Source: an uncultured Desulfobacterales bacterium
GTDB taxonomy: Bacteria; Desulfobacterota; Desulfobacteria; Desulfobacterales; JAHEIW01
Assembly (NCBI GenBank): GCA_947259495.1
Contig: CAMYLV010000010.1
Span: 35,513 to 99,512, forward strand
Direction of reading: 5' to 3'
DNA length: 64,000 bases
The translations under genes were made by a program, and so were the position numbers. Below the pieces are notes generated by a model. It was not told the DNA's origin and did no database searches. It saw only the letters and a program-made list of their open reading frames with translations. Below, in pieces: positions 1 through 64,000 of this stretch (positions within the stretch are counted from its first letter, which is position 1; each line of letters opens with the position of its first letter).

Positions 1-108
1 TATTTTAAGCTGCTGGGTGATGATGACGCTGTTTATATTATTCGCCATGACACCCGCAGCGGGGAATGGGAGTTAACCTATTATTGTGCTGCAGCGAAAT
101 CGTCATAG
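1..108 (+). CDS. C-terminal end of an unidentified protein (partial)
   Basis: An open frame enters from the left edge and ends at TAG 106-108, giving the last 35 residues of a protein. The visible tail contains acidic DDDA and ends TYYCAAAKSS. No family can be recognised from so little. It lies 20-26 bases upstream of the YheT-like hydrolase on the same strand, so the two may be co-transcribed. That the frame is coding is itself only probable. Confidence 0.5.
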   Translation, partial: YFKLLGDDDAVYIIRHDTRSGEWELTYYCAAAKSS

Positions 109-134
109 CAACATGTTAGCAACAGGAAGTGATC

Positions 135-1118
135 ATGCCGGGCATGGAACACTATCAAACGCCGCTTTTATTAAGAAATCCCCACCTGCAGACTATTCTG
201 GCCAGCAGTAAAATCCGCGTGATCGGGGCCAATCGCATGCGCGTTGTGGCCCGTGAAAAGATCATTGAAACCGGCGGCGGCATAAAATTGCTGGGCTACC
301 ATTCCCAGGTAAACGGGCAGCCGCCCAAGGGACTGGCTGTCTTGTTGTCCGGCTGGGAAGGCAGTGCCGACTCGACCTACATTTTGCGCTGCGGCAAAAT
401 CCTTTATCAAAATGGCTATGATGTTTTCAGGTTGAACTACCGCGACCATGGCCCCAGCCATCATCTGAATAGCGGTATTTTTTATGCCGTTCTTTTAGAG
501 GAGGTGCACCAGGCGGTATCACAGGTTGCCGATTACGCCGGGAACCGCCCGGTATTTTTGATTGGATTTTCCCTGGGCGGTAATTTTGTTTTGCGTCTTT
601 TAAAAAAATGTGTGCAGGCCCCCATTGCCAACCTGCGCCATGCCGTCAGTATCAGTCCGGTGTTGAATCCGCAAAAATCGACGGAGACAATCGATCGCAT
701 TGCTTTTATCAGAAAATACTTTTTGGCCAAATGGCAACGTTCGCTGCTTAAAAAACAGTCACTGTTTCCGGATCTATACGATTTTAGCGGGGTCACGCGC
801 TTAATGACCATCCGAGCGGTAACCGATTTCTTGCTGGCAAGATACAGTGATTTCCGGTCCGCCGAGGATTACTTCGCCGCGTATGCCGTCATGGGATCGG
901 CAATTGCCGACGTCAACGTCCCTACAACCATTATCACAGCTGCAGATGACCCCATCATCCCTGTAAGCGATTTTTATGATCTGGCGCCCCACGAACATCT
1001 TCAGCTGGTCATTCATCCCCACGGGGGACATAATGGATTCATTACCGGATTTAACCTGCAAAGCTGGTATGAAACGCAAATAGTGACGCTTTTTGATAAC
1101 CTTGTACAGCATTCATAA
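135..1118 (+). CDS. YheT-like alpha/beta hydrolase
   Basis: Predicted cytoplasmic serine hydrolase of the YheT/COG0429 group; the substrate is unknown. The family's N-terminal signature RNPHLQTI is present near residue 15. The catalytic triad is visible: nucleophile Ser in GFSLGG (about residue 146), Asp in AADDPIIP, and His in GGHNGF near the C terminus. The oxyanion segment reads LLSGWEGS, where many relatives have HGxxGS. The open frame could start at GTG 129, but AGGAAG at 123-128 is well spaced for ATG 135, which I prefer. Length (327 aa) is normal. No partner gene reveals its substrate. Confidence 0.88.
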   Translation: MPGMEHYQTPLLLRNPHLQTILASSKIRVIGANRMRVVAREKIIETGGGIKLLGYHSQVNGQPPKGLAVLLSGWEGSADSTYILRCGKILYQNGYDVFRLNYRDHGPSHHLNSGIFYAVLLEEVHQAVSQVADYAGNRPVFLIGFSLGGNFVLRLLKKCVQAPIANLRHAVSISPVLNPQKSTETIDRIAFIRKYFLAKWQRSLLKKQSLFPDLYDFSGVTRLMTIRAVTDFLLARYSDFRSAEDYFAAYAVMGSAIADVNVPTTIITAADDPIIPVSDFYDLAPHEHLQLVIHPHGGHNGFITGFNLQSWYETQIVTLFDNLVQHS

Positions 1119-1197
1119 AAGGCGCTAAAATTGTCGCTTGCTTTTACCCGCTATGAGTCCTAAGTTATCGGTGACAACAAAAAAATGGAGGATGACT

Positions 1198-1698
1198 ATG
1201 GACGACAAGACAACTGAAATTTTAAAGTGCGCAATTTTAATGGAAAAGCGTGGACAGGCTTTTTACAATAAAGTGGCCCAACAAACATCCGGCGAGGTCG
1301 TGAAGCGGTTTTTCGAAATGATGGCCGAGGAAGAAAGCAATCACATCAAAATTTTATCCAACCAGTTTAAAGCCTATCAGGACAAGCAACAGTTTGACAT
1401 TCGCGACATGCACGATCACTGCGAATCTGATATCGCCGGCCAGATACTTTCACAACACATCAGATCTGAAATTTCGGCGGCTGATTATGAGGCCGCCGCT
1501 ATCTCGGCAGCAATGTCCATGGAAGAAAATGCCATCAAATTGTATTCCGAGCGGGCTGTGGCAGCGACAGATCCTAATGAAAAAGCGCTCTATGACTGGC
1601 TGGCAAACTGGGAAAATCAGCATCTGAGTTTTCTGGCTGACATTGACCGGGATCTGACAGAAGACATCTGGTATGATCAAAGCTTCTGGCCTTTCTGA
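1198..1698 (+). CDS. Ferritin-like (rubrerythrin-type) diiron protein
   Basis: A 166-residue four-helix-bundle protein of the ferritin-like superfamily, resembling the diiron domain of rubrerythrin without its rubredoxin tail. Likely iron ligands are spread as expected: Glu in the EKRGQAFY helix, the EEESNH helix, Glu in the MEENAIKLY helix, and ENQH near the C terminus. Such proteins handle peroxide or iron in anaerobes; the exact role here is not known. The frame is open from 1138, but TGGAGG at 1186-1191 places the start at ATG 1198. It runs tail-to-tail into the universal stress protein gene with 8 bases between them, and both fit a stress-response role. Confidence 0.85.
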   Translation: MDDKTTEILKCAILMEKRGQAFYNKVAQQTSGEVVKRFFEMMAEEESNHIKILSNQFKAYQDKQQFDIRDMHDHCESDIAGQILSQHIRSEISAADYEAAAISAAMSMEENAIKLYSERAVAATDPNEKALYDWLANWENQHLSFLADIDRDLTEDIWYDQSFWPF

Positions 1699-1706
1699 AA
1701 AGCGGC

Positions 1707-2132
1707 TCATTCGCACAGCGGCACCAGCATAACCGGGCATGGCGCTTTTTCAAGAATCGTCATTCCGATATAGTCGACCCGTCCGAGACACATTTTTTCC
1801 GGGAGCTGGTGACAGCCTAAAACAATAAGATCTGTACCCATCTCACGTGCCATTTTACAGGTCATCAGTGCGGGGTCAGCCGGTAAACACCTGAATGATA
1901 CTTTTTCAAAATCGCCCAGCAACGGCTCTATTTTGGCCGTATACTGCTGATGGGCATCTGCAACACAGTTAAGTCGTTGCGGATCATCGTCGGATAACTC
2001 CCCTAAAGTAAAATCCAGGGCATGAAAGATTAGCAGTTCGGCATCGTGTGCCTGGGCAAGTTCAACACCCTTTAACAACGCAAATTCAGACGCTGCCCCG
2101 AATTTTAAAGCCATCAGGATCTGGTTAAACAT
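1707..2132 (-). CDS. Universal stress protein (UspA domain)
   Basis: A 141-residue single-domain Usp protein. It begins with the typical MFNQILMALKFG strand and ends with ILEKAPCPVMLVP, matching the family's 'APCPVLVV' C-terminal strand. The ATP-binding G-2X-G-9X-G(S/T) loop is degenerate (GCHQLPEKMCLGRVDY), so nucleotide binding is uncertain. The frame is open further upstream, but an AGGAGG ribosome site just ahead of the ATG at 2132 fixes the start. It is convergent with the ferritin-like gene. Role: stress adaptation of unknown mechanism. Confidence 0.88.
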   Translation of the reverse strand: MFNQILMALKFGAASEFALLKGVELAQAHDAELLIFHALDFTLGELSDDDPQRLNCVADAHQQYTAKIEPLLGDFEKVSFRCLPADPALMTCKMAREMGTDLIVLGCHQLPEKMCLGRVDYIGMTILEKAPCPVMLVPLCE

Positions 2133-2548
2133 TGCGGCCTCCTTTGCTGCTGAGCCACAAAACAGGCTCAACGGAAAAATTTCTCGACCAGAGTGAAGGC
2201 TGTAACAACAGGACCCCCGGCAAGAAACTGAATCGGTAAGCTGTGTGCCCAAAAAACTGTCACGGGTTAGAGAGAATGCGGCAAGAATATCGGTAGCGGT
2301 AAAATCGATGACCGGGATGTGGATCGTTTTTTGTTCAGGTGAGGCGCCTCACAGAGTGGTTGCACCCTGGAGGCCTTAAATCAGCAGCTTTAAACAATGT
2401 CTTTTCATTTGCCGGTTCCTAAAGCAACGTTGAATTGTCCGGGCAACTGATGTATGCTTTTATCGTATGATCTGTATATAGCAAGTCGGACCGGCGGCCG
2501 TCAAATATTTTTTTTAATTTCCTCGGGCGGTCGCCAATCCGTTCTTAA
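2133..2548. other. Intergenic region with a 14-bp perfect palindrome
   Basis: Divergent region between the universal stress protein gene (minus) and the SpoIIE-type phosphatase gene (plus). It holds no convincing gene. GTGAGGCGCCTCAC at 2339-2352 is a perfect 14-bp palindrome, a plausible operator for one of the two divergent genes. No clear sigma-70 promoter was found by eye. Confidence 0.5.
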
Positions 2549-4012
2549 GTGCCATTACACCCGTTCAATGCGATGGAGATTAAAGTGGAGGAACTCCAGC
2601 AACTAAAAAGCGAATTGAGGCGCTTAAAAAGCGAAAAGGCAGCCTTTCTGGCGCAAAACAAGTTATTGGAAAATTTTGTTTCTCAGGCACGATCTTCCGG
2701 TAAAGAAGAAAAACTGATTTCAATTTTGCAGCAAACACTGGAACTTTTTGTGGGTCTGACCGGAGCTGAAAAAGGGAGCCTTTTTTTGCTCGATCGCAAC
2801 GGCGTGGTCATCGAGAGTATCCTGACCCGCGCAGATGCGACACCGGAGCAGCGCTCGCAACTGATCGGCCGAGTGCTAGACAAAGGCCTTGCCGGCTGGG
2901 TTCGGCGGCATCGCCAGGCTGGACTGATTGAAGATACCCAAACGGACAATCGCTGGCTGGATCTCCCGGATCAGCCCTATTCGGTTCGATCGGCACTGGC
3001 CGTACCGATCCTCAGGGATGAAAAGCTTCTGGGGCTGCTGACCTTGCTGCACGCCCAAATGGGCCATTTCAACCGGGAAACGGCCGAATTGATGGAAATG
3101 ACGGCCGGACAAATTGCCATCGCGCTTGAAAATGCGCGCCTTTATGCCAAATTGGAAAAATCATACCATTTCCTCGAACGGGCTAAAGCGAAAATTGAAA
3201 ACTACTCAAATGCTCTGAATGCCGAGCTTGAAAAAGGCAAAAAAATCCAGCGCGATTTTTTACCGAATCAAATTCCTGAGGTTCCCGGCTGGGAAATCAG
3301 CACCTGTTTTCACCCGGCGCGCCAGGTTTCCGGAGATTTCTATGACGCCTTTTTGCTGCCGGGCGATTATATCGGTCTGGTGATCGCGGATGTGTGCGAT
3401 AAAGGTGTGGGATCAGCCCTGTATATGGCCCTTTTCCGCAGCTTGATGCGCGTTTTTTCCGGACAGATCCGACACGGCGGCTGGTCATCCGCCCACAGCA
3501 TTCAAACAAAAAATAGTGCCGGTCAGGCTGATCTAGACCACATGCTGCAGGCCGTCTCCCTGACCAATGATTATATTTCATTGGAGCACGGTCATGAAAA
3601 CATGTTTGCGACGCTCTTTTTTGGCGTACTGGACCCAACAACAGGCGACCTTTGCTATATTAATGGCGGACACGAACCTCTGTATATTATCGGACGCTCC
3701 GGTATCAGAGAAACTTTGAGCGCCGCAGGACCTGCCATCGGTATTATTCCGGGTGCAAAATATGAGATCCGGCAATCCAAAATTGAGCCGGGCAATATTT
3801 TGATTGGATATACCGATGGGGTAACCGAAGCGCTTTCACCGCATGAGAAGATGTACTCCAAGAAAAAATTTCATGCCCTGCTGGAACCCTGCCCTTCTTC
3901 GGCAATCGAATTGATCGATCGGATCAAAACCGATCTATTTGACCACATCGACAACGCACCTCAGTTTGATGACATCACCATGATCGCCGTCCACCGCAAA
4001 CCCACCCCATAA
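2549..4012 (+). CDS. GAF domain / PP2C SpoIIE-type serine phosphatase
   Basis: A cytoplasmic signalling phosphatase of RsbU type. Order: a charged coiled-coil start (about 8-45), a GAF sensor domain (about 60-200, containing GLAGW and SALAVPIL), a second helical linker, then a SpoIIE/PP2C domain (about 245-485). Metal-binding and core motifs are visible: SGDFYDAF, DVCDKGVGSALYM, GGHEPLY, GYTDGVTEA and a terminal DDITM. Such enzymes dephosphorylate STAS anti-anti-sigma factors; no STAS or anti-sigma gene is next to it, so the target is elsewhere. The start is GTG 2549 or ATG 2573 (MEIKVEELQQ); neither has a good ribosome site. Confidence 0.9.
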   Translation: MPLHPFNAMEIKVEELQQLKSELRRLKSEKAAFLAQNKLLENFVSQARSSGKEEKLISILQQTLELFVGLTGAEKGSLFLLDRNGVVIESILTRADATPEQRSQLIGRVLDKGLAGWVRRHRQAGLIEDTQTDNRWLDLPDQPYSVRSALAVPILRDEKLLGLLTLLHAQMGHFNRETAELMEMTAGQIAIALENARLYAKLEKSYHFLERAKAKIENYSNALNAELEKGKKIQRDFLPNQIPEVPGWEISTCFHPARQVSGDFYDAFLLPGDYIGLVIADVCDKGVGSALYMALFRSLMRVFSGQIRHGGWSSAHSIQTKNSAGQADLDHMLQAVSLTNDYISLEHGHENMFATLFFGVLDPTTGDLCYINGGHEPLYIIGRSGIRETLSAAGPAIGIIPGAKYEIRQSKIEPGNILIGYTDGVTEALSPHEKMYSKKKFHALLEPCPSSAIELIDRIKTDLFDHIDNAPQFDDITMIAVHRKPTP

Positions 4013-4072
4013 GCGCCTATTCCTGAATCCAGAGCCAAGCACTGCGTATTGGACATACAGGTAGATAGTTTA

Positions 4073-4181
4073 TAAGATGGAATGGTGGAATGATGGAATA
4101 CTGGTAAAAGCATGATTGCGAAGCATTAAATTTTGTCCAGGGTTCCCAATAATACATTATTCCAGTATGCTATCCTTCCCT
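4073..4181. repeat. Imperfect inverted repeat in an intergenic region
   Basis: Between the phosphatase and enoyl-CoA hydratase-like genes (4013-4252). The left arm, built on tandem GGAATG units (GGAATGATGGAATACTGG), is matched at 14 of 18 positions by the reverse complement of the right arm near 4160-4181. It could be a miniature non-coding repeat or a degenerate terminator between the convergent genes. No second copy was found in this window. Confidence 0.4.
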
Positions 4182-4252
4182 TTGGACAAATGGCCAGAAA
4201 AACCAATGCGACATAGCCGGTAAAATAAGACTCTGAAGCCGGATTCGGCGAT

Positions 4253-5029
4253 TTATCGGTTTTGCCACGACGGTTTTTCTTTATTCAAAAAGGCATTGAT
4301 TCCGTTTTGAGCATCAACGGCTTCCAGATTCATTGTAATCGTATGTTTGGCATAGTGCATGGCATGGTTGTCGGATTGGTCCACCTGAGCATAGAAGCCC
4401 TGTTTGCCAATCGCTAGCACGAAGCGACTGGCGTCTGCGATTTGATTGGCAAGATTCTCTGTTTCCGCCTCTAAATTTTCAGGAGAGACCACGCGATTCA
4501 CCAACCCCAGATCTTTTGCCTCAGTGGCCGAGAAAAACCGACCGGTCAGCAGCATTTCCATCGCGGCTTTGCGCCCGATCGCCCGGGTAATGGCCACCAT
4601 CGGTGTGGTGCAAAACAGGCCGATCTTAACGCCGGGAGTGGCAAACTGAGCGTCTTCAGATGCGACGGCCAGATCGCACCAGGCCACCAACTGGCATCCG
4701 GCAGCAGTGGCAATACCGTGGACCTGGGCAATTACCGGTTGGGGGATATCATGGATCATTTGCATCATGCGGGTGCATTGATCAAAAATGAACTTGTATT
4801 CTTTGACCCCGTTACCAACCATTTCTTTAAGGTAATGACCGGCGCAGAAATGTTTACCCGCTGCCCGAATGATGATAACTTTAACGGATTCATCTTCGGC
4901 AACGGCGGTCAGCACATCCATGATTTCGCCAATCATCTGTCGAGATAAGGCATTAATCTTTTTGGGGTTGTTTAAGGTCAAGATGCCAAGCGGTCCTTTG
5001 CCAGCGTACAACACTTCTTCATGTGCCAT
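4253..5029 (-). CDS. Enoyl-CoA hydratase/isomerase family protein lacking both catalytic glutamates
   Basis: A 258-residue crotonase-fold protein. The CoA/oxyanion segments are present (FCAGHYLKEM; GIATAAGCQLVAWCDLA). The two glutamates that act in true enoyl-CoA hydratases appear replaced: GGCEL is AAGCQL (Glu to Gln) and the Glu of the 'PEI' segment is Gly in TPGVKIGL. This resembles ECHDC3-like members, so hydratase activity is doubtful and thioester or regulatory roles are possible. The frame extends to 5062, but AAAGGAG upstream of ATG 5029 supports MAHEEVLY as the start. No beta-oxidation genes adjoin it. Confidence 0.85.
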   Translation of the reverse strand: MAHEEVLYAGKGPLGILTLNNPKKINALSRQMIGEIMDVLTAVAEDESVKVIIIRAAGKHFCAGHYLKEMVGNGVKEYKFIFDQCTRMMQMIHDIPQPVIAQVHGIATAAGCQLVAWCDLAVASEDAQFATPGVKIGLFCTTPMVAITRAIGRKAAMEMLLTGRFFSATEAKDLGLVNRVVSPENLEAETENLANQIADASRFVLAIGKQGFYAQVDQSDNHAMHYAKHTITMNLEAVDAQNGINAFLNKEKPSWQNR

Positions 5030-5073
5030 GCCTTTGCTCCTTTGCTGTTTAAAATAATGCATTTACCAAGTTC

Positions 5074-5117
5074 ATAAAATAAAATCACCTCAAGCTCTGG
5101 GGCAAACTTGAGGTGAT
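5074..5117 (-). terminator. Rho-independent terminator after the rubredoxin-like gene
   Basis: ATCACCTCAAG at 5084-5094 pairs perfectly (11 bp) with CTTGAGGTGAT at 5107-5117. Read on the minus strand the hairpin is followed by a T-rich run (ATTTTATTTTA). It lies downstream of the minus-strand gene ending at 5206 and upstream of the enoyl-CoA hydratase-like gene, separating the two units. Confidence 0.85.
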
Positions 5118-5205
5118 GTTTGACACCTGAATACGATGAAGCGGGTGTAAGAGTGGATTGCCGTCAGGTACTGAAACCGCCAGGGAACTTTAGCATGCGA
5201 ACGAC

Positions 5206-5412
5206 TTAAATCTTGCCGGATCGGCCGTCATCGCAAGGTTCATCGATATCATCAAAGCGGGAATGCTCTGCCGTTGAGCTCAAACCACAGGCTTTTAAAT
5301 CTTCAGCCGATTGCATGGCATTTCCACAGCATTCCGGTATTTTGGATTCCTCCGCACCGACTTCGACCGTGTTCCCGCAATTCGCACATTCATAAACTTG
5401 CTTGTCTGCCAT
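5206..5412 (-). CDS. Small rubredoxin-like / zinc-ribbon protein
   Basis: A 68-residue soluble protein with YECANCG (Cys 9 and 12) and PECCG (Cys 28 and 29), a four-cysteine knuckle for Fe or Zn as in short rubredoxin-like or desulfoferrodoxin N-terminal domains. The rest is acidic and probably disordered. Redox or metal-binding function is inferred from the cysteines only. GGGAGG upstream of ATG 5412 supports the start. It is a single-gene unit with its own terminator at 5074-5117. Confidence 0.75.
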   Translation of the reverse strand: MADKQVYECANCGNTVEVGAEESKIPECCGNAMQSAEDLKACGLSSTAEHSRFDDIDEPCDDGRSGKI

Positions 5413-5517
5413 GAATTCCTCCCTATTTCTTCGAAATGGTCATCGGATAATTGTTACTATTCCAGACGTTAAAATAATGGATTTAAGCGGTGGTGTCAAC
5501 CCGGGTCTTTTTGGAAC

Positions 5518-5576
5518 TATAGTGGTTGTCAAAAAAACGTTCCGATATAAAAACGTTATTTTCTACAACCACTTAT
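5518..5576. repeat. 59-bp palindromic intergenic repeat, full copy A
   Basis: The ends are inverted (ATAGTGGTTGT ... ACAACCACTTAT) and two AACGTT blocks lie inside. A second full copy is at 31001-31059; partial copies sharing the core TTGTCAAAAAAACGTTCCG are at 11391-11417 and 40870-40893. Both full copies are followed by a related tail (CAATTCCG, then GCGGTATAATT), which in this copy is split by about 150 bp of hairpin-rich DNA. It looks like a non-autonomous mobile or REP-like element. No transposase is seen. Confidence 0.8.
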
Positions 5577-5603
5577 GCCGCAATTCCGCCATTGGGTGTT
5601 TTT

Positions 5604-5659
5604 AACCGGGTGCTTTGCACCCGGTTACACCCGCACCGATTAAGGCACTACCGTGCCTT
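5604..5659. repeat. Two perfect hairpins inserted in the repeat A tail
   Basis: AACCGGGTGC-TTT-GCACCCGGTT (5604-5626) and AAGGCAC-TACC-GTGCCTT (5642-5659) are perfect inverted repeats. A T run precedes rather than follows the first, so it is not a normal terminator on either strand. Together with the hairpin at 5691-5711 they make a highly structured 110-bp tract of unknown role. Confidence 0.6.
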
Positions 5660-5680
5660 TGGCTTTTCCGCTGATGGCGA

Positions 5681-5711
5681 AAAAATCCAAACCACCCGCT
5701 GTGCGGGTGGT
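5681..5711 (-). terminator. Probable terminator of the nucleoside transporter gene
   Basis: ACCACCCGC (5691-5699) and GCGGGTGGT (5703-5711) form a perfect 9-bp stem with a 3-base loop. On the minus strand it is followed by TTGGATTTTTT. It sits 50 bases past the stop of the minus-strand transporter gene. The T run starts five bases after the stem, so efficiency is uncertain. Confidence 0.65.
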
Positions 5712-5760
5712 CGGTGACTCGGAACATTAATATGAAAAGCGGTATAATTCTGAAAAGGCG

Positions 5761-7002
5761 TCAGCCGATAATTCCGACCACCGCTCCGGTCATAGAGGTT
5801 GCCAGGGTGCCGGCAATGATAGATCGCAGGCCCAAAGCAACGATTTCAGAGCGACGGCCGGGGGCCATGGTACCCAGACCACCGATCATAATCCCGAGAC
5901 TGCCCGGATTGGCAAACCCGCACATGGCATACGTCATGATCAACAGGCTTCTGGGGCTCAATGCATCCGGTGCTAGACGACTCAGATCGATATAGGCTAA
6001 TAGTTCGTTTAGAATGGTTTTGGTTCCCATCAACGCCCCTGCGGTGGTGGCTTCCTGCCAGGGAACGCCCATTAGCCATACAACGGGTGCCATTACCATC
6101 CCCAGCATTCGTTGCAGGGTGATGGGCGCTCCGCCAATATCGGGCAAAAGTCCTAAAATTAAATTCACAAAATAGACCAGCGCCACGAGCACCACCAGCA
6201 GGGCGATGATATTCAGCAATAATTCAACCCCCTGCAGGGTGCCTTTGGTGATGGCATCCATGGAACTGGATGCCTGATCCGGGGCTGTTAACCGGCCGCC
6301 GGTCGGCTCCCCGGTTTCAGGGACCATGATTTTAGAAATAGTAATGGCCGCCGGCACGCTGATAATGGAGGCTGTCAGAATATGTCCCATAACATCCGGG
6401 ATTTTATCGCTTAAAATACTCGCATAAAGCACCATAACGGTTCCAGCGATAGTAGCCATACCACAGGTCATCAGGGTAAAGATCTCACTGCGGGTCATCT
6501 CTTTCAGGTAGGGGCGAATAAAAAGCGGCGATTCTACCATGCCGACAAATATGTTGGCCGAAACACCCAGCCCTTCAGCACCCCCTACCCCCATCGTTTT
6601 CTGCAGCGCCCAGGAAAACGCTCTAACCACAATCGGTAAAATCTTCCAATAAAACAGCAGCGCCGAAAGGGCGCTTATCAGCAGCACCAGCGGCAGGGCT
6701 CTGAATGCTAAAATGAAGCTCGCGCCTGGAAACGATTCCTTAAAAGGCAAGTCTGCGCCTCCCAGGTAGCCGAACACAAAAGATGTCCCCTCAGTGGTCG
6801 CTGCCTGCAATGACAGCACCAGCCGATTCAACAACAGGAAAAATTCCCTGAAGATCGGAAGCTTCAGCAGAATAAGCCCGACAACCAGTTGAGTGCCAAT
6901 TCCAATGATCGGGATCTTGAGGCTGACCTGCTTGCGGTTTTCACTCATGCACCAGGCAATGCCGGCAAAAACCAATAATCCTGCGATACTCTGGATGATC
7001 AT
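5761..7002 (-). CDS. NupC-type concentrative nucleoside transporter
   Basis: A 413-residue inner-membrane protein of the concentrative nucleoside transporter (CNT) family, which imports nucleosides using an H+ or Na+ gradient. About ten hydrophobic segments are seen. The CNT core signature is present around residues 130-160 (GGAEGLGVSANIFVGMVESP), as is the second re-entrant region with TAGALMGTK and CGFANPGSLG near the C terminus. Length is typical for bacterial NupC. It is alone on its strand with a hairpin terminator behind it. Substrate specificity cannot be read from the sequence. Confidence 0.93.
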   Translation of the reverse strand: MIIQSIAGLLVFAGIAWCMSENRKQVSLKIPIIGIGTQLVVGLILLKLPIFREFFLLLNRLVLSLQAATTEGTSFVFGYLGGADLPFKESFPGASFILAFRALPLVLLISALSALLFYWKILPIVVRAFSWALQKTMGVGGAEGLGVSANIFVGMVESPLFIRPYLKEMTRSEIFTLMTCGMATIAGTVMVLYASILSDKIPDVMGHILTASIISVPAAITISKIMVPETGEPTGGRLTAPDQASSSMDAITKGTLQGVELLLNIIALLVVLVALVYFVNLILGLLPDIGGAPITLQRMLGMVMAPVVWLMGVPWQEATTAGALMGTKTILNELLAYIDLSRLAPDALSPRSLLIMTYAMCGFANPGSLGIMIGGLGTMAPGRRSEIVALGLRSIIAGTLATSMTGAVVGIIG

Positions 7003-7118
7003 GGTTTAATCCTTTCTAAAAATACCACAGTAAAGAACGGCAGCGGGTTGTCCATATCGAAAGACACCTGTCTGACAGCCGATATCCTGGCAGAGGGGCT
7101 TTATGGCTTGACAACCGA

Positions 7119-7967
7119 ATGCGGTTCACCCATAAATGCCCTATGCCCCTTTTGGCGAAAACGGTGGCGGGTGTACTGGTCTGCTATTGCGTGTATTGTT
7201 TCCTTCTTTTTTTCATGCAGCGATCGATATTATTCCCGCGCAACCAAATCCCGACGCCTGCCAGTGGAGATGTGCTTGGCAAAATTCCGGACCTGAAAAA
7301 AATCTGGTTGAAGATCGGTGATGGTCGTGTCGAAGCCTGGTTTTTACCACCACCGGCTAAACCTGAGGCAGCGCTGGTGCCGGCTGTCATTTTTGCCCAT
7401 GGCAACGGTGAACTCATTGATTACTGGCCGGTCATGCTCCGAAATTTTGCCCGGATGGGAATCGGGCTGCTCCTGGTCGAATATCCGGGTTATGGACGTT
7501 CCAGCGGCACGCCGACGCAAGAAAGCCTGACGCACACGTTTGTGGCGGCCTATGACGCATTGGTAGCTCAAGAAAAGGTGGATCCAAAGCGGATTATTCT
7601 TTTCGGTCGGTCTGTGGGCGGGGGTGCGGTTTGCGCACTGGCGCTTCAAAGACCCGCCGCCGCTTTGATTCTCATGTCCACCTTTACCAGCGTTCAATCC
7701 ATGGCGTCAAAATTCCTGGTGCCGAAGTTTCTGGTCCGGGATCCGTTTTATAATCTTAAGGTCGTTCGACAATACCGGGGACCGGTGCTGGTGATCCATG
7801 GCCGCCATGACCGCATTATCCCTTTTGAGCACGGCGCCAAGTTACACAAAGCCGCCCGGAACAGCACCCTGATAACCTATGACGCCGGGCACAATGATTG
7901 TCCGCCCGACTGGAATCAATTCTGGAAGGATATCGCTTTATTTCTGGCGGATAACGAACTGGTCTAA
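7119..7967 (+). CDS. Membrane-anchored alpha/beta hydrolase
   Basis: A serine hydrolase with one N-terminal membrane segment (about residues 13-33) and a BEM46/FrsA-like catalytic domain. Visible elements are oxyanion HGNGELIDYW, nucleophile Ser in GRSVGGGAV, Asp in HGRHDRIIP and His in AGHNDCP. The hydrolase domain probably faces the periplasm or the membrane surface. The start may be ATG 7119 or ATG 7143 (MPLLAKTVAG), the latter giving a cleaner anchor; neither has a strong ribosome site. Substrate unknown. It is divergent from the nucleoside transporter gene. Confidence 0.88.
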   Translation: MRFTHKCPMPLLAKTVAGVLVCYCVYCFLLFFMQRSILFPRNQIPTPASGDVLGKIPDLKKIWLKIGDGRVEAWFLPPPAKPEAALVPAVIFAHGNGELIDYWPVMLRNFARMGIGLLLVEYPGYGRSSGTPTQESLTHTFVAAYDALVAQEKVDPKRIILFGRSVGGGAVCALALQRPAAALILMSTFTSVQSMASKFLVPKFLVRDPFYNLKVVRQYRGPVLVIHGRHDRIIPFEHGAKLHKAARNSTLITYDAGHNDCPPDWNQFWKDIALFLADNELV

Positions 7968-8019
7968 AGCATTGCCGGTTATTTATGGGAACGCACACCA
8001 AACGCAACACGCCAGACGA

Positions 8020-8796
8020 TCATTTCTGACCGATTGCAATCATGCGATTATTCATAAAACCGTAATCGCCGTCTGCTGCATGCGGTGAAAATTCGGTGTG
8101 AATGTTGATGCGGGTAAATCCGCTTTCTTCCAGTAAATCTGATAAACCGGCGGCATCATATATTCGAATGGCATAGCTTTGATCGCGAATGAGCCCGTCG
8201 CTCTTGCTCAGGACGACTTCACGCGCACAGATGAATGGCTCCCGTATTTCCCGCTGCCGACAGACGACAACGCCTTCACCGATTTCATGCCAGGCATTGG
8301 GACTGAATGAAGAGCGGACCGCCTCACCATCAGCCACATCCACCAAAATCCAGCCGCCAGTCCGCAAGACCCGAAACGCTTCGGAAATTATTTTGGCGTC
8401 GGCACCGTCTTGCTGAACATACCCCAATGAATTGCCCATGATGATCACATGCTCATAGCTGGCCGGCGGTATATCCATCTGGCGTGCATCTCCGCAGATG
8501 AATTCCATCTTGAGGTCATTTTTGCTGGCGTTGGTTCTGGCGATATTGATTAATTTCTCGGAATAGTCCAGGAGGGTGCAGGCCGTATATCCCCGCCGGC
8601 TGAGTTCTAAACAATGTCGACCGTGACCGCCGCACAAATCCAGGATTTTATGGCTGTCTTGAATCGGCAGCAACCGGCAGATCAGATCCACTTCCCGGCG
8701 GGTAATTTGACGGTCGCAAACCGAACGCGCATCCGTCAACAGATAAACCTCATCGAACAGCGTCTTCCACCAAGCCGGATCAACCTGTATGCTCAT
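8020..8796 (-). CDS. Class I SAM-dependent methyltransferase
   Basis: A 258-residue soluble methyltransferase. Motif I is ILDLCGGHGRH (about 51-61), followed by the acidic LLDYS end of strand 2, GDARQMDIP, and a post-core strand GGWILVDVAD. It resembles small-molecule methyltransferases of the UbiE/Methyltransf_25 type; the acceptor is unknown. GGAAAGG lies just ahead of ATG 8796. It shares strand and neighbourhood with an ATP-grasp protein and a second methyltransferase (9089-11205). The 290-base gap upstream, holding an inverted repeat, argues against one operon. Confidence 0.87.
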   Translation of the reverse strand: MSIQVDPAWWKTLFDEVYLLTDARSVCDRQITRREVDLICRLLPIQDSHKILDLCGGHGRHCLELSRRGYTACTLLDYSEKLINIARTNASKNDLKMEFICGDARQMDIPPASYEHVIIMGNSLGYVQQDGADAKIISEAFRVLRTGGWILVDVADGEAVRSSFSPNAWHEIGEGVVVCRQREIREPFICAREVVLSKSDGLIRDQSYAIRIYDAAGLSDLLEESGFTRINIHTEFSPHAADGDYGFMNNRMIAIGQK

Positions 8797-8858
8797 GGTC
8801 GCCTTTCCACACTGGTTTTGGCTTATAAGATAATTTGAAAACCACGGCTTTATTTTGG

Positions 8859-8984
8859 GTGTCAGTTTTCAGAAAACAGAAGTCAGAGGTCAGGGGACAG
8901 ATAAAAATTGCAAGATGAGACTGCTGACCTTTTTTCTGTTCTCTGGCATCTGGCTTCTGCTCACTGACATCTGAACACTGACAC
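8859..8984. repeat. 126-bp imperfect palindromic element
   Basis: It starts GTGTCAGTTTTCAG and ends CTGAACACTGACAC. The arms, about 45 bp each and built of CAG/GTCAG units, match with few mismatches when one is reverse-complemented. The element fills the gap between the methyltransferase and ATP-grasp genes. A one-armed relative with GTCAGGCATCAGGTATTAGG is seen at about 30018-30040. Probably a non-autonomous repeat. Confidence 0.6.
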
Positions 8985-9088
8985 TTGCTTGTCCTCCGAA
9001 GCCTTTAAGGCGAAAGAGGGAAACCATGGGCATCGTGATTGCCAGAAGCGCTCAACTCGATTTAGAAATACAGCAGAACTGGTGTAAT

Positions 9089-10483
9089 TTATGTGTGCTC
9101 ACGAATACCCGGTGCCGCTCCAAAATTAAACAATCCATCTGACGCTATGATGGCCGCAGAACCGTTCCAAGGCTGCAAGCGGGCAATATCGAGCTCCTCT
9201 TTTTCAATTTTTACCATTTCGTCCAGTTCTCCTGCCAGCCACATTTTCTCCAGCAACAGGCAATCCGTCCATAATTTATGACCGTAACCCTGTACGGCCT
9301 TTACTTGCTCCCGGGTAAACACCCGCGGTCTGAGCGCCACCCGCACCGGCCCCAGCAGATAGGTAAACGCCATCTCGGTCGCCATTTGATTCCGATCTTC
9401 AATAATTTGCTGCAGATCACTGCTGTCCATGGCCAGGATGGCTGCATTAATCCGTGCAACAGCATCTTGTACACTTGTTTGCGAACGCAACAGCGCCAGG
9501 GGCTGAAACCCCCCGCCGCTGCCAACATTGGTCGGCACCCCGCCAAAGCGACCGACAAATCCCAGCAGCCCTTTGGGCCCCATGAGACAGCGAAAATCCG
9601 TCTGAACCCGCTCAAGCGAGATCGCGTCATTTTCCAGATAGGGGATTTCTTCGGCCCATAATCGCAGCGGAATTTTTTGCTGCACGATGTAATTACCTTC
9701 ACTCAGCGCCAGATTGATGGCCTCATCGATATCGGTATTCACCGTGCCGACGCGGACACCGTGCCCTGAGTAGCCTCTTTCCGGCTTGAGCACCAACGCA
9801 TCCCAGTTGCGACGGGTCCAGGTGATGAGATCATCAATGGGGCTGCCGTCGGGTCCGTCGGTCTTGCGTGGATAAAACTGCCGCGTCCACGGGGTGCGCC
9901 CCACAATTTCCCTGTGAAAGTGTTTTGCATGGCTGCCGGTGATGAGTTCAAACATGCTTTTAACATTAAACGGTTCGGTGCCGCGGGGATTGATAACGCG
10001 CTGCTCTTTGACCGCTTGCAGCACCGGGGTTAAATCATGTTGGCGATGCAACGCCAACAAAACGTCTGTATTGAAGTCCATAAATATAACGGATACCGGC
10101 CGGCCTTGCCAGCTAACCACACCGTTTTTGAGTTCAAGCTCCTGCGGCGCCATCAAGGCGCCGGTAATCCCCTCGGCGGAGCTCAGACGCTCGGCCAGAT
10201 TGCGGTTTTCGGTGACATCTTCCAATGTCTCAGCCTCTGCCATAACGGCGATAATGCCCGGGTTGCGCCCGGCGCGTGCTTTGTGAGCATCGATCAGCAT
10301 TTCGGCAAAACTGTCCACCGGGAAGAACAGCGGGTGGTCAAAATCCAAGTCCACATCAAATTTTATAAACCGGGACAGCTTCTGCCAGATGGCCTTACCG
10401 ATGATCTGGGTGGTTTTCTGATAATCCCAGCCTCCGGGGCTCCCGAGGTTCCATTCCGAGTGATATCCTTGAAATATTTCCAC
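9089..10483 (-). CDS. Orphan ATP-grasp family protein
   Basis: A 464-residue soluble protein. The nucleotide-binding loop VLKPERGYSGHGVRVG lies in the middle (about 235-250), and a metal/ligand stretch with GRFGGVPTNVGSGGG follows about 75 residues later, as in ATP-grasp ligases related to glutathionylspermidine synthase. The N-terminal half carries VIFMDFNTDVLLAL and a substrate-domain-like region. It would activate a carboxylate with ATP and join it to an amine or thiol; the substrate is not known. The start is GTG 10483, supported by AAGGAA six bases ahead. A methyltransferase is on each side on the same strand. Confidence 0.72.
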   Translation of the reverse strand: MEIFQGYHSEWNLGSPGGWDYQKTTQIIGKAIWQKLSRFIKFDVDLDFDHPLFFPVDSFAEMLIDAHKARAGRNPGIIAVMAEAETLEDVTENRNLAERLSSAEGITGALMAPQELELKNGVVSWQGRPVSVIFMDFNTDVLLALHRQHDLTPVLQAVKEQRVINPRGTEPFNVKSMFELITGSHAKHFHREIVGRTPWTRQFYPRKTDGPDGSPIDDLITWTRRNWDALVLKPERGYSGHGVRVGTVNTDIDEAINLALSEGNYIVQQKIPLRLWAEEIPYLENDAISLERVQTDFRCLMGPKGLLGFVGRFGGVPTNVGSGGGFQPLALLRSQTSVQDAVARINAAILAMDSSDLQQIIEDRNQMATEMAFTYLLGPVRVALRPRVFTREQVKAVQGYGHKLWTDCLLLEKMWLAGELDEMVKIEKEELDIARLQPWNGSAAIIASDGLFNFGAAPGIREHT

Positions 10484-10647
10484 GACAGGTTCCTTTGAAT
10501 TTTCGATGATGCCCGTGAAACGACAGTGAATGCATCAAGACCGAAATTGGCCCAAATATGAGCCACCCGGACAGTAGCATAACTGCCATGCGCTGTCCAA
10601 TCGCTGATTAGTGACGCTGCCTTTCGAATTAAGTTACAGACTATTGC

Positions 10648-11205
10648 TCAACAGGTTTTAATGGCGACCAGGGATGCCAGCCAGGCGACATCACCGCTTG
10701 CTTCGTCTTTGGCTTCACTATAGAGTAGAATCTTCAGCGCCAGAAACGCATGCAACAGCTCGTTTTGGCTTAAATAATAATCCGCATGCTCCGGCGGGTT
10801 TTGATCTGAATCCAGCATATCCAGCAAGGTTTGAAAAATCAGAATCCCGCCCGGGTTAAGTCCTGCTGTAATATAAGGAAACAACCGTCGGTTTAAGAAC
10901 TTGACATTGACAATCAGATCATAGTGGTTGGCGGGAATATCAAAATTATCAAAATCGGCACAGATGGGATGGATATTGGGGTGCTTCCCGGAAAACAACG
11001 ACAGGCCGGTGTCGGCAATGTCGATGGCATCGACCACAAATCCCTGATCGGCGAGAAAAAGCGAGTTGCGGCCATTTCCTGCAGCAATATCCAAGGCTTT
11101 TTTACCTCGGGATAGCCTCGCATATTGTTTGACAATCGCTGATGGTCCTTGCGGATATTTTTCAATTTGATACCGCTCATTCCATTTTAAACGGTCCTGC
11201 AACAT
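10648..11205 (-). CDS. TehB-like SAM-dependent methyltransferase
   Basis: A 185-residue short class I methyltransferase. It opens with WNERYQIEKYPQGPS, typical of TehB/thiopurine-type proteins, followed by motif I ALDIAAGNGRNSLFLA, DAIDIADTGL and YDLIVNVKFLNRRLF. Members of this group methylate tellurite, thiols or other small molecules; the substrate is not predictable here. It is followed by the ATP-grasp gene 164 bases downstream on the same strand. It starts at ATG 11205 with a weak ribosome site. Confidence 0.82.
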   Translation of the reverse strand: MLQDRLKWNERYQIEKYPQGPSAIVKQYARLSRGKKALDIAAGNGRNSLFLADQGFVVDAIDIADTGLSLFSGKHPNIHPICADFDNFDIPANHYDLIVNVKFLNRRLFPYITAGLNPGGILIFQTLLDMLDSDQNPPEHADYYLSQNELLHAFLALKILLYSEAKDEASGDVAWLASLVAIKTC

Positions 11206-11390
11206 CCAACTGCCACCATCGTTAAGGTTTAAATTTTTTCTTTGAAAATCCGGACAGGGTGAGTCATCGTTTCATAAATTGAAAAGGCCGGTTTCGTCAA
11301 GGTCAGATTCCTTCTTAAAGAAAGCAAACCCATAAATGCCTTTTTGCTTTCCGAACTTGACCCCGTTACGGGTGAATGATATTCACAATC

Positions 11391-11417
11391 GGAACGTTTT
11401 TTTGACAACCACTATAA
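11391..11417 (-). repeat. Half copy of the palindromic repeat (copy C)
   Basis: On the minus strand this reads TATAGTGGTTGTCAAAAAAA followed by CGTTCCG, identical to the left half of copies A and B. The right half is absent, so the element is truncated. It lies close to the tRNA-Arg fragment. Confidence 0.75.
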
Positions 11418-11443
11418 GCGCAACTAATGCCAGACATCTGAAG

Positions 11444-11484
11444 TAAAAAAACCTCCAGAGAAATTCCCTGAAGGTATTTTTTTT
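11444..11484. terminator. Bidirectional hairpin terminator next to the tRNA-Arg fragment
   Basis: ACCTCCAG (11451-11458) pairs with CTGAAGGT (11468-11475) with one mismatch, flanked by an A run on the left and nine T on the right, so it can terminate transcription in both directions. On the minus strand it follows the duplicated tRNA-Arg 3' end, as a tRNA terminator would. Confidence 0.65.
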
Positions 11485-11507
11485 TGGTGCGCCCGGCAGG
11501 ATTCGAA
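11480..11507 (-). pseudogene. Duplicated 3' end of tRNA-Arg (remnant or att-like site)
   Basis: Twenty-eight bases here are identical to 11618-11645, the 3' end of the intact tRNA-Arg gene: acceptor strand, CCA, part of the T arm and the T run after it. Upstream the sequence does not fold as a tRNA; the T stem is broken and no anticodon arm follows. Such a duplication 138 bp from a tRNA is what an integrated element leaves, or a collapsed tandem tRNA copy. Confidence 0.75.
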
Positions 11508-11573
11508 TCCTCCAAAGGCGGATTTCAGCTGGCGCCTCAACCTGCTGCTTGGCTCTCATCCTGTCCGAAGCAC

Positions 11574-11611
11574 AAAAAAACAGGTAATGGTTGTTACTTA
11601 ACCACCACCTG
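11574..11611 (-). terminator. Terminator of tRNA-Arg
   Basis: CAGGTAATGGTT (11581-11592) and AACCACCACCTG (11600-11611) form a 12-bp stem with two mismatched positions; the minus strand then runs into seven T (11574-11580). It directly follows the tRNA-Arg gene. Confidence 0.8.
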
Positions 11612-11622
11612 ATATTATTTTT

Positions 11623-11700
11623 TGGTGCGCCCGGCAGGATTCGAACCTGCGGCCTACGGATTCGTAGTCCGGCGCTCTATCCGGACTGAGCTACGGGCGC
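11623..11700 (-). tRNA. tRNA-Arg (anticodon ACG)
   Basis: Full cloverleaf on the minus strand: acceptor GCGCCCG/CGGGCGC, D arm with GCTC/GAGC, anticodon loop CTACGAA (ACG), T arm GCAGG-TTCGAAT-CCTGC, discriminator A and encoded CCA. The first anticodon-stem pair is a mismatch (C-T). A34 implies deamination to inosine by TadA, whose gene begins 120 bases away on the other strand. A consensus-like promoter is at 11724-11752. Confidence 0.95.
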
Positions 11701-11723
11701 AACTTAAATAAAATTAGAACTCG

Positions 11724-11752
11724 TTAATAGGATATACGGTCCCGATTGTCAA
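11724..11752 (-). promoter_or_regulatory. Sigma-70 type promoter of tRNA-Arg
   Basis: On the minus strand, TTGACA (11747-11752), 17-base spacer, TATTAA (11724-11729), about 24 bases ahead of the tRNA 5' end. Confidence 0.8.
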
Positions 11753-11819
11753 TTCATTATTGAACCCTTGAATGGATGAAACCAGGCATAAAGGATATAA
11801 AGCATAGGACGGGTTTCAG

Positions 11820-12278
11820 ATGAGTGCTAAGCATGTCGAGTTGATGAAAATTGCCCTGCGTGAGGCGGTAAAAGCCAGGGAAAAACAAGAGATCCCAATC
11901 GGTGCGGTGTTGGTGGCGGAAGATGATGAATTGCTTGCAGCCGCTCACAATCAAACGATTGCCCGCAAAGATCCGACCGCCCATGCTGAAATACTGGCAT
12001 TGCGCCGGGCGGCAGATAAACTAGACAATTACAGATTGTTAAATACAACCCTATATGTTACGGTCGAACCCTGCCCCATGTGCATGGGAGCTGCCATCCA
12101 TGCCAGGGTTTCGCGAATCGTATTTGGGACACACGACCCCAAATGGGGGGCAGCCGGCTCGCTGTATAACTTCGCCGCTAACCAGCGTTTCAATCACCAA
12201 CCGGAAGTTATCGACGGTATTTGCGAAGGTGAATGCCAACAATTGATGCAGGATTTTTTCCGTGATATGCGCAAATAA
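11820..12278 (+). CDS. tadA: tRNA-specific adenosine deaminase TadA
   Basis: Deaminates A34 to inosine in tRNA-Arg(ACG), allowing one tRNA to read several arginine codons. The zinc and catalytic motifs are clear: HAE within PTAHAEILAL (about 51-60) and PCPMC (about 83-87), in a 152-residue protein of standard length. It is encoded divergently from its substrate tRNA-Arg(ACG), 119 bases apart, and is followed by purA 66 bases downstream on the same strand. ATG 11820 is taken as the start because it matches family length, although the ribosome site is weak. Confidence 0.95.
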   Translation: MSAKHVELMKIALREAVKAREKQEIPIGAVLVAEDDELLAAAHNQTIARKDPTAHAEILALRRAADKLDNYRLLNTTLYVTVEPCPMCMGAAIHARVSRIVFGTHDPKWGAAGSLYNFAANQRFNHQPEVIDGICEGECQQLMQDFFRDMRK

Positions 12279-12317
12279 TCGTTGTTTTCGGCTAAAACTA
12301 AAAGTAAATAGAGCTGA

Positions 12318-13634
<1,317 letters not shown>

Positions 13635-13710
13635 GACAAGCGGCTTTATGAAAAAAACCGGCTGCTAATTTAATAACGCCGGAAGTGTTGCCTTCGAATG
13701 GGATTTAAGA

Positions 13711-13739
13711 TTGACATTCCCGAACAAGTAGCATACAAA
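13711..13739 (+). promoter_or_regulatory. Sigma-70 type promoter of tRNA-Pro
   Basis: TTGACA (13711-13716), 17-base spacer, TACAAA (13734-13739), twelve bases ahead of the tRNA-Pro 5' end. Confidence 0.7.
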
Positions 13740-13751
13740 AAATGGCTTAGT

Positions 13752-13828
13752 CGGGACGTGGCTCAGCCTGGTAGAGCACAGCGTTCGGGACGCTGGGGTC
13801 GCGCGTTCAAATCGCGCCGTCCCGACCA
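13752..13828 (+). tRNA. tRNA-Pro (anticodon CGG)
   Basis: 77 bases including an encoded CCA. Acceptor CGGGACG/CGTCCCG, D arm GCTC/GAGC, anticodon stem CAGCG/CGCTG with loop TTCGGGA (CGG), T arm GCGCG-TTCAAAT-CGCGC, discriminator A. All stems pair perfectly. It lies between purA and the convergent LhgO-type oxidase gene. Confidence 0.97.
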
Positions 13829-13869
13829 CTTTCATTTTTGACTTCCCCTTTTCTCCTGGCCATCTTTTT

Positions 13870-15042
13870 TCACCGGCAATTCGATTTTAACAAGCGGGCA
13901 ACATATTTAGCGATTGCCGGTGCCGCGGTCAGCCCCGGGCTGTCAATTCCCAGCAAATGAATGACCCTGGGCGTATGGCGATCCGTCTTAATGTAAAAAT
14001 CATGATACCCGTCGAGCCGCGCCTGAATGCCGCCCTGGTGATATTGCAGATCCGGTGGCGTCAGATCCGGAAAAAAGCCCATATTTTCCAGAAACGCCTC
14101 CGGCGGTGGGGGCGGCGTACTGTAGTCATCAAAATGGGTGACCGGCAACAGTTTGGGACCGACGGTGACGGTGTCACCGATGCCCATCTGGCCATCAACG
14201 ATGTCAAAGGTCGGTGTTAAGTGAACACCGACGGTATGATGTCGGCCGGTAGGCGAATCAATAACAATCGGCGTCGGGTAGACGTTCATTCCCCGTAGGA
14301 ATAACTGGGGTCGACGGTTGCGGTAAAACTTAAACGAATCCCCGCGGATCAATGCCGATTTGATGGGGATCTTTGGATCGAGCATACGCGCCATATCGAC
14401 GGCCTGAATCCCGGCAGCATTGATGACAGTATTTGCCCGGATGCGTTCTGTCTGACCATCCCGGTAACGGATATGCGTCACGACCTCACCATCCGATAAT
14501 GCTAAATCAACGACTTCGGTTTCAGGCATAAACTGAGCGCCGTGGTTGCTGGCGGAGGCATATACCTGGCGTAGAAGCGCAGTCGGATCAATGATGCCGG
14601 ATGTGGGAACGAGCAAAGCCGAATGCGCGCTGACATTGGGTTCCCGTTGCCTGATTTCATCTGCGCCGATCTTGCGCACGTCCGGTACGCCGTTAATTTT
14701 GGCCTGCCGCAGATATTGATCAAGGTTGCGGCTTTCAGCTTGATCATTGGCCACAATTAATTTCCCGGTTTGTATGCACGGCAGCTGATATTTCTGTGCA
14801 AACTCATACCACAGGCGGTTTCCCTCCACACACAACCGGGCTTTAAGCGGACGCAATTCCTGCTCGTAATAGATACCGGCGTGCAGCACGCCCGAGTTGC
14901 GTGAAGATTGATTTTCCCCCGTTGCAATCCCGGGGTTTTTTTCAAACACATAAATGTCCGTCTGATCTTTGACCAGCTCAAGGGCCACGCAACATCCGAT
15001 GATGCCGCCACCAATAACGGCTATGTTTATTTTCTCGCTCAT
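13870..15042 (-). CDS. lhgO: LhgO-type FAD-dependent L-2-hydroxyglutarate oxidase/dehydrogenase
   Basis: A flavoprotein of the DAO/LhgO family that oxidises L-2-hydroxyglutarate (or a similar 2-hydroxyacid) to the keto acid, passing electrons to the membrane quinone pool or O2. The dinucleotide-binding motif VIGGGIIGCCVALEL is N-terminal, followed by the diagnostic SSRNSGVLHAGIYY; FAD-contact residues near the C terminus include GIDSPGLTAAPAIA. The frame opens at ATG 15051; ATG 15042 (MSEKINIAVIGGG) places the Rossmann motif at the usual distance and is preferred, though both lack a strong ribosome site. It may follow the STE24 gene in one transcript (119-bp gap). Confidence 0.88.
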   Translation of the reverse strand: MSEKINIAVIGGGIIGCCVALELVKDQTDIYVFEKNPGIATGENQSSRNSGVLHAGIYYEQELRPLKARLCVEGNRLWYEFAQKYQLPCIQTGKLIVANDQAESRNLDQYLRQAKINGVPDVRKIGADEIRQREPNVSAHSALLVPTSGIIDPTALLRQVYASASNHGAQFMPETEVVDLALSDGEVVTHIRYRDGQTERIRANTVINAAGIQAVDMARMLDPKIPIKSALIRGDSFKFYRNRRPQLFLRGMNVYPTPIVIDSPTGRHHTVGVHLTPTFDIVDGQMGIGDTVTVGPKLLPVTHFDDYSTPPPPPEAFLENMGFFPDLTPPDLQYHQGGIQARLDGYHDFYIKTDRHTPRVIHLLGIDSPGLTAAPAIAKYVARLLKSNCR

Positions 15043-15170
15043 AGGAAGCATCCATTGTTACGGATCTAATTGCGTTAGCACATCCACTTAACCAGGTCAA
15101 ATGGCCACCCGTCGCGGATCTATTTGCGCTCGGTTTGCGCCATGTCTATCGCGTAAAAAGCAACCGCATT

Positions 15171-16430
15171 TTAGCTGCGCTGTGAGTTGGCCGCCATCGA
15201 TGGGTTTGAGAGCGTCTGGATGCGTTGCAGGACGGGAGGGTGGGAATAATTTAAAAACACATAAAACGGATGAGGGGTTAGATTCGATAAATTGTGAACC
15301 GAAAGTTTCTTCAGGGCGGTGACCATCGATCCGGGGTCCTTGGTGGTTTCAGCGGCAAATTGATCGGCTGCAGTCTCGTTTTTACGGGACCGGAGCTGCA
15401 TCAGGATGCTGACAAAAAAATCAATGGGTGCGTACAACATGGCAAAAAAGAGCATCCCGGCATAAACGGACTGCTGTGGCATGTAAAAGGCGTCGAAAAG
15501 CCCCTGATAGGTGATGAACTGCGCCAATAGAAACAGCATCAGTCCAGTTTGCAAAATACCCAGCATCAGCGCTTGGCGAATGTGCTTTTTTTTGTAATGC
15601 CCCATTTCATGGGCCAATATCGCTACTAATTCCTTAACCGTGTGCTGCTTTATCAGAGTGTCAAATAAAACAATCCTTTTGTGTTTGCCGAAACCGGCGA
15701 AAAAGGCATTTGATTTGGTGGACCGCCGCGAGCCATCCATCTGATAGATATTTTCCAATGGAAAATCAATGGCTTTGGCATACGATAAAATTGCCGATTT
15801 AAGTTCGCCTTCCTCCAGTGGCGTAAACTTGTTAAACAACGGCATAATCCAGGTGGGGGCAATAAACTGAACCGTCAGCATATACAGCGTAACCCCGATC
15901 CAGCAATACCACCAGGCATGGGGCCCGGCGTATTCGAAGAAAGCCAGGATGGCCGCCAGCAGCGGTGTGCCCAACAAAAGTGCCAGCAGTAAACCTTTAA
16001 GCAAATCCAGCATATAGGTTGCAGGAGTACTTTTATTGAAACCGAAGCGGGCCTCAATCACAAAGGTATGGTAGACGCTAAACGGCAATGATAGCACGGC
16101 TTTAAATAGCAATAGGACCCCGATGTAAATCAGGCCACTAAAGACCGGTCCCAGTCCAAAAGCGCGCACCCAGCGGTCCAGCAATGGAAATCCTTTGGCG
16201 AACCAGAAAACCAGCACAACAACGAGATTAAAAGCGGAAACGAGCCATCCGAATCGGGTATGCGCTTTGAGATAACGCTGGGATTGACGATACCGATCCG
16301 CTTCGTAAATGTTCGCAAAGCCCCTGGGTAGTTCAGCGCTGATGTTTTTTAGATTGAGTCCATCCGCAAGCAAATTCAATATAAAACCGGCAGTCAGGGT
16401 GCCGAGGATAATTAGGGCAATTTCGTTCAT
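15171..16430 (-). CDS. STE24-type M48 zinc metallopeptidase
   Basis: A 419-residue inner-membrane protease of the CAAX prenyl protease 1/STE24 family, in bacteria probably working on membrane-protein quality control. Several hydrophobic segments flank the zinc motif HEMGH (within ILAHEMGHYKKKH) in the C-terminal half; a downstream Glu in the RKNETAAD segment is a candidate third ligand. AAGGATA ahead of ATG 16430 supports the start. The FrnE/DsbA-family gene ends 69 bases upstream on the same strand, so the two are likely co-transcribed; an envelope protein-maintenance link is possible but inferred. Confidence 0.9.
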   Translation of the reverse strand: MNEIALIILGTLTAGFILNLLADGLNLKNISAELPRGFANIYEADRYRQSQRYLKAHTRFGWLVSAFNLVVVLVFWFAKGFPLLDRWVRAFGLGPVFSGLIYIGVLLLFKAVLSLPFSVYHTFVIEARFGFNKSTPATYMLDLLKGLLLALLLGTPLLAAILAFFEYAGPHAWWYCWIGVTLYMLTVQFIAPTWIMPLFNKFTPLEEGELKSAILSYAKAIDFPLENIYQMDGSRRSTKSNAFFAGFGKHKRIVLFDTLIKQHTVKELVAILAHEMGHYKKKHIRQALMLGILQTGLMLFLLAQFITYQGLFDAFYMPQQSVYAGMLFFAMLYAPIDFFVSILMQLRSRKNETAADQFAAETTKDPGSMVTALKKLSVHNLSNLTPHPFYVFLNYSHPPVLQRIQTLSNPSMAANSQRS

Positions 16431-16499
16431 GCCGTATCCTTAAGTTTAAATTATCGCATTTTTAACGCCATCACAAGGCCGATGCCGATGCTCCAAGGA

Positions 16500-17114
16500 T
16501 CAGGGGATGGCATGCTGCTGACGTATAAAATTTTTCAGGATATTGTAAGGTTGAGCCCCAACCAACGATTGTCTGCCAATTAAAAAAGTGGGTACCGCCG
16601 TGATGCCGGATTTATAAGCGCGCGCCCAATCACGGTCGATCGCTTCCTTAAAAGCCCCGGATTCAAGCACCTCGCGCGCAGCAGTGGCATCAAGCCCGAC
16701 CGACATGGCGATGCTCACCAGGGAATTCATATCAAAAATGTTGCGTCCCTCTGCGAAATAGGCCCGGAACACAGCATCATGAAACACCTCGCCCTTCCCT
16801 ATCTGCTCGGCCCATTTGCCCAGCTCCTGAGCGCGTCGGCTGTTATACGTCATTTGCCGATCGCCAAAGGGCAACTCCAGCTCCTGCGCCACTTGCTTTA
16901 GATGCGAAAGCATTTGGGCAATGTCGATATTGCGTCCGGAAAACAGATCTTTAAGGGTGCGGCCCTGCGGCGGGGTTTCCGGATGAAGCGGAAAAGCCAG
17001 CCATTGCACGCTGATCTGAAATTCGCGCTGCAACTGTTCAACACGCCCGGTGATGAAATAACACCAGGGTCAGATATAATCCGAGAATATCTCCAGCATG
17101 GGTAAGGTTGTCAT
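16500..17114 (-). CDS. FrnE/DsbA-family oxidoreductase, probable selenoprotein with in-frame UGA
   Basis: A thioredoxin-fold protein of the FrnE / 2-hydroxychromene-2-carboxylate isomerase-like DsbA group. Conventional reading starts at ATG 17033 and loses the active site. Extending the same frame upstream gives MTTLPMLEIFSDYI, then TGA (17070-17072), then PWCYFITGRVEQLQREF. Relatives have Cys-Pro-Trp-Cys here, so TGA stands exactly at the first active-site Cys (codon 15), giving U-P-W-C. A hairpin with GGG in its loop follows at SECIS distance (17037-17057). ATG 17114 has AGGGTG ahead. C-terminal features such as ITAVPTFLIGRQ (cis-Pro loop) are intact. Total 204 residues including Sec. It lies upstream of STE24. 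The alternative is a nonsense-mutated gene. Confidence 0.85.
17037..17072 (-). promoter_or_regulatory. Candidate bacterial SECIS element with its UGA codon
   Basis: Minus strand: UGA (17072-17070), 12-base spacer, then UUCAUCAC-CGGGC-GUGUUGAA. The arms pair at seven of eight positions with one U-U mismatch, and the five-base loop contains GGG, starting 20 bases after UGA. This fits the known bacterial SECIS layout (apical loop with G residues about 16-37 bases after UGA). A competing CCUGGUG/CACCGGG hairpin is possible but its loop lacks GG. Confidence 0.75.
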
Positions 17115-17157
17115 ATGGCACCCTATTAGATCGATTGTTGAAGCCAATGGCCATGCA

Positions 17158-17189
17158 AATAAAAATGGGTGGTCCCAAGGAACCACCCA
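17158..17189 (-). terminator. Terminator of a candidate small RNA
   Basis: TGGGTGGT (17166-17173) pairs perfectly with ACCACCCA (17182-17189). On the minus strand it runs into TTTTTATTTG. It is 44 bases upstream of the FrnE/DsbA-family gene and more than 100 bases past a separate terminator at 17298-17326, so it must end a second short transcript or act as a leader attenuator. Confidence 0.75.
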
Positions 17190-17231
17190 GCAGAACGAGG
17201 AGATTGAAGGAGGTTCACAAACAACCGCCTC
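17158..17231 (-). ncRNA. Candidate small RNA with C-rich (anti-Shine-Dalgarno) loop
   Basis: A minus-strand promoter-like pair (TTGACA 17260-17265, 16 bases, TATTTT 17238-17243) predicts a start near 17231 and a transcript of about 75 nt ending in the hairpin terminator. The body is closed by ACGAGG/CCTCGT and its unpaired middle carries CCTCCTT and CTCCTC, complementary to ribosome-binding sites. No protein frame of note is present. It might instead be a leader of the selenoprotein mRNA. Function unknown. Confidence 0.45.
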
Positions 17232-17297
17232 GTCATTAAAATAAGGTGCTGTTTGAATCTGTCAAGATTCGGGTGGCAACCATGCAACCATTTGCAC

Positions 17298-17326
17298 AAA
17301 AAAAAGCGGCCCATGGGGAATGGGCC
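17298..17326 (-). terminator. Terminator of the two-domain PilZ gene
   Basis: GGCCCAT (17308-17314) pairs perfectly with ATGGGCC (17320-17326), followed on the minus strand by GC and then eight T. It lies about 117 bases after the stop of the PilZ gene. Confidence 0.85.
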
Positions 17327-17442
17327 ACTTGGGATAGAGGAAAGTGTTAAGGGTTAAGTTGATAGATTAACCGATTAACGACTTGGCAGCATAAGCTGCA
17401 TACGAATAGTATAATACCACGGTGTAGTATGTCAAGCGGTTT

Positions 17443-18069
17443 TCAACGTCCTTCGCGACCCGGCCATATCTTTTTGACCATGCGTTGAAATTCCACCCCG
17501 AATCCATTGCGATTGGACCAGATGACTCTGGCATAGCGCTGAATTACATTACCCTTTTTCCGATTGGGAATTGCAAGCTGAACCGCTGTGCCGATCTCTA
17601 GGCCGTCTTTTTCATTGGTTTCAAGAAATAAACCGCCCAGACTGATGTTTTTTATTTCTCCCGGATAGATCTTGCGGCCAACCGCATACTTAACATATAA
17701 GGAACAGGGTTTACGCGGATTTCTGCGGGATTCAATTCCTCTTTCGACGGGTCTTTCGAGCGGATCGGTGTCTAAAAACCGTACCCCGTAGCCATAGTAA
17801 AAAGAAGATTTTTTCAATGGTTTGCGCCATTTTATGGCGCCGTGGTAACGTTCGTAAACATCAGGGTCGGGTGTGAAAGGGGAATTGGGAATACCGATAT
17901 AAATATCGGTCCCGGGGGCTAAGAAGTGATCGGTTTCAAAATATAGCCCGAAGTCGCTATAGTTGAACATGCGGGCTCCCTGTAAAACACCGAACTTGGC
18001 ATCCTCGAGAACAATCGGCGCCTGGTAGTCAAAGCGGGTATAGTCTCTTTTTTCAGGATTTGAATTCAT
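17443..18069 (-). CDS. Tandem PilZ-domain protein (c-di-GMP receptor)
   Basis: A 208-residue soluble protein with two PilZ domains. In the first, the arginine-rich KRDYTRFDY start and NYSDFGLYFE match the RxxxR and (D/N)xSxxG ligand motifs. In the second, RRNPRKP and NISLGGLFLET match again, so both may bind cyclic di-GMP. It probably transmits c-di-GMP level to motility or envelope synthesis. The open frame begins at TTG 18072, but ATG 18069 with GAGGTGA upstream is the likely start. It is a single-gene unit with terminator 17298-17326. Confidence 0.85.
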   Translation of the reverse strand: MNSNPEKRDYTRFDYQAPIVLEDAKFGVLQGARMFNYSDFGLYFETDHFLAPGTDIYIGIPNSPFTPDPDVYERYHGAIKWRKPLKKSSFYYGYGVRFLDTDPLERPVERGIESRRNPRKPCSLYVKYAVGRKIYPGEIKNISLGGLFLETNEKDGLEIGTAVQLAIPNRKKGNVIQRYARVIWSNRNGFGVEFQRMVKKIWPGREGR

Positions 18070-18130
18070 CAAATCACCTCAGGCTGACTCATAGCACCTT
18101 GAGATGATAAAAATCAAGTATTTATAGCGA

Positions 18131-18289
18131 TTAATTTACCGGTGGTTTGAATTTATACTTTTCAAGAAGGTCCTGGATGGCCTCTTCGAGAAGGTCGTTT
18201 TGGCGCTTTTCGAGTTGTGCGGCCAGGATCCTGATTTCTTTGATTAAATCAGAATCCAGAGTGGTGTTGTACATCTTTCTTTTAGCCAT
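18131..18289 (-). CDS. Small ribbon-helix-helix protein
   Basis: A 52-residue frame from ATG 18289 to TAA 18131 (MAKRKMYNTTLDSD ... FKPPVN). The pattern of a short N-terminal strand (KRKMYNTTLD), a helix (LIKEIRILAAQLEK) and a second helix (LLEEAIQDLLEKY) is that of CopG/Arc-type ribbon-helix-helix DNA-binding proteins, including antitoxins. An in-frame ATG six bases upstream (18295) is an alternative start. No toxin gene is adjacent: the neighbours are a PilZ gene and a small lipoprotein gene. It may be a solitary regulator. Confidence 0.7.
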   Translation of the reverse strand: MAKRKMYNTTLDSDLIKEIRILAAQLEKRQNDLLEEAIQDLLEKYKFKPPVN

Positions 18290-18371
18290 ATGCATTATTT
18301 ACAATAATGTGTTAGAGGTTAACAATTTCTTGGCAAAAGGGTTTCCGGTTAACAGCTTGCCGGCCCGCCAA

Positions 18372-18653
18372 TCAGTAATCGCAACGATAGGCGTCAGCAG
18401 CCGAGCCCACCCGATAATCATACAGCCAGACAACGTGGGTGGCCCCCAGGTTCGCAGCCCGCTTCAAAATCTCATCCTGGTGTCCCGGGGGGCGATAATT
18501 GTCTAAAATTCTTCCGGGGTCTAAGGTTTCCGAAAGGGTTGCAATGTGGGCACAGCCCTGCACCATAGGTTCTTCCGCAACCTTCACCGCTGGAATGGTT
18601 TTCACGCAGGCTACGATGAATACGATGCCGATGATCCAAAATCCTTTTTGCAT
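18372..18653 (-). CDS. Small DUF4156-like lipoprotein
   Basis: A 93-residue protein with an N-terminal signal helix ending in a lipobox-like IVAC (Cys at about 17), so probably lipid-anchored in the envelope. The C-terminal part, AANLGATHVVWLY ... AYRC, resembles DUF4156 lipoproteins of unknown function; the paired cysteines (GCAH and YRCDY) may form a disulfide. AAGGATC is upstream of the start but rather far. It is on the same strand as the RHH gene, with an 82-base gap. Confidence 0.65.
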   Translation of the reverse strand: MQKGFWIIGIVFIVACVKTIPAVKVAEEPMVQGCAHIATLSETLDPGRILDNYRPPGHQDEILKRAANLGATHVVWLYDYRVGSAADAYRCDY

Positions 18654-18660
18654 AGATTCA

Positions 18661-19103
18661 GCTGATCCTTTAAAAAAAATTTAGCAACACAATTGCGGTC
18701 TTTTTGTGCGGTCTGAATATGTTAATTATTGTAATATAAATAGCAGCTTATGTCAAAATTTCCATGCCTTACAAATCCTGATAATTTCAGTATTGTATGT
18801 AATAATAAATAGTTATACCACTTTCCATAATACCTGAATCTTGCATGAAAATAATTGCGAAGTTGAGATAGAACCGAAGAAAAAAACGGCAGCTGCGTAT
18901 TCCGGAGATAAACCCTCATAAATCATCGGGTAGATATTTATCAGCAGGCCCAGAATTCTTATTCGACGAATCAACTCGATCAGGGTCGATATACTTACCG
19001 GTTTTTGACAAACTGTAGGGGATGGGTTGCGGGTGTTTGATTTGCAATGAATTTATCACATAGTCAAAATATTGCATGTAACACTTAATATAATATAAAT
19101 AAA
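18661..19103. other. AT-rich intergenic region
   Basis: 443 bases between the small lipoprotein gene and the acyltransferase-hydrolase gene, both on the minus strand. It contains one copy of a repeat (18829-18862) shared with 26053-26085. A 65-codon minus-strand frame (18722-18919) has no ribosome site or recognisable protein features. No clear terminator or promoter was identified. Confidence 0.5.
18829..18862. repeat. Left half of an ~88-bp palindromic repeat
   Basis: The block AATACCTGAATCTTGCAT and the following AAAAT, AAT and TGCG segments match the left arm of the full element at 26052-26139 with few differences. The right arm is missing here. Confidence 0.65.
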
Positions 19104-21260
19104 TTATTTAAATCTTTTTATAAATTGACCAATTGTTTCATGGACCTTTTGGGCGCCCTCACCCAGTAAAATGCCGTGCCGCTCAAAATTAAACAGCAGG
19201 TATTCTTTTTCCGATGATCCGATCAAATCAAAGATTTGGCGGGATCCTTTGGGCTCCACTACGGGGTCACCACTGGATTGGACAACCAGTGTCGGCACGG
19301 TAATGTGCGCTAATCTCGGTTCCAAATCATCCATGAGCCGATCAATTTCCACCACCCCGGCAATCGGGTTGCGCGCATAGTTGATATGAATATTTTCAGG
19401 TTTGTTTTCGACAAATTCCTTTTTTGCGCCAAGTTGGCGGGCTCTCTGCATCAGACGATTCCACATGTCAACTGCCGGCGCAAATCTTGCCGAAAAATCT
19501 TTAAGGCGCATGGGGGCGGCTACGGCAAAAACACCGGCCACCGCATCAACGCGATCGGCAAGATCCAGGGCCAGTCCCGCCCCGGTTGAAAAGCCACCGG
19601 CCACGACGCGTTCGCAAATATTGCTGATAATGGCGTAGCCGCGATCGACAGAATGGCGCCAGTCCAAATATGAACGCATCGCCAGATCTTCTGGAGATGT
19701 TCCGTGACCCTTTAAACGCGGCACGTAGACCCAAAAACCCTGCCGGCCCAAATATTCCGCCAGTTCCCTGACTTCCAACGGCGCGGCCATATAACCATGC
19801 GAAAGAATGATGCCCAATTTCTTGGATCGGCCTTTGACCAGAAAGGGCATGCCCACCGACATCGGTTTTGTTTCCCCTGCGATCTTAAAAGTGGCATAGT
19901 CCTTTTTAAATTCCGCAACCGCTTCAGCAATCAGGTAACGGGCAACTTTGCGCCGAATCCAGAACCGCGGCTGAGCAGCCAGGCGGTTCACGATGCGCTG
20001 CAACATGGTGAGGGGTTCAACGGCATTGGCCATCACATCAACCGGGTTATCAATGCGGGCGCGATGGAAATCATAGGCCGATGAAAACTTTGAGGAATCT
20101 TTCACAAGCAATTTGCCCTGTCGGGAAAGTATGCCGGTATCAAGCGCCACCGCTAAAAAATCCTGGAATTTGTGGTAGCGATCATCGGTTAGCAAATGCA
20201 CCTGATCACCGTCCAGGCTGCGGTGCAGATGAATATCTGTTTTATGCGGAATTTGCGTGCAGGCCAGAAATACACGCCTTCGGAGGTCCTGGTCATCAAT
20301 TTTTTTGGAGCGCATCGCGCGCAGCATGGATGCAAACAGATGGTCGTGATTAACGGTGGTTAAATTGTAAATGGCGGCCATATAGCGTTCCATCAGCCGC
20401 AGGGCTTCGATCCGCATCCGGGTTCGCGAGGGTATGGCATCGTCGAAATTAATCCGTCTTTTGGCGGAAATATCCATATCAATCGGTGAACATTGCAGGC
20501 ACTCAAATATCTCGATGGGTTCGCCGAAGCGAATATCGATATCCACTCCGGAAAGCAGCATGGAGCCCTCGGTCATCAGTTCTTCGATGAAGCGTTCCGG
20601 TAAATCTTCGACCAGGCGCACAGCCAGGTTGCTCAAGATGTTTTCGCGCACACGAATCGGGTAATACGTCAAATTGACCGGAATGATATGAGTATCGCCG
20701 TTTATTACCGGCTCCATATCCTTGATTTGAAACTGCTCTGCCAGACGTTGGACTTCTTCGGCGCTTTCGGCCCGCAATCTTCTGAGACGCTGACGGTAGA
20801 ATTCGGTCCTCAGCGCCAATGTGGCGGCACCGGTGTGCGGCGGATGCTTGCCGCCGGCCGCTGAGATCATAAAACGCCCTTTTTCAATTATCTTTTTATT
20901 TTTGACCATGCGGCCTTCCGGAAAAATGATCCAGTTGGCCTCACCCGTCAGCAACGTTTTAACAATCAGGCGATCCCGGTCCGCATTTTTGGTAGAAACA
21001 GCGCCAACTTTTTCCAGGTAGGTCCCAAAGGTGCCTTTGAACAACTCAAACGAAGCCAGCGACCAGACCGGGATCTTGGTTATGCGAAAAATCAGATAGG
21101 GCATCAGAAAGGTTTCAAGCCGCGTAAAATGATTGAGTACAAAAATATTGGAACCCGGAGGGATATTATTCTCGCCATGATAGGAAATTTGGGCCTTTGA
21201 CAGGTTGGTAATCGTCTTTATCGCCAGCCCCGTGGTTCGATATGCAAACTGGTTGAGCAT
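19104..21260 (-). CDS. Fusion of a PlsC-type acyltransferase and an alpha/beta hydrolase
   Basis: A 718-residue protein with two enzyme domains. The N-terminal half resembles 1-acyl-glycerol-3-phosphate acyltransferases: NHFTRLE corresponds to the NHx4(D/E) motif (about 52-58) and FPEGR to the phosphate-binding motif (about 112). The C-terminal third is a monoacylglycerol-lipase-like hydrolase with ILSHGYMAAP, nucleophile Ser in GGFSTGAG, Asp in SSGDPVV and His in ERHGILLG. One polypeptide could both attach and remove acyl chains during lipid remodelling; the substrate is unknown. ATG 21260 has AGGGATAGGGA upstream. It stands alone on its strand. Confidence 0.85.
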   Translation of the reverse strand: MLNQFAYRTTGLAIKTITNLSKAQISYHGENNIPPGSNIFVLNHFTRLETFLMPYLIFRITKIPVWSLASFELFKGTFGTYLEKVGAVSTKNADRDRLIVKTLLTGEANWIIFPEGRMVKNKKIIEKGRFMISAAGGKHPPHTGAATLALRTEFYRQRLRRLRAESAEEVQRLAEQFQIKDMEPVINGDTHIIPVNLTYYPIRVRENILSNLAVRLVEDLPERFIEELMTEGSMLLSGVDIDIRFGEPIEIFECLQCSPIDMDISAKRRINFDDAIPSRTRMRIEALRLMERYMAAIYNLTTVNHDHLFASMLRAMRSKKIDDQDLRRRVFLACTQIPHKTDIHLHRSLDGDQVHLLTDDRYHKFQDFLAVALDTGILSRQGKLLVKDSSKFSSAYDFHRARIDNPVDVMANAVEPLTMLQRIVNRLAAQPRFWIRRKVARYLIAEAVAEFKKDYATFKIAGETKPMSVGMPFLVKGRSKKLGIILSHGYMAAPLEVRELAEYLGRQGFWVYVPRLKGHGTSPEDLAMRSYLDWRHSVDRGYAIISNICERVVAGGFSTGAGLALDLADRVDAVAGVFAVAAPMRLKDFSARFAPAVDMWNRLMQRARQLGAKKEFVENKPENIHINYARNPIAGVVEIDRLMDDLEPRLAHITVPTLVVQSSGDPVVEPKGSRQIFDLIGSSEKEYLLFNFERHGILLGEGAQKVHETIGQFIKRFK

Positions 21261-21613
21261 TCCCTATCCCTTATGCAGGAATCGCTGTGAAAGAAAAACG
21301 AATAATGGTAATGGCTTCTGTTTATTATAAAGCTGGTTGGCTGTCTTCCTCATCCTGCCCCTGAGTCCAGTAAATTAGGGGCGCCTTTCATTATCGATCA
21401 TATGAGATAATGAATCGAAAATCAATAAATTGAGAATAAATCAATTGTCCCGGGCTTTATTCCGAACGGATGAACTTCATCCAGCAAACCGCAGCAACAG
21501 TCAAACCGGGCACGAGTTGACAGGTGCACGAAATAGCCATAAGTTAGTGCCTGAATTTTGCACGAGTCGGAGGCTTCCAATGAGAGGGAAGCATAATTAC
21601 CCATCAGGAAAAA
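21261..21613. other. Intergenic region with a fragment of the palindromic repeat
   Basis: Divergent region of 353 bases between the acyltransferase-hydrolase gene and mtaB. GCCTGAATTTTGCACG (21550-21565) matches the right arm of the 26052-26139 element on the opposite strand. No RNA gene or convincing promoter was recognised. Confidence 0.45.
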
Positions 21614-22918
21614 ATGCCGAAATTTAAAATCAGCACCCTGGGCTGCAAGGTGAATCAATCCGAATCCGATACAATTGCAAAAGAACTGCAAGCTATCGAT
21701 TGGATACCAGCCGGTAAAAGCGAAGCATCAGAGATGGTTGTCATCAACACCTGCACGGTAACCCAAAAAGCCGCAATGCAATCCCGCCAAGCCGTGCGCC
21801 AAGCTATCCGCGCCAATCCAGATGCCCGCATCATCGTTACGGGCTGCTATGCGCAGACAGAACCGACCACCCTCGAAAATATCGTCGGTATTCAGTATAT
21901 TGTCGGCAATGCCGATAAACACCGCATAATTGACTTTGCTGATCAAACTCAAACGACCGATAGGGCCATCACCATCTGCAACGATGTGCGACAATCACGG
22001 TTGCTAAAACCATCGCCTGCCGCAATTACGAGCAGCCGGACCCGACCGGTTTTCAAAATACAGGACGGATGCAATGCTGCTTGCACCTATTGTATTGTGC
22101 CCCGGGCCAGAGGCCCCAGCCGTAGCTTACCGCCAAAAGATGTCCTGAAAGGGGCCCGCGCCTTGTCTGCGGCCGGTTATCTTGAAATGGTGCTCAGCGG
22201 CATCCATCTGGGTCGCTACGGCCGCGATCTAAAACCCAAAACCAGCCTGAGCGAATTGTTGGATCGCATTGAGCGCTCAAATGTAATGCGGCGTGTGCGA
22301 CTCAGCTCCATTGAGCCCCTTGAGATCACCGATGACCTCATCCAGCGTGTTGCAGAATCGTCACGTTTTTGCCGCCATTTCCACATTCCGTTGCAAAGCG
22401 GTGATGACAGCATATTAGCAAAAATGAAGCGGCCTTACACTTCAGATGATTTCAGGCAGCGCGTTCATGAAATTCACAATCGCATTCCGGATGCGGCCAT
22501 CGGGATTGACGTCCTGGTGGGATTCCCCGGTGAAACCGATGCGGCATTCAATCACACCTATGAATTTATTAGCGCCCTGCCGGTAACCTACCTGCATGTC
22601 TTTCCATTTTCAGCCAGACCCGGTACGCCAGCTGCAAACTACGCCGGTAAGATCCCGCCAGATATTATTAAAAAAAGATGCGGACAGATGCGCCGTCTGG
22701 GAAATTCCAAGCGTCTGAATTTTAATCAACACTTTATCGGCCAGCAACTTGAGGTTCTGGTTGAGTCAACCCGGCACGCTGTCAGCGGCTTTTTAAAAGG
22801 CCTCTCATCCAACTATATCACCGTTCTGATTGACGCCGATGCCTCTCAAATCAACAAACACCTGTCGGTCAGCATAACGGAACAGGTTGACGATGCCTTA
22901 GTGGGAATCATTGCCTAA
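21614..22918 (+). CDS. mtaB: tRNA t6A37 methylthiotransferase MtaB
   Basis: Radical-SAM enzyme that converts t6A to ms2t6A at position 37 of tRNAs reading ANN codons. The N-terminal domain has the three cysteines for the auxiliary cluster (LGCKVNQSE, INTCTVT, TGCYAQT); the radical-SAM CxxxCxxC is CNAACTYC (about 152-159). The 'LGCKVN' start and 434-residue length place it in MtaB rather than MiaB or RimO. A C-terminal TRAM-like region follows. AGGAAA lies ahead of ATG 21614. The cyclophilin gene follows at 109 bases. Confidence 0.95.
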   Translation: MPKFKISTLGCKVNQSESDTIAKELQAIDWIPAGKSEASEMVVINTCTVTQKAAMQSRQAVRQAIRANPDARIIVTGCYAQTEPTTLENIVGIQYIVGNADKHRIIDFADQTQTTDRAITICNDVRQSRLLKPSPAAITSSRTRPVFKIQDGCNAACTYCIVPRARGPSRSLPPKDVLKGARALSAAGYLEMVLSGIHLGRYGRDLKPKTSLSELLDRIERSNVMRRVRLSSIEPLEITDDLIQRVAESSRFCRHFHIPLQSGDDSILAKMKRPYTSDDFRQRVHEIHNRIPDAAIGIDVLVGFPGETDAAFNHTYEFISALPVTYLHVFPFSARPGTPAANYAGKIPPDIIKKRCGQMRRLGNSKRLNFNQHFIGQQLEVLVESTRHAVSGFLKGLSSNYITVLIDADASQINKHLSVSITEQVDDALVGIIA

Positions 22919-23026
22919 CAGCATGGTTCTCCGACTGCAGCTCAATTGAATGTGAGCCGCATTTATCCTGCGGCCATCGATTTCCCAACCCATCGTAAAC
23001 ATTTAACCCAAGCAAAGGAAGAAACC

Positions 23027-23548
23027 ATGAGCGCAAAAATCGATTACCAAGAAGACCTTGAACGACCCATTGCCGTATTTGAAACCAATCTGGGCAATTT
23101 TGAGGCCGAGCTTTACGCCAAAGAGTGTCCGCAAACAGTCTGGAATTTCATCAACCTGGCAGAAGGCCGCCAGGAGACCGACCGAGAAGGAAATTTTTAT
23201 GACGGGCTGACCTTTCACCGTGTGATCAATGGTTTCGTCATTCAAGGCGGGTGCCCGCAGGGAAGCGGAAGGGGCGGTCCGGGGTATCAGTTCGCGGATG
23301 AATTTGATACCGGGTTGCGGCATGCCAGTGAGGGTATTCTTTCAATGGCCAACGCCGGACCCAACACCAATGGCAGCCAATTTTTCATTACCCTGGCATC
23401 CACACCGCACCTGGACGATCGCCACGCGGTTTTTGGTAAAGTCATCAAAGGTCTGGATGTCGTCCAAAAAATCGGATCTGTTAAAACCGGGCCCGGTGAC
23501 AGCCCCCTGGAGCAGGTGATCATTAACAGCGTCCGGATTCAACGGTAA
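23027..23548 (+). CDS. Cyclophilin-type peptidyl-prolyl isomerase
   Basis: A 173-residue cytoplasmic cyclophilin (no signal peptide) that speeds cis-trans isomerisation of proline bonds. The active-site segments FHRVINGFVIQGG and GSQFFITLAS are intact; the catalytic Arg is in FHRV. The frame opens earlier at 22946, but AAAGGAAG just ahead of ATG 23027 (MSAKIDYQED) fixes the start. The short N-terminal extension before AVFETNLG is typical of deltaproteobacterial forms. A hairpin terminator follows at 23625-23658. Confidence 0.93.
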   Translation: MSAKIDYQEDLERPIAVFETNLGNFEAELYAKECPQTVWNFINLAEGRQETDREGNFYDGLTFHRVINGFVIQGGCPQGSGRGGPGYQFADEFDTGLRHASEGILSMANAGPNTNGSQFFITLASTPHLDDRHAVFGKVIKGLDVVQKIGSVKTGPGDSPLEQVIINSVRIQR

Positions 23549-23624
23549 AGCAGCAATGCGGCCATTATAAGCGATTAGCAATCGAATCCGGAAACGGGGC
23601 ACCCGTTGGCCATGGCAATGTAGA

Positions 23625-23658
23625 CAAAAAAAGCGCAGTGTTGAAACTGCGCTTTTTG
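23625..23658. terminator. Bidirectional terminator between cyclophilin gene and tRNA-Leu
   Basis: AAAGCGCAGT and ACTGCGCTTT form a perfect 10-bp stem with a short loop, with an A run on the left and TTTTT on the right. It serves the plus-strand cyclophilin gene and, on the other strand, tRNA-Leu. Confidence 0.88.
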
Positions 23659-23670
23659 TGTTTATTATTG

Positions 23671-23757
23671 TGGTGCCGAAGGGGAGACTCGAACTCCCAC
23701 CGGAATACTCCGACTAGACCCTGAACCTAGCGCGTCTACCAATTCCGCCACTTCGGC
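23671..23757 (-). tRNA. tRNA-Leu (anticodon CAG)
   Basis: 87 bases on the minus strand with encoded CCA and a long variable arm typical of tRNA-Leu. Acceptor GCCGAAG pairs with CTTCGGC; anticodon loop TTCAGGG (CAG); T arm GGGAG-TTCGAGT-CTCCC. Promoter at 23802-23830 and terminator at 23625-23658 complete a single-gene unit. Confidence 0.96.
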
Positions 23758-23801
23758 ACGCACTGCAATACCTTCTGCGAAAAGGTGCTCAAGGGTTGCT
23801 T

Positions 23802-23830
23802 TAAATATCTTTTTTTACTATGCATGTCAA
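23802..23830 (-). promoter_or_regulatory. Sigma-70 type promoter of tRNA-Leu
   Basis: On the minus strand, TTGACA (23825-23830), 17-base spacer, TATTTA (23802-23807), about 45 bases ahead of the tRNA 5' end. Confidence 0.75.
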
Positions 23831-23885
23831 GGCCGTTATTTCAAGTGGCCGTTCAAAGATCAGGGGGAACGACCTTAAGCTTAAA

Positions 23886-24830
23886 ATGAAAATCATTGAT
23901 CGTCTCGAACATATTCGACAACCGTTTGTCAATGCCGTCATTACTGTTGGAAATTTTGATGGCGTTCACATCGGCCATCAGGCGCTGTTTCATGAGGTCA
24001 TCGAAAAGGCGGATGCGATTAACGGGACCGCCATCGCCATGACCTTCGAGCCCCACCCCATGAGGGTGTTAAAGAAAAACAACCACCCGCCCCTGATCAC
24101 CCTGTATGAGCAAAAAGAAGAACTCATCGAGCGCTCCGGAATCGACGTGCTTATCTGTATTCCCTTCACAAAAAAATTCGCTTCGCTGTCGGCCGAAGAA
24201 TTTATCAAAGATTTACTGATTAAAAAGATCGGAATGAAAGCTATTATCGTCGGCGAAGATTACACGTTTGGCAAAAATCGAGAAGGCAATCTGACGGTTT
24301 TAAAATCCTATGCTTCCCAACTGGGGTATGAAGTCATTGTGGCCGAATGGATCAAGGCCACCCGCAATGTACCGGATCGCATCAGCAGTACCCGTGTCCG
24401 AAAACTGGTGATGGCCGGCGAGATCGAAATGGCCCGCAAAATGCTGGGTCGCCATTATCAAATCAGAGGATTGGTGGTTAAAGGTCGTGACCGCGGCGGA
24501 AAACTGTTGGGTATCCCCACTGCCAACCTCAACCTGCAGGATGAGCTATGTCCCAAAACCGGAATATACGCCGTAACGCTTGAATACCATAACCGGCTTT
24601 ACAAGGGCGTGGCCAATATCGGCTACAGCCCCACCTTCAATGATAATGAATTCACCGTTGAAGTGCACATCCTGGAGTTTAACGAAAATATTTATGACCA
24701 AAAAATACGCGTCAATTTTATTGAGCGTATCCGGGATGAAAAGAAGTTTGGCGATATTGCCGAACTCAAAAACCAGATTAATCAAGACATCAAAGTAGCC
24801 CGAAAAATTCTAGTCGCATACGACGAATAG
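23886..24830 (+). CDS. ribF: Bifunctional riboflavin kinase / FAD synthetase
   Basis: Phosphorylates riboflavin to FMN and adenylates FMN to FAD. The N-terminal adenylyltransferase domain has GNFDGVHIGHQAL and RISSTRVRKLV (the ISSTxxR motif); the C-terminal kinase domain has GKLLGIPTANLN and the ANIGYSPTF segment. The open frame begins at 23820, but family length and the conserved start argue for ATG 23886 (MKIIDRLEHI), giving 314 residues. The ribosome site is weak. The membrane flippase-like gene follows 50 bases downstream. Confidence 0.95.
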   Translation: MKIIDRLEHIRQPFVNAVITVGNFDGVHIGHQALFHEVIEKADAINGTAIAMTFEPHPMRVLKKNNHPPLITLYEQKEELIERSGIDVLICIPFTKKFASLSAEEFIKDLLIKKIGMKAIIVGEDYTFGKNREGNLTVLKSYASQLGYEVIVAEWIKATRNVPDRISSTRVRKLVMAGEIEMARKMLGRHYQIRGLVVKGRDRGGKLLGIPTANLNLQDELCPKTGIYAVTLEYHNRLYKGVANIGYSPTFNDNEFTVEVHILEFNENIYDQKIRVNFIERIRDEKKFGDIAELKNQINQDIKVARKILVAYDE

Positions 24831-24880
24831 ATGCTGACCAACCTCGATGCTCAGTTTGACAGCGAACCCACATCTCTCAT

Positions 24881-25969
24881 ATGAAAAATCATTTTCTAAT
24901 TTCTCTAATAGCCGGAATTGCGCTTTCACTGACAGCGCTTTATTTTGCCTTCCGCAACGTCCCGCTTGATGACCTCCTCAACTATCTCATATCCATAAAT
25001 TACCTCTGGATGGTTCCAGCCGTTTTCCTGGTGCTGGTGAGCTTTTTTATCCGGGCGCTGCGCTGGCAATTTATTCTGGCATCGAGCCATAAAATTGGGA
25101 TTTGGCGTGCCTTCCATCCCATGATGATCGGCTTTATGATCAACTGCATCCTTCCGGGAAGACTCGGCGAATTTGCGCGACCCGCAATTCTACAAAAAAA
25201 AGATAAGGTATCCTTCGCTACCGGTATCGCGACTGTCGCTGCGGAACGCATATTTGACGTGGGAACCCTGGTTGCCTTTGCGGTCATTACCTTTGCTGCC
25301 ATTGATATCAATCCAGAATTAGAGATCACATTCGGCGATTTTCAGCTGAATCGTGGTACGCTGGAGGTCCTTTTTAGCAGAATTATCCTGATGGGCATTC
25401 TGTTGATTGCCGGCATGATTTTCGTCAGTATTGCGCCGATCCGCAGTGCCATCCAGCGCACAATTCTGGCCCTTCCGGCTTTGGTTTTCTTTGCTGCTGA
25501 ATCGACGAAAAAAAAGCTTCGAGTGAAAGTCTGCGAACCGCTCACCCGGTTTATTGACAATATTGCCTTAGGCTTTACGTTAATAAAGGACCCAAGAAAA
25601 ATAATCATTTGTGCGATCTACTCGTTTCTGGTGTGGATCATTGCGGCCTTTTCTTATTATGTCTTCAGCCTCGGCAGCCCTGGGTTTCATTTGTCTTATA
25701 CCGAAATGTTTGCTGTCATGGTGATCATTTGCCTTTTTATCGCCCTGCCCTCGGTTCCCGGTTTCTGGGGGCTGTGGGAGGCTGGCGGTGTTTTCGCCAT
25801 GGCCTTGTTCGGGGTTCCGTCCAATGCTGCTGCCGGTTTTACTCTGGCCAATCATGCCGTACAGATGTTTCCGGTCATCATTGTGGGTTTTATTTCAGCC
25901 ATCATTACCAGTGTCAATATCTGGCAGGTTTCATATGAGAAAAAATCCGTCAAATCGCAAACAGGTTGA
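24881..25969 (+). CDS. Flippase-like membrane protein (UPF0104 / LPG synthase TM-domain family)
   Basis: A 362-residue inner-membrane protein with about eight hydrophobic segments, related to the transmembrane domain of lysylphosphatidylglycerol synthase (MprF) and the AglD/YbhN group. Conserved segments include the RALRW region (about 64-68), GRLGEFARP (about 96-104) and PSVPGFWGLWEAGG (about 289-302). Relatives act in lipid flipping or glycolipid handling; the soluble aminoacyl transfer domain of MprF is absent. It starts at ATG 24881 without a clear ribosome site, probably co-transcribed with ribF. Confidence 0.85.
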   Translation: MKNHFLISLIAGIALSLTALYFAFRNVPLDDLLNYLISINYLWMVPAVFLVLVSFFIRALRWQFILASSHKIGIWRAFHPMMIGFMINCILPGRLGEFARPAILQKKDKVSFATGIATVAAERIFDVGTLVAFAVITFAAIDINPELEITFGDFQLNRGTLEVLFSRIILMGILLIAGMIFVSIAPIRSAIQRTILALPALVFFAAESTKKKLRVKVCEPLTRFIDNIALGFTLIKDPRKIIICAIYSFLVWIIAAFSYYVFSLGSPGFHLSYTEMFAVMVIICLFIALPSVPGFWGLWEAGGVFAMALFGVPSNAAAGFTLANHAVQMFPVIIVGFISAIITSVNIWQVSYEKKSVKSQTG

Positions 25970-26051
25970 AAAAGTTCTGATCTTTGTGAGATAATGAGTA
26001 AAGCTTGTATGTATGTTTGGCAAAAAGGCAATCGGCTCATAAATCTTTTTC

Positions 26052-26139
26052 AATACCTGAATCTTGCATAAAAATTAATGCGCATATGAAAGTCTGCGAC
26101 TTGTCCGCCTCTGGAGGGCGCGTGCAAAATTCAGGTAAT
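26052..26139. repeat. ~88-bp palindromic repeat, full copy
   Basis: The left arm ATACCTGAATCTTGCA is matched by the reverse complement of the right arm (TGCAAAATTCAGGTAAT) with one mismatch and one gap. A left-arm relative lies at 18829-18862 and a right-arm relative at 21550-21565. The right end reaches to within 8 bases of the def start codon, so the element may affect its expression. Confidence 0.65.
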
Positions 26140-26147
26140 ATGATAAC

Positions 26148-26657
26148 ATGTCGAAACTTAAAATTCTGACATATCCGGACAATGTGTTACGCCATCCCAC
26201 TCGTGAATTGGAAACTATCGACGGCGATGTTCAAAAAATGATCGATCATATGTCCGCCACCATGTATGCGGCGCCAGGTGTCGGGCTGGCGGCTATCCAG
26301 GTGGGCTGGGACCGCAGCGTGCTGATTTACGATATCTCACCTTCTGATGATGGAGGCTCTTTACAGGTCCTGATCAATCCGCGCATCATCGATCATGAGG
26401 GCGAAATTCTGTCAGAAAACGAAGGCTGCCTGAGTGTCCCGGAATTCCGCGCAGACGTAACACGTTACGCTTCCATTCTGGTTGAAGGCGTTGACCGCGA
26501 AGGCCGCCCGCTCAAACTGGAAGCAGAGGGCATGCTGGCAATTGTTTTGCAGCATGAAATCGATCATTTAAAGGGCAAGTTATTTATCGATCACATCAGC
26601 GCTCTGAAAAGACAGCTGTACACGCGCCGGATGAAAAAGAAATTGCGGTCGAAGTGA
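26148..26657 (+). CDS. def: Peptide deformylase
   Basis: Removes the formyl group from the N-terminal methionine of new proteins. All three metal/active-site motifs are present: GVGLAAIQVG (about 44-53), EGCLSVPE (about 98-105) and QHEIDHLKG (about 141-149), giving the Cys-His-His ligand set. Length 169 is standard. Its TGA overlaps the GTG start of fmt, and together they begin the def-fmt-rsmB-PASTA-rpe run. Confidence 0.97.
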   Translation: MSKLKILTYPDNVLRHPTRELETIDGDVQKMIDHMSATMYAAPGVGLAAIQVGWDRSVLIYDISPSDDGGSLQVLINPRIIDHEGEILSENEGCLSVPEFRADVTRYASILVEGVDREGRPLKLEAEGMLAIVLQHEIDHLKGKLFIDHISALKRQLYTRRMKKKLRSK

Positions 26658-27595
26658 AAGACAAGTTCACCATTATCTTCATGGGCACGCCCGATTTCGC
26701 CGTGCCGTCTCTTGAATCACTCCACCAAGAAGGTCATAATCTGGCGCTGGTTGTCACGCAGCCCGACCGCCCTAAAGGACGCGGTCGCCAACCGGCTGCG
26801 CCACCGATTAAGCTAAAAGCGCTGGACTTGAATCTAAATCTGCTGCAGCCTGCAAAACCCAATACCGCACAATTTGCGGATCAGATCCAGCGAATTCAGC
26901 CCGATCTGCTAATCGTCATCGCCTACGGTCACCTTCTTTCAGAAAAAATACTGCAGTTGCCGAAATTTGGCGCAATCAACGTCCACGCGTCTCTGCTTCC
27001 AAAATACCGTGGCCCGGCTCCCATTCAATGGGCGCTTATCAACGGCGACACACAGACCGGTATCACGACCATGTTTATGGATGCGGGCATGGATACGGGT
27101 GATGTGCTCTTATCCCGGGCGGAGCCCATCTTGCCCGCAGACACTGCAGCCACCCTGCACGATCGTCTGTCAATGATCGGCGCCGACCTGCTGGTGCAAA
27201 CCCTAAAGGATCTGGCTGCCCGTAGCCTCAAACCCATGCGGCAGGATCACGGCAACGCCACTTACGCGCCTCTTTTAAAAAAGCAGGACGGCCATATCGA
27301 CTGGCAGAAAACTGCCGAAGAGCTGGAATCGTTTATCCGGGGTATGACGCCCTGGCCCGGGGCATTTACTTTTCACAATCAAAGCCGCTTGAAGATATTG
27401 AAGGCCGCCCCGATTATAGAACGCGTATCGGCGCCTGCCGGCACAATCCTTGTGGCTTTTCCCGGCGAACTGACAGTGGCCACCGGCAAGGGTGCATTAT
27501 CCATTTTAGAAATTCAGGGCCCCTCTGGGAAACGGCTGGCCATCGCCGATTTTCTGCGTGGTTATCAATTGCCGCCGGGAACCCTTCTAAAGTAA
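26654..27595 (+). CDS. fmt: Methionyl-tRNA formyltransferase
   Basis: Formylates initiator Met-tRNA using 10-formyl-tetrahydrofolate. The N-terminal MGTPDFAVPSLESL and the catalytic region NVHASLLPKYRGPAP with downstream DAGMDTGDVL are present; the C-terminal OB-like domain is complete at 313 residues. It starts at GTG 26654, overlapping the def stop by four bases, so translation is probably coupled. The substrate produced is what Def later acts on. Confidence 0.97.
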   Translation: MKDKFTIIFMGTPDFAVPSLESLHQEGHNLALVVTQPDRPKGRGRQPAAPPIKLKALDLNLNLLQPAKPNTAQFADQIQRIQPDLLIVIAYGHLLSEKILQLPKFGAINVHASLLPKYRGPAPIQWALINGDTQTGITTMFMDAGMDTGDVLLSRAEPILPADTAATLHDRLSMIGADLLVQTLKDLAARSLKPMRQDHGNATYAPLLKKQDGHIDWQKTAEELESFIRGMTPWPGAFTFHNQSRLKILKAAPIIERVSAPAGTILVAFPGELTVATGKGALSILEIQGPSGKRLAIADFLRGYQLPPGTLLK

Positions 27596-27653
27596 GGAAT
27601 CTTAAATCCAAGAGCAGGATTTTGTTTTCATTCAAGCGCGGTGGTGTTTGCAC

Positions 27654-27672
27654 TTTGACAACCCCTATAGAA
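27654..27672 (-). repeat. Degenerate partial copy of the palindromic repeat
   Basis: TTTGACAACCCCTATAG differs at one internal base from the outer arm of copy C (TTTGACAACCACTATAA). Only the outer arm is recognisable. It lies between fmt and rsmB. Confidence 0.4.
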
Positions 27673-27688
27673 TAAATGGAATACCCAA

Positions 27689-29044
27689 ATGGTCGATGCT
27701 CGCCAGACAGCTTTAGCGGTACTCAACACATTGGATCTGGGGAAAAAAACACTGGACCGCATTATGCTGGAGATCCCCCAGGGGGACGATTATCTTTCCA
27801 GGCGGGATCGGGCCCTGATGAGTGCCATGGTCTACGGTGTTCTTCGGTGGCGCGGCCGCCTGGATCATATCACCGCTTATTTTTCCAATACCCCCATCGG
27901 TAAAATCCAACCTGAAGTTTTAAATATCCTGCGTCTGGGGCTATTTCAGATTATTTTTCTGGATCGCGTACCGGATTCGGCGGCCGTCAATACCTCAGTC
28001 GAGCTAACCAAGCAGAGCAAAAGCTGCCGGGCGGCCGGCTTTGTCAACGCTCTGTTGCGTAAGGCAGCTACAGATTACAAACACGTGCCGCTTTCAACTT
28101 TCCAGGAAGACCCGCTAACTTTTTTGACGTCCGGGCAGTCGGTCCCGGAATGGCTTGCAAAACGATGGCTGAAGCGCTTATCCGCGGAGACCATCATCAC
28201 CCTTTGCAAAACGATAAACGCTATTCCGCCCATTACCATTCGAACCAATACACTTAAAACCGATCGGGAGCAGCTGATCCGGTCCCTTGAAGACCGAGTT
28301 GAACACATTGAGCCGACATCCTATGCGCTGGACGGGATTAAAATAATGAATCCCAAACAATCGATACAGCATCTGGCGGCCTACAAAAAGGGCTGGTTCC
28401 AGGTTCAGGATGAGGCCGCCCAGCTGGTTGCACTGCTGTTAAATCCGCAGCCGGGTGAAACGGTGCTGGATGCGTGTGCCGGTCTGGGCGGCAAAACCGC
28501 ACACATGGCCCAACTTATGCGAAATCAGGGCACCATCACCGCTTTGGACCACAACGCAAAAAAACTTAAACAGCTTTCCGACGAAATGCGGCGCCTGGGC
28601 GTATCCATGGTGAAGGCCGTCTGCCACGATCTGCAGATTCCTCTTGCTGAAAATCAACTTTATGGCTTTGACCGGATTCTGCTGGATGCCCCCTGCTCCG
28701 GTTTGGGCGTGATGCGGCGCAATCCGGATATCAAATGGAATTCATCGACTTCACGCCTGGAGGGTTGTGCCGATATTCAAAAACGAATCCTGGAAAATCT
28801 GGCTGCCATGGTTAAACCCGACGGCATTCTGGTATACGCGGTTTGCAGTATGGAGCCCGAAGAAAACGAAGCGGTCATCAAGGAGTTTTTGAAAAAACAG
28901 CCAGATTTTGTTATAGATAAACGTTTGGGGAAACTCCCCGAAACAATACGTTCTCGAGTCAAACCCATTGCCGGATTTAGAACGCTTCCGTTTATCAATG
29001 ATATGGATGGATTTTTTTTAGCACGTCTGAAAAGAAGAAAGTGA
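27689..29044 (+). CDS. rsmB: 16S rRNA (cytosine-967-C5) methyltransferase
   Basis: Methylates C967 of 16S rRNA with SAM. The N-terminal third is the NusB-like RNA-binding domain (RDRALMSAMVYGVLRW, with VNALLRK closing it). The catalytic domain has motif I DACAGLGGKTAHMAQL, motif IV DAPCSGLGVMRRNPDIKW with one catalytic Cys, and motif VI VCSMEPEENE with the other. Length 451 is typical. It overlaps the following PASTA gene by four bases. Confidence 0.95.
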   Translation: MVDARQTALAVLNTLDLGKKTLDRIMLEIPQGDDYLSRRDRALMSAMVYGVLRWRGRLDHITAYFSNTPIGKIQPEVLNILRLGLFQIIFLDRVPDSAAVNTSVELTKQSKSCRAAGFVNALLRKAATDYKHVPLSTFQEDPLTFLTSGQSVPEWLAKRWLKRLSAETIITLCKTINAIPPITIRTNTLKTDREQLIRSLEDRVEHIEPTSYALDGIKIMNPKQSIQHLAAYKKGWFQVQDEAAQLVALLLNPQPGETVLDACAGLGGKTAHMAQLMRNQGTITALDHNAKKLKQLSDEMRRLGVSMVKAVCHDLQIPLAENQLYGFDRILLDAPCSGLGVMRRNPDIKWNSSTSRLEGCADIQKRILENLAAMVKPDGILVYAVCSMEPEENEAVIKEFLKKQPDFVIDKRLGKLPETIRSRVKPIAGFRTLPFINDMDGFFLARLKRRK

Positions 29045-30012
29045 TTGTAAAAATTGCCAAAATCGCCGGCCTGGGGTTGGCATTTGCGCTTGTGGCCGGC
29101 ATCAGTGCCTATCTGACCCTTACGCTGATCATTAAAAGCGAAGATACGGTTATTGTGCCGGATCTCGAAGGCAAAGATGTGGTCTATGCCCTTGAAATTC
29201 TGACCGAGTTGGAACTCAACACAAAGGTCAAGGGATCAGAATACACCGGCGATATTCCCAAAAATCACGTTGTTTTCCAGGAACCGCCGCCGGGCTCAGA
29301 AATTAAAAAAGGCCGGGATGTCAGAATCATTCTCTCCAAAGGCCCCAAGACCTTCGCCATGCCCCATTTAATGGGCCTTTCTATTCAGCAGACCGATATT
29401 ATCCTGGAAGAAAATGACCTGTGTCGGGGTGAGCTTTCGCGCACCTATCATCGGCAAATGGAAAAAGATCACGTCATGGCCCAGGTTCCCGCATCGGGCA
29501 CAATTGTTTCCCGCCGGGCTTGCGTCGATCTTTTGGTGAGTCTGGGGCGGCGGCCTGCAGCCTTTAAAATGCCGGATCTGGCTGGCTTAACGCTTGAGGA
29601 TGCCTTGCAATCGATTGAGCGCCTTAATCTGGTTATCGGTGAGCTAAAATCAGCCTATCAAAATGATAAACCGCGCAATACCATCGTCGAACAGGAACCC
29701 GTATTTGGTCATCGGGTCTTTATTGGCAGCACCGTGCGCCTGCTGATTAATCGCGAAACGCAAAAGGAAAGAGCAGGCCATTCCGCTGGGCAGGCAACCG
29801 GCAACCTTTTCAGTTATCGGCTGGATAGCGGATTTTTAAATCGCCACATCCGCGTCAGCCTCAATACAGCCGGGTTTACAAACGACCTCTTTGATGATTT
29901 TGTTAAAGCCGGTGAAGAGATCTGGCTGTTGATTCCAACCGATCAAGAGGCCACCGTATTTTTATATGAGAATGATAAATTGATAAAAACCCAAAGGTAT
30001 GGAGCATATTAG
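29041..30012 (+). CDS. Membrane-anchored PASTA-domain protein
   Basis: A 323-residue protein with one N-terminal membrane helix (about 9-32) and three PASTA repeats facing the periplasm, beginning near IVPDLEGKDV (about 38), AMPHLMGLSI (about 107) and KMPDLAGLTL (about 177). A non-PASTA tail of about 80 residues follows. There is no kinase or transpeptidase domain. PASTA repeats bind peptidoglycan or beta-lactams in other proteins, so a wall-sensing role is possible. It starts at GTG 29041, overlapping the rsmB stop. In Desulfobacterota this protein is commonly encoded beside rsmB and rpe. Confidence 0.88.
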   Translation: MIVKIAKIAGLGLAFALVAGISAYLTLTLIIKSEDTVIVPDLEGKDVVYALEILTELELNTKVKGSEYTGDIPKNHVVFQEPPPGSEIKKGRDVRIILSKGPKTFAMPHLMGLSIQQTDIILEENDLCRGELSRTYHRQMEKDHVMAQVPASGTIVSRRACVDLLVSLGRRPAAFKMPDLAGLTLEDALQSIERLNLVIGELKSAYQNDKPRNTIVEQEPVFGHRVFIGSTVRLLINRETQKERAGHSAGQATGNLFSYRLDSGFLNRHIRVSLNTAGFTNDLFDDFVKAGEEIWLLIPTDQEATVFLYENDKLIKTQRYGAY

Positions 30013-30199
30013 AATCCGGCGTCAGGCATCAGGTATTAGGTATTTGTGTGGGCATTCAGAGGTCAGAAAACCAAGGCCGGCCTGCGACAAGGTCAGCAAC
30101 CTGATAGAGAGCAGCCTATTTTGAAAAAAAGCTACGACATTCAGGGGCGAAAACAACGAAAGACAGACAGCCAAGATTGGACATTCGGGGGAAAATATT

Positions 30200-30859
30200 A
30201 TGAAACTGATTGCGCCATCGATTCTTTCAGCAGATTTTTCAAAGCTCGGAGATGAAATCAATGCGGTTGAAGCTGCCGGAGCAAACTGGATTCATGTCGA
30301 CGTCATGGACGGACATTTCGTACCCAACATTACCATCGGACCCCTGGTCGTTGAAGCCGTCAAACGCGTGACCGCGCTCCCGATCGACGTGCATCTGATG
30401 ATCGAAAATCCCGATGACTATATTCCGGCATTTGCCGCAGCCGGGGCTTCCTATATTTCAGTCCAGCTTGAAACCTGCATCCATCTCAACCGCACGGTTC
30501 AGCTCATAAAGGATTCCGGCGCGCGCGCAGGGGTTGTCCTGAATCCTTCCACCCCGGTGGCAAGCCTTGAGTGGATACTTGAATATATTGACTTCGTCCT
30601 GATCATGAGCGTTAACCCCGGCTTTGGTGGTCAGGTATTTATCCCCAACAGCATTGCTAAAATAAAGGCCTTGTACCGTCAGATTCAGGATCGGGGCCTG
30701 AACGTTTTAGTCGAAGTTGACGGCGGGGTGAACGAAAAAACCATCGCCGAAGTCGCTGCCGCCGGCGCGGATGTTTTTGTGGCCGGCTCGGCTATATTCG
30801 GCAGCAAAGATTATCAAAAGACCATCCAACGCTTGCGCCACAAAATGGGCGACAAATAG
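30200..30859 (+). CDS. rpe: Ribulose-phosphate 3-epimerase
   Basis: Interconverts ribulose 5-phosphate and xylulose 5-phosphate in the pentose phosphate pathway. A 219-residue TIM barrel with the metal/active-site segments IAPSILSADF, HVDVMDGHFVPN, VHLMI, MSVNPGFGGQ and EVDGGVN. GGGGGA ahead of ATG 30200 supports the start. It ends the def-to-rpe run; a hairpin terminator is at 30955-30995. The 187-base gap before it holds a CAG-rich repeat fragment. Confidence 0.97.
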   Translation: MKLIAPSILSADFSKLGDEINAVEAAGANWIHVDVMDGHFVPNITIGPLVVEAVKRVTALPIDVHLMIENPDDYIPAFAAAGASYISVQLETCIHLNRTVQLIKDSGARAGVVLNPSTPVASLEWILEYIDFVLIMSVNPGFGGQVFIPNSIAKIKALYRQIQDRGLNVLVEVDGGVNEKTIAEVAAAGADVFVAGSAIFGSKDYQKTIQRLRHKMGDK

Positions 30860-30954
30860 GCATCAAAAAATCACATGCTTCAAAGGTGGCAGAACGCATC
30901 TTCTGCTGCCCTGCCTAAATACCTTGCTTGCGTAGATTTGAGCCGACCGCTCTA

Positions 30955-30995
30955 AACAAAAAAGCAGGGTAAATCCGGTTTTACCCTGCCTGTTT
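30955..30995. terminator. Hairpin terminator after rpe
   Basis: GCAGGGTAAA (30964-30973) pairs perfectly with TTTACCCTGC (30980-30989). The plus strand continues CTGTTT, a weak T run; the minus strand continues into six T and more, so it may act in both directions. Confidence 0.8.
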
Positions 30996-31000
30996 AGCCT

Positions 31001-31059
31001 TATAGTGGTTGTCAAAAAAACGTTCCGTTATTCCAACGTTTTTTCTACAACCACTTATA
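31001..31059. repeat. 59-bp palindromic intergenic repeat, full copy B
   Basis: TATAGTGGTTGTC ... TACAACCACTTATA with inner AACGTT blocks; near-identical to copy A at 5518-5576 and followed directly by the common tail CCAATTCCG, then AGCGGTATAATT (to about 31083). This is the uninterrupted version of the element. Confidence 0.85.
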
Positions 31060-31108
31060 CCCCAATTCCGTAAGCGGTATAATTTCGGGTCTTACATACT
31101 GAACCTAA

Positions 31109-31297
31109 TAGAAGCCCTTTCAAAATCCTGTTTCAGCCGATTTGCGGCTTTTGTAAAGCGCTAAGCTTGTTGTGCTAAATCTTGAAAACTCGGGCTAAGG
31201 CCCTCAAACAGTTCAAGATTTTACGCTTCACTGCGTTAAGCGCTTTTTAACAAAAGTCCGCAAAATTAGCTCAAAAGAGGTTTCGAAATGACTTCTA
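31109..31297. repeat. 189-bp imperfect palindrome (long hairpin element)
   Basis: Both ends begin TAGAAG when read inward, and complementarity continues through GCGGCTTTTGT, AAAGCGCTTAA-like and AAATCTTGAA/TTCAAGATTT blocks to a centre with GGGC/GCCC at about 31192-31203. It fills the gap between repeat B and the small RR-rich gene, and its right end coincides with that gene's stop codon. Possible MITE-like element or structured RNA. No transposase in the window. Confidence 0.7.
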
Positions 31298-31543
31298 TGA
31301 AGCTTTTTTACATAGAAACACACTACACCATTTATACACCCGCGCCCAGCCGCTGCGGCGTTCTCTGGATTGTCGCCTTTCCTTGCCTTTGCGGCGTTCT
31401 TGTCCGCCGTCCATAAAGTAATCCAGGTTGTAGCGATTACGTTCATCTTCACCGGAACGACGGTCAATCGGCGACCTTCTGAACGTTACCTTAGTGGATG
31501 CTTTCTTTGACTTAAATTCTTCTATGTAATCGATATCTGTCAT
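31295..31543 (-). CDS. Small arginine-rich conserved-type protein
   Basis: An 82-residue soluble protein of unknown function. The centre is very basic with alternating charge: RRSGEDERNRYNLDYF, GGQERRKGKERR, ERRSGWARVYKW. I believe similar 'GGxERRxGxERR' small proteins are common in Desulfobacterota but cannot name a family. The C-terminal codons abut the 189-bp palindrome, so the natural C terminus may have been altered. Nucleic-acid binding is conceivable from charge alone. Confidence 0.6.
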   Translation of the reverse strand: MTDIDYIEEFKSKKASTKVTFRRSPIDRRSGEDERNRYNLDYFMDGGQERRKGKERRQSRERRSGWARVYKWCSVFLCKKAS

Positions 31544-31741
31544 GGCACATTATTCAGATTCAACATCGGGGGGGAGATTTCAAATCCATAATGGCCTGTT
31601 GATCCCGTAAGCCACTATAAAATAAACAAAATATTATGTCAACCGTATTAAAAAAAATGAATCAGAGTCATTATAGTGGACAAAAAGCGACTAACGGTAT
31701 AATCTGATAATCGGAAGTTAAAAAGCTGTGAAAAAGCACCT

Positions 31742-32245
31742 ATGGACGGAAAAAGTTCAATCATACATAGCCTGCCATTTATTTCGATCATTCTTGCCCT
31801 GCTGTTTTTCATTTTCCTGCGGGTGATATCACGCTATAAAAAGCAGGCTTTTGGCGATACCGGCGGCAAGAACCTGCTAAATTTTCAGTTTGCAGAAAAA
31901 GATGAAGAGGCGCACGTTGAACGGATTCAGCTGAAACGCCCCGCTCTGATCGAAAAGCCCGCCGGTGTGATGAAAGTCGGGATAAAAGAACTCACCACCA
32001 GCGGAGCATTTATCACCTGCCCCCAACCTTTTCCGTTCGGAGAAACGTTTCCAATCAAAATTTTGTTAACCGACCGCAACACGCATACGTTTCATGCAGA
32101 GGTGGTGTGGAACAATCAAAACGTTATTGAAGCAGAAATCGTTACCCGGGGAATGAAAGTTCGATTTCTGAAATTATCCGACAGCGATCGAAAAAAGATC
32201 GATGAAATTATCTCGCTCCGATTGCAAGCCAAAGCTCTAGCCTAA
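31742..32245 (+). CDS. Membrane-anchored PilZ-like protein
   Basis: A 167-residue protein with one N-terminal membrane helix (about 9-28) and a C-terminal beta domain resembling PilZ: the KELTTSGAFITC segment corresponds to the (D/N)xSxxG region with Thr-Ser-Gly retained, and AEVVWNNQN and GMKVRFLKLS are PilZ-like strands. The N-terminal RxxxR c-di-GMP motif is not evident (RIQLKRPALI is the nearest), so ligand binding is uncertain. It is a single gene with no clear ribosome site ahead of ATG 31742. Confidence 0.65.
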   Translation: MDGKSSIIHSLPFISIILALLFFIFLRVISRYKKQAFGDTGGKNLLNFQFAEKDEEAHVERIQLKRPALIEKPAGVMKVGIKELTTSGAFITCPQPFPFGETFPIKILLTDRNTHTFHAEVVWNNQNVIEAEIVTRGMKVRFLKLSDSDRKKIDEIISLRLQAKALA

Positions 32246-32495
32246 TTCCTATCCAAACGACGTTTAATTCCTTTTATTAGCCTCCCCTTCTATTTCGTTC
32301 AATTCATCTAACAACTATCAAAATAAAGCAATCTTTTATGCGCGAGTGTTAAATTGCAAAAATCGATATATGAATAATATGGGTCCCTTCAAAAGATTTC
32401 AATTTTATCAACGCATATCATGTTATAAATTAATATTGTAATATATCTAATTTACTTTATTAAATATTTTTCCCGCTCTTCTGAAGCGTGAAAAT
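32246..32495. other. AT-rich region before the polysaccharide cluster
   Basis: About 250 bases of strongly AT-rich, non-coding sequence between the membrane PilZ-like gene and the promoter of the winged-helix regulator. No hairpin terminator was recognised. Confidence 0.5.
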
Positions 32496-32524
32496 TTGAC
32501 AAATAATTCGATTGTTTGTATAAT
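32496..32524 (+). promoter_or_regulatory. Perfect-consensus sigma-70 promoter of the cluster regulator
   Basis: TTGACA (32496-32501), exactly 17 bases, TATAAT (32519-32524). Both hexamers match consensus in full. The predicted start near 32531 lies inside the adjoining palindrome. Confidence 0.92.
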
Positions 32525-32542
32525 GAGTAATAAAACTACTCA
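32524..32542. promoter_or_regulatory. Operator-like palindrome at the transcription start
   Basis: TGAGTA, seven bases, TACTCA, a perfect 6-bp inverted repeat that begins at the last base of the -10 box and covers the predicted start site. This is where a repressor would block initiation. The gene it controls encodes a winged-helix protein, so autoregulation is likely but unproven. Confidence 0.65.
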
Positions 32543-32556
32543 AAATGAGGTGTGCT

Positions 32557-33105
32557 TTGGATAATCTTCTGGCAGGGCTGATAGCGTCAAAAACGCGAGT
32601 TAAGCTGCTGATGCGCTTATTTTTTAATCCAGAAGTGCGATCCTATTTGAGGGAGCTGGCCAAAGAGTTCAATGTGTCGACCAATGCCGTTCGGGAAGAG
32701 CTCAATCAGCTGAAGAAAACCAACTTGCTGAAATCCGAAAAAAACGGTCGCCAGGTATTCTATAAAGCCAACACCCGCCATGCCCTCTTTCCCGAGCTTA
32801 AATCAATGGTCAGCAAGGTGATGGGAATCGACCAGGTCATTGATAGTATCATCAATAGACTTGGAAATCTCGAGAAAGCCGTTTTAATAGATGATTACGC
32901 TGAAGGAAAAGACACAGGTATAATCGACATTCTTCTCGTTGGAAATGTTGATCCATATCATCTGAATGATTTAACCATTAAAACAGAAAAATATATTACG
33001 CGTAAAATCCGCACATTGGTGTTAACCCAGGAAGAATTCGATTCCCTTCTTCCAAGTCTAAAAAAGCGACCAAATGTTCTCCTATGGGAATCGAAAAATA
33101 AATAA
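32557..33105 (+). CDS. Winged-helix regulator with C-terminal nucleotidyltransferase-like domain
   Basis: A transcription factor of about 182 residues. The N-terminal ArsR-like wHTH spans about 1-70 (SKTRVKLLMRLFFNP, recognition helix STNAVREELNQL, wing KSEKNGRQVFYKA). The C-terminal half (VLIDDYAEGKDTGIIDILLVG) looks like a degenerate nucleotidyltransferase fold. Such proteins are often the first gene of envelope polysaccharide loci. The frame opens at ATG 32545 without a ribosome site; TTG 32557 has GAGGTG just upstream and is preferred. Strong promoter plus palindromic operator immediately ahead. Confidence 0.8.
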   Translation: MDNLLAGLIASKTRVKLLMRLFFNPEVRSYLRELAKEFNVSTNAVREELNQLKKTNLLKSEKNGRQVFYKANTRHALFPELKSMVSKVMGIDQVIDSIINRLGNLEKAVLIDDYAEGKDTGIIDILLVGNVDPYHLNDLTIKTEKYITRKIRTLVLTQEEFDSLLPSLKKRPNVLLWESKNK

Positions 33106-33192
33106 GAAAAGCGTGTATTCACATCTACGATGATGCGTTAATAGGAGAATAAATCAGCACTATAAAAACATAAAAAAAAGAAGAAGACCTGT

Positions 33193-34014
33193 ATGATGCT
33201 CCCTGATTTGCTTTGGAAAATCCCATACTTTAGAAAAATAATTTTCGGTCTGTTTGATATTCAAAACGCAATTGATGTATTGCATTGTCGCATCGATGTT
33301 CCAGATGAGTTGTTCGAACAATTCCAGATTGATAAATTATCCCAATCTTACCAAGCCGTATTTGAGAAAAATGAACCACTGATTTCTGTCTGTGTAGGAA
33401 CATATAACCGAGCTGAACTTGTTGTTAATCGTTGTGTAAAATCAATACTGAATCAAGACTATGAAAACCTTGAGGTAATTGTCGTGGGAGATTGCTGTAC
33501 CGACAATACCGCAAAATTAATAAAGGAAATCGATGATCAAAGACTGCAGTTTTTAAATTTACCTCAAAGAGGAAATTATCCTTCACGGCCAGAATGGTGC
33601 TGGATGGTGGCGGGTACGGTCCCGTTTAATGAAGCTTTGAAGTTGGCAAAAGGGGATTTTATCACTCACTTAGACGACGATGATGAATATTTGCCGGATA
33701 GAATCAGCAAATTAGTCCATTTCATTCAACACAGTCACTACGACTTTGTTTGGCATCCTTTCTGGAGAGAAACGCTATCAGGAAAATGGCAATTGAAATC
33801 CGGAACGCATTTCAGAAGAAACGAAGTGACAACTTCATCTTCATTTTATCATAAATGGTTAAAAAGAATTCCCTGGGATCTCAATGCTTTCAAGTATAAC
33901 GAACCCGGTGATTGGAACCGCTTCCGGAAATTTAAGTATTTAGGAGTTAAAACCGCTCATTTCCCAGAACCACTATTACGGCACTTTAAAGAAAGAAACC
34001 CATCGCAAATATGA
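33193..34014 (+). CDS. GT2 family glycosyltransferase
   Basis: A 273-residue GT-A fold enzyme. After about 70 N-terminal residues come ISVCVGTYNRAELV, VIVVGDCCTDNT (nucleotide-sugar aspartate) and HLDDDDEYLPDRI (metal-binding DxD). No membrane segments, so it acts at the cytoplasmic face. Donor and acceptor are unknown. The stop overlaps the start of the aminotransferase gene (ATGA). Base composition here is notably AT-rich compared with 1-31 kb, a sign of separate origin. Confidence 0.88.
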   Translation: MMLPDLLWKIPYFRKIIFGLFDIQNAIDVLHCRIDVPDELFEQFQIDKLSQSYQAVFEKNEPLISVCVGTYNRAELVVNRCVKSILNQDYENLEVIVVGDCCTDNTAKLIKEIDDQRLQFLNLPQRGNYPSRPEWCWMVAGTVPFNEALKLAKGDFITHLDDDDEYLPDRISKLVHFIQHSHYDFVWHPFWRETLSGKWQLKSGTHFRRNEVTTSSSFYHKWLKRIPWDLNAFKYNEPGDWNRFRKFKYLGVKTAHFPEPLLRHFKERNPSQI

Positions 34015-35132
34015 AATTTATACCATTTCTAAAACCTAATATAGTCAAAAAAGAAGCTTACCTCAAATATTTAGCGCAAATTGATGAAGCAAGACTTTAT
34101 TCGAATTTCGGCCCCTTAAATTCGATTTTTGAAAAACGCGTTTTGTCTGAATATTTTAATGATTTGGGGGCCATCACAACAATCAATAATGCAACCACTG
34201 CACTGATATTAGCGATATCAGTCACTAAAAGACCAGATGCAAAATATGCCTTAATGCCCAGTTTTACCTTTGCCGCGACACCTTTAGCTGCGATGTGGTG
34301 TGGTTTAAAACCGTATTTTATTGATATTCACCAAGACAATTGGTGCATGAATGAAAAACAAGTTGATCATGCATTAGAGAAACTCGGGGATCAGGTGGCT
34401 GTTATTATCCCGTATGCAACATTTGGTACCTGGTTAGACCTCACTTACTACGACAGACTGCAGCATTCAAAAGTTCCGGTAATTATCGATGCGGCCCCTG
34501 CTTTTGGCACATCAGGAAAAAATGGTCATCTTGGAAAAGAATTCAGTGGCATGATTGTATTTAGCCTACATGCGACCAAACCGTTTGGCATCGGTGAAGG
34601 CGCTTTGGTTTACAGTAATCGGTCTGAAATAATTGCACAGGTTCGTAGGGCCAGTAATTTTGGTTTTTCCGACGGCAGAGAATGTTTGTTTCAGGGATTA
34701 AATGGCAAGCTATCCGAGTATTCAGCGGCGATAGCACTCGCCACTTTGGATGAATTTCCCCAGAAATTTCATAAACGAAACACTTTGCACAAAATTTATT
34801 GTGAGCATTTTAAAAAAAACAACCTTTTTGAAAAAGGTTGGGCAATGCAAAAAACAAGTGGTAAAATTCCATACCAGTTTATCTCGGTCTTAGGGCCGAA
34901 AAAAATATCCAACCTCGATATCGTTAGATATCTCAAAGATAATTCCATCCAATCTCGTACTTATTTTTCGCCGCCATGCCATCAGCAGCGAATCTTCATT
35001 GACTATCCCAGAACTTCTATGAGGGAAACGGAAAAGGTTTCCCAGGGCATCGTCAGTCTTCCGTTATGGGAAGATATGCCAGCAGAGGACATTGTAAGAG
35101 TTGTCAGTACTTTAAGAAAGATGGAGGAATAA
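34011..35132 (+). CDS. DegT/DnrJ/EryC1/StrS-family sugar aminotransferase-like protein
   Basis: A 373-residue PLP fold-type I protein of the family that makes amino sugars from keto sugars. FSLHATKPFGIGEG holds the expected PLP lysine (about 193), VIIDAAPAFG the cofactor aspartate, and NNATTALILA the phosphate site. It would supply an amino-sugar precursor for the polysaccharide, perhaps acylated by the next gene. Overlaps the upstream GT2 by four bases; the acyltransferase begins four bases after its stop, so the three are one operon. Confidence 0.9.
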   Translation: MKFIPFLKPNIVKKEAYLKYLAQIDEARLYSNFGPLNSIFEKRVLSEYFNDLGAITTINNATTALILAISVTKRPDAKYALMPSFTFAATPLAAMWCGLKPYFIDIHQDNWCMNEKQVDHALEKLGDQVAVIIPYATFGTWLDLTYYDRLQHSKVPVIIDAAPAFGTSGKNGHLGKEFSGMIVFSLHATKPFGIGEGALVYSNRSEIIAQVRRASNFGFSDGRECLFQGLNGKLSEYSAAIALATLDEFPQKFHKRNTLHKIYCEHFKKNNLFEKGWAMQKTSGKIPYQFISVLGPKKISNLDIVRYLKDNSIQSRTYFSPPCHQQRIFIDYPRTSMRETEKVSQGIVSLPLWEDMPAEDIVRVVSTLRKMEE

Positions 35133-35135
35133 TAG

Positions 35136-35645
35136 ATGGAAAACGTGAAGATTTATGATTTAGCTAAAATTATTGGGATGGAGAATATTAAATTTGGGCA
35201 ACACATCATTATCGATGATTTCGCATTTATCTATGCAAAGAAAAGAGTCACCATTGGCAATTATGTTCATATTGCTGCATTTTCTTCCATAACAGGCAAC
35301 GAAAATGTTGTTCTCGATGATTTCTCGTGTCTCTCTTGGGGTGTTAGGATATTTGCAGCAACAGATGACTTTACTGGAAGTGGCTTTGGAAATTCCACAG
35401 TTCCAGAAGAATTTCGTCGTGTAAAGTCAGCACCTGTTCACATCGGTCGCTTTGTAATTGTAGGTGCGAACAGTGTTGTGTTGCCAGGAGTTTTTATTGG
35501 AGAAGGTGCAACGGTCGGGGCCAATTCGGTCATAACTAAAGATTTGGAGGCATGGGGAGTCTATATAGACAACAAAAAAATTGCTGAGCGTGACAAGGCT
35601 GGTGTCATGGCCAACTACAAAAGGTTTCTTGAATCACAAAAATAA
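35136..35645 (+). CDS. Left-handed beta-helix (hexapeptide) acyltransferase
   Basis: A 169-residue LbH-fold protein with repeated hexapeptide turns (IGNYVHIAAFSSITG; HIGRFVIVGANSVVLPG; IGEGATVGANSVIT). It resembles sugar O- or N-acetyltransferases of lipopolysaccharide and capsule loci. Given its position right after the sugar aminotransferase gene, N-acylation of the amino sugar is a reasonable guess. A helical tail follows the beta-helix. AT-rich like its neighbours. Confidence 0.88.
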   Translation: MENVKIYDLAKIIGMENIKFGQHIIIDDFAFIYAKKRVTIGNYVHIAAFSSITGNENVVLDDFSCLSWGVRIFAATDDFTGSGFGNSTVPEEFRRVKSAPVHIGRFVIVGANSVVLPGVFIGEGATVGANSVITKDLEAWGVYIDNKKIAERDKAGVMANYKRFLESQK

Positions 35646-35682
35646 CGTAATACTATCAGGAATTAAAATATTTTACATAAAA

Positions 35683-36339
35683 ATGAATAAAATCCTTCAT
35701 TTTATGCTACCCGCTTTGAGAAAAATCTTTGAGAACATAAATTTCGTCTTATGTTGGTTTCTTTTTTATCCCTATATTATCCGCCATCGTTTATCATCTA
35801 AAAGTAAATGGCGGCGTTTGCAAATCGGGTGTGGCCAAAATTATTTTGAAGAATGGATCAACGCCGATATCCATCCCAGGTCGGATTTGATCCTCTTTCT
35901 GCATAAACGCTTACCTTTCAAGAATAATTCTCTGAGTCGAATTTACTCGGAACATGTATTGGAACATGTCCCCTATGCAACCGGCATCGCATTTTTGAAA
36001 GAGGCATTTCGCACCTTGGCACCGGGTGCTGTTCTGAGAATTGCCATGCCGGATTTAGACGATTTAATCGACGGGTACCAGAAAGACTGGCGACGGTTTG
36101 ACTGGGTCAATTGGCCGGAATTTTCATTCGTTCAAACAAAAGCAGAAATGATCAACATTGCTTTCCGCTGGTGGGGACATCGGCATCTCTATAACAAAGA
36201 GGAATTGTCACGGGCGCTTTCAGAAGCCGGCTTTTCTCGATTTTATTTTGTAGAGCACGGCCAAAGTGAATATGCGGATCTTCAAGGGCTTGAGACGCGG
36301 ATCGACAGCAAACTCATCGCAGAGGCGATAAAAGAATAG
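35683..36339 (+). CDS. SAM-dependent methyltransferase of a polysaccharide locus
   Basis: A 218-residue protein with a hydrophobic N-terminal stretch (about 20-35), then RLQIGCGQNYFEEWINAD as motif I, the ILFLHKRLPF segment, and YSEHVLEHVPYATGIAFL, typical of the predicted SAM methyltransferases found in capsule loci. The frame is open from 35581 and would overlap the acyltransferase; ATG 35683 (MNKILHFMLP) avoids this. The flippase gene begins one base after its stop. Confidence 0.82.
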   Translation: MNKILHFMLPALRKIFENINFVLCWFLFYPYIIRHRLSSKSKWRRLQIGCGQNYFEEWINADIHPRSDLILFLHKRLPFKNNSLSRIYSEHVLEHVPYATGIAFLKEAFRTLAPGAVLRIAMPDLDDLIDGYQKDWRRFDWVNWPEFSFVQTKAEMINIAFRWWGHRHLYNKEELSRALSEAGFSRFYFVEHGQSEYADLQGLETRIDSKLIAEAIKE

Positions 36340-36340
36340 C

Positions 36341-37603
36341 ATGAAGATACTATGGCAGAATGTGGTCGAAGTCGGCGCCGCGCGCATATATACGCTTTTA
36401 GTGGGAACGGCAGTTATCCTGTTAACTGCACGGATTCTGGGGCCCGAGCGACAGGGGATTATCGCGGCTGCTATCGCATGGGCCAGTCTGTTTGCCAATT
36501 TTGCCGGATTAAGTCTGGGCCAGGTCGCCCATTACCGCATACAGACCCGCAAGAATCAAGATTGGTTGCCCAGCATATTCGGTGGATTGCTTTTTTTTGC
36601 GATGGGATCAACAGTTGTGGCGCAGATAGTAGCGTATGCACTATATCATCTGACCAGAGGCGAATTATTTAAAAATATTTCAGCGCCTGTTTTAATTATT
36701 GCATTCACATTACTACCGTTGATCATTTGGGAACAATATTCCAGTAATCTTCTGGCAGCAGTCGGCAGATTGCGACACTACAACACAGCTCAATATATCG
36801 GACGGTCTTTCTGGATCATCAGTACCATCGTTCTTTTGGTTATATTTGACATGGGCGTAAAAGGGGCACTCATTGCGCAGGTTTTGGGTCAGGCAATTGT
36901 GGTCCTGATCGGCACGCTTGCGCTTCTAAAAGCTGCACCAAACGGTCTGCAGTTCAAAATAGACGAAATCAAAGAAATGCTTAAAGGCTCTGCAAAGCTG
37001 CACTTCAATACCGTGAGTGCTTTTCTATTGGCTCAGGCAAGTATTTTAATGCTGAATCATTTTGGCTCTAAAACTGAAGTCGGTTGGTTTCAGCTGGCTT
37101 TTCAGACCGTCATCATGCTACTCATTGTGCCTCAAGCAGCTTCCATTGTTCTTTTTTCAAAAATGAGCGAGGTCGGACCCAACAAACTATGGCCAGAGCA
37201 AAAGAAGATAATTCTTCAGGTTTTAGGGGTTATTCTATTTTTATGTGTACTGGCCTACTTTGCAGCTCCCATCATTATTCCGTTTGCAGTGGGACCGGAA
37301 TTTTTGCCAACAGTCCAGGTTTTTCGGCTTTTATTACCGATTATTATCGGGATGTCTTTGGCACAACTGATGACGCCACAATGGATCGGACGAGGAGTGT
37401 TTCTCCCGACAACAATCGCCACATCCATTGTTGCAGCCGTAAATATAGCAGCTAATGCTATCCTAATACCCAAATATGGTATGATGGGCGCAGTGTGGGC
37501 CGCCTTATTCAGCTACCTGGGGGTTGCCGTTTTGGTACAGACATATTTTGCATGGTGGTGTGAAAAAAAATATAAAAAGACCCTGGAAGAAAAAATTATA
37601 TAG
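36341..37603 (+). CDS. Wzx-like polysaccharide flippase (MOP superfamily)
   Basis: A 420-residue inner-membrane protein with about twelve hydrophobic segments and the typical N terminus (ARIYTLLVGTAVILLTARI, LGPERQGI). It would flip undecaprenyl-linked repeat units to the periplasm. No Wzy polymerase or Wzz chain-length gene is adjacent, so the locus may make a short unit or use genes elsewhere. It is in the middle of the 33-41 kb biosynthetic run. Confidence 0.88.
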   Translation: MKILWQNVVEVGAARIYTLLVGTAVILLTARILGPERQGIIAAAIAWASLFANFAGLSLGQVAHYRIQTRKNQDWLPSIFGGLLFFAMGSTVVAQIVAYALYHLTRGELFKNISAPVLIIAFTLLPLIIWEQYSSNLLAAVGRLRHYNTAQYIGRSFWIISTIVLLVIFDMGVKGALIAQVLGQAIVVLIGTLALLKAAPNGLQFKIDEIKEMLKGSAKLHFNTVSAFLLAQASILMLNHFGSKTEVGWFQLAFQTVIMLLIVPQAASIVLFSKMSEVGPNKLWPEQKKIILQVLGVILFLCVLAYFAAPIIIPFAVGPEFLPTVQVFRLLLPIIIGMSLAQLMTPQWIGRGVFLPTTIATSIVAAVNIAANAILIPKYGMMGAVWAALFSYLGVAVLVQTYFAWWCEKKYKKTLEEKII

Positions 37604-37679
37604 TCGATGGAACATTTCACCTTATACGTCTCTGAAATCTATTCTGTTTTAATGCAGGTCTTTCAAAGCATATCTTCCC

Positions 37680-38822
37680 ATGAATAACTCTATCAATGGA
37701 AAGAGAAAGCTAAAAATCCTATTTGTCAGTACCTCATATCCATCAGATGAAAAGGACTGGCGGGGACGCTTTACAGCGAATCTGGTAACGGCCTTAAGCC
37801 TTCATGGGGATTTAGGCCTTGATATATGGGCTCCACCCGGAAAACGACCTAATAATGTTGGGGACGCAACTCTTCCGGCCGAAAAAATTTGGATGAAAAA
37901 AATGGTGTCCAAAGGGGGAATTGCACATATCCTTCGAACAAGAGGTCTGTTGGCTGCAGACGTAATTTGCCTGTTGCTTCTAAAACTTAGACACGTTTAT
38001 CGACGATCATCAGATTCCGACATACTGCATATCAACTGGCTTCAAAACGCATTGCCACTGTGGGGTAACCGAAAACCGGCAATTATCGTTGTGCTCGGTA
38101 GCGACTATAAGCTGTTACAGCTAAAGGGAATGCCTCAAATTTTACGCTTAATATTACGGAAGCGAAAATGTATTATATCTCCGAATGCCGGGTGGATGTC
38201 CCCCAGGCTGAATGAACTCTTTGGAGATTTGGCAGAAATCCGTCCGATTTCTTTTGGTGTTGACCAAAGATGGTTCGAAATCACACGCAACGCTATCGCA
38301 AACACCGCATCGCCCTGGATCGTTGTCTCTCGAGTTACGCCTCAGAAGATCGGACCTTTGTTTGAGTGGGGGAAGGGTCTTTTCGGAAAGAAGCATCAAC
38401 TACACCTGATCGGTCCCATGCAGAAGGACATGGTCATACCCGATTGGGTTCAATATCATGGCTCCGCGAGCCCTGATGAACTTTGCAAGAAATGGTTTCC
38501 CGATTCAGCCGGCTTAATCACATTAAGTCAGCATGACGAAGGTCGACCCCAGGTCGTTCTGGAGGCAATGGCATCCGGTCTTCCGGTGGTCGCTTCCGAT
38601 GTTCCCGCTCACCTCGATGTAATCCGGCATCAGCACACCGGATGGATTGCCACGTCTGCGATTGAGTTCAAGGAAGCAATCACTTCACTGTGCAATGTGG
38701 AAACGAACAATACCATCGGAAATGAAGCCCGTCGCTGGACCAAAGAGAATATCGGGACCTGGCACGATTGTGCCAGCCGATATATTCAGGCTTATTACGA
38801 TCTTTTAGAGGTAAATAAATGA
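37680..38822 (+). CDS. GT4 family glycosyltransferase
   Basis: A 380-residue GT-B fold retaining glycosyltransferase. The N-terminal acceptor domain begins LKILFVSTSYPSDEKDWRG; the C-terminal domain carries the donor-binding LSQHDEGRPQVVLEAMASG with the EX7E motif (DEGRPQVVLE) and LPVVASDVPAH. Cytoplasmic side of the membrane. The stop overlaps the epimerase start (ATGA), so the genes are translationally linked. Confidence 0.92.
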   Translation: MNNSINGKRKLKILFVSTSYPSDEKDWRGRFTANLVTALSLHGDLGLDIWAPPGKRPNNVGDATLPAEKIWMKKMVSKGGIAHILRTRGLLAADVICLLLLKLRHVYRRSSDSDILHINWLQNALPLWGNRKPAIIVVLGSDYKLLQLKGMPQILRLILRKRKCIISPNAGWMSPRLNELFGDLAEIRPISFGVDQRWFEITRNAIANTASPWIVVSRVTPQKIGPLFEWGKGLFGKKHQLHLIGPMQKDMVIPDWVQYHGSASPDELCKKWFPDSAGLITLSQHDEGRPQVVLEAMASGLPVVASDVPAHLDVIRHQHTGWIATSAIEFKEAITSLCNVETNNTIGNEARRWTKENIGTWHDCASRYIQAYYDLLEVNK

Positions 38823-39736
38823 AGCAAAAAGAAATTTTATTACTCGGCGGTGGTGGCTTTCTTGGATGTGCACTTGCCCGGCGATTGGAAGCTGAAAATA
38901 AAACTGTCCATATTATAACACCCAACAGGATCCCGGCTATAGCATCAAATGCCATCATCCACTGGACAGGCCTGGATGATGAAAAGATTTTAAAAACCAT
39001 TTTGCCCGATTGTGGAACGATTATCCACCTTGCGTCTTCAACGACCCCAGGAAATTCTGCAAGACATCCTGCACTGGAGGCAGAACTGAATATTACGCCA
39101 ACGCTAAAATTTCTGGAAATATTACAAAATTTCAAGCCATTTCATCTGATATACATATCTTCGGGAGGAGCCATTTATGGTAATCCCGAAACCATCCCTG
39201 TGAATGAAAAGCATCGGCTCGCGCCTTTATCCTATTACGGGGCTGGAAAAATTGCCATTGAAACTTTTTTGAGAGTATTAGCAACCCCTCCTGAACAAAA
39301 TGTAACCCTTATCCGTCCCCCTAATTTTTATGGGCCCGGCCAATCTTATCTACAGAGCTTCGGCGTCATTCGGACCATGCTGGAACATATTCACCGAGGG
39401 ACTACAATGGAGATTTGGGGCGATGGTGAAACCGTAAGAGACTTTCTTTATATCGACGATATGGTAAGCGCACTGAATCTTTTGATTGATTTGCCCACTG
39501 ACAACGATACATATAATATCGCTACCGGTACTGGACTGAGCTTAAATCAAGTAAAAGATATCGTTGAAGCCGTTTGCAAAAAGAAGCTTACGGTTCATTA
39601 CCGCAATAAGCGACAATCGGATGTTAACCGCATCGCCCTTGATAGTTCGCGATTTATAAAAAAAACAGGTTGGCAACCAAAGGTCACATTTGAAAAAGGA
39701 ATTTTGCTTACATGGCAATGGGTGCAGCGCCAATGA
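38819..39736 (+). CDS. NAD-dependent sugar epimerase/dehydratase
   Basis: A 305-residue extended short-chain dehydrogenase. The cofactor motif GGGGFLGCALAR is N-terminal, the catalytic tyrosine-lysine pair is YYGAGK (about 141-146), and the substrate region includes RPPNFYGPG and GDGETVRDFLYIDDM, typical of UDP-sugar epimerases of GalE type. It would provide an epimerised nucleotide sugar. It overlaps genes on both sides by four bases. Confidence 0.9.
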   Translation: MKQKEILLLGGGGFLGCALARRLEAENKTVHIITPNRIPAIASNAIIHWTGLDDEKILKTILPDCGTIIHLASSTTPGNSARHPALEAELNITPTLKFLEILQNFKPFHLIYISSGGAIYGNPETIPVNEKHRLAPLSYYGAGKIAIETFLRVLATPPEQNVTLIRPPNFYGPGQSYLQSFGVIRTMLEHIHRGTTMEIWGDGETVRDFLYIDDMVSALNLLIDLPTDNDTYNIATGTGLSLNQVKDIVEAVCKKKLTVHYRNKRQSDVNRIALDSSRFIKKTGWQPKVTFEKGILLTWQWVQRQ

Positions 39737-40758
39737 TTTCAGCGGAAAACCCAATTTGTTCCGTCTGCATTGCAAACTACAATGGCATAAACGTCATTGG
39801 GGCTGCCATTAAGTCGGTGTTTGCGCAGGATTGTAATTTTCCGGTAGAGATTATCATCCATGATGATGCATCAACAGATAAGTCAGTTGATTACATCCGG
39901 GAGAAATTTCCCGAAGTAAATCTTATCACCAGTGAGCACAATGTCGGCTTTTGTATCAGTAACAATCGGATGGTCGCTCAAGCAAAGGGAGAATATATCC
40001 TGCTGCTCAACAATGATGCCCAATTGTTTCCAAATGCACTAGATGCCTTATATGACCATGCTATTAAAAAAGAAAATGCAGCAAGCATTCTCGGACTACC
40101 TCAATACGACGCAATCACACGGAGTCTAATAGATTTCGGCAACCTATTGGATCCTTTTTTAAACACGATACCCAATCTGAATTCGAAAAAATCTGAGATG
40201 GGGATGATCATCGGTGCCTGCCTATGGTCGCCCAAATGGTTGTGGACGGAACTCGGCGGGTTTTTAGAATATTTTCATTCTCTAGGAGAGGATATCTATC
40301 TTTGCTGCTTGGCCAGGCTTCGTGGGTACGATGTGAAAATAATACAAAGCTCCGGTTTTTGGCACCGAATTGGCAACAGTCTCGGTGGCGGTAAACTTAT
40401 CAAGAACAGGCTTTCCACAAGCAGAAGAAGACGATCGCTAAGTGAACGAAACAAAAGCTATGTGATCATATTGACATATCCCCCACTTTTATTTTATGCA
40501 ATTTTTCCACTGCACATTCTATTATTGATATTTGAGGGAATTGCACTATCTGCTATTAAAAAAGACCCGAGTCTGTGGCACTCGATTTATGGGCAATGCA
40601 TGCGATCACTATGGCACAATCGGCATCTGCTTTACCGCATGCGCAAGCGTATTCAAAGTCTCCGGCGTATTTCAGAACGTAAATTCTTAATCCCTTTTGT
40701 ATTTACCCATCAGAAGCTCTGGATGTTTATCAAACACGGGTTACCTGAAATCAATTGA
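39733..40758 (+). CDS. GT2 glycosyltransferase (rhamnosyltransferase-like)
   Basis: A GT-A enzyme of 341 residues from ATG 39733, which overlaps the upstream stop (ATGA); the frame is open from 39712. CSVCIANYNGINVI, IIHDDASTDKS, EHNVGFCISNNRM and LLLNNDAQLF are the WbbL-like motifs. One or two hydrophobic segments near the C terminus (about 245-275) suggest membrane association. It is the last gene of the plus-strand polysaccharide run. Confidence 0.9.
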   Translation: MISAENPICSVCIANYNGINVIGAAIKSVFAQDCNFPVEIIIHDDASTDKSVDYIREKFPEVNLITSEHNVGFCISNNRMVAQAKGEYILLLNNDAQLFPNALDALYDHAIKKENAASILGLPQYDAITRSLIDFGNLLDPFLNTIPNLNSKKSEMGMIIGACLWSPKWLWTELGGFLEYFHSLGEDIYLCCLARLRGYDVKIIQSSGFWHRIGNSLGGGKLIKNRLSTSRRRRSLSERNKSYVIILTYPPLLFYAIFPLHILLLIFEGIALSAIKKDPSLWHSIYGQCMRSLWHNRHLLYRMRKRIQSLRRISERKFLIPFVFTHQKLWMFIKHGLPEIN

Positions 40759-40869
40759 CCTGTTTCCTGCCTCTATAACTGATCGGATCTAATGCCTCAC
40801 ATGATTCAATCGAATTTTTCAGTCGATCGAATTCCGAATTGCTAAAAGTCGGCTCGCGATTCTTCTCTG

Positions 40870-40893
40870 GGAGTTGTCAAAAAAAACGTTCCG
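40870..40893 (+). repeat. Partial copy of the palindromic repeat (copy D)
   Basis: GAGTTGTCAAAAAAAACGTT followed by CCGG, the left-half core of copies A and B with one extra A. It lies in the convergent gap 40759-40903, just past the stop of the minus-strand GT2 gene. Confidence 0.65.
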
Positions 40894-40903
40894 GTATTCA
40901 GAT

Positions 40904-41851
40904 TCACTTCAGATGTTTATTATATTCCATATCAAACCACATACCGAAGAATAGCGTCTGCAAACCGCTGATCAACGTGAAAATGAGCGCCATGGCATTA
41001 ATAGCGGGAATATTTCCGTAAGCCGCCCACATATAGAAAAGCCTGAAGGCCAGCGGAACGCTTGCTATTAGAAGCAAAAAGGAAAGTAGATAAAAAAAGA
41101 CAAGAGGATGAAAATCTTTGATGACATATTTAAATATCAAGCGACGCCAGAATCCTTTAAACAAAAGCCAGGAAATCCGTGGAATAACCCGCATCAATTT
41201 AATGCCGGACTTCTCTCCAATATTGTATACCGGTTTGATATGTACGTCGCAGACGCGAAAATCATATTGATTCAATTTGATGAGCAAATCATTGGGCATT
41301 CCATAGTCACCATAGATTTTATCCAGATTGATTCGTTTTAGGGCAATCAGAGAAATGGCGGTGTAACCGCTCTGAGAATCTGCGATATGCCAGTAGCCCG
41401 AGGCAACCTTGGTCATCAGTGAAAGAAACGAGTTGCCCAGGTAGCGATAATGGGGAATCATTTTCCATGCATCCCCATAAAACAGGCGGTTGCCTTTGAC
41501 ATAATCCGCAGAACCCTTCACGACCGGGTCGATGACCTTACTCAATTCGCGTGAATCCATCTGGCCGTCCCCTGCCATGACGGCGGTAACATCATATGCG
41601 TTGTCTCGCGCCCAAATGTATCCGGTTGAGATGGCAGCCCCTACCCCTTTGTTGGTTTCATGTTGAATGACTTCTACCATCTCCATTTTGTCCTGATACC
41701 GTCGAACAATACTTACCGTGTCGTCTTTGCTGGCGTCATCGACAACTACAACAGCGTCTACGAAATCAGGCATTGTTGAAAGTACTTTGCCAATTTGAGT
41801 CGATTCGTTATATGCAGGTACAACTACACAGATCGATTTGTCTTTGAACAT
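40904..41851 (-). CDS. GT2 polyprenyl-phosphate sugar synthase-like membrane glycosyltransferase
   Basis: A 315-residue protein. The GT2 domain (about 1-220) starts ICVVVPAYNESTQIGKV, with VVVVDDASKDDT and VMAGDGQMDSREL (DxD-like). Two hydrophobic segments follow (about 245-300). This layout is that of dolichol/undecaprenyl-phosphate mannose or glucose synthases, which load a sugar onto a lipid carrier for GT-C enzymes. It follows a GT-C type gene (41918-43648) on the same strand, 66 bases apart, which fits that partnership. Confidence 0.88.
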   Translation of the reverse strand: MFKDKSICVVVPAYNESTQIGKVLSTMPDFVDAVVVVDDASKDDTVSIVRRYQDKMEMVEVIQHETNKGVGAAISTGYIWARDNAYDVTAVMAGDGQMDSRELSKVIDPVVKGSADYVKGNRLFYGDAWKMIPHYRYLGNSFLSLMTKVASGYWHIADSQSGYTAISLIALKRINLDKIYGDYGMPNDLLIKLNQYDFRVCDVHIKPVYNIGEKSGIKLMRVIPRISWLLFKGFWRRLIFKYVIKDFHPLVFFYLLSFLLLIASVPLAFRLFYMWAAYGNIPAINAMALIFTLISGLQTLFFGMWFDMEYNKHLK

Positions 41852-41917
41852 TTTTCAATTCACCGCTTGCTTCTGATTTATTCACAAATGTTTGCGCTTA
41901 TCAGCAAAAAAGGATTC

Positions 41918-43648
41918 TTAAATAGTGCGCAGTTGAAAAACACCGTGACCCCCTTTTGAAAAAACCAGATCCATGTGCGTATTAAACAGTTGAGCCATAT
42001 TTTTTTGTTGATTATCATCAAAATTATTTTCAGCCCATTGATTAAAGAGGTCATATCTAACAATCAGATGGGTAATACCGGCATCGCTGAGATTTGCCGT
42101 TACTTGCTCTGCGGAAAAATTTTGCTGAAACGTATCCAACAGGAATTTTTTAAAATCAAAAACCATCTCTCGATTACTGTAATAGCTGCGGCCACCTACA
42201 AATATGCCAAGGATGATTCCATTATCGGGAACTTCTTTATTGGCAAACTGAATCGCGGCATATTCAGGACGGTATTGTTCAATATACGCATCACGCGCTA
42301 CCCGGCCGCTAATGAAATTCAGCGGGGAAACATAACGAAACTGATGAAAGAGGTACAGTGCATTTAAACATAAAAGGATCGATACGCTAAGACACACCGC
42401 TGCCAGACCGATCTTTCTTGTATTTCCAGAAAAGCGATTTCTTAGGATAATCATTAAATCGTTGAGCCCGAACATCGACAGAACCACAAGAGGCGGTATC
42501 GCCGGACTGATATATCGGATCCGCATATCAGTCTGAACGAAAGCGTACAAAATAATCAGGACCGAAAAGGAGATCAGAACCTTTTTTTCATTGCGAACTT
42601 CTAGCGAATTCTTTTTGATACGTAAAAATGCCAAGATAGGCAAAACGAACAACAAGGGATTCAGTTTGCCATCAAAATATTGCGGATTATCATCTTTTCC
42701 CTGAAAAAATATTCGAATGGGAATGAGAATGATCTCCCACCATTTTTCTTTAAAAACAATTTTTCTGGTCGTAAAGTGTCCCCAGTCGCCGCTGGAAAGG
42801 TTTACATCGGTTCTTGAGTTCTCGAATGGGTCCGCGGTTTTCTCTGCGGCTTTGGGATTGCCCGCTTCAGTCTTTTTGCTGTTGAACCAGCTGTCATACA
42901 AGGGGTATACCGGATTGCCGGTCCAAATGTAGTTTTTAATCGCCCAGGGAGAAAAGACAATTAGGGCAACCAGCATAAATGTGACACCAAATCCGATCGC
43001 TTTGGACTGCTTATTTACAATATTTTCGGAAGATTTTGCAAAGATTAAAATCACAAAAAGCGTTAAGAGAAAAAATACAATAAGGCCATTGTACTTCGTT
43101 CCCAGGCATAGCCCGCACCAAACAGCAGATACCAGAAGGTGTTTCAACGTATAGTTATTATTCATCCACTTAAACAGATAAAACAGGGCGGCAGCAGAGA
43201 AAAAGGTGAGACCCAGATCGACATAAACCGTTATGGACAGTTTAACGATTACAGGAAGTGAAAGGAACAGAACCACACCCAAAAGGGCATAGACATCATC
43301 GAGTCGGCACCTTAAATAACGAAATATGAATATGGCGGTCAGCAGGGCAAAGACGAAATGGATGTACTTGGGAATGATATCATTTCCGAAATAAAGCGGG
43401 ATCATATATAACAGGTCTAAATTCATAGGGTAGTAGGAAAACTGGGCGGCGGGAATTTCATAGATGCCGCCATGCTTTAAGTAAAGCTTCGGAAGCGCCA
43501 GATGGTGAATGAGGGCATCGCGGCTGACCGGCGGAACATAGGCCAGAATCACAACGGAAACGACGATAAGCGCTACAAGACCGACAAGGACCGCTTTAAT
43601 CCCGAATGTCATTTGAAGGGTATTATGCGAAGTAGAAACATTCAACAT
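41918..43648 (-). CDS. GT-C type polytopic glycosyltransferase (GT39/ArnT-like)
   Basis: A 576-residue inner-membrane protein with about eleven hydrophobic segments and a C-terminal periplasmic domain. The first periplasmic loop contains SRDALIHHLALPKLYLKHGG, where the Asp matches the catalytic acidic residue of GT-C enzymes. Such proteins take sugar from a polyprenyl phosphate donor. The neighbouring GT2 gene downstream could make that donor. It is divergent from the first TMTC-like gene, separated by 229 bases. Confidence 0.82.
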   Translation of the reverse strand: MLNVSTSHNTLQMTFGIKAVLVGLVALIVVSVVILAYVPPVSRDALIHHLALPKLYLKHGGIYEIPAAQFSYYPMNLDLLYMIPLYFGNDIIPKYIHFVFALLTAIFIFRYLRCRLDDVYALLGVVLFLSLPVIVKLSITVYVDLGLTFFSAAALFYLFKWMNNNYTLKHLLVSAVWCGLCLGTKYNGLIVFFLLTLFVILIFAKSSENIVNKQSKAIGFGVTFMLVALIVFSPWAIKNYIWTGNPVYPLYDSWFNSKKTEAGNPKAAEKTADPFENSRTDVNLSSGDWGHFTTRKIVFKEKWWEIILIPIRIFFQGKDDNPQYFDGKLNPLLFVLPILAFLRIKKNSLEVRNEKKVLISFSVLIILYAFVQTDMRIRYISPAIPPLVVLSMFGLNDLMIILRNRFSGNTRKIGLAAVCLSVSILLCLNALYLFHQFRYVSPLNFISGRVARDAYIEQYRPEYAAIQFANKEVPDNGIILGIFVGGRSYYSNREMVFDFKKFLLDTFQQNFSAEQVTANLSDAGITHLIVRYDLFNQWAENNFDDNQQKNMAQLFNTHMDLVFSKGGHGVFQLRTI

Positions 43649-43837
43649 TGCTTTGATACGTTTGCGTTCAGGAAAAAGTTAATCAAAAGGCCCGGTGGCA
43701 TTTCCAGATATAAAAAATTTAGATCAGCCCGGAATTCTGATATGGATCTTCTATCCGCTCTACAGAATTGATTATACCATGTAATGCTTATCAGGCAAAC
43801 TGGACCGCCTGCCACCAGGGTTTCCGGTGAGTTATAT

Positions 43838-43866
43838 TTGACATAATTACCTAATTTTTTTATAAT
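43838..43866 (+). promoter_or_regulatory. Perfect-consensus sigma-70 promoter of the first TMTC-like gene
   Basis: TTGACA (43838-43843), exactly 17 bases, TATAAT (43861-43866). The predicted start near 43873 is only about five bases from ATG 43878, which supports use of the in-frame ATG at 43914 instead. Confidence 0.9.
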
Positions 43867-43913
43867 TATTTGATAAGATGATATTCACCTCAACTCACTC
43901 CACCCGGCTGCTC

Positions 43914-45779
43914 ATGATCCGCTCATTCCGTCTGGCACTCGTTATCGGTCTGTTTCTAACGCTGGCTACCGTAGTCGTTTTCTGGCAGTTGCCCGGCCAT
44001 GATTTTATAACAATCGACGATAACGTTTATGTTACAAACAATTCTTATGTCGCTGCGGGACTCACCGCCAAGAGCATAAGATGGGCGTTTACGACGGTGA
44101 AGGCCGAATTCTGGCATCCGTTGACCTGGTTGTCATTGATGGCCGATACCCAGTTCTTCGGGGGCAGCCCCGGTGGCTATCACCTCACAAATTTATTGCT
44201 TCACATCATCAATACCCTCCTGCTGTTTTTTTTCCTGAGAAAAGCCACCGGCAAACTCTGGCAAAGCGGGGTTGCGGCCTCTCTGTTCGCCCTACACCCG
44301 CTGCATGTTGAGTCAGTTGCCTGGATTGCCCAACGCAAAGATGTATTAAGCACTTTTTTCTGGCTGCTGGCCCTGTGGTGTTATGCCCATTTTGTCGAAA
44401 AACCCAACCGATCCCGATATGGATGGGTGCTGGTGTTTTTCATTTTAGGCCTCATGTCTAAGCCCATGTTGCTCACATTGCCTTTTACCCTGTTACTGCT
44501 GGACTACTGGCCTTTTCGCCGTTTTCAATATAAGGGATCCTTGGGCTCATTTGTCCGCGCTATTTGGCCTTATATTCACGAAAAACTGCCTTTTTTTGGA
44601 ATAACTGCGGCCGCAGCGATCGTTACCTATCTGGCTCAAAAGTATGGCGGCGGGCTGGATTCTATGAACCCTTATCCGCTATCCGATAGAATTGCCAACG
44701 CGCTGTTGTCTTACGGGATATATATCTGGAAAATGATCTGGCCGCAAAATCTGGCCTTTTTCTATCCGTTTCCCAGGAATCTGCCAATTTGGCAAATAAC
44801 AGCATCAACCATCACCTTGGGATTAATAACGGCCTGGGCCTTAAAATCCATTAAAAACCGGCGTTACATTATCGTCGGCTGGCTGTGGTATTTGGGAACG
44901 CTGCTGCCGGTCATCGGATTGGTAAAGATTGGCGATTTTTCCATGGGCGATCGCTACACTTATGTACCGCTGATTGGCCTTTTTATTATCCTGGCCTGGG
45001 GCCTGCCCGATATATTAGAAAAATGGCGCTATAGAACTGTGGCGCTTAGTTTGTCAGCCATTTTTGTTATTGGAGCATTTGCAGCTGTCACTTGGAGTCA
45101 GACAGGATATTGGTCCAACAGTATCACGCTCTATACACATGCCCTTCGGGTAACCCAAAACAACTTCTTGGCCCATTATGCACTTGGCGACATCCTGGCC
45201 GGTGAAGGAAAAATGAATGAAGCGATCCCTCATTTTGCAGATGCCGTCAGAAGCAGACCTGATAAGGCTACATTGCGAAATACGCTCGGACGGGCGCTGG
45301 CAAGCCAGGGAAAGTTTGCCGAAGCGCTTCCCCATCTAACGACAGCGCTGCAGATCAAACCGCATTTTTCCGAAGCCCACTACAACATCGCCATCGCGCT
45401 GGTTGCAAAACACCGGTACGCAGAAGCAATTGAAAATTTCTCCGAAGCATTAAAGCTGAATTTAGAGTTAAATCAGGTACAGCGTACCCGCTCCCCAGAG
45501 GGATTATCCCCAAATTTTGAGCTTGGAAATACTTATGCAAACCAGGGAAAATTGGATGAGGCCATCGAACAATATACCCGCGCATTATCGATTCCATCCG
45601 AGTATCTCCCGGCTTTGATAAAGCTGGCAGCGCTTTATTCAGCTAAAAATGACTACCCACAGGCGTTTTCTTTATATCAGATTGACCCCTCTCCCACCGG
45701 ACTTAAGCGGGCGCTACTGCATGGATATTGGAAATGGGGCCTTCTGCAGAACTCCGTCAATCAGCTAGCGCCGTTTTGA
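43914..45779 (+). CDS. TMTC-like membrane TPR protein, paralog 1 (putative GT-C glycosyltransferase)
   Basis: About 400 residues of membrane domain (ten or so hydrophobic segments) followed by five or six TPRs. The first periplasmic loop has HDFITIDDNVYV, the acidic pair expected at a GT-C active site; then WHPLTWLSLM, ALHPLHVESVAWIAQRKDVL and LPFTLLLLDYW, the signatures of TMTC-type proteins. TMTC1-4 in animals are O-mannosyltransferases; the bacterial function is inferred. The frame opens at ATG 43878, but the promoter leaves almost no leader, so ATG 43914 is likely. Its 3' end overlaps the convergent VKOR gene by 23 bases. It is the only paralog on the plus strand. Confidence 0.8.
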   Translation: MIRSFRLALVIGLFLTLATVVVFWQLPGHDFITIDDNVYVTNNSYVAAGLTAKSIRWAFTTVKAEFWHPLTWLSLMADTQFFGGSPGGYHLTNLLLHIINTLLLFFFLRKATGKLWQSGVAASLFALHPLHVESVAWIAQRKDVLSTFFWLLALWCYAHFVEKPNRSRYGWVLVFFILGLMSKPMLLTLPFTLLLLDYWPFRRFQYKGSLGSFVRAIWPYIHEKLPFFGITAAAAIVTYLAQKYGGGLDSMNPYPLSDRIANALLSYGIYIWKMIWPQNLAFFYPFPRNLPIWQITASTITLGLITAWALKSIKNRRYIIVGWLWYLGTLLPVIGLVKIGDFSMGDRYTYVPLIGLFIILAWGLPDILEKWRYRTVALSLSAIFVIGAFAAVTWSQTGYWSNSITLYTHALRVTQNNFLAHYALGDILAGEGKMNEAIPHFADAVRSRPDKATLRNTLGRALASQGKFAEALPHLTTALQIKPHFSEAHYNIAIALVAKHRYAEAIENFSEALKLNLELNQVQRTRSPEGLSPNFELGNTYANQGKLDEAIEQYTRALSIPSEYLPALIKLAALYSAKNDYPQAFSLYQIDPSPTGLKRALLHGYWKWGLLQNSVNQLAPF

Positions 45780-46998
45780 TGATTTCAGGCGGTATCTGCG
45801 CCAGATAAACGTTCTGGTTGACGACATAAGCCGGTGTACCGCTGATTTGCAATTTTAGTGCGCTTAAAATATCATGCTGCAACGCCTGTCGTGCGGCTGG
45901 ATCATTCACCGAACGCGCCAGTGTTTTTAGATCCATTCCCAGTCGGGCAGCCAATTTTCTGAGGTCAACGACGTCGCTTTCCCCGGCAATTTCAAACAAT
46001 ATGTCATTCATTTGCCAAAATTTATTTTTGCTGGCGGCATGGATGGCCAGTAGCGCCATTTTGCCCGAACCGATATGAAAAGGTTCTTTAACGATCGGAT
46101 TAATCGAATGGTCCATCGGAAAGTTACGGTGGACCAACCTGATTTTGTCGGGATATTTGGCAATCAATTGGCGAAGGAAAAAATGCATTTTCTTACATTG
46201 GAAGCATTTGTAATCCGTAAATTCCATGATAATCAGTTTTGGCTTTTCAGCACCGATCCAGGGATGTCCGTCTTCTGTGATCCCTGAATTCGTTTTTGAA
46301 AGTAAAACCGGTGGATCAAACTGCCAGTAAGCGGGAAAAAATAGCAAAAGCAGGATAATCCCGCCAAAAAATGAAGTAAACAGGCTCAGCACAGACGATC
46401 GCCTGGTTTTAAGAAACCGTATATCCTTTTTAAAGCTCTCGATGAGGCCGCTGCTCTTAAACCGGCTGCGGATCATGCGCGTGTAAAACAAAAGCAGCAA
46501 ATTCACTGCGTAGAGCACCAGACACATAATGCAGTAACTGTGAATATAAAAGGTCGATATGGCCGCCAGAACGATGCTATAGAAGGTGAACGCTGCTGCA
46601 ATGAGAAAAAGTAGGGTCCAGACACGCTTGTTTCCTGCGCCCTTATTTTTGGCAAACAACAAAAAACATAGAAAAAAAATGTAGCCGACGATGCCCCACA
46701 CGGCAACCGGTAAACCCAGAAAAATGGAGGTGGTGCTTTGGGATACGGTATCACAATTAATGGCCCTTGAAATGGCACAGAAACTTTTATAACCGATGTC
46801 AGTGTATACCCGATAATGGGCGTACGAAAGATATATGGATACAAGAAGACCGATAAGGCCAATAGATAATACGGTATAATAATAAACCGCAAATGGCAGT
46901 GGCTGAACGGGTTTATTTCTTTTAAAAAACTTCCCCATAAATAAATGGCTATGTTTTATAATTAGCGGGTCAGCTTGAAGGCAATTTTCAGATATCAT
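45757..46998 (-). CDS. VKOR-DsbA fusion (disulfide-generating membrane protein)
   Basis: A 413-residue protein with an N-terminal vitamin K epoxide reductase domain (about 40-175) and a C-terminal thioredoxin/DsbA-like domain (about 245-413). VKOR cysteines are seen at SFCAISRAINCDTV and in the quinone-site motif YCIMC; the thioredoxin site is FTDYKCFQCKKMH (C-F-Q-C), with cis-Pro in SGTPAYV. It would oxidise envelope thiols and pass electrons to quinones. An internal start at 46938 (MGKFFKRNKP) is a good alternative. It is downstream of a TMTC-like gene by 32 bases, which hints that disulfide-bonded secreted proteins are part of the system. Confidence 0.9.
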   Translation of the reverse strand: MISENCLQADPLIIKHSHLFMGKFFKRNKPVQPLPFAVYYYTVLSIGLIGLLVSIYLSYAHYRVYTDIGYKSFCAISRAINCDTVSQSTTSIFLGLPVAVWGIVGYIFFLCFLLFAKNKGAGNKRVWTLLFLIAAAFTFYSIVLAAISTFYIHSYCIMCLVLYAVNLLLLFYTRMIRSRFKSSGLIESFKKDIRFLKTRRSSVLSLFTSFFGGIILLLLFFPAYWQFDPPVLLSKTNSGITEDGHPWIGAEKPKLIIMEFTDYKCFQCKKMHFFLRQLIAKYPDKIRLVHRNFPMDHSINPIVKEPFHIGSGKMALLAIHAASKNKFWQMNDILFEIAGESDVVDLRKLAARLGMDLKTLARSVNDPAARQALQHDILSALKLQISGTPAYVVNQNVYLAQIPPEIIKTALAD

Positions 46999-47030
46999 CT
47001 GCCATCTGGCCTGATCCTCTGTTTTTGTTT

Positions 47031-49070
47031 TTAGACAGCCGAACTTTCAATAAGATTAATGATTTTTATTTTGGACTTGGCGGGCAGGAAATTTTTGCCC
47101 GGATCACCTTTGAGCAAAACCAGCAATTCCTCCGACGGAATGATTTTTAGTAATTCTTTTAAATATCGATCAACGTCTGGTCGATCGTCGACGCTCAAAT
47201 TGGTTTCCACCAACCACAACAATGTTAGGTCATCATCCGGTGCGAATTTTAGCACCCGGCTAAAAATGGCTTCAGCACGTTCGTAATGTCCCATTAAATT
47301 GTTGCATATGCCCGCACCCAGCAGCGCCTGCTGGTTTTCGGAAACGAGATTTAAACATTGTTCAAAATATTGTAGTGCCGCATCATACTGATTCTGATTC
47401 AATAAAACGTAACCTTTTAAATAGTTGTAATCAAAATGGGCGGGGTGCCGGGTCATAAGCTGATTGAGGTTATCCAGTGCCGTATTCCAGTTTTTCATTT
47501 CGATTAAGCCAATTACATATCGATGTCGGATGACGTCATTGCCGGGTAAGCGCTCTAATGCATTTTGCCAGAGTTCGGACGCTTTCTGATATTCTTTTTC
47601 CTGAACATAAAGCAACGCCAGATTACTTAACGCTATGGGATTGGCAGAATTATTGTTTGTTCGAAGATTTAATGATTTTTTGTACAGGTCGATCGCCTTG
47701 TCGTACTGCCCGATTTTGGTATAATAGGCCCAAGCCAAATTATGAAGCGGGCGATGAGAATTAGGCGCTTTGTGCATGGCATCTTCCCACAAGGCCTTTT
47801 CAGTGGCCCAGGCCATGTTTCTGATGTACGTGCCAGCACCAATGCCGATAATTATTAGCACCGAAAGGCAAGCCAAAACAGATCGAAAGGACCTGTTTTT
47901 TTTCGCATAGCTATCCATTAGCTTTTTGAAGCCTGCCGCAACCGGTAGGAATAAAAATAGAGACGGCAGGTAGTTGCGATGTTCGAAAATCAGTTCCAAT
48001 GGAATGATCGTGGACTCGATGACATGATTTAAATAGAAAAACAAAATCGCCAATGCCAATAACGGCCGTTTTTTAATCTGAGATAATCCGATGCCGATTA
48101 AGAGCAGATGAAATAGTATCGCTGGCAGGGTGACCCAGGGCTCAAATAGAGAGGTAGAAACGATAATATCGTGTTCGATTGAGAGCCGGTGCGGCAAAGG
48201 ATAAAAGATCAGGCTCAGGTAAAAAAGTACAATTCGAGGTTCAGTTAGCAGGCGTTCATAAAGGCTAAAGGGGCGGCTCTGAAAACCCTCAATAATTAAA
48301 AAGGGGTTGCCCGGGACAAACAGCCACGCACCCAAAAAGACCAGAAGCATGCCGCCCGCAATTGAGCCCCCCCAAAAAAATCTTCTCACCCTCTGTGAAC
48401 TCAGTTCTTGAAAACAAATAATTTCGATCAAAAGTAAAACAAACGGCAACGTTACTGTATTTTGCTTTGATCCCAGAGCAAATATAAAACTGAGCACACA
48501 ACTAAAGAGCAGCAAAATACGCGTTAGCGGGTATTGGCTTTGTCGGGTTTTTACATAAAAATAGATGCCCATTATATAAAACATGGCTGCCATAGAAGCC
48601 ATGCGTTGAACGATGTAGGTAACGGCCTGAACTTGAACCGGATTAATGGCCCATAGCACTGCTGTCAGAAAGGCAATAAAATTTTCTTGGCCTTGATAGT
48701 GCTTCATCAGGTTTGGTGATTTGAGTATATTGAGAATCGTCAGAAACAGGAGGTAAGCTGTTAGAATATGAACCAAAATATTGACGACATGGTAGCCAAA
48801 GACCTGATCTTTGCCAAAATACCAGTTGATTGCAAAGGTCAGGCATGGAATCGGACGGTACAGTCGGTTGGTGACCGTCCCCCCGGAATCAGGAGAAGTG
48901 AAAAAAGTCCGGATCAGTGAATCCGGCTGCAGGTTGGTAATGTGCAGGCCCCTGTTATTGAGGATATTGGGCCGATCGTCCAAATGCCATGCGGCATCAA
49001 AGGAATTCCAATAGATCAGGACAATCATCAGAAACAATAAGATTAAGGCAATACTTCTGGTTAAGCGCAT
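47031..49070 (-). CDS. TMTC-like membrane TPR protein, divergent paralog 2
   Basis: A 679-residue protein with about eleven hydrophobic segments (1-420) and six or so TPRs (about 440-640). The first loop has AAWHLDDRPNILNN, again an Asp pair, but the other motifs differ from the remaining paralogs (RPIPCLTFAINWYF for the WHPLTW region; AINPVQVQAVTYIVQRM for HPLHVESVAW). The TPRs include HNLAWAYYTKIGQYDKAIDLY and LLGAGICNNLMGHYERAEAIF. It forms a separate branch of the family. Same strand as the VKOR fusion below it and the GT-C gene above. Confidence 0.78.
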   Translation of the reverse strand: MRLTRSIALILLFLMIVLIYWNSFDAAWHLDDRPNILNNRGLHITNLQPDSLIRTFFTSPDSGGTVTNRLYRPIPCLTFAINWYFGKDQVFGYHVVNILVHILTAYLLFLTILNILKSPNLMKHYQGQENFIAFLTAVLWAINPVQVQAVTYIVQRMASMAAMFYIMGIYFYVKTRQSQYPLTRILLLFSCVLSFIFALGSKQNTVTLPFVLLLIEIICFQELSSQRVRRFFWGGSIAGGMLLVFLGAWLFVPGNPFLIIEGFQSRPFSLYERLLTEPRIVLFYLSLIFYPLPHRLSIEHDIIVSTSLFEPWVTLPAILFHLLLIGIGLSQIKKRPLLALAILFFYLNHVIESTIIPLELIFEHRNYLPSLFLFLPVAAGFKKLMDSYAKKNRSFRSVLACLSVLIIIGIGAGTYIRNMAWATEKALWEDAMHKAPNSHRPLHNLAWAYYTKIGQYDKAIDLYKKSLNLRTNNNSANPIALSNLALLYVQEKEYQKASELWQNALERLPGNDVIRHRYVIGLIEMKNWNTALDNLNQLMTRHPAHFDYNYLKGYVLLNQNQYDAALQYFEQCLNLVSENQQALLGAGICNNLMGHYERAEAIFSRVLKFAPDDDLTLLWLVETNLSVDDRPDVDRYLKELLKIIPSEELLVLLKGDPGKNFLPAKSKIKIINLIESSAV

Positions 49071-49132
49071 GATTGGGTTTTAATCCTGCTGCAATAATCG
49101 CGTCATATCCCGTGTGCCGTTTATTTAGATAG

Positions 49133-50767
49133 CTAGGTTTTGCGCTGCAAAACGGCTACCCAAAGCGGGGAATTCGGTGGCCACTTCACATTTTGGGCCC
49201 AATAATAACGTGTATCTTGTTGAGAAATTGTAACCAGACCGACCAGTTCATAATATTTGGACTGATAATTTTGTAGCCAGCTATGCAACAGGCTGTGTGA
49301 GGTCTGACTTCTCAGCCAGGAAGTCGGAACATTGACGAAAACGATAAATTTGGGCTGCACGCTTTCGATCTCCTGGATCATTTCTCTTTGCATCTTCAAG
49401 GCATAGTCGTGGTTTTCCATCAGCGCATACATGTAAACGTACCCGCTGGCCGAGCGGCGATCCGCGTAAAAATAAATCTGGGGCTCAGAACCCAATACAG
49501 CGATCCGGTCTTTTTCGTCGGTGTTGGCCCTGATAAATTGAGCAATCTGTAAGGTTTCCGGGAATGGGTTGAGCCCATATACCGTGCGTGATACTTGAAT
49601 GGGCGTCATATTAAGTAGAAAGTGCCGATGTTGATAAACAGATCCAAACACGCAGATGCCGGCCAGTAAAAGGGAAAACCCGTATTTGAGGATAATAGGT
49701 TGTTTTGACAAAAGTTTATTGCAAACAACACCGATTGAAATGCCGGCAAGTAAAGCCGAGGCCGGCATCAATAATATGAAATAATGTGGCCGGAAATAAA
49801 ATCCGGGGCAGACGGCCAAAACCGAAAAGACAAAAAACAGGCCGACAAAAATGAACCTATGGCGGGCGTGTTTATCCAGCCCCAGAGCCGGCAGACCGAA
49901 TAAAACCAGCAGCCAGATCAATGGCGCAGAATGAATAATATTCAGGGCGCGCGCTTTAAAAAAATGCCACCCCACGCTAAGCGGTGCAAGCTCCGTATAT
50001 GCTTTTGCATATTTGAAGGTCCAAAACCAGAATTTTTCAAATATTCCGTTAAATACAAAAACCATACAGGTTATCCCGTAGGGGATAATGGCTCCAAGCG
50101 TGAACAGCCCGGCTTTAAAAAACAGGTGCCGCTGAAGTACCGGACGAAAACGAAATTGCTGAATCAAAATATAAAGGCCGCCAAAGATAATAAAAGCCGC
50201 CCCATGTTGCTTCATTAAAAAACCGCTGCCAAGCAGAAGCCCGCTGATCAAGAGCAGCCATGGCCGATCTTCATCCAATGCTTTAATTAAAATCCACAAG
50301 CCACCGACACAAAAAAGTATTACGAAATGTTCAGCATTGGCAAAAATGCCCTGCACGGATGGCAGGAGGGACATGATGGCAAAAGCTGCGGCCGCCACCA
50401 GGCCGACAATCGGATCGTAAAGCTGTTTGGCCAATAGAAAAACGAGCACGATCGTGGCGGCATTGATGAACATCAAGCCCAGGTGAATTCCCATATGTGT
50501 TTGGCCAAATATCGTCATCAGGCCGGCATAGGCCGCATAAATACCCGGTAGCTTCATGTTGTAAATCTGTTGATAGGGCAACATGCCCTGCAAAATCAAT
50601 TGGCCGCCATAAGCGTACTCGCCCTCATCCCGTTCCAATGGAACGCTGATCAGTCCATAACGGATGACCATGGTGAGCAAAACAATGAACAACAGCCCAT
50701 AGACGGCGATCCGCAAGGTTGCCGTTTGCGTCTTGCAATCGCTATCGGATGGGTTGTTTTTTTTCAT
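49133..50767 (-). CDS. GT39/PMT_2-type GT-C glycosyltransferase
   Basis: A 544-residue inner-membrane protein with about eleven hydrophobic segments. The first periplasmic loop has PLERDEGEYAYGGQLIL, the Asp-Glu motif of the protein O-mannosyltransferase/ArnT (PMT_2) group, and LPYQQIYNMKLPGIYA, a family hallmark. A soluble C-terminal part follows. It would transfer a sugar from a polyprenyl phosphate. The frame opens at TTG 50779; ATG 50767 (MKKNNPSDSD) is the likely start. It is 26 bases downstream of the MFS-spermidine synthase fusion. Confidence 0.88.
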   Translation of the reverse strand: MKKNNPSDSDCKTQTATLRIAVYGLLFIVLLTMVIRYGLISVPLERDEGEYAYGGQLILQGMLPYQQIYNMKLPGIYAAYAGLMTIFGQTHMGIHLGLMFINAATIVLVFLLAKQLYDPIVGLVAAAAFAIMSLLPSVQGIFANAEHFVILFCVGGLWILIKALDEDRPWLLLISGLLLGSGFLMKQHGAAFIIFGGLYILIQQFRFRPVLQRHLFFKAGLFTLGAIIPYGITCMVFVFNGIFEKFWFWTFKYAKAYTELAPLSVGWHFFKARALNIIHSAPLIWLLVLFGLPALGLDKHARHRFIFVGLFFVFSVLAVCPGFYFRPHYFILLMPASALLAGISIGVVCNKLLSKQPIILKYGFSLLLAGICVFGSVYQHRHFLLNMTPIQVSRTVYGLNPFPETLQIAQFIRANTDEKDRIAVLGSEPQIYFYADRRSASGYVYMYALMENHDYALKMQREMIQEIESVQPKFIVFVNVPTSWLRSQTSHSLLHSWLQNYQSKYYELVGLVTISQQDTRYYWAQNVKWPPNSPLWVAVLQRKT

Positions 50768-50793
50768 TTTTAGCGACAATGATTTTCGTGGGG

Positions 50794-53226
50794 TTAAAAA
50801 TTTTGACGTGCAAGATTTAAAGGATCTGAATCGTTTTGAAAATTAACCCTCCGCAGCCGCTGTATTTGTCGCCGAATGACGGTTGCCGTCAAATCCGGCA
50901 TTCTGCCGGTCAAAACACCCCGCCACAAAGGAAATTCAGTATAGGGATGATCATCGGTCACTTCGGGAAGGTTTTTCACAAGCCCGCGCAATTCATTGGG
51001 CCCTAAAAGATACAGGTTGGCCAGGATAGCCTCATCCTGATAAATAGCCTCCCATTCACTTAAATCGGGAATTTTACTGAGTCGCCGGACCAATGCTGAA
51101 AGGCTGGCAGGGGTTTGCTCAAAAGAGCGGTGCCCGCCGATAAGATAAAACCCGGGCATCCTCAACCCCCCCCAGAGGCTGGCACCGGGGAAGACATTCG
51201 CAAAGGTTTTCATGATCATCATCAACTCGCCGGCCGGTGCCGGCGGCAACCACAGGCAGACCACTCCGGAATCGGTAATTCTGGACTTGCAAAGCTCCAA
51301 AAATTCACGTGTATAAAGATTAACCGTACCGGCGCTGTAGATGGGTGGCGCCGGGTCAATGGTGATGACGTCATACGCTTTTTTATTTAACAGTAAAAAG
51401 TTTCGGCCGTCGTCCGCGTACAGGTGAACATTGGGTTTTTTGACAATGCCGTCAGCATCTTTGTGAAAGAATTTGAAGCAGTCAAAAACATTGGGAACGA
51501 TATCGACTGCATCAATATCCACCTGCACCCCGGGGTGGCGACTGGCGGATCGCAGAGTGGTGCCCATGCCAAAGCAGACCACCAATATGCGTTTTGGATT
51601 TTTTGCCAGCGCCATGGGAAGATGGGCCATTAGCTTGGTTTCGCTGGCAAGCACGGTCATTCCCACACCGTTGGTAAAAAGGTGCCGCGCCATAGGATTT
51701 TCGGGTGCCCCGGCCGGCACAACGGTTCCGGCAATTCCTTCATGAAAAGCATACATCTGGGCATTGGCACCCAAGTACTGCTGAACCCGCTCGAACATCA
51801 CGCGCTTATAGGGTGCGGTAACCATAACGCACACAACCACAAAACCAGCGATTATGGCATATGCAAAAACGGGCCGTCCGCTGCATTCTTCACGCGGTCG
51901 AATCCACAACAGAATAGCGCCCAGAGCAATATTGAGCATCGCCAGCAGAATCATGGTTTGCGTGGTTCCCAGATAGGGGATCAAAATGAAACCGACCGCA
52001 ATGCTTCCCAATATGGCGCCCAGGGTATTCGCTGCGTAAGCCCAACCCGTTGCCTTCCCCGGCAAATTTGAATCGGCCAGACAGCAGCGCACGGCCACCG
52101 GAAATTGCCAGCCAAATGCAACTGCAACGGGAAAAACCATCAGGATGGCAGTGAGCATACCCAGGGAGTAGCCCGCTATGAAACCATTTGATATTTTGCC
52201 AAACACGGTAAACATCAGCATTCCCAAAACCGTCAGAAATCCAATCAGGATTTCAAGCACGGCAAAAGTGGCTACCGGGCGGTCTTTGGAAACAGCAAAC
52301 CGTGTTGACAGCCAGCTGCCATAGGCAATCCCGAGCAGGAATAATCCCAGCATAAAACTAAACGCATAAATACTCGTTCTAAGGGGCAACATCAGAAAGC
52401 GGCCCCAGAGGATTTCATATGCCAGGGCCGTAAAACCGGATACGAAAAGCGCCAGCCGGGACCAATACCTGATTCGCAAAGATAAGCCCGCCGGAACCGC
52501 CACAGCGCTTTTTGAATTCTCTGGCTGCGGGGCATGGTGATCATTAATTTTTAACTTCATCTGCAGGAGGCCTGCCAGCAAAGCCGCAAGGAGATTCAAC
52601 GTCGCAGCAATCAGCAGTGAAACCGTCTCACCAAAAAATCCGAGCAGGAAAAAACCAGCAACAAAAACGCCCAAAACGGCTCCAAACGTATTGATCGAAT
52701 ACAGTCTGCCCAAACCCTGTTGGAAGTGATCGTTGTGGCGCGTAACGTGCGCCACCAGAAGCGGCAGCGTTGCTCCCATCAACACGGTGGGCAAAAAAAG
52801 ACACAGCATTGAAAACACCACCCGTGAGGCGATTAGATAAGGTTCCTTGTTACCGATTAGTTCATAGATGCCCAGGTAAATTTGGCCAAATACGGAAATA
52901 AATGTAAAAGACGCCAGGAGGGCGACACCTGCAATGCCGATCTCCAAAACAACATACCCTATCAACGGCTTTTTATATCGATCCGCAAGCTTGCCGCCCG
53001 TATAAGCACCCAACGCCAATCCGCCCATGAATACGCACAGGACTGTTGCGGTCGCAGATGTTGTTGACCCCAGATAACGGGTCAGCATGCGCACCCACAC
53101 GATCTGAAAAATCAGGCCGCTCATACCGGACAGGAAAAAAGCAAAAAAAAGCAACATTTTCAGAGATACGGTAATATTCCGATCAAAAAATAGCCGTTTT
53201 CGATTTAACTTTTCGGTTATATTCAT
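50794..53226 (-). CDS. Fused MFS-type membrane domain and spermidine synthase-like domain
   Basis: An 810-residue protein. About fourteen hydrophobic segments form two MFS-like halves (1-480), and a spermidine synthase-like Rossmann domain follows (about 510-740): VVCFGMGTTLRSASRHPG as motif I, VDAVDIVPN-like DAVDIVPNV, and ADDGRNFLL then TIDPAPPIYSAGTVNLYTRE, which replaces the usual D-x-x-D-P catalytic loop. Such fusions are common but their substrate is unknown. AAAGGT precedes ATG 53226. It sits between a GT2 and a GT-C gene in the glycosylation run. Confidence 0.88.
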   Translation of the reverse strand: MNITEKLNRKRLFFDRNITVSLKMLLFFAFFLSGMSGLIFQIVWVRMLTRYLGSTTSATATVLCVFMGGLALGAYTGGKLADRYKKPLIGYVVLEIGIAGVALLASFTFISVFGQIYLGIYELIGNKEPYLIASRVVFSMLCLFLPTVLMGATLPLLVAHVTRHNDHFQQGLGRLYSINTFGAVLGVFVAGFFLLGFFGETVSLLIAATLNLLAALLAGLLQMKLKINDHHAPQPENSKSAVAVPAGLSLRIRYWSRLALFVSGFTALAYEILWGRFLMLPLRTSIYAFSFMLGLFLLGIAYGSWLSTRFAVSKDRPVATFAVLEILIGFLTVLGMLMFTVFGKISNGFIAGYSLGMLTAILMVFPVAVAFGWQFPVAVRCCLADSNLPGKATGWAYAANTLGAILGSIAVGFILIPYLGTTQTMILLAMLNIALGAILLWIRPREECSGRPVFAYAIIAGFVVVCVMVTAPYKRVMFERVQQYLGANAQMYAFHEGIAGTVVPAGAPENPMARHLFTNGVGMTVLASETKLMAHLPMALAKNPKRILVVCFGMGTTLRSASRHPGVQVDIDAVDIVPNVFDCFKFFHKDADGIVKKPNVHLYADDGRNFLLLNKKAYDVITIDPAPPIYSAGTVNLYTREFLELCKSRITDSGVVCLWLPPAPAGELMMIMKTFANVFPGASLWGGLRMPGFYLIGGHRSFEQTPASLSALVRRLSKIPDLSEWEAIYQDEAILANLYLLGPNELRGLVKNLPEVTDDHPYTEFPLWRGVLTGRMPDLTATVIRRQIQRLRRVNFQNDSDPLNLARQNF

Positions 53227-53257
53227 ACCTTTAATCTTTTCTCTTTTTATATCGTTT

Positions 53258-54025
53258 CTATATTTCAGGTGAATTTGCGCTGCCGGGATAGTGTTCTGAA
53301 TAAATGAGTTTCATTTTTGCCAGACGAAATTTAAGCGCTGTGAACAGACAGCCCAAACCATACTTTATACTTCTTGGAAGGTTAATCGAAGATGCTTCGG
53401 CAAAGTACTTCGTGGGACAGCTCACTTCAGCGATCGTATAGCCATACCATAATATTTGTGCCAGCATCTGGTTATCAAATACAAAATCATTGGAATTGTT
53501 TTCAATCGGCAACTGCTCCAGCAATTGTCTGGAAAATGCACGGTAGCCCGTATGATATTCCGACAACTTCGCCCCCAATAAAATGTTCTCAGCAAAAGTA
53601 AGTCCCCGGTTTGCAACGTATTTCCACACCGGCATCCCGCCGTTGAGCGCATACCCGCCTAATATTCTGGAACCCAACACACAGTGATACAATCCATTTC
53701 CGATCATCGAGGCCATAGCGGGAATGAGTTTAGGGGTATACTGGTAGTCCGGATGGACCATGATAATAATGTCCCCCCCGGCTTCCAGAGCCAGTCGATA
53801 GCATGTTTTCTGGTTACCACCGTAACCGGTGTTTTTGGCATGCGCATGCACAAGGGTATTCGGCAACGTCTCTGCCACCGAAACGGTGGCATCTCTGCTG
53901 TCATCGTCTACCACAATGACCCGATCAACAATTTCCTGGGCCATCACCTCTGCATAGGTCTTGCGGATCGTTTGAGCGGCATTATATGCCGGCATTACCA
54001 CGACAATTTTGTGGTCTTTGTACAT
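53258..54025 (-). CDS. DPM1-like GT2 (polyprenyl-phosphate sugar synthase)
   Basis: A 255-residue soluble GT-A enzyme without membrane segments, like dolichol-phosphate mannose synthase of the single-domain type. IVVVMPAYNAAQTIRKT, RVIVVDDDSRDAT, NTGYGGNQKTC and IMVHPDYQYTP (metal site) are visible; the end has YHTGYRAFSRQLLEQLP and YFAEASSINLPRSI. It would charge a polyprenyl phosphate at the cytoplasmic face. It is encoded 41 bases after a TMTC-like gene, which could be the user of its product. Confidence 0.9.
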   Translation of the reverse strand: MYKDHKIVVVMPAYNAAQTIRKTYAEVMAQEIVDRVIVVDDDSRDATVSVAETLPNTLVHAHAKNTGYGGNQKTCYRLALEAGGDIIIMVHPDYQYTPKLIPAMASMIGNGLYHCVLGSRILGGYALNGGMPVWKYVANRGLTFAENILLGAKLSEYHTGYRAFSRQLLEQLPIENNSNDFVFDNQMLAQILWYGYTIAEVSCPTKYFAEASSINLPRSIKYGLGCLFTALKFRLAKMKLIYSEHYPGSANSPEI

Positions 54026-54066
54026 CGGATTAAAATTTCCTCAGGCAATATCCGGCTGCAGCCATC

Positions 54067-55863
54067 TTATTGAAAATCCAGTTTGACCTTCGGATTTTTC
54101 TTCCCTTCATAGGTTGCAGACAAGTTTTCAAGATTTGTTTTTGCTACCACCAGATCAGGCTTTATTCGAATTGCCCGCCTGAAATTGGCCATGGCTTCTT
54201 GCATCTCGCCTTGCGACACCAATGCCGCACCCAGACTGTTGTACACTTCAGCAAAATCAGGCTTTAAGCGTAGCGCCTCTCGAAAATGAACAACAGCCTC
54301 ATCAGTTGCGCCAACCCGAAGCAACAGAATCCCAAAATTGTGATGCACGCCCACAAAGTCCGGTTTAGCCTTTAAAACGCTTTGGTAGTAGGCAAAGCTC
54401 TCCGCTTTTTTCCCCTGTGAAAACAGCGCTGATCCTAAATTAATGTGGCCCCATTCAAATCCGGGATTTATGCGCAGCGCAGCGCGATAATGCGTGATGG
54501 CCTCATCGATTCTGCCATGCAGTGCCAATTCAAAACCAAGATTATTATGGATGACATAGTTGTCCGCTGTTACCGCAAGGGTATGTTCAAAGAGCGTGAA
54601 ACTGTTTTTCCAATAACTGACCTGCGCCCTGGCGGTGGTGACCAGCAGAAAACACAGCACGGCTGAAGCGACAGACAGGGCTATTTTCTTGTAGCGCCAG
54701 TTGTCAATCAGTTGTGCCGTCCCCCAGGATAGGATCACAAACAACCCGACCAACGGGATATAGGTGTAGCGATCCGCCATGGCCTGGACACCCACCTGCA
54801 CCAGCCCGATTACCGGCACAAGGGTACCGACATACCAAAACCAGCCGACAAAAAGCCAGGGGAGCCGTTTGCGGTACCGAATGCTCAAAAATGTGATACA
54901 ACCCAACACCGCGCATACAGCGCAAATCTGCCAGGCGGTTATCACTGCGGGATATGGATAAAGAATTGCCAGATCATGGGGCCAGATCATCTTTTGGATG
55001 TATTTCAGGTATGAAACTAAAGCATTGGCCACACGCATGGTCAGCGGATTGACCTCTAAAAGGCCCACGGCCTCCCCCTTGGACTGAACTAAAAAGGTCA
55101 CAGCGCATGAGAGGCCTGCAAGGACAAACAATGGGATTTTTTCATATACCAATCGCCATAGCGCTAAGCGGTGCTTCAATTGAGCCCTGGAATCCTTTAT
55201 TTGACTGAAATTGAGCCTTTTTAACGGCCAGTAATCAAGAAGCAGCAGAATGAACGGCAACGTCACAAGCATGGGCTTTGTCATGAGACCCAGTGCAAAA
55301 AAACCGATAACCCCAAAATATCTGACCTTTCGCGGCTGCTGTATATAGCGGACATAACTCCACACGGCCAGCATCCCCCAAAAAATACTCAGGACGTCTT
55401 TGCGCTCTGCTGCCCAGGCAACAGATTCGACATGCAGCGGATGGATTGCAAACAGGATTGCCACAATCCCGCTGCGCCAAACCTGGCCAGTCATCATTCG
55501 GAACAAAATGAATATCAGCAAGCTGTTGATCAGGTGGAAAAAGACACTGGTCATATGATGCCCCCCCGGACGCATTCCGAAGAGCTCAACATCCAGCATG
55601 TGAGACAGCCAGGTAACCGGGTGCCAATTGCTGGCATGGGTCGACATAAAGGCCCATATGACGCTTTCATTGCTCAACCCCTGACTCACATAGCGATTCT
55701 CGGTCACATATTTATCATCGTCGTAACCGATAAAATCATGCGTGCGAATTTGCCCATATACAGTAAGTGTGGCAACGACAATAAAAATGCATATGATGAC
55801 ATTCGGCCATACCGTATGTCTAATTTTTTTATCGGTAAATTTTCGTTTTTCCGCTAAATGCAT
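54067..55863 (-). CDS. TMTC-like membrane TPR protein, paralog 3
   Basis: A 598-residue protein with ten or eleven hydrophobic segments (1-415) and four clean TPRs (about 425-575, such as VIHNNLGFELALHGRIDEAI and VYNSLGAALVSQGEMQEAM). First loop HDFIGYDDDKYVTEN; then WHPVTWLSHMLD, HPLHVESVAWAAERKDVL, MTKPMLVTLPFILLLLDYWP and AMADRYTYIPLVG. Putative GT-C glycosyltransferase with the TPRs probably in the periplasm, by analogy with TMTC proteins. Paired with the DPM1-like gene downstream. DNA around the MADRYTYIPL motif is very similar to paralog 4. Confidence 0.82.
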   Translation of the reverse strand: MHLAEKRKFTDKKIRHTVWPNVIICIFIVVATLTVYGQIRTHDFIGYDDDKYVTENRYVSQGLSNESVIWAFMSTHASNWHPVTWLSHMLDVELFGMRPGGHHMTSVFFHLINSLLIFILFRMMTGQVWRSGIVAILFAIHPLHVESVAWAAERKDVLSIFWGMLAVWSYVRYIQQPRKVRYFGVIGFFALGLMTKPMLVTLPFILLLLDYWPLKRLNFSQIKDSRAQLKHRLALWRLVYEKIPLFVLAGLSCAVTFLVQSKGEAVGLLEVNPLTMRVANALVSYLKYIQKMIWPHDLAILYPYPAVITAWQICAVCAVLGCITFLSIRYRKRLPWLFVGWFWYVGTLVPVIGLVQVGVQAMADRYTYIPLVGLFVILSWGTAQLIDNWRYKKIALSVASAVLCFLLVTTARAQVSYWKNSFTLFEHTLAVTADNYVIHNNLGFELALHGRIDEAITHYRAALRINPGFEWGHINLGSALFSQGKKAESFAYYQSVLKAKPDFVGVHHNFGILLLRVGATDEAVVHFREALRLKPDFAEVYNSLGAALVSQGEMQEAMANFRRAIRIKPDLVVAKTNLENLSATYEGKKNPKVKLDFQ

Positions 55864-56011
55864 TCGCGATTAGACGGTGTTTATAATTTTAATTTTTTTT
55901 AATGAGTGAACCAGAAAATTCACCCATAACCATACTTTCATTCAAATATCATACCACAATTTTAATTATTTTTGCGAAGAATGGTCTTTAATTCAAAAAT
56001 TGAAAAATCGC

Positions 56012-56890
56012 TCAGCTGAGTTGTTTCGGTGGGATGGCAATTATATCGGTAGTCGCTTTTAAAGGAATTTGATTGGAAAAATTTTGCAGGTTTATTTTTT
56101 TTCCATTTTTGGCGTTAAACAAACTGTATCTGAGACTTTCGAAGTAATCGTGAAACTGTTCAAATTCAAGCTCCTGCTCGTTCAAAACATAACCGCCTAT
56201 TTCAAAAACGACGAACGGCAGGTATTTTTTTATTGTTTTTCGCGCTCCGTTTAGCACCTTGTGTTCGTGACCATCAGTGTCAATTTTAATTAAATCAATG
56301 CGTTGGATCTGATTTTGCATACAAAAATGATCCAGGGTAATGGCTGCAACTGATTCGGCGGGCTTGATTGTACCGCCGTGCAATGGATGCGTATTTGTGG
56401 CACTCCCATCAACTTTCCAACTGGCGTATGCTTGAATTTGAGGTTCTGGGGTGGAATGGTCGGATAGAAATTGCTGGACCGTAGAAATGCGTTCAGCCAG
56501 TTTTGGGTTTAATGCAAGATTTCTTTGCAATTTCTTAAAAGCATAATCAGTCGGTTCAAACGCATACACATGACCTTCAGAAGCGCCTTGAGCGAAACGT
56601 AATGCCATAGTGCCGACATTGGCACCGACGTCAAATACGATTGCCTCTTTTGCCAATGAAAAAAATTTATTTTGGATCACGTAACTCTGAAAACTTCCAA
56701 ATAAAAATAGTGACAAATCAATACCTTCCGACAGATCCACCTCATAGAATACCCCGCTGCGTTGGATAATACGCTTATTTTTCCCCAGCAAAAAACGACA
56801 CAAACAGTATAATGCGCGTGCCACAGCTATTCTAATCCGGGTCATCGGTATTTTTTTGAGAATAAGTGTATTCAATTGCGCCTTCACCAT
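56012..56890 (-). CDS. FkbM-family methyltransferase
   Basis: A 292-residue SAM-dependent methyltransferase. VFDVGANVGTMALRFAQG (motif I), VYAFEPTDYAFKKLQRN and LIKIDTDGHEHKVLNGA are the diagnostic FkbM segments. FkbM enzymes O-methylate sugars or polyketides, so methylation of a glycan in this locus is likely. ATG 56890 is the start. It is 78 bases after the methyltransferase-GT2 fusion on the same strand. Confidence 0.9.
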   Translation of the reverse strand: MVKAQLNTLILKKIPMTRIRIAVARALYCLCRFLLGKNKRIIQRSGVFYEVDLSEGIDLSLFLFGSFQSYVIQNKFFSLAKEAIVFDVGANVGTMALRFAQGASEGHVYAFEPTDYAFKKLQRNLALNPKLAERISTVQQFLSDHSTPEPQIQAYASWKVDGSATNTHPLHGGTIKPAESVAAITLDHFCMQNQIQRIDLIKIDTDGHEHKVLNGARKTIKKYLPFVVFEIGGYVLNEQELEFEQFHDYFESLRYSLFNAKNGKKINLQNFSNQIPLKATTDIIAIPPKQLS

Positions 56891-56968
56891 AAAAAATTAC
56901 ATCGATTGACGGCTTAATGAAATAATACCGTTGCCCTGGATTGTCCCTGTAATCTCAGGGCAACAATT

Positions 56969-58447
56969 TCAAATAAACTTAATCCGCCTGGCAGCAAAGA
57001 TGACCATCTTTAGCAGTAACCAGCCATGGCGCCAGCGATCGATATTGGTATCGCCGTAAGATCGCGATCGATAACGAATCGGTATTTCTGATATTTTAAG
57101 GCCAAGTTTGGTCGCTCCGAATAAAAGATCGAAATCCCCAAAAGGGTCGAAATTGCCAAAATAAGTGCGATTCCCGGCAATTTTTTCGTAATCACGTTTC
57201 CACAATACCTTGGTTCCGCAAAGGGTGTCATTTATCGGTTGTCCCAGCAGCCATGAAAACACCAGACTAAAAAATTTGTTCCCCACCATATTTAAAAATC
57301 GCATCGACTGGTTTTCCATGGGATAAATTAAACGAACGCCGTTGATAAATTCACCTTTTCCGGAAGCAAGCGCGTCGACAAATCGGATCAGGTCTTCAGG
57401 CGGGACGGTCATATCCGCATCCAGGATAATGAGGATATCGCCGTTAGCTTCATCAAATCCCAATCGAACGGCATCCCCTTTCCCCCGGCCGGATTGTTGC
57501 AGCAATCGACACCCTCTATCGCTGAAGCGCTCGATCGCCCGTTGGATGGACTCATAGGTTTGGTCCTTGGAATGGCCTTCAATAAAAATGATTTCGGTTT
57601 CCTTGCCGAGTTGGGGAACCCGTTTCAATATGGTTTCTATATTACCGGCTTCGTTTCTGGCAGGCACAATCACGGAAACCGTAACGGTGTCGGCTGATAC
57701 AGATGACGCCTCATATGGGGTGGGTCTGGCAACGACAAAATTGGTCAGTGCCAGCCAGTTAAGCGGAATAAAATTCACGAGGTACCGGTTCGCCAGGCTT
57801 GCAAGAATTCGAATCGGCAGCGGAAAAAGAATCAGCGGCCTGGAATTAATCACTTCAAAACCGGCAAGCTCCAGCAAATTGTAGATATCATGCGGCGAAA
57901 ACCAATTTTGGTCCAATGTGTCAAAACCTAAATTCAACCGTTTCGCGATGGAGAGCGGCATGCGCCAGAGGTTATTGAAAAAATTTAATATCACGCGCGT
58001 TCGGGGATGGACAAGACGGCGCAATTCTTCTAACAAGCGCTGCACGTCCCAGAGATCATTCACGAGGTCCGAAAGAATAATGACATCAAATGTTCCTTTA
58101 AGCGGCATCTCATGCGCATCGGCCCGAATAAAAGATAAGGTTTTGTGTTTACTTGCCGCACATCGAATCATTTCACTCGAAAAATCAATACCCACGCCCA
58201 GAGAGGGGTTCAGGGCAGCGAGCAGGTCGCCATGGCCGCAACCAAGTTCTAAAATACGCAATCCCGGTGGGATAAAAAACCGGTAATAATATTGCAGCCG
58301 GTTATGGTAAAAAGCACTCGGTCGATTTGCATTTGCCCTTTTTGCCGATACTCGATCCCAGTGGACCATGCGCTGTTTTTGGTAACGCGGCTTCCAGGTG
58401 TCCATGGATTCTTTGAGTGAGATCCTTGCGGCTATCTCGTTTGGCAC
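56969..58447 (-). CDS. Methyltransferase-GT2 fusion (DPM1-like glycosyltransferase domain)
   Basis: A 492-residue two-domain protein. The first half is a class I methyltransferase (LRILELGCGHGDLLAAL, IDFSSEMIRCA, DVIILSDLVNDL). The second is a GT2 domain from about 255: VSVIVPARNEAGNIETIL, EIIFIEGHSKDQT, RGKGDAVRLGF, ILDADMTVPPEDL and LCGTKVLWKRDYEKIAG, close to polyprenyl-phosphate sugar synthases. GTG 58447 has AGGGG upstream. The TMTC-like paralog 4 ends only five bases ahead of it, so the two are almost certainly co-transcribed. The fusion might methylate and transfer, or load a methylated sugar. Confidence 0.87.
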   Translation of the reverse strand: MPNEIAARISLKESMDTWKPRYQKQRMVHWDRVSAKRANANRPSAFYHNRLQYYYRFFIPPGLRILELGCGHGDLLAALNPSLGVGIDFSSEMIRCAASKHKTLSFIRADAHEMPLKGTFDVIILSDLVNDLWDVQRLLEELRRLVHPRTRVILNFFNNLWRMPLSIAKRLNLGFDTLDQNWFSPHDIYNLLELAGFEVINSRPLILFPLPIRILASLANRYLVNFIPLNWLALTNFVVARPTPYEASSVSADTVTVSVIVPARNEAGNIETILKRVPQLGKETEIIFIEGHSKDQTYESIQRAIERFSDRGCRLLQQSGRGKGDAVRLGFDEANGDILIILDADMTVPPEDLIRFVDALASGKGEFINGVRLIYPMENQSMRFLNMVGNKFFSLVFSWLLGQPINDTLCGTKVLWKRDYEKIAGNRTYFGNFDPFGDFDLLFGATKLGLKISEIPIRYRSRSYGDTNIDRWRHGWLLLKMVIFAARRIKFI

Positions 58448-58452
58448 CTGTT

Positions 58453-60744
58453 TTACCCCTTAACCTTTGGTTGAAAATTTTCAGAATTTCTTATGGGGTC
58501 CAAATCCGAATCATTGTCAATTAATTCCCAGCGATTAAAGCCTTTCTCGATTGCCTGATTCAGCCAGCTGATGCCTTGCTGGATCTGTCCTTTTCTTGCG
58601 TAGATACAGGCAATATGATAGTCCGCTTCAGCACTATCCGGCCTAATTTCACTTATCCGCCTGAATAATTCGAGTTTCTGTTCATATTTTCGCTTTACAT
58701 CCAGAACAATGGCAATATTGTTTTGATCGAGTTCAGTAAATCCGGGCTGCAAAGATAATGTCTTCTGAAACTCCTTAAGCGTTTCTTCCAATTTTTTTTT
58801 CTTTTCGAGCAGTTCGATCACTTTAGCGTCCAGATCTGCCGTCTGGAGATCAAACTTCAAAGCATCTCGCATACCGCTGACCGCTTGATCAATTCTATCA
58901 TAAATGGCTTTTGCTAACTTCAAATTTCTTTGACCGTCGCTAAACGATGGTCTGACGTTCACAGCTTTGCGAAAATAAAAAACAGCTTCTGCGAGCTTTC
59001 CTGATTGCATCAATGCCAGACCCAGGCCATTATGCGACTCGGCAAAAGACGGGTTAATGTATACCGCTTTTGCATAATGGCTGACGGCCGCATCGATCTG
59101 GCCCTGTGCAAGCAGAATATTTGCCAGATTATAATGCCCTTTTTCGGAATTCGGTTCTAAACGGATAGCGTCAAAATAATGCTGAAAAGCATCATCTATC
59201 TTGCCCTGTCTGGCAAGTACAGCGCCCAGGTTGATATGGGCATCCGCATAATCCGGATTAATTCTAAGGGCCTCAGAATAGCGCTCAATCGCATCCTGGT
59301 TCCGGCCCGCTGAAGCCAGGACAAGGGCCATGTTGTTGTAAATGCCTTCCGGTTCGGGCGGGTCTTTTTGCAATGCGATTTCATAGTGCCGGATGGCCTC
59401 GTCTGCCTTACCCGTGTCATTGAGCGCATTTGCCAGATTATTGTACGCAACCCAGGTACCACCGGTTGCTTTAACCGCATGTTCAAAAAGTGCAACGCTG
59501 TTGGCCCAGTGGCGGATTTGGCTGTGGGTCAGAATCATCAAGACAATGACAGCCATTCCGGCTGTACAGGATAAAAAAATGCGTTTGTACCTCCAGCCCA
59601 AAAAACACTCTGCGGCCCCCCAGGCAATCATGATAAAAAGTCCGATTAACGGAATATATGTATAGCGATCCGCCATGGCCTGACCGCCCACCTGAACCAG
59701 GCCGATGACCGGCACCAGCGTCCCAACATACCAAAACCAGCCAACGGTCAAATACGGCCTCCGCCTGATTTGCAGCAACACCCCTAAGGATACGCCCACC
59801 AGCAGCGCAGCAGCTGCGGCGACCTTCCAAAAGGCCAAGGAATCTGAAAGCTGATAAAAAATGGCCAGATTAACCGGCCAAAGCATTTTGCCGATATATT
59901 CCATGTAGGCAACAATCGCATTTGCAACGCGAAGGCCCAGCGGATGCATATCAAATGGCACCATCGCTCCGCCGCTTTGCTGGGCATAATAGGTCACAAC
60001 ACATGAGACCGTCGTGAACACAAAAAACGGCAGTTTTTCTAAAATTAATGAAGAAACTGTGGAAACTCCACCCGCCGGCTGCAGTCGAAAGCCTTTGCTG
60101 ATTTTAAAGCGACCCAGCGGCCAGTAATCCAGCAGCAGCAGCAAACACGGGAGGGTTACCAGCATGGGCTTGGCCATCAGCCCTAATATAAAAAGCAACA
60201 GGGCCAATCCATACCAGGCTCGGCTGCGCTGCCGGGTGTATTGCGTATAGCTGATCAGCGTCAATATCCCCAAAAAGGTGCTCAATAAATCCTTGCGCTC
60301 TGAGACCCAGGCAACCGATTCAACATGCAGCGGATGCAACGCAAATAAAGCCGCCACAAACACACTGCGCCAAAAGGCACCTGTCAGTGCTTTCAGCAAA
60401 ATAAACAACAATACGGTATTGGCGACATGCAACAACACATTGGTCAGGTGATGCCCGCCGGCAAATATCCCATAGAGTTCGAAATCGACCATATGTGAAA
60501 TCCATGTCAGCGGATGCCAGTTGCAGGAATAGGTTGTCTGAAAAGCCCAGAGAATTCCCTTGGCAGTTAAACCGGATGCGACCTGACGGTTTTCCGAAAC
60601 ATAGTGATTGTCGTCGTAATTCACAAAATCATAGTGGCTTACCGGCCAATATAGAGCCAGGATGACAATAACAAAGAACAGACAAATAATGATGTTGCCA
60701 TTAGCTTTAAGTCTTTGATATTTATTCGTTTTTATTCGGGACAT
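58453..60744 (-). CDS. TMTC-like membrane TPR protein, paralog 4 (long C-terminal domain)
   Basis: A 763-residue protein, the longest paralog. Membrane domain (1-430) with YDFVNYDDNHYVSEN, WHPLTWISHMVD, HPLHVESVAWVSERKDLL, MAKPMLVTLPCLLLLLDYW and AMADRYTYIPLIG. About five TPRs follow (about 440-600), then a helical segment (QAVSGMRDALKFDLQTADL, EKKKKLEETLKEFQKTLSL) and a last TPR-like pair ending WLNQAIEKGFNRWELIDND. The frame opens at TTG 60753; ATG 60744 (MSRIKTNKYQ) is preferred. Coupled to the methyltransferase-GT2 fusion. Confidence 0.83.
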   Translation of the reverse strand: MSRIKTNKYQRLKANGNIIICLFFVIVILALYWPVSHYDFVNYDDNHYVSENRQVASGLTAKGILWAFQTTYSCNWHPLTWISHMVDFELYGIFAGGHHLTNVLLHVANTVLLFILLKALTGAFWRSVFVAALFALHPLHVESVAWVSERKDLLSTFLGILTLISYTQYTRQRSRAWYGLALLLFILGLMAKPMLVTLPCLLLLLDYWPLGRFKISKGFRLQPAGGVSTVSSLILEKLPFFVFTTVSCVVTYYAQQSGGAMVPFDMHPLGLRVANAIVAYMEYIGKMLWPVNLAIFYQLSDSLAFWKVAAAAALLVGVSLGVLLQIRRRPYLTVGWFWYVGTLVPVIGLVQVGGQAMADRYTYIPLIGLFIMIAWGAAECFLGWRYKRIFLSCTAGMAVIVLMILTHSQIRHWANSVALFEHAVKATGGTWVAYNNLANALNDTGKADEAIRHYEIALQKDPPEPEGIYNNMALVLASAGRNQDAIERYSEALRINPDYADAHINLGAVLARQGKIDDAFQHYFDAIRLEPNSEKGHYNLANILLAQGQIDAAVSHYAKAVYINPSFAESHNGLGLALMQSGKLAEAVFYFRKAVNVRPSFSDGQRNLKLAKAIYDRIDQAVSGMRDALKFDLQTADLDAKVIELLEKKKKLEETLKEFQKTLSLQPGFTELDQNNIAIVLDVKRKYEQKLELFRRISEIRPDSAEADYHIACIYARKGQIQQGISWLNQAIEKGFNRWELIDNDSDLDPIRNSENFQPKVKG

Positions 60745-60753
60745 GTCAAGCAA

Positions 60754-60914
60754 TTTTATCTTTATGCACCTGCAACCGCGGGTTTTGAATATTCTATATC
60801 ATATCATAAATTCAATGGTTTTGGGTAAGGCCGCAAACCGTCTGCCTCAATTATTTGCATACTGGGTTCTGATGATCATATAAAGCCGGTCAAACAGAGC
60901 CGGATGGTATTTGA
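60754..60914. other. Short AT-rich gap within the TMTC-like array
   Basis: 161 bases between paralog 5 and paralog 4. No clear terminator; the minus strand carries TATGATATGATATAGAAT, which may include a -10 box, but no good -35 box is present. Confidence 0.4.
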
Positions 60915-62957
60915 TTATTGAGTATCGCTCAGGTTATTGGGTTTAATTTTAATCAGATCCGGATCTGTTTTATAAAAATCCCATCGTTTCGCATCAATTG
61001 CCTGTGCCATGCTTAGCCAATTCATCGCTTTTTGCACGTTTCCTTTTCTGGCAAAAATGCAGGCGATATGGTAATAGGCGTCGGCAGTGGCCGGCTGGAT
61101 TTTGGTTATGTTTGAAAACAGCGGAAGCAAGCTCTCATATTCCTTCATCACCGTTGAGACAGCAGAGATATCATTCTCTTCGATGCGGATGAATCCGGGT
61201 TGCCGCGATAGCGCCTTTTGGAAACTATTTACGGTCTCGATTAAATCCCTTTTTCTCTCTGATAACGCGACTATTTTCAAATCCAACCCCGATTCTTCCA
61301 GGTCAATGTTTAATGACTGGCGCATGCGCCTCACCGCCCGGTTGATTTTCTCCTGGATCAATATCGCTAATTTTAAGTTTTGATTGGCATGTGCATGGTA
61401 GGGTTTTTTTTGTAGTGCGATGCGAAAATGATAAACCGCATCTTCAATATGGCCCCTGCGCAGATGGGCAAGACCCAGATTGTTGTATGCTTCCACAAAA
61501 TTAGGATCTAGTTTGAGCGCAAGATTAAAATGATCGACCGCTTCATCAATTTTTCCCTGGCCCAGCAATGCGCTTCCGAAATTGACATGGGCATGGGCTG
61601 AGTTCGGGTTGTGACGTAACGCAGCAGCATAATGCTGAAAAGCTTCCGTGTCGTTCCCCAAATCAGTTAGGGTCTTTCCCAGATTATTATGCGCGACCCA
61701 GTTGCCTCCGGTTGCAGCTATGGCATACTCAAAAATGGTAATGCTGTTGGCCCAGTGACCCACCTGTATCCGCGCGACCATCAGCAAAGTCATCAGCAAA
61801 GCCAGGGCTGCAAACGCCAGCGTGATACGCTCAGGCTGCCAGCGGTTAACGATCTCCTTCCCCCCCCAGGCAATCATAATAAACAGACCGATCAGCGGCA
61901 CATAGGCCCAACGATCGGCCATGGCAGGCCACAGACCGGCCTGCACCAATCCGCTGACCGGAATTAACGTGCCGACAAACCAAAACCAGCCGACAGCGAG
62001 ATAGGCATGTTGTTTCAGCAAGAATAAAACAAAAATGGATACAGAAACCAGAAAAATTAAAGCACCTGTGATTTGCCAGATCGGCACGCTTTCCGGATAT
62101 GAATAAAATATCGCTAGATGCGCCGGCCAGATCATCTTGCCTATATATTTGATATAGGAAACTGAGGCATTTCCAATCCGCAGTGTCATCGGTATAGATT
62201 CCAAGGACGCATAATTGCCTGCAGCGCTTAAAGAAGACGATGCCAGATAAACCGCTAAACCGGATAGCAAAAATAGCGGAATCTTTTCTATAATTAGATG
62301 ATATACCGTTCTCTCGGAAATGCCGTTTGGCGCCGGCCTGCTATTTCGTCCCAGCGGCCAATAATCCAGCAAGAGGAGCACAAACGGCAGGGTCACCAGC
62401 ATGGGCTTGGCTAAAAGACCCAGGGTAAAAACAAACAATACCGTGAGATACCGCAGCATTCCAGGCCGCTCGTGATAATACCCATATGCAAGCAACGTGA
62501 GCATCCAGAAAAAAGTGCTGAGCACATTTTTGCGTTCGGAAATCCAGGCGACCGACTCCACATTAATCGGGTGCAGTGCGAACAGTGCCGCCACAACAGC
62601 ACTAGGCCAAATCGCACCCGTCATCCGATAAAGCGTCAGAAACAACAATAGGACGCCGGCCATATGAAAAAAAACATTGCTTAGATGATGTCGGCCTGGA
62701 TTCATTCCGTAAAGCTCAACATCCAGCATATGCGAAATCCAGGTGAGCGGATGCCAGTAGGTATTTCCTTTATCTTGAAAATTAAAAGACCATGCCAGGT
62801 TTTCTTTAGTCAGTCCGGATTGAACATGATGATTTCCGGTGACATACTGGGTATCATCAAAAATGATAAAATCAAAATTTATTACGCCTGAGTAAACAAT
62901 CAATATCGCCGCCATTAAACCCAGGCAGACAAAAATAGTATATCGCGTTTTAAACAT
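60915..62957 (-). CDS. TMTC-like membrane TPR protein, paralog 5 (long C-terminal domain)
   Basis: A 680-residue protein. Membrane domain (1-410) with FDFIIFDDTQYVTGN, WHPLTWISHMLD, HPINVESVAWISERKNVL, LAKPMLVTLPFVLLLLDYW and PAMADRWAYVPLIG. Three TPRs follow (VAHNNLGKTLTDLGNDTEAF and on), then the same helical tail as paralog 4 (RAVRRMRQSLNIDLEESGL, ERKRDLIETVNSFQKAL) and a terminal TPR pair. The WAYVPL rather than YTYIPL variant groups it with paralog 6, while the tail groups it with paralog 4, suggesting domain exchange. It begins 13 bases after paralog 6. Confidence 0.83.
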   Translation of the reverse strand: MFKTRYTIFVCLGLMAAILIVYSGVINFDFIIFDDTQYVTGNHHVQSGLTKENLAWSFNFQDKGNTYWHPLTWISHMLDVELYGMNPGRHHLSNVFFHMAGVLLLFLTLYRMTGAIWPSAVVAALFALHPINVESVAWISERKNVLSTFFWMLTLLAYGYYHERPGMLRYLTVLFVFTLGLLAKPMLVTLPFVLLLLDYWPLGRNSRPAPNGISERTVYHLIIEKIPLFLLSGLAVYLASSSLSAAGNYASLESIPMTLRIGNASVSYIKYIGKMIWPAHLAIFYSYPESVPIWQITGALIFLVSVSIFVLFLLKQHAYLAVGWFWFVGTLIPVSGLVQAGLWPAMADRWAYVPLIGLFIMIAWGGKEIVNRWQPERITLAFAALALLMTLLMVARIQVGHWANSITIFEYAIAATGGNWVAHNNLGKTLTDLGNDTEAFQHYAAALRHNPNSAHAHVNFGSALLGQGKIDEAVDHFNLALKLDPNFVEAYNNLGLAHLRRGHIEDAVYHFRIALQKKPYHAHANQNLKLAILIQEKINRAVRRMRQSLNIDLEESGLDLKIVALSERKRDLIETVNSFQKALSRQPGFIRIEENDISAVSTVMKEYESLLPLFSNITKIQPATADAYYHIACIFARKGNVQKAMNWLSMAQAIDAKRWDFYKTDPDLIKIKPNNLSDTQ

Positions 62958-62970
62958 TACTTTCTTTAAA

Positions 62971-64000
62971 TCATGGATGTAGTTTAAGGGCTTTTTTTAG
63001 ATTTTCGCTGGCATCAACGTAGTCGGGATTTAATTGCAATGCCTTTCTGAAGTGATCGGCGGCTTTTTCAAATCTACCCATACGGATCAGTGCAACACCA
63101 AGATTATTATGGATCGCAGGATCGTTGGGTTCCAGGCCTAAGGCCTTTGAATAATATGAAAGTGCTTCAACGCTACGGCCCTGCCCAACCATCACATTGG
63201 CAAGATCATTGAGAACGTCCTTGTTGTCCGGTGAGAGATCTAAAGCAAGGTGATAATGGGATATGGCCTCATCGGTTTTGCCGATTATCATTAGCGCTGT
63301 GGCCAAATGATAATGCGCTAAAAAGTATTTCGGATTAAGTTCTGCGGCCTGCCTAAAATAGCGAATTGCATCGGCAGTTTTCCCTTGCTGCTGCAAAATA
63401 TATCCGAGGTTGAAGTTAACCCTCGGGCTATCAGGCAATAAATTTACTGCTGTTTTTAAATTATTAAGCGCTTCATCGGTGCGGCCGTCATTCATCAGGG
63501 CCAGGGCCAGATTATTTAAAATAAATGCATTCCCCAATTTGTTCTGCGGCATCGCGGAGCCGCCTACCGCCTTTACGGCCTGTTTAAACAAGGTGGTACT
63601 ATCGGTCCAATGAATGAGATGCATTCGCGTCGTGATGGATAAAAGCAGCAGTACAGTTGCGGCGGTAATGGCCAGTATTTTATGCTCGTGATGCCAGCCC
63701 CTGATAAGCTCGGGCAACCCCCAGGCAATCATGACAAACAGTCCGATCAACGGCACATAGGCCCAGCGATCGGCCATCTGCGGCCATAATCCCACCTGCA
63801 CGAATCCAATCACCGGCACCAGGGTACCCAGAAACCAAAACCAACCCACCGCGAGATATGGCCGGCCCTTTAGCCCCCAAATCGCCAGCGCCGACAAACT
63901 CACCATTACCGCCACAGCACCCATAAGCTGACCCGCCGAAATCATGTCCGGAAACGGATAGAAGACCGATAAATCCTGGGGCCAAATCATCTTTCCGACA
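62971..64000 (-). CDS. TMTC-like membrane TPR protein, paralog 6 (N terminus beyond window)
   Basis: The frame is open to the right edge; the residues before the internal Met at 63990 (VGK) fit the conserved 'IGKMIWP' seen in the other paralogs, so this is the C-terminal part of a longer protein. Visible are MIWPQDLSVFYPFPD, FLGTLVPVIGFVQVG and PQMADRWAYVPLIG, then six TPRs (for example FILNNLALALMNDGRTDEAL, AIHNNLGVALIRMGRFEKAA) and a short end. The DD loop and first membrane segments lie outside the window. Followed by paralog 5 after 13 bases. Confidence 0.8.
   Translation of the reverse strand, partial: VGKMIWPQDLSVFYPFPDMISAGQLMGAVAVMVSLSALAIWGLKGRPYLAVGWFWFLGTLVPVIGFVQVGLWPQMADRWAYVPLIGLFVMIAWGLPELIRGWHHEHKILAITAATVLLLLSITTRMHLIHWTDSTTLFKQAVKAVGGSAMPQNKLGNAFILNNLALALMNDGRTDEALNNLKTAVNLLPDSPRVNFNLGYILQQQGKTADAIRYFRQAAELNPKYFLAHYHLATALMIIGKTDEAISHYHLALDLSPDNKDVLNDLANVMVGQGRSVEALSYYSKALGLEPNDPAIHNNLGVALIRMGRFEKAADHFRKALQLNPDYVDASENLKKALKLHP

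Follow-up and report, generated by a model that had tools for sequence, protein, structure and literature searches.

The minus strand of the window (the whole 64,000-nucleotide stretch of DNA analysed here, from an uncultured Desulfobacterales bacterium) carries a gene that very probably encodes a cytoplasmic FrnE-type thiol-disulfide oxidoreductase of the DsbA family, in which the N-terminal active-site cysteine would be replaced by selenocysteine (Sec) through UGA decoding (U15-P-W-C18). We put the probability of this reading at about 0.96. A first-pass annotation had proposed a Sec residue in a FrnE/DsbA redox protein with the motif U-P-W-C, and the proposal is now supported by the Sec machinery of the genome, by the alternation of Sec and Cys codons among homologs and by a covarying hairpin downstream of the TGA. 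The features concerned are listed in Table 1.

Translation from the ATG at 17114 on the minus strand gave MTTLPMLEIFSDYI-TGA-PWCYFITGR... and continued to the TGA stop at 16502-16500, the TGA at 17072-17070 being the sole interruption of the 204-residue frame. These coordinates agreed with the earlier placement of a TGA in a minus-strand DsbA/FrnE frame reading SDYI-TGA-PWCYF. As had also been anticipated, automatic annotation would begin at 17033, since a plain ORF finder returned only a 177-aa frame from TTG 17033 to 16500. The expectation that readthrough would yield a full-length protein agrees with the DSBA homology, which spans the TGA. If the TGA were instead a true stop or a sequencing error, the locus would be a pseudogene or would produce only the 177-aa protein, a reading that draws on the ORF finder result and on the existence of TTG starts. 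This is very improbable: the shorter protein would be without the active site, a conserved hairpin follows the TGA, and the TGA is kept, with the frame otherwise intact, in dozens of species that were sequenced independently, at identities of approximately 74% down to approximately 35%. Standard annotation would thus shorten the frnE-like gene and remove its active site, which the Sec reading corrects.

Table 1. Features on the minus strand of the window (positions in window coordinates).
Feature	Position	Strand	Description	Basis
Predicted frnE-like selenoprotein gene	16500..17114	-	204 aa from ATG to a TGA stop; codon 15 is TGA, predicted Sec	Translation, Pfam DSBA, FrnE PDB matches
Predicted Sec codon, in-frame TGA	17070..17072	-	Motif DYI-U-PWC	Aligned-codon counts
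Putative Shine-Dalgarno region (approximate)	17118..17128	-	AATAGGGTGCC, before ATG	Sequence itself
Bacterial SECIS-like hairpin	17037..17057	-	5' arm UUCAUCAC (17057-17050), loop CGGGC (17049-17045), 3' arm GUGUUGAA (17044-17037)	7 pairs and one U.U; covariation
M48 CAAX-prenyl-protease/STE24-type membrane protease, downstream neighbour	15171..16430	-		PF16491, PF01435
Element 1, candidate small RNA or frnE leader	17440-17300	-	Promoter, palindrome, structured RNA, terminator	
Element 2, about 80 nt, directly before frnE	17265-17156	-	Promoter-like site, anti-Shine-Dalgarno-like CCTCCTTCAATCTCCTCG, terminator 17189-17166	

The predicted protein matches the Pfam DSBA domain (PF01323) over residues 7-197 with an E-value of 7.9e-38. 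Its thioredoxin-fold DSBA domain is accompanied by the other hallmarks of the DsbA family, namely a CxxC/UxxC motif (U15-P-W-C18) and a proline expected to be in cis (P175, in a VPT motif). Both Pro175 with its VPT motif and C18 were found in 71/71 Sec relatives. C18 is the single Cys of the protein, and U15 and C18 are its only redox residues. The nearest solved structures are those of Deinococcus FrnE (PDB 5cp1 and 5cnw, E about 1e-28), which places the protein in the FrnE subfamily; a match to 2-hydroxychromene-2-carboxylate isomerase (HCCA isomerase) came far behind (3e-6). The D. radiodurans protein (DR_0659) is homologous to the window protein over residues 7-195, and its CPWC aligns with UPWC, so that it has Cys where the window protein would have Sec. 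It also bears a C-terminal CX4C regeneration motif (PMC8945050), whereas the 204-aa window protein has no second Cys with which to form one; this motif is optional, occurring in many FrnE proteins and missing from others (PMC8945050). No NCBIfam model named the protein, the best (NF041057) scoring 39.7 bits, far below its cut-off of 190.

In the proposed mechanism, UGA codon 15 would be read as Sec by the ribosome, SelB-GTP-Sec-tRNA(Sec) being recruited by the SECIS hairpin that lies just downstream within the coding region. Sec15, through its selenol, would attack substrate disulfides and Cys18 would resolve the mixed selenenylsulfide. The most likely role of the protein is that of a cytoplasmic disulfide reductase or isomerase in which U15 and C18 would act as redox partners. 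Its redox activity, the direction in which it would work and its substrates are here predicted from sequence. A cytoplasmic location is likewise presumed, no signal peptide being apparent by eye.

Homologs of the gene are widespread and mostly keep the TGA. They were found in 112 of the 291 genomes of the order, nearly all matches having exactly one TGA, and in 82 of 395 genomes drawn across the phylum, most with one TGA; within the family, all five homologs found, the window's own included, have it. The Desulfosarcina widdelii homolog, at 58% identity, also has TGA at the aligned codon; its presence among the relatives suggests an order that is Desulfobacterales or near to it. Across 119 homologous loci this codon was TGA in 83, TGC in 26, TGT in 8, TGG in 1 and TAA in 1. 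An in-frame UGA is thereby aligned with the catalytic Cys of homologs, as in other bacterial selenoproteins (83 TGA versus 34 Cys codons). It had been stated beforehand that relatives with neither Cys nor Sec at this position would speak against Sec; close relatives carried TGA or Cys.

The UGA could in principle be decoded as Trp or Cys instead, by reassignment or near-cognate readthrough. One relative (L109) indeed has TGG at this position, and Cys misinsertion by the Sec machinery is conceivable, as that machinery can insert Cys in place of Sec under selenium shortage. Against this stand the Cys codons in 34 of the 36 non-TGA homologs, where Trp is not the usual residue, the use of UGA to terminate the frnE-like gene itself, and the dedicated tRNA-Sec and selABD genes of the genome, which together leave decoding as another amino acid a very slim chance. 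The TGG of L109 (genome G210) is accompanied by a largely retained hairpin, and a strong hairpin is retained in L116 (genome G087), which has TAA; these two loci are possibly recent loss-of-Sec mutations or assembly errors.

A tree of the homologs built with the Sec-codon column masked contained a main Sec group of 77 Sec rows, within which 5 Cys rows and the TGG row were nested. The nesting of these Cys rows suggests replacements of Sec by Cys inside the main group. Two smaller Sec groups were placed apart from it, one with the motif UPFCxIGKG; the deeper branches of the tree are poorly resolved. The predicted Sec forms dominate the FrnE homologs of the order, with apparent reversions to Cys nested among them; a Sec-type FrnE is thus the rule in the order, and a Cys-type one the exception. 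These several nested replacements offer material for testing why selenium is kept or lost. Genome G123 has two frnE copies, one with Sec and one with Cys (L110, L142); the Cys copy branches within the Sec clade, its SECIS stem has decayed, and by its sequence it is a recent Sec-to-Cys replacement. Loci L119-L122 and L141 form a second DsbA-like Sec group, with the motif UPFC[YWF]IGKG, which the tree separates from the window's group; its SECIS hairpin is similarly placed but of another type (GGCAA/UUGCC), e.g. GGCAA-GGGCA-UUGCC.

The hairpin following the window's TGA begins 12 nt after it and its loop 20 nt after it, exactly the layout described in the first-pass annotation. Folding energy was dropped as a criterion for a SECIS element: on its own the hairpin is a weak fold of -3.9 kcal/mol (z -0.5), no better than shuffles, and local folding of the window sequence prefers a different, more stable hairpin. 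The case for a SECIS therefore rests on comparison and covariation. The seven pairs of the stem were standard in 97.6% of cells over 72 distinct Sec sequences, compared with 53.4% in Cys homologs, and when the partner was shifted by 1-3 columns as a control, pairing reached at most 57.5%. The pair at offsets 20-30 was U-A in 64, C-G in 11, A-U in 1 and U-G in 1 of 77 Sec sequences and was never broken; it was intact in 72/72 distinct sequences, a value attained by 0 of 20000 shuffles, and its state requires at least 10 changes on the tree. Viewed from the protein, the silent third position of codon +6 is thereby coupled to whether codon +10 specifies Ile or Val. The codons of the loop region (ACC, GGG) are nearly fixed in Sec sequences and vary freely in Cys homologs. 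With G residues in a small apical loop (CGGGC) 20 nt from the UGA, and with this covariation, the hairpin has the features of a bacterial SECIS. An Rfam search of the region gave no match.

The assembly containing the window (4.44 Mb, 69 contigs, 97% complete) encodes, as judged from its sequence, a complete Sec system. Searching it for selA, selB, selC and selD had been suggested at the outset, and all were found, selC being the tRNA-Sec gene. The latter lies on the window's contig, about 7.5 kb past the window end (C10:107008-107101); it scored 75.2 bits against a gathering threshold of 47, and ARAGORN gave the anticodon TCA. On other contigs are selA (614.9 bits), selB (358.3 bits) and selD (358.7 bits), all above curated cut-offs, and selD holds an in-frame TGA of its own (CGUAAK). 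With selA found in 271 of 291 genomes of the order, its co-occurrence with the TGA form says little. No selA match was obtained in five genomes, 69-91% complete, that carry the TGA form, which is attributed to missing sequence in these incomplete assemblies.

The window gene is a well-supported example of a selenoprotein family known since 2005, whose group, COG2761, we take to be the FrnE COG. The Sargasso Sea survey of that year reported nine DsbA-like selenoproteins of COG2761 with a UXXC motif (PMC1088965). Further members were later found in Anaeromyxobacter, Desulfovibrio desulfuricans and Desulfotomaculum (PMC1794560), and by 2016 the family was known from 41 organisms, among the commoner bacterial selenoproteins (PMC5029168). 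A 2026 inventory distinguishes form 1 (PF01323, UxxC) from form 2 (DxxUP) (PMC13188914). Since these four reports already describe DsbA-like selenoproteins, the novelty of the present gene is lowered. Through its PF01323 match and UPWC, the window protein has the features of the 2005 family (PF01323/COG2761 with UxxC). Form 1 likewise has the DSBA domain, UxxC, a SECIS just after the UGA and widespread Cys homologs, and at the level of these traits no clear difference from form 1 (representative NIP15863.1) was found. The window motif D-Y-I-U-P fits the DxxUP of form 2 (PF01323; PMC13188914) too, but the inventory assigns form 2 to the crotonase/enoyl-CoA hydratase family, and Pfam found no such domain in the window protein. 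The name FrnE is not used for the DsbA-like selenoprotein in surveys such as PMC1088965 and PMC5029168.

The protease gene follows frnE, with which it shares the strand, at a distance of 69 nt, and its product matches PF16491 (CAAX-protease N-terminal domain, 5.9e-53) and PF01435 (4.4e-38). The earlier identification of a STE24 protease beside frnE therefore held. As a putative operon partner it is kept in about one third of loci: of 30 with flanks of 1.5 kb, 10 have the two genes adjoining, in the genus and some other families, and the protease is absent beside frnE in L027, from the same family as the window genome. A functional link between frnE and the protease is possible.

Two conserved elements lie between a PilZ gene and frnE, on the frnE strand, neither with a credible Rfam match. 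Element 1 has a near-consensus sigma70-like promoter (TTGACA-N16-TATACT, 17435-17408) overlapping an operator-like palindrome (ATACTAC-ACC-GTGGTAT), followed by a candidate RNA, some 95 nt long, with three helices and an unpaired CTTTCCTCT, whose terminator helix covaries. This conserved structured RNA candidate may be newer than the selenoprotein finding. That the upstream RNA, with its promoter, operator-like palindrome and terminator, controls the Sec-FrnE gene is a speculative and unlikely proposal; it would make the RNA a riboregulator or sRNA not described before and linked, in Desulfobacterales-type bacteria, to a selenoprotein. Of 194 genomes of the order, 14 carry element 1, some with only short matches, and it sits mostly beside frnE; in G070 a copy neighbours a different gene. 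Element 2, with the promoter-like site TTGACA-N16-TATTTT, is found at full length in just four of the family's genomes.
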